Shown here piece by piece: positions 1-9,656 of a stretch of DNA of 9,656 nt. Position 1 is the first letter of the stretch. Every line of letters starts with the position of its first letter. The translations under genes and the position numbers were made by a program. The notes under the pieces were generated by a model, which saw nothing but the letters and a program-made list of their open reading frames with translations, did no database searches and was not told where the DNA came from. This DNA is from an uncultured Collinsella sp. (GTDB lineage Bacteria; Actinomycetota; Coriobacteriia; Coriobacteriales; Coriobacteriaceae): the NCBI GenBank assembly GCA_902478765.1, contig CABSMN010000024.1, forward strand, positions 1-9,656, given 5' to 3'.

Positions 1-46
1 TACACTTCTAGCTTCGTCGGCAGCGTCAGATGTGTATAAGAGACAG
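1..46 (+). other. Nextera i5-side adapter (sequencing artefact)
   Basis: Not genomic. Positions 28-46 are the 19-base Tn5 mosaic end and 14-27 the Read 1 part of the Nextera adapter, together a perfect 33-base match to that oligonucleotide as I know it. Bases 1-5 (TACAC) fit the end of the P5 primer, and 6-13 (TTCTAGCT) occupy the 8-base i5 index slot and match the index I recall as S515. The artefact supplies a false ATG at 30 and the false N-terminus MCIRDR to the first gene. Confidence 0.97.
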
Positions 47-47
47 G

Positions 48-1262
48 GCCATCATGATCACCTGCCTGGCGCTCAACATCCTCTCCGAGGGCATTACCGA
101 CGCCATGGCCGCTGCTCCCTCCGCCGCCCTGGATCCGACCGATTCCTCCAAGCGTCGCGAGGCCGACCTGCTGGTCTCCGACCCCGTTCGCGCCTACAAG
201 GAGCAGGCCCAGTCCCTCTCCGCTCGCCTTGGCGCCCTGCGCGATGTCGAGCTCAAGCGTGACGATCGCCATGTGCCCGACGAGTCTGTCGAACCGATTC
301 TCTCGGTCCGTGACTTCTGCATTCAGTTTGAGCATCACGGCGATATCAACGTCGTCGACCATGTCAACTTTGACGTCCGTCCTGGTCAGACCATGGGCCT
401 GGTGGGCGAGTCCGGTTGCGGTAAGTCCATCACCACGCTGGCCATCATGGGCCTGACCGACGATGACGAGCACCTTTCCGGCGAGGTCCTCTGGGAGGGC
501 CGCGACCTGCTCAAGATGAGCAAGAAGGAGTGGTTCGGCCTGCGCGGTACCGATATCGCTATGGTCTATCAGGACGCCCTGTCCTCGCTCAACCCCTCCA
601 TGCTCATCTCTGCCCAGATGAAGCAGCTCACCAAGCGCGGCGGCACCCGCAGCGCCGAGGAACTCCTGGAGCTCGTGGGCCTCGACCCCAAGCGTACGCT
701 CGAGAGCTACCCGCATGAGCTTTCCGGTGGCCAGCGTCAGCGTGTCCTGATCGCTATGGCCCTTACCCGCGACCCCAAGCTGGTCATCTGCGACGAGCCC
801 ACGACCGCTCTGGACGTTACCGTCCAGAAGCAGGTCATCAAGCTGCTCAACGACCTTCAGGCCAAGCTCGGCTTTGCCATGATCTTCGTCTCGCATGACT
901 TGGCGCTGGTCGCCGAGGTCGCCCATAACATCACGGTTATGTACGCCGGTCAGGTTATCGAGCAGGCGCCCACCAAGGAGCTGCTCACTAACCCGATCCA
1001 CGAGTACACCCGCGGTCTTCTGGGCTCCGTTCTGTCCATCGAGAGCGGTTCGGGCCGTCTGCACCAGGTGCCCGGCGCCGTTCCGAGCCCGCGCGATTTC
1101 CCCAAGGGCGATCGCTTCGCGCCCCGCTCGAGCCATCCGCGCATTGGCCTGGACACCCGTCCGGTCTTCAAGCGCGTGCCCGGCACCGAGCACTTCTATT
1201 CCGAGCTCCCCGACGAGGTGCTCAAGGCAAATGGTTTGACCCCTCACGCGGAGGTGATGTAG
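48..1262 (+). CDS. ABC transporter permease-ATPase fusion (DppC-DppD type), 5' truncated
   Basis: C-terminal part of a fusion between a DppC-type inner-membrane permease and a DppD-type ATPase of a peptide/oligopeptide/nickel-family importer. The first codons (about 48-110) read ITCLALNILSEGITDAM, which resembles the cytoplasmic end of a DppC-type permease (LafNllGDgLRDalDP). A polar linker runs to about 290, then a full ATPase domain: Walker A GESGCGKS (405-428), Q-loop VYQD (about 564-575), signature LSGGQ (720-734), Walker B LVICDEP (780-800) and H-loop histidine (894-896). The C-terminal tail has an oligo_HPY-like region, but the usual GCxFAPRC cysteines are replaced (GDRFAPRSS, 1107-1133). 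The true start lies outside the contig; the ATG at 30 is in adapter. The next ATPase starts immediately after its stop. Beside nan genes it may import sialic acid or sialoglycan, as peptide-type systems such as Haemophilus ducreyi SatABCD do. Substrate is inferred; the ATPase call is secure. Confidence 0.9.
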   Translation, partial: AIMITCLALNILSEGITDAMAAAPSAALDPTDSSKRREADLLVSDPVRAYKEQAQSLSARLGALRDVELKRDDRHVPDESVEPILSVRDFCIQFEHHGDINVVDHVNFDVRPGQTMGLVGESGCGKSITTLAIMGLTDDDEHLSGEVLWEGRDLLKMSKKEWFGLRGTDIAMVYQDALSSLNPSMLISAQMKQLTKRGGTRSAEELLELVGLDPKRTLESYPHELSGGQRQRVLIAMALTRDPKLVICDEPTTALDVTVQKQVIKLLNDLQAKLGFAMIFVSHDLALVAEVAHNITVMYAGQVIEQAPTKELLTNPIHEYTRGLLGSVLSIESGSGRLHQVPGAVPSPRDFPKGDRFAPRSSHPRIGLDTRPVFKRVPGTEHFYSELPDEVLKANGLTPHAEVM

Positions 1263-2090
1263 ATGAGCGAGACCGCAGTCAACGGCGTCGAGCCGATCAT
1301 CTTCCTTGATGACGTCCACGTCACCTTTAGGACCCGTACCGGCTCGATTCTGCACCCCAACCTGGTTCACGCCGTCCAGGGTGTAACGATTAGGCTCATG
1401 CCCGGTCAGACGATCGGCATCGTCGGCGAGTCCGGTTGCGGTAAGTCCACCACCGCCAACGTCATGTGCGGCCTGCAGGCCCCCACGAGCGGCAAGGTCT
1501 ACTTTAAGGGCAAGGACGTAACCAAGCGTACCGCCGAGGACCGTCGCCACATGGGCCGTGTCATCTCGGTCGTGTTCCAGAATCCGGCTACGGCGCTCAA
1601 TCCCCGCATGGTCGTTCGCGAGCAGCTGCTCGACCCCATGCGCGTCCACAACCTGGGTACCGAGGCCGAGCAGGAGAAGCGCGTCAAGGAGCTCCTGGAG
1701 CTCACCGGTCTGCCCAGCTCCGCCGCCGAGGTTCTTCCCGGCCAGCTTTCGGGCGGCCAGCGCCAGCGCGTCGCAATTGCCCGTGCCCTGTCGTTGAACC
1801 CCGATGCCATCATCGCCGACGAGCCCACCTCGGCTCTGGACGTTTCGGTCCGCGCGCAGATTCTGAACCTGCTGACCGACCTTAAGAAGGAGCTCGGCCT
1901 GGCCATGGTGTTCATCAGCCATGACATCCAGACGGTCCGCTATATCTCTGACGACATCATCGTTATGAATGGCGGCAAGATCGTCGAGCAGGGCGAGGCC
2001 AAGCAGGTCTTCCAGCACCCTCAGGACCCCTACACCAAGATGCTGCTCGGTGCTGCGCCGTCGCTGCTGCATCCCAAGCTCGGCGAGTAG
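1263..2090 (+). CDS. ABC transporter ATP-binding protein (DppF/OppF type)
   Basis: Second nucleotide-binding subunit (275 aa) of the peptide-type importer, expected to pair with the ATPase half of the upstream fusion on the cytoplasmic face. Visible motifs are Walker A GESGCGKST (55-63), Q-loop Q106, signature LSGGQ (162-166), Walker B AIIADEP (182-188) with catalytic Glu187, and H-loop His220. All catalytic elements are intact. The protein ends at LLHPKLGE, about 50 residues shorter than typical DppF/OppF proteins (around 320-330 aa), and lacks the cysteine-containing oligo_HPY tail. The ATG directly abuts the previous TAG, with a strong Shine-Dalgarno GGAGGTGA at 1250-1257, so the two subunits are probably translationally coupled. 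Family assignment is firm; the sialic acid substrate is inferred from the downstream nan genes. Confidence 0.92.
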   Translation: MSETAVNGVEPIIFLDDVHVTFRTRTGSILHPNLVHAVQGVTIRLMPGQTIGIVGESGCGKSTTANVMCGLQAPTSGKVYFKGKDVTKRTAEDRRHMGRVISVVFQNPATALNPRMVVREQLLDPMRVHNLGTEAEQEKRVKELLELTGLPSSAAEVLPGQLSGGQRQRVAIARALSLNPDAIIADEPTSALDVSVRAQILNLLTDLKKELGLAMVFISHDIQTVRYISDDIIVMNGGKIVEQGEAKQVFQHPQDPYTKMLLGAAPSLLHPKLGE

Positions 2091-2106
2091 CCTCGCTTTC
2101 CCTCCC

Positions 2107-2134
2107 GTGCGCCCGGTTCCCTTGCCGGGCGCAC
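2107..2134 (+). terminator. GC-rich hairpin after the ABC genes
   Basis: Perfect 10-bp stem (2107-2116 with 2125-2134, GTGCGCCCGG arm) and 8-base loop, 16 bases after the ATPase stop codon. No run of T follows (CTCCGTTGCGATTT), so it is a weak intrinsic terminator at best. It could equally protect the transporter mRNA 3' end or lower expression of the downstream esterases relative to the transporter. Confidence 0.5.
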
Positions 2135-2170
2135 CTCCGTTGCGATTTCGAAAGGTTGGGTTCACGAGCC

Positions 2171-3148
2171 ATGCCAAGTGCTCAGGAGCTACAACAGCAA
2201 TTTGGTGGGTATCGGGGCGCCATGCCCCGTCCATCAGATTTCGATCTCTTTTGGAAGGACCGCATGGCCGAGGCCGACGCCGTCGGGCTTGACTATGCGA
2301 TCGAGACGGCATCGGTCACCGATGCCGTGACCTGCCAGCTTTTCGACCTCTGGTATACCGGCATGTGTGGCGCTCGCCTGCATGCCAAGTACCTTAAACC
2401 CGTCTCGGACGAGCCCGTGCCATTGGTACTTCAGTTCCATGGGTATCCGGGTGCAAGCCGCAGCTGGTTTGAGCAGGCGTCGTTTGCGGGCATGGGCATG
2501 GCACTCATCGCCCTCGACTGCCCCGGCCAAGGAGGTCCCTCCGAGGACATTGGTGGATTTGAGGGCACAACGGTCGCGGGCCATATCGTCGCCGGTATCG
2601 ACGGCGATCCGGCCAACCTCTACTATGTCCGCTTGCACCAAGATATTCGCATCCTGTGCCGCATCGTTCGCGAGCTCGAGGGCATCGATCTTGCCCGTGT
2701 GTTTGTGAACGGCGCGTCGCAGGGCGGCGGTTTGGGCATTGCGACCTGTGCACTTAACAGCGAGCTTATCAATCGCGCCGCCATCCTCTATCCCTTCCTG
2801 TCGGATTTCCGCCTGGTCTGGGATTTGGATGCCGACGACATTGCCTACGAGGGCCTGCGCTATTGGTCTCGCTGGTTTGACGAGGACTCGACTCGTATCG
2901 ACGAAGCCTATGCCAAGCTGGCGTACTTCGATTCCAAGAACTTTGCCCCTATGGTCAAATGCCCCGTGCTGTTTGGCACCGGCACAGCCGATACCGTCTG
3001 TCCGCCAGCGACGCAGTTTGCGGTCTATAACAACCTGACCTGTGAAAAGCGTCATGAGTTCTTTGAAGGCTTTGGCCACGAGGAGATTCAGGATTTTGAC
3101 GATCTGATCATTCCGTTTTTCTGCAAGGGAGGGGAGGCTCATGTCTAA
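2171..3148 (+). CDS. AXE1-family acetyl esterase, intact triad (possible sialate O-acetylesterase)
   Basis: Alpha/beta hydrolase of the acetylxylan esterase/cephalosporin C deacetylase family (AXE1), 325 aa, the usual family length. Visible: N-terminal PRPSDFDLFWKDRM (19-32), typical of the family; oxyanion-loop HGYPG (90-94); nucleophile elbow GASQG (181-185) with Ser183; Asp274 in GTADTVCPP; and His303 in FGHE. The triad is complete and spaced as in known AXE1 enzymes. No signal peptide is evident, so it should act in the cytoplasm on imported substrate. In this operon, removing O-acetyl groups from sialic acid before the lyase step is a reasonable role; AXE-type esterases are linked to sialic acid use in pneumococcus. 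Start choice: ATG 2171 keeps the full family N-terminus. The nearest Shine-Dalgarno (AAAGG, 2151-2155) is rather far, 15 bases upstream. Codon use is less biased than in the ABC and nanA genes. Substrate is inferred. Confidence 0.88.
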   Translation: MPSAQELQQQFGGYRGAMPRPSDFDLFWKDRMAEADAVGLDYAIETASVTDAVTCQLFDLWYTGMCGARLHAKYLKPVSDEPVPLVLQFHGYPGASRSWFEQASFAGMGMALIALDCPGQGGPSEDIGGFEGTTVAGHIVAGIDGDPANLYYVRLHQDIRILCRIVRELEGIDLARVFVNGASQGGGLGIATCALNSELINRAAILYPFLSDFRLVWDLDADDIAYEGLRYWSRWFDEDSTRIDEAYAKLAYFDSKNFAPMVKCPVLFGTGTADTVCPPATQFAVYNNLTCEKRHEFFEGFGHEEIQDFDDLIIPFFCKGGEAHV

Positions 3149-3992
3149 GTGCGAGAGCAATGTCAATGAGCTGATTGTCTCCGACCTTGTGGGGATTCCC
3201 GGAACGGTCTCGTCAAGGCTCGCTGATTTCCGGGATTGGCGCGGTGATGCTTCTGCGGATGTTTCCGAATTAGAGATAGCCGCTTCGGACCTTGAGGTTT
3301 GCGGGCCGAGTATTACGGCGATCGATTTCGCCAATCCGTATGCCCGCTACTCCGAGGTTTCCTTTGAGCTTGGTGGCGATGTGGTCCACGCACGTTTGAT
3401 CGAGCCTGCCGGTCGCGCCCGAGCATCCGAGCTTGTGCCGCTATGTCTGATGTTTCACGACATCGACCGACCCGTGCGGGGATGGCATCACATGACGAGG
3501 TTTGCGGCCATGGGATATGCCGTGCTTGCGCTGGACGATGAGGCGATTGGATCCAGCGAGCTGCAGCAGGGGATTGCCTCTCCTGCTTTTGTTAAGCGCG
3601 TCCGTTGGGGTTGCGCGATGGCGAAGGTGGCGCGCAATCTTGATGGCGTGGACCCCGACCGCATCTTTGCATGGGGCGAGGGCCTTGGCGGCGGAGTCGC
3701 GCTGGCGGTTTCTGCTCTGGACGAGCGGGGCCTCGCCTGCACGGCGGTTGCCAATCCAATTCCCGGTGGCCTCGAGGCGTTGTCGTCTCGGGTGCGTGGA
3801 TCGGTGCTCATGGGCACATCGCTCATGGATGCCGTGAGTGATCCCAAGGGCCAGTTTGCCGTATTCAACGGTCTTGAGTGTGACCGGAGGCATATCATCT
3901 ATGCCAAATACGCTCATGAGCGCATCAACGCGTTTGAAAACGAAGTCATCGACTTTTTTAACCAAACGTTCTACCCGTGTTCTTTGGCCTAG
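3141..3992 (+). CDS. Degenerate AXE1-family paralogue lacking the catalytic serine (putative pseudoenzyme)
   Basis: A 283-aa paralogue of the preceding esterase. Blocks align by eye: FAAMGYAVLALD (121-132), DPDRIFAWGEGLGGGVAL (171-188), VLMGTSLMDAV (222-232), GQFAVFNGLECDRRH (237-251), YAHERINAF (257-265). The nucleophile position is Gly181 (GEGLG instead of GASQG), and the HGYPG oxyanion loop is HDIDR (106-110). Asp230 and His259 align with the catalytic Asp and His. About 30-40 residues present in the active enzyme after the nucleophile region are missing. The frame is open throughout and starts with a strong GGGAGGGGAGG (3127-3137) just before ATG 3141, overlapping the previous gene by 8 bases, so it is a maintained, translated gene rather than debris. 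It probably cannot hydrolyse esters by the normal mechanism. It might associate with the active esterase (AXE1 enzymes form oligomers), bind acetylated ligand, or act otherwise. Function unknown. Confidence 0.82.
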   Translation: MSKCESNVNELIVSDLVGIPGTVSSRLADFRDWRGDASADVSELEIAASDLEVCGPSITAIDFANPYARYSEVSFELGGDVVHARLIEPAGRARASELVPLCLMFHDIDRPVRGWHHMTRFAAMGYAVLALDDEAIGSSELQQGIASPAFVKRVRWGCAMAKVARNLDGVDPDRIFAWGEGLGGGVALAVSALDERGLACTAVANPIPGGLEALSSRVRGSVLMGTSLMDAVSDPKGQFAVFNGLECDRRHIIYAKYAHERINAFENEVIDFFNQTFYPCSLA

Positions 3993-4048
3993 ACGGCCTG
4001 GACACTGCCAACAAGAGTGGGTGGCATAGGGCCGCCCGCCAGACAACT

Positions 4049-4054
4049 AAGGAG
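4049..4054 (+). promoter_or_regulatory. Ribosome binding site fixing the GTG start of nanA
   Basis: AAGGAG sits 6 bases before GTG 4061. It supports that GTG over in-frame upstream TTG/ATG-like codons inside the esterase paralogue. A small 7-bp hairpin (4019-4025 with 4031-4037, one G-T pair) lies just upstream. Confidence 0.75.
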
Positions 4055-4060
4055 ATTCTT

Positions 4061-4981
4061 GTGGCAACTCAGAAATTCACCGGCGTTATCCCTCCCGTCG
4101 TTGTTCCCGATACCGAAGACCACCAGCTCGACGTTGCCTCCTTTGAGCGCAGCATCAACCGCATGATCGATGCCGGCGTCGATGGCCTGTTCTTCCTGGG
4201 CTCTTCGGGCGAGGTCGTTTTCTCCACCGATGAGCGTCGTCGCCAGATCATCGCCGAGGCCGTTCGTATCGTCGACCACCGCGTGCCCGTCCTGGTCGGC
4301 ATCATCGATACCGAGACCGAGCGCATGATCGAGCACGGTAAGGTCGCTCAGGAGCTGGGCGCCGATGCGCTTGTCGCCACCTGCCCGTTCTATGCCCTGC
4401 AGGGCATGACCGAGGTCGAGGAGCACTTCCGCATCCTGCACGAGGAGCTCGACCTGCCCATCTTTGCCTATGACATTCCCGTCTGCGTTCACACCAAGCT
4501 CCCCTGGAAGCTCCTTGCCAAGCTCGGCGCCGAGGGCGTCCTTGCTGGCGTCAAGGATTCCTCGGGTGATGACATCTCGTTCCGCTATCTCGTTCAGGAG
4601 AACGAGAAGAACGGCCATCCGATGAGCATCCTCACCGGTCACGAGGTTGTTGTCGACGGCGCTTACCTCGGTGGCGCCGACGGTTCTGTCCCGGGCCTTG
4701 CCAACGTTGAGCCCGAGGGCTACGTGCGCCAGTGGAAGGCCGCTCAGGCCGGCGACTGGGCTACCGTCAAGGCCGAGCAGGATCGCCTCAATGAGATTTC
4801 GCACATCTGGGACGTCACCTCGGGCGTCCAGGGCTATGCCGGTGGCGTCGGCGCCTTCAAGACCGCTATGAACCTCATGGGCATCTTCGACAGCCCGACC
4901 ATGCCGCGCCCGGTGAAGGCCATGACCGGCGAGAACGTCGAGGCGATTAGGAAGGTCCTTCAGGACAACGGTCTCCTGTAA
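4061..4981 (+). CDS. nanA: N-acetylneuraminate lyase (DapA/NanA-family aldolase)
   Basis: Class I aldolase of the DHDPS/NAL family, 306 aa, expected to split N-acetylneuraminate into N-acetylmannosamine and pyruvate in the cytosol. Visible: pyruvate-binding GSSGE (47-51), Tyr111 in CPFYALQ, Tyr137 in YDIP, and Schiff-base Lys165 in GVKDSSGD. The family is certain. The lyase assignment rests largely on neighbours nanK and nanE, because the E. coli NAL substrate segment (YDE before the AGADG block) reads HEV here (194-196) and YNIP..SG is YDIPVCVHT. The GTG start with AAGGAG at 6-base spacing gives a normal length; a longer frame from 3977 overlaps the previous gene and lacks a suitable ribosome site. 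Codon use is strongly biased to C- and G-ending codons, suggesting high expression. An alternative is another DapA-family aldolase (2-keto-3-deoxy sugar acid type). Confidence 0.85.
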   Translation: MATQKFTGVIPPVVVPDTEDHQLDVASFERSINRMIDAGVDGLFFLGSSGEVVFSTDERRRQIIAEAVRIVDHRVPVLVGIIDTETERMIEHGKVAQELGADALVATCPFYALQGMTEVEEHFRILHEELDLPIFAYDIPVCVHTKLPWKLLAKLGAEGVLAGVKDSSGDDISFRYLVQENEKNGHPMSILTGHEVVVDGAYLGGADGSVPGLANVEPEGYVRQWKAAQAGDWATVKAEQDRLNEISHIWDVTSGVQGYAGGVGAFKTAMNLMGIFDSPTMPRPVKAMTGENVEAIRKVLQDNGLL

Positions 4982-4987
4982 AGCTTC

Positions 4988-5075
4988 CCAGGCACCCGAC
5001 CTCGCCGTTCAACCGTGTGGCCATGACCCATTAGGTCAATGGCCACACGGTTTCTCGGCGATCTCGGACACCTGG
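4988..5075 (+). repeat. Long imperfect inverted repeat between nanA and nanK
   Basis: The core is a perfect 14-bp stem, 5011-5024 (AACCGTGTGGCCAT) with 5039-5052. A 1-base bulge (A5038), then 4 more pairs (5025-5028 with 5034-5037), close a CATTA loop. Pairing continues outward: CGCCG 5003-5007 with CGGCG 5056-5060, CCGA 4996-4999 with TCGG 5064-5067, and CCAGG 4988-4992 with CCTGG 5071-5075, separated by small internal loops. It begins 6 bases after the nanA stop. Only TTTCTCGG follows the core, so it is not a classical U-tract terminator; an mRNA 3'-end stabiliser, partial terminator or processing site is likely. Confidence 0.7.
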
Positions 5076-5152
5076 AAAACCTTTACTGCGCTGTGACGGC
5101 TAGCCTGACGGCGCATTTCCTGTAGTTGTTTTTATCTCCGAAGGAGAGCGAC

Positions 5153-6118
5153 ATGGAGAACAAGTACGTCTGCTCTGTCGATATCGGCGGAACTAAAATT
5201 GCGACTGCCATCATGGAGTACCCGGCTGACGGTAGTGTGCCCCATCCCGTTTTTGAGGCCGAGATTCCTACCGAGGCCCAGGAGGGCGGCGAGGCCGTCT
5301 TCCAGCGTATCGAGGCGTCTATCAAGGCCGCTCTTGAGGCGAATCCCGATGTCGAGGTTCTCGGTGTCGGTATCGGTGCCGCAGGCGTCGTCGATCCCAA
5401 GACGGGCGCCATTGCTTATGCCAATGAGATCATGCCCGGCTGGTCCGGCGTTCAGTTGGGGCCGCGTCTGCGCGAGGACCTTGGTCTTCCCGTTGCCGTT
5501 GTGGGCGACGTGCAGGCTCATGCTCTGGGCGAGGCCCACTGGGGCGTCGGCAAGGGCAAGTTCTCCGTCTTGTGCCTGGGAATCGGTACGGGCATCGGTG
5601 GCGCATATGTCGAGAACGGCCGCGTGATGCAGGGCTTCCATGGTGCTGCCGGTCATATGGGCCACATCGAGTGCTCGGCTGCCGCCGGCATTCCCTGCGC
5701 CTGCGGGCGTTCCGGCCATCTTGAGTCTGTTGCTTCGGGCACCTCGATTGGCCGTATGTACGACGAACGCTTCGGTCGAGTTGACCCCAGCCGTCCTTCG
5801 GTCGGTCGCGACGTGAACGACCTGTGTCGTGCTGGCGACGCAAAGGCGACCGAGGTCATCCATGACGCCGGCTTTGCGCTGGGCGCCAGCTTGGGCTCGC
5901 TTGCCAATATTCTGGATCCAGAGGTCATCGTGCTTTCGGGCGGCGTAATTCATCAGGGTCCCGATTGGCGTTCGCAGACGTGGAAGGATTCGGTGCACGA
6001 GGGCTATGCCAGCCAGGCGCTCGATCCGCTCCAGGACACGCCGATCCTCATCGGTTCTCTGGAGGGCGACGCGCCGCTTATCGGTGCCGCTGAGCATCTT
6101 CTTGCCTCGTTAAAGTAA
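5153..6118 (+). CDS. nanK: ROK-family sugar kinase, probable N-acetylmannosamine kinase
   Basis: ROK-family kinase, 321 aa, expected to phosphorylate N-acetylmannosamine to ManNAc-6-P with ATP, between the lyase and the epimerase. Visible: N-terminal phosphate loop DIGGTK (10-15); GVGIGAAGVVD (71-81); probable catalytic Asp119 in GDVQAHALGE (usual NDANAAALGE, so flanking residues differ); GIGTGIGGAYV (143-153); sugar- and zinc-binding stretch GAAGHMGHIE (164-173) followed by CACGRSGHLE (182-191); and C-terminal VIVLSGGV (258-265). The ROK CxCGxxGCxE zinc motif has His189 in place of the third Cys, which could still bind zinc. No N-terminal DNA-binding domain is present, so this is a kinase rather than a NagC/XylR-type repressor. 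ATG 5153 is chosen for AAGGAG at 5141-5146, 6 bases upstream; an earlier ATG at 5126 lacks such a site. Sugar specificity is inferred from context; glucokinase is the main alternative. Confidence 0.87.
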   Translation: MENKYVCSVDIGGTKIATAIMEYPADGSVPHPVFEAEIPTEAQEGGEAVFQRIEASIKAALEANPDVEVLGVGIGAAGVVDPKTGAIAYANEIMPGWSGVQLGPRLREDLGLPVAVVGDVQAHALGEAHWGVGKGKFSVLCLGIGTGIGGAYVENGRVMQGFHGAAGHMGHIECSAAAGIPCACGRSGHLESVASGTSIGRMYDERFGRVDPSRPSVGRDVNDLCRAGDAKATEVIHDAGFALGASLGSLANILDPEVIVLSGGVIHQGPDWRSQTWKDSVHEGYASQALDPLQDTPILIGSLEGDAPLIGAAEHLLASLK

Positions 6119-6135
6119 ACATAACTACCAAGTGC

Positions 6136-6233
6136 GCCTTCTGAGGTGCCGCAGATTGACGTGAAAGAGGAGCGAAGCGTACTTCGGTACGCGAGCGACG
6201 GTTTGAACGTCAAGGTGCGGTGTCTCAGAAGGC
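6136..6233 (+). repeat. 98-nt structured palindromic element upstream of nanE
   Basis: Outer stem of 10 perfect pairs, 6136-6145 (GCCTTCTGAG) with 6224-6233. Pairing continues as three G-U wobbles (6146-6148 with 6221-6223), five pairs (6149-6153 with 6216-6220), a 2x2 mismatch, and seven pairs (6156-6162 with 6207-6213). In the centre a separate perfect 6-bp stem (6177-6182 with 6187-6192) is capped by a cUUCGg tetraloop and flanked by direct repeats GAGCGA (6170-6175 and 6193-6198). The three consecutive wobbles favour pairing as RNA on this strand. It ends 7 bases before the nanE ribosome site. Candidates are a dispersed REP/MITE-like repeat, a cis-regulatory leader or an RNA-processing site. 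No known riboswitch class is recognised. Confidence 0.72.
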
Positions 6234-6258
6234 TGTTTTGAGAAAGGTTGAGTCGCAC

Positions 6259-6945
6259 ATGACCGTCGATCCTTTGATCCAGTCCCTGAAGGGTAAGCTC
6301 GTCGTGAGCGTTCAGGCGTATATGGGCGAGCCGCTTCGTACGCCCGAGACCATGGCTCAAATGTCTCGCGCTTGCGAACTCGGCGGCGCCGCCGCCATTC
6401 GCTGCCAGGGCCTTGCCGACATTGCCGCCATTAAGGGTCGCTGTGAGGTTCCTGTTATTGGCCTATGGAAGGATGGACACGAGGGCGTTTACATCACGCC
6501 GACGCTGCGTCACGCCCGCGCCTGCGTTGCTGCTGGTGCCGATATCGTGGCGATCGACGCCACCGATCGTCCGCGCCCCGATGGCAAGACGGTCGAGGAT
6601 ACCTTCCGTCCGCTGCACGAGGAGGGTGTGCTCCTGATGGCGGATTGTGCCACCATCGAGGACATTCGCCGTGCGGTTGATATGGGCTTCGACCTGGTAT
6701 CTACCACGCTCTCTCACGGTGTCGCCGCCATCGACTGCACCATGGCCGATGGCCCCGACCTGCCGCTCCTGCGTCAGGCGACCGAGGAATTCCCCGGCCT
6801 TCCCATCATTTGCGAGGGTCGCGTGCATACGCCCGAGGAGGCTCGCGCCGCGATCGATGCTGGCGCCTGGGCCGTTGTCGTCGGCACCGCCATCACGCAC
6901 CCCACGAGTATTACAAGTTGGTTCAAGGCTGCGCTTGAGGCGTAA
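6259..6945 (+). CDS. nanE: Putative N-acetylmannosamine-6-phosphate 2-epimerase
   Basis: TIM-barrel NanE-family epimerase, 228 aa (normal length), converting ManNAc-6-P to GlcNAc-6-P in the cytosol so that sialic acid carbon enters amino sugar catabolism. Visible: SVQAYMGEPLR (17-27), AAAIRCQG (44-51), GLWKDG (68-73) with probable catalytic Lys71, ITPT (79-82), ADIVAIDATDRPRP (94-107), MADCAT (127-132), STTLSHG (148-154), CEGRVHTPEEA (185-195) with probable catalytic Glu186, and AVVVGTAITHP (205-215) for phosphate binding. The ATG at 6259 with AGAAAGG (6241-6247) is preferred; the in-frame GTG at 6220 lies inside the hairpin arm upstream. It is the last nan gene; a terminator-like hairpin follows about 50 bases after the stop. 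Confidence 0.93.
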   Translation: MTVDPLIQSLKGKLVVSVQAYMGEPLRTPETMAQMSRACELGGAAAIRCQGLADIAAIKGRCEVPVIGLWKDGHEGVYITPTLRHARACVAAGADIVAIDATDRPRPDGKTVEDTFRPLHEEGVLLMADCATIEDIRRAVDMGFDLVSTTLSHGVAAIDCTMADGPDLPLLRQATEEFPGLPIICEGRVHTPEEARAAIDAGAWAVVVGTAITHPTSITSWFKAALEA

Positions 6946-6972
6946 GACAGGCCTCGTATCCGCTCGGGGCGG

Positions 6973-6978
6973 TATACT
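6973..6978 (+). promoter_or_regulatory. Possible -10 box for rapZ-whiA
   Basis: TATACT lies 28 bases after the nanE stop in otherwise GC-rich sequence. I see no good -35 hexamer at 16-18 bases spacing, so this is weak. Transcripts from here would run through the terminator-like hairpin at 6997-7033 before reaching rapZ. Confidence 0.3.
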
Positions 6979-6996
6979 CAATAAAGGCAATTGACC

Positions 6997-7033
6997 GCGC
7001 GGGATCCGGGTTGCTGGGTCCCGCGCTTGTTTT
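6997..7033 (+). terminator. Terminator-like hairpin between nanE and rapZ
   Basis: GCGCGGGA (6997-7004) pairs perfectly with 7019-7026, then one G-U pair and two more pairs (7005-7007 with 7016-7018) close an 8-base loop. TTGTTTT (7027-7033) follows directly. This is the best intrinsic terminator candidate in the window. It ends the nan cluster or acts as an attenuator for rapZ, whose ribosome site starts 2 bases later. Confidence 0.65.
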
Positions 7034-7034
7034 C

Positions 7035-7040
7035 GGGAGG
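7035..7040 (+). promoter_or_regulatory. rapZ: Ribosome binding site for rapZ
   Basis: GGGAGG lies 6 bases before ATG 7047 and supports that start. A second AAAGGGAG (7052-7059) precedes ATG 7065 by 5 bases, so a start six codons later is also possible. Confidence 0.6.
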
Positions 7041-7046
7041 CAGCAC

Positions 7047-7967
7047 ATGCAAAAGGGAGATGCCATGGATGCGGCGGAGCGCTCGGAGCGCATCCCCGAT
7101 ATCGTCATCATCACCGGAATGTCCGGATCGGGCCGCACGCAGGCCATGCACGTGTTCGAGGACATGGGCTATTTTTGCATCGATAACCTGCCTCCGCGTC
7201 TGATCGCCCAGCTTGCCGAGCTCGTCGGCATTAATACGGGCGTGGGCAGGCATCTCGCCGTCACCTGCGATTTGCGTAGCCAGGGCTTGTTCGATGAGCT
7301 GCTCGATGCGGTCGCCGCGCTCGAAGAGCGTGAGATGAGCTGCGACATCGTGTTCCTGGAGGCTTCTGACGAGGTACTGATTCGTCGCTACAGCGAAAAT
7401 CGCCGCCGTCATCCCATTGCCAAGCCGGGGGAGACTACGGCCGATGCGATTCAGCGCGAGCGCCTGCAGCTGCAGGGTGTGCGCGATCGAGCCGATATGA
7501 TTATCGACACGAGCCGCCTACGCACCTCTGCGCTGCGCAACAAATTGCGCATGGCGTTCTCCGAGTTGTCCGACCAGCAGCTCATGGACGTTCACGTGTT
7601 CTCGTTTGGCTTTAAGCACGGTATGCCCGTCGAGGCGGACATTATGATTGACGTTCGCTTCCTGCCCAATCCGTTCTACGATCCCGAGATGCGCACCATG
7701 ACCGGTCTCGATAAGAAAGTCTCCGACTTTGTTCTGGACCATCCCAAGACGCAGGAGTTCTGGAAGGCCTGGACGCAGCTGCTCGATACGGTCATGCCCG
7801 GTTATATCGCAGAGGGCAAGCCGCAGCTTTCTATTGCCATCGGTTGCACGGGCGGTCAGCACCGCAGCGTTGCCATCGCCGAGGCCACGGCGCGTTATTT
7901 GGAAGGCGCCCAGTATCACGTGAGCATTTCCCATCGCGACTTGTCGCGCGCCAACACGAAAGCATAG
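7047..7967 (+). CDS. rapZ: RapZ/YvcJ-family nucleotide-binding protein
   Basis: RapZ (YvcJ) family P-loop protein, 306 aa from ATG 7047 (300 aa from the alternative ATG 7065). In E. coli RapZ binds GlcN-6-P and targets small RNA GlmZ for RNase E decay; in Gram-positives the YvcJ role is less clear. Visible: N-terminal ITGMSGSGRT (22-31), a Walker A in which the usual Lys is Arg30; FEDMGYFCIDNLPPRLI (37-53); VTCDLRS (72-78); central FSFGFKHGMPVEADIMIDVR (185-204) and FLPNPFYDPEMRTMTG (205-220); C-terminal GCTGGQHRSV (266-275) and SHRDL (295-299), the region that binds the amino sugar phosphate in E. coli RapZ. The family call is very secure. The next gene, whiA, begins 6 bases after the stop, so they are co-transcribed. 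Arg in the P-loop is, as I recall, common in actinobacterial members. Confidence 0.95.
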   Translation: MQKGDAMDAAERSERIPDIVIITGMSGSGRTQAMHVFEDMGYFCIDNLPPRLIAQLAELVGINTGVGRHLAVTCDLRSQGLFDELLDAVAALEEREMSCDIVFLEASDEVLIRRYSENRRRHPIAKPGETTADAIQRERLQLQGVRDRADMIIDTSRLRTSALRNKLRMAFSELSDQQLMDVHVFSFGFKHGMPVEADIMIDVRFLPNPFYDPEMRTMTGLDKKVSDFVLDHPKTQEFWKAWTQLLDTVMPGYIAEGKPQLSIAIGCTGGQHRSVAIAEATARYLEGAQYHVSISHRDLSRANTKA

Positions 7968-7973
7968 GCCTGC

Positions 7974-8903
7974 ATGTCGTTTACCGCCGAGGTGCGTGAC
8001 GAGCTTGCGCGCTGCGAACCCGAATGTGAATACTGCGATTTGTCGACGCTTGCCGCCCTGACGCGTGTGAGCGGTACGCTTTCGTTGGCCGGCTCCGGGC
8101 GGTATCGTTTGACGGTCGCGACCGAGACGGGAGCCGTCGCGCGCACGATGATCACGCTGACGCATCGCATTCTTAAGCTCAAAACGGAATTCACCGTTCG
8201 TAAATCGGTCTTGCATAAGGTCCGTAACTATCTCATTACCCTGCCCGATCAACCCGACCTGGACAAGGCTCTGGTGCTGCTGGGCATTCTAGACCGCAGG
8301 GGAGGGCTCGTTGCTGGTGTTCCCCGACACATCGTTGCCCGTCCCTGCTGCAGGCTTGCCTACATCCGCGGCGCGCTCATCGCGGGCGGCTTCGTGGCCG
8401 ATCCACGCGGCGATTTTCATTTGGAGATCGCGGTGCAGGGCGAGCAATATGCTAAGGGGCTTTGCGACCTGTTGGGGCAGATTGGGGTCCATGCTCGTGT
8501 TAATGCACGGCGGGGGTCATATGCCGTGTACATTAAGAGCGCCGAGGAAATCGAGCATCTATTAAAGCTGATTGGTGCCAAGCGCAGCGTTGCCGAGATT
8601 GAGGAGGCGCGCGCGGTCAAGTTGGTTAAGAACGATGTGAACCGTCGCGTGAACGCCGAGCTCGCCAACCAGACCAGAAGCGCCGGTGCTGCCCAACATC
8701 AGCTTGCGCTTATCGATGAGCTCGAGCAGCGCGGCCTTCGCGATGCGCTTCCGGATGCCTTGGCGGTCTTTTGCGACCTGCGCGAGCGCTATCCCGATCT
8801 GTCGCTGCGTGATTTAGGGGAGATGGCTGACCCTCCCTTGTCGAAGTCGGCCCTCTACCATCGAGTTTTGAGGCTTGAAAAGCTCATTGAAGCAAACCGG
8901 TAG
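7974..8903 (+). CDS. whiA: WhiA sporulation/cell-division regulator family protein
   Basis: WhiA-family DNA-binding protein, 309 aa (usual length). It has an N-terminal WhiA domain (MSFTAEVRDELAR, residues 1-13), a LAGLIDADG homing-endonuclease-like domain with RLAYIRGALIAGGFVADPRGDFHLEI (about 127-152), conserved RRVNAELANQTRSAGAA (224-240), and a C-terminal helix-turn-helix with LSLRDLGEMADPPLSKSALYHR (about 277-298). In Streptomyces WhiA acts with WhiB in sporulation; in non-sporulating relatives it is linked to cell division and chromosome segregation. No good ribosome site is visible before ATG 7974 (AGG overlaps the rapZ stop), suggesting translational coupling to rapZ. In many Gram-positives yvcK lies between these two genes; here it does not. 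Confidence 0.95.
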   Translation: MSFTAEVRDELARCEPECEYCDLSTLAALTRVSGTLSLAGSGRYRLTVATETGAVARTMITLTHRILKLKTEFTVRKSVLHKVRNYLITLPDQPDLDKALVLLGILDRRGGLVAGVPRHIVARPCCRLAYIRGALIAGGFVADPRGDFHLEIAVQGEQYAKGLCDLLGQIGVHARVNARRGSYAVYIKSAEEIEHLLKLIGAKRSVAEIEEARAVKLVKNDVNRRVNAELANQTRSAGAAQHQLALIDELEQRGLRDALPDALAVFCDLRERYPDLSLRDLGEMADPPLSKSALYHRVLRLEKLIEANR

Positions 8904-8948
8904 TTTAAAGTATCGACTTATATACGGATTTAGCTGCTATTTTATTCT

Positions 8949-8962
8949 TTAAAACGTTTTAA
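8949..8962. promoter_or_regulatory. Perfect 14-bp palindrome, LacI-family operator type
   Basis: TTAAAACGTTTTAA is a perfect palindrome with a central CG, the form bound by many LacI/GalR-family regulators, including CcpA-like ones. It lies in the AT-rich whiA-gap interval, 134 bases before the gap start codon. It is a candidate operator for gap; the binding protein is unknown. Confidence 0.5.
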
Positions 8963-8995
8963 CGTAAATTTGATTTTCAATTTCGACTATTCTCG

Positions 8996-9024
8996 TGAAA
9001 TTCAAGTCAAAAAAAAGGTATATT
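8996..9024 (+). promoter_or_regulatory. Probable gap promoter
   Basis: TATATT (9019-9024) is a good -10 box, preceded by a run of eight A. The best -35 at 17-base spacing is TGAAAT (8996-9001), which is weak. The interval 8904-9024 is markedly AT-rich against a GC-rich window, as expected for a strong promoter region. This would give a leader of roughly 65 bases before ATG 9097. Confidence 0.45.
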
Positions 9025-9096
9025 AGGCGAGTGGTTAGTTTGTGGGCCTCAACGGCGGGCGCTGTAGCTTGCGGGGGCCTTACGAAAGGAGACACA

Positions 9097-9620
9097 ATGG
9101 CAGTAAAGGTTGCTATTAACGGCTTCGGTCGCATCGGTCGTCTGGCTTTCCGTCAGATGTTCGGTCATGAGGGCTCCGAGATCGTCGCTATCAACGACCT
9201 CACCTCTCCCGATATGCTCGCTTACCTGCTGAAGTACGACTCCACGCAGGGCAACTACGCTCGCGATCACGAGGTCGTTGCTGGCGAGGATTCCATCACC
9301 GTTGACGGCAAGGAGATCAAGATCTACAAGGAGGCCGACGCCAACAACCTGCCTTGGGGCGACCTCGACGTCGACGTCGTTCTCGAGTGCACCGGCTTCT
9401 ACACCAGCAAGGCTAAGGCTCAGGCCCACATCAACGCTGGCGCCAAGAAGGTCGTCATCTCCGCTCCGGCCGGCAGCGATCTGCCCACCATCGTGTACAA
9501 CGTCAACCACGAGACGCTGACCGCTGAGGACAACATCATCTCCGCTGCTTCCTGCACCACCAACTGCCTCGCCCCGATGGCCAAGGGTCTGAACGACTTC
9601 GCTCCCATCGTGTCCGGCAT
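9097..9620 (+). CDS. gap: Glyceraldehyde-3-phosphate dehydrogenase, 3' truncated by contig end
   Basis: The N-terminal 174 complete codons of about 335 of type I GAPDH, the glycolytic enzyme oxidising glyceraldehyde-3-phosphate to 1,3-bisphosphoglycerate with NAD. Visible: NAD-binding INGFGRIGR (7-15); NDL (33-35), whose Asp favours NAD over [13 protein letters not shown] (44-52); [10 protein letters not shown] (96-105); and active-site SCTTNCLAP (152-160) with nucleophile Cys153. ATG 9097 has AAAGGAG (9085-9091) 5 bases upstream. Codon bias is strong, as for a highly expressed gene. From 9621 the frame runs into adapter and reads [11 protein letters not shown], which is not part of the protein. 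Confidence 0.97.
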
Positions 9621-9656
9621 CTGTCTCTTATACACATCTGACGCTGCCGACGAAGC
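9621..9656 (-). other. Nextera i5-side adapter, reverse complement (sequencing artefact)
   Basis: 9621-9639 is the reverse complement of the Tn5 mosaic end and 9640-9653 that of the Read 1 adapter. The last three bases (AGC) match the reverse complement of the last three index bases at 11-13. The 36 bases are an exact inverted copy of 11-46. Not genomic. Confidence 0.97.

Follow-up and report, generated by a model that had tools for sequence, protein, structure and literature searches.

We found that the sialic acid (nan) locus of the Collinsella aerofaciens group carries two overlapping genes of the AXE1 esterase family, here called A and B, and that the second encodes a paralogue predicted to be inactive. 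B is probably an obligatory subunit that binds A, and A is likely to deacetylate imported sialic acid (we give this reading a probability of about 0.7). The locus was analyzed in a window of 9,656 nucleotides from an uncultured Collinsella sp. (contig CABSMN010000024.1), and all positions refer to this whole stretch of DNA (Table 1). Comparison with related genomes supports a wider observation: at the sequence level, the single pair becomes an order-wide, sometimes fused, enzyme/pseudoenzyme system.

Table 1. Features of the A/B gene pair and the surrounding nan locus in the window.
Feature	Position	Strand	Basis or remark
Oligopeptide-type ABC transporter ATPase, OppD/DppD-like	30..1262	+	first codons within adapter sequence
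Oligopeptide-type ABC transporter ATPase, OppF/DppF-like	1263..2090	+	
A, AXE1/CE7 serine esterase, 325 aa, Ser183-Asp274-His303, PGQ for RGQ	2171..3148	+	PF05448, 3fcy, triad columns
PGQ of A (residues 118-120), replacing CE7 RGQ	2522..2530	+	alignment; signature per PMC9728288, PMC6282417
TCG codon, Ser183 nucleophile of A	2717..2719	+	
GGGAGGGGAGG, purine-rich ribosome-site-like stretch just 5' of B	3127..3137	+	sequence reading
A stop/B start overlap, 8 bases	3141..3148	+	
B, AXE1-fold paralogue, 283 aa, ATG start, Gly181 for nucleophile Ser, predicted non-catalytic partner	3141..3992	+	
Asp107 of B (FHD)	3459..3461	+	Asp in 41/41 B; Gly in 39/39 A and ten outgroup AXE1s
GGC codon, Gly181 of B at the nucleophile position	3681..3683	+	
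Arg261 of B (HERIN)	3921..3923	+	41/41 B; column is Glu in 40/41 A, Gly/Ala/Thr in ten outgroups
DapA/NanA-family lyase, likely N-acetylneuraminate lyase	4061..4981	+	PF00701; NanA and DapA models below cut-offs; context
ROK-family sugar kinase, likely ManNAc kinase	5153..6118	+	PF00480; kinase models below cut-offs
NanE, putative ManNAc-6-phosphate 2-epimerase	6259..6945	+	PF04131; NF002231 264.4 bits vs cut-off 189

Both proteins matched the Pfam AXE1 model (PF05448; 279.8 bits for A and 91.9 bits for B, against a cut-off of 21) and were 27% identical across 255 alignment positions. The nearest solved relative of A was 3fcy (8.7e-72), and B has the CE7 version of the alpha/beta hydrolase fold. 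The nucleophile motif reads WGEGLGG in B and NGASQGGG in A, and the oxyanion-loop region reads FHDIDR in B and FHGYPG in A. The initial annotation had placed Gly181 at the nucleophile and HDIDR at the oxyanion loop of B, with the Asp and His positions kept; all of these readings were confirmed, the retained residues being Asp230 and His259. The ribosome site and the 8-base overlap with the Ser-type gene were also found as it had described them. No obvious signal peptide was seen in A or B when judged by eye; thus, both proteins are likely to be cytoplasmic and to act after transport.

We then surveyed 395 genomes of the order to which Collinsella belongs. PF05448 was detected in 61 of them, the same 61 that contained A at E ≤ 1e-20, and B adjoined A or was fused to it in every one (61/61; 40 order-wide and 21 Collinsella genomes). 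No AXE1 without a partner was found in the 395 genomes at the thresholds used, with a limited number of candidates scored per genome, so that a very divergent lone AXE1 could escape. Five further genomes of the order gave weak B matches alone (E from 4.5e-5 to 9e-4). The nucleophile position is Gly in 41/41 B (the window and 40 order-wide sequences) and Ser in all 40 A sequences that cover it. Gly was also present in 149/149 unfused B-type database matches examined, many of which are near-identical. In the 28 unfused loci, including the window, the start of B overlaps the stop of A in 23; in the other five it comes 1-6 bases after that stop, when the nearest start is chosen for B.

The gene order OppF-A-B-NanA-ROK-NanE was preserved wherever the contig reached in 59 loci (19 from named Collinsella records, 40 from the order-wide set; OppF 53/53, NanA 57/57, NanE 56/56). 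The homologue, synteny and Gly-conservation check proposed in the initial annotation thus came out in favor of a maintained pair, with synteny in every locus with sufficient contig and an unchanged Gly. NanE was found in 179/395 genomes, including 59 of the 61 pair-bearers; the two without it (G033 and G126) have cut nan contigs. Since NanE occurs in 179 genomes and the pair in 61, the pair is dispensable for sialate breakdown as such and marks a subset of nan loci. Outside the order, searches of 266 genomes of the phylum, a few of them from the order, gave generic AXE1-like matches with the B profile (best 1e-30, versus 8e-82 inside), and among the phylum matches listed outside the order, none occurred as two side-by-side genes. 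Ten outgroup AXE1s had one match each in their short locus.

The CE7 signature is given as RGQ, GxSQG and HE in the accessible part of PMC9728288. A has GxSQG, HE and the Ser-Asp-His triad (Ser in 40/40 sequences covering it, Asp and His in 41/41). The Glu of HE is present in 38/41 A and is Val in three; the window A reads HEE. The RGQ motif is PGQ in all 39 A sequences covering it, and the ten outgroups have Arg (nine) or Lys (one) at that column. RGQ was likewise absent from 79 non-fused A-like database matches (P0193-P0271), in which PGQ was recognized in 73 by pattern and in five more by motif; it was not found in P0195. In B, GxSQG is replaced by GEGLG. At the Arg column of RGQ, the window B carries Glu and 38/41 B carry Arg without a following GQ. 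HE is present in the window B (H259-E260); across B, its His is found in 38/41 and its Glu in 41/41.

To follow B within the genus, we compared 43 Collinsella genomes. A gene-level match was found in 22 of them, of which 21 were full length with 85-99% identity and one was at 45%. No stops occurred in the 21 full-length orthologues, the 8-base overlap was present in 22/22 Collinsella sequences (window included), and the nucleophile codon of B was only GGC or GGT across the window and the 21 sequences. The dN/dS of B had a median of 0.18 (range 0.10-0.42; NG86, 223/231 pairs), and that of A had a median of 0.048 (range 0.02-0.22; NG86, 222/231 pairs), with pairs of dS ≤ 0.05 excluded. Purifying selection on B is clear, and it is about four times looser than on A. 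Of 20 named loci with B, 19 were from Collinsella and one was a weak match in a Rhodanobacteraceae MAG. A sequencing artefact was ruled out, because the same gene is present in named isolates and further genomes.

These data bear out the description of B as a maintained pseudoenzyme, with purifying selection, intact frames in Collinsella, synteny and an invariant Gly. Decay, for which a dN/dS near 1 or frequent stops had been named as signs, was rejected on the same values. The other sign that the initial annotation had named, an alternative nucleophile, may still apply, although B has lost the triad His and Asp in three genomes of a single genus. Over 38 loci, mean identity was 37% for B and 61% for A. 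This faster change of B counts against the partner reading, although it would be expected of a looser partner as well as of a protein with a new function. The A and B distances were correlated over the same number of loci (r = 0.80, uncorrected for the species tree).

A quick tree of 84 rows placed A and B as sister clades (support 99 and 100, respectively) against ten outgroup AXE1s of other actinobacteria; eight rows had been left out (two A fragments and six near-duplicates), and the two A fragments were also omitted from the A-specific site counts. This topology points to one old duplication that took place no later than the base of the order. Five residues of B (Asp107, Arg120, Gly181, Arg261, Asn263) are present in 41/41 B and absent from A and the ten outgroups at those columns. 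The corresponding residues of A are Gly, mostly Ser, Ser, Glu and mostly Gln. Position 180 of B is Glu in 39/41 and Asp in 2/41; Glu is absent there from A and the outgroups, and Asp occurs in 11/40 A. The column shared by residue 305 of A and residue 261 of B has Glu in 40/41 A, Arg in 41/41 B, and Gly, Ala or Thr in the ten outgroups. The triad is kept less strictly in B, with Asp in 36/41 and His in 38/41. Three genomes of one genus have lost the His (3/41) together with the Asp, and the Asp is lost in 5/41 overall. Because the triad is variable and the new residue set is invariant, it is the new set that B most strictly guards. Nevertheless, most B retain Asp and His, so the pocket may still be used, and the new set could also reflect a remodelled pocket rather than a mere scaffold.

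The N-terminal extension, the beta-interface loop and the three-helix insertion have been described as the CE7 subunit contacts, needed for the oligomer, stability and activity (PMC6209228, accessible part). The three-helix bundle touches the loop that precedes the catalytic-His helix of the neighbouring subunit, according to the available text of PMC6282417. We explored these elements in both proteins. A is complete for them (N-terminal extension in 38/41 rows, beta-interface loop in 39/41, three-helix insertion in 40/41, some rows being fragments). In fused B (13/13), the extension is down to 0-1 of its 31 residues, the loop to 7-11 of 35 and the insertion to 0 of 40; the window B has 24/31, 17/35 and 2/40, respectively. 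Unfused B mostly retain the extension (19-31 of 31 residues). Their insertion is whole in 16/28 and reduced to at most seven residues in 7/28, and their beta-interface stretch has at most 23 residues in 19/28 and at least 35 in 9/28. Loss of the ring-building elements is thus found in fused B and in part of the unfused B, and is not general. The B-specific HERIN motif sits at the His loop and helix. We infer that B would present the old contact face to A, and that the fused and window forms would no longer build a homo-ring.

A and B were found in one open reading frame, the Ser half followed by the Gly half, in 13 genomes of five genera. The A half is cut by the contig end in three of these loci (G168, G123 and G171). 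A TAG counted in the G168 match was considered as a defect and dismissed, since the frame reaches the end of the B domain and the TAG is its end stop. A database search with a natural fusion gave, among the matches listed, 41 proteins longer than 450 aa, of which 40 are Ser-then-Gly. The only other one, P0190 (522 aa), combines an A-type esterase with a PF02153 domain. The source of one Ser-then-Gly fusion, P0123, labels it as an Oscillospiraceae MAG, which would point either to a binning error or to transfer beyond the order. P0167 and P0190 were left out of the fusion alignment; PGQ was present in 40/40 fusions. Fused B form one clade (SH-aLRT 98) and fused A form one clade (81), so the fusion likely arose once and counts as one event. 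In G017 (L059, 8461-10353), unfused A and B share a frame with a single stop between them, like an intermediate towards fusion. The structure prediction of a fusion was confident (pLDDT 92.9, pTM 0.92), and the model suggests one defined two-domain packing, as judged from pTM. The B structure alignment contained 36 sequences chosen out of 150.

On this evidence, the suggestion of the initial annotation that B is a partner in a mixed oligomer appears well placed: no lone AXE1 in the 395 genomes, natural fusions and a confident single-chain fusion model are all consistent with it. B would take the position of a second A subunit, packing against A, and would complete or stabilize A by analogy with prozyme-type dead paralogues. 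Like those, B lacks a catalytic residue, and it co-occurs with the active paralogue in 61/61 AXE1-bearing genomes. The opposite charges at A305 and B261 may favor A:B over A:A or B:B contacts. Pneumococcal Axe is a CE7 member. B is predicted to be inactive because its nucleophile is lost, and in pneumococcal Axe, the change Ser181Ala abolished activity (PMC5352144, accessible part). A would strip O-acetyl groups off imported sialic acid ahead of the NanA reaction. This putative substrate is suggested by the operon, in which nanA-, ROK- and nanE-like genes lie downstream wherever the contig reaches, and by the finding that O-acetylated sialic acid can be a substrate of such esterases (PMC5352144 and PMC10017367, accessible parts). 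However, the available text of PMC5352144 reports that Axe acts on mucin in vitro, yet pneumococci from which it was removed showed no measurable change in mucin use, which counts against sialic acid as the substrate of A.

A more specific version of the pairing is that of a composite esterase. A lacks the Arg of RGQ and keeps GxSQG and HE; B lacks the Ser and keeps the Arg (38/41, window B excepted). With these complementary losses, neither protein might be complete alone: the homo-oligomer would have been rebuilt as an A:B unit whose halves need each other and carry complementary charges at the former subunit contact, and then as a single chain in some genera. We regard this version as doubtful. 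It is unlikely that B instead became a functional protein that binds a ligand or has a new chemistry, with a remodelled pocket (Asp107, Glu180, Arg120, Arg261, Asn263 and usually Asp230/His259) that would act on a related derivative of sialic acid or sense it. The five invariant residues and the near-invariant Glu180 would suit such a role, several of them being at or next to ancestral active-site motifs, and so would the Asp and His retained in most B and the whole three-helix insertion in 16/28 unfused B. However, the insertion is absent in 13/13 fused B and nearly so in the window B, one genus, in its three genomes, lacks His and Asp but retains the other invariants, and A was always found beside B.

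The constant position of B between the transporter gene and nanA, in every locus with sufficient contig, could also mean that B regulates or adapts something other than A, such as the ABC transporter or NanA, and is merely co-transcribed with A. We consider this quite improbable, as the fusions found join B to A and not to OppF or NanA, the A305/B261 charge contrast lies between A and B, and B is the sister paralogue of A; paralogue pairs of oligomeric families commonly retain contact. There is next to no chance that a tandem duplication left B behind as a decaying or neutral remnant. The faster change of B and the missing CE7 elements of some family members would fit a remnant; this reading is refuted by the dN/dS of 0.18 and the absence of stops in the 21 Collinsella orthologues, the retention in 61/61 genomes, the invariant residues and the one old origin.

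The preferred reading, a dead partner of A, sets the pair apart from known CE7 enzymes. The solved CE7 structures are hexamers (PMC6209228, PMC6282417), and two other members were a trimer or tetramer by gel filtration (PMC9728288), as far as the accessible parts of these papers go. The AXE/CAH enzymes of Bacillus pumilus and B. subtilis, Thermoanaerobacterium Axe1 (3fcy) and Thermotoga TM0077 are described, in the source text available, as homo-oligomers of identical active subunits. In contrast, a Gly-nucleophile paralogue accompanies the enzyme here, A has PGQ, and B has neither RGQ nor GxSQG. The pneumococcal Axe protein, a serine esterase that carries the annotation acetylxylan esterase, frees acetate from mucin in vitro and needs its Ser; like EstA, which also belongs to the esterases that deacetylate sialic acid or mucin, it is a single active protein for which the accessible part of PMC5352144 describes no dead partner.

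Dead paralogues that serve living enzymes have been best worked out in eukaryotes, and the prozyme pairs are eukaryotic and have other folds. In the trypanosomatid pairs, AdoMetDC with its prozyme (PMC5201418) and DHS with a dead paralogue (PMC3663545), the active enzyme needs the dead paralogue, according to the available text of both papers. The present pair differs in being bacterial, in having the alpha/beta hydrolase fold, and in its overlapping genes and natural fusions; activation of A by B is suggested here by analogy. Our literature search, which mostly did not extend to subscription papers, gave no description of such an AXE1 enzyme/dead-paralogue pair in the accessible text of the matches listed. 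The principle of an enzyme with a dead paralogue is thus known already, and this bacterial AXE1 pair appears to be a new variant of it. In this bacterial example, an evolutionary series comes with the family, from a separate overlapping pair to a natural fusion, and the solved structures of the family are homo-hexamers. This series makes the transition from homo-oligomer to enzyme/pseudoenzyme directly testable in small soluble proteins. The pair also bears on how gut Collinsella and its relatives handle O-acetylated mucin sialic acid, and the label "acetylxylan esterase" is likely wrong for both genes, for A in its substrate and for B in its activity.

Some further observations were made along the locus. 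The genes 3' of nanE are presumably rapZ-, whiA- and gap-like. Exact copies of one sequence, which we take to be a sequencing transposase adapter, lie at both ends of the window (28-46 on the plus strand and 9621-9639 on the minus strand; 0 expected in shuffles), and the outermost bases, together with the first codons of the reading frame at 30-1262, are likely not genomic. In the locus L075 (G080), the NanA match is split over two open reading frames (292 and 248 bits), and this nanA copy may be frameshifted or misassembled. A strong hairpin between the ROK gene and nanE (6136-6233, z = −6.5), without an Rfam match above the gathering score, is one copy of a palindromic repeat that is scattered over many places (G001 has 17 matches, G003 has 11). 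The nan locus of G003 has no such match, so the presence of the repeat at this site varies between genomes. A second, very stable hairpin lies between nanA and the ROK gene (4980-5083, −44 kcal/mol, z = −10.4) and has few other matches in G001 and G003; it is possibly an attenuator or a processing site in the operon.
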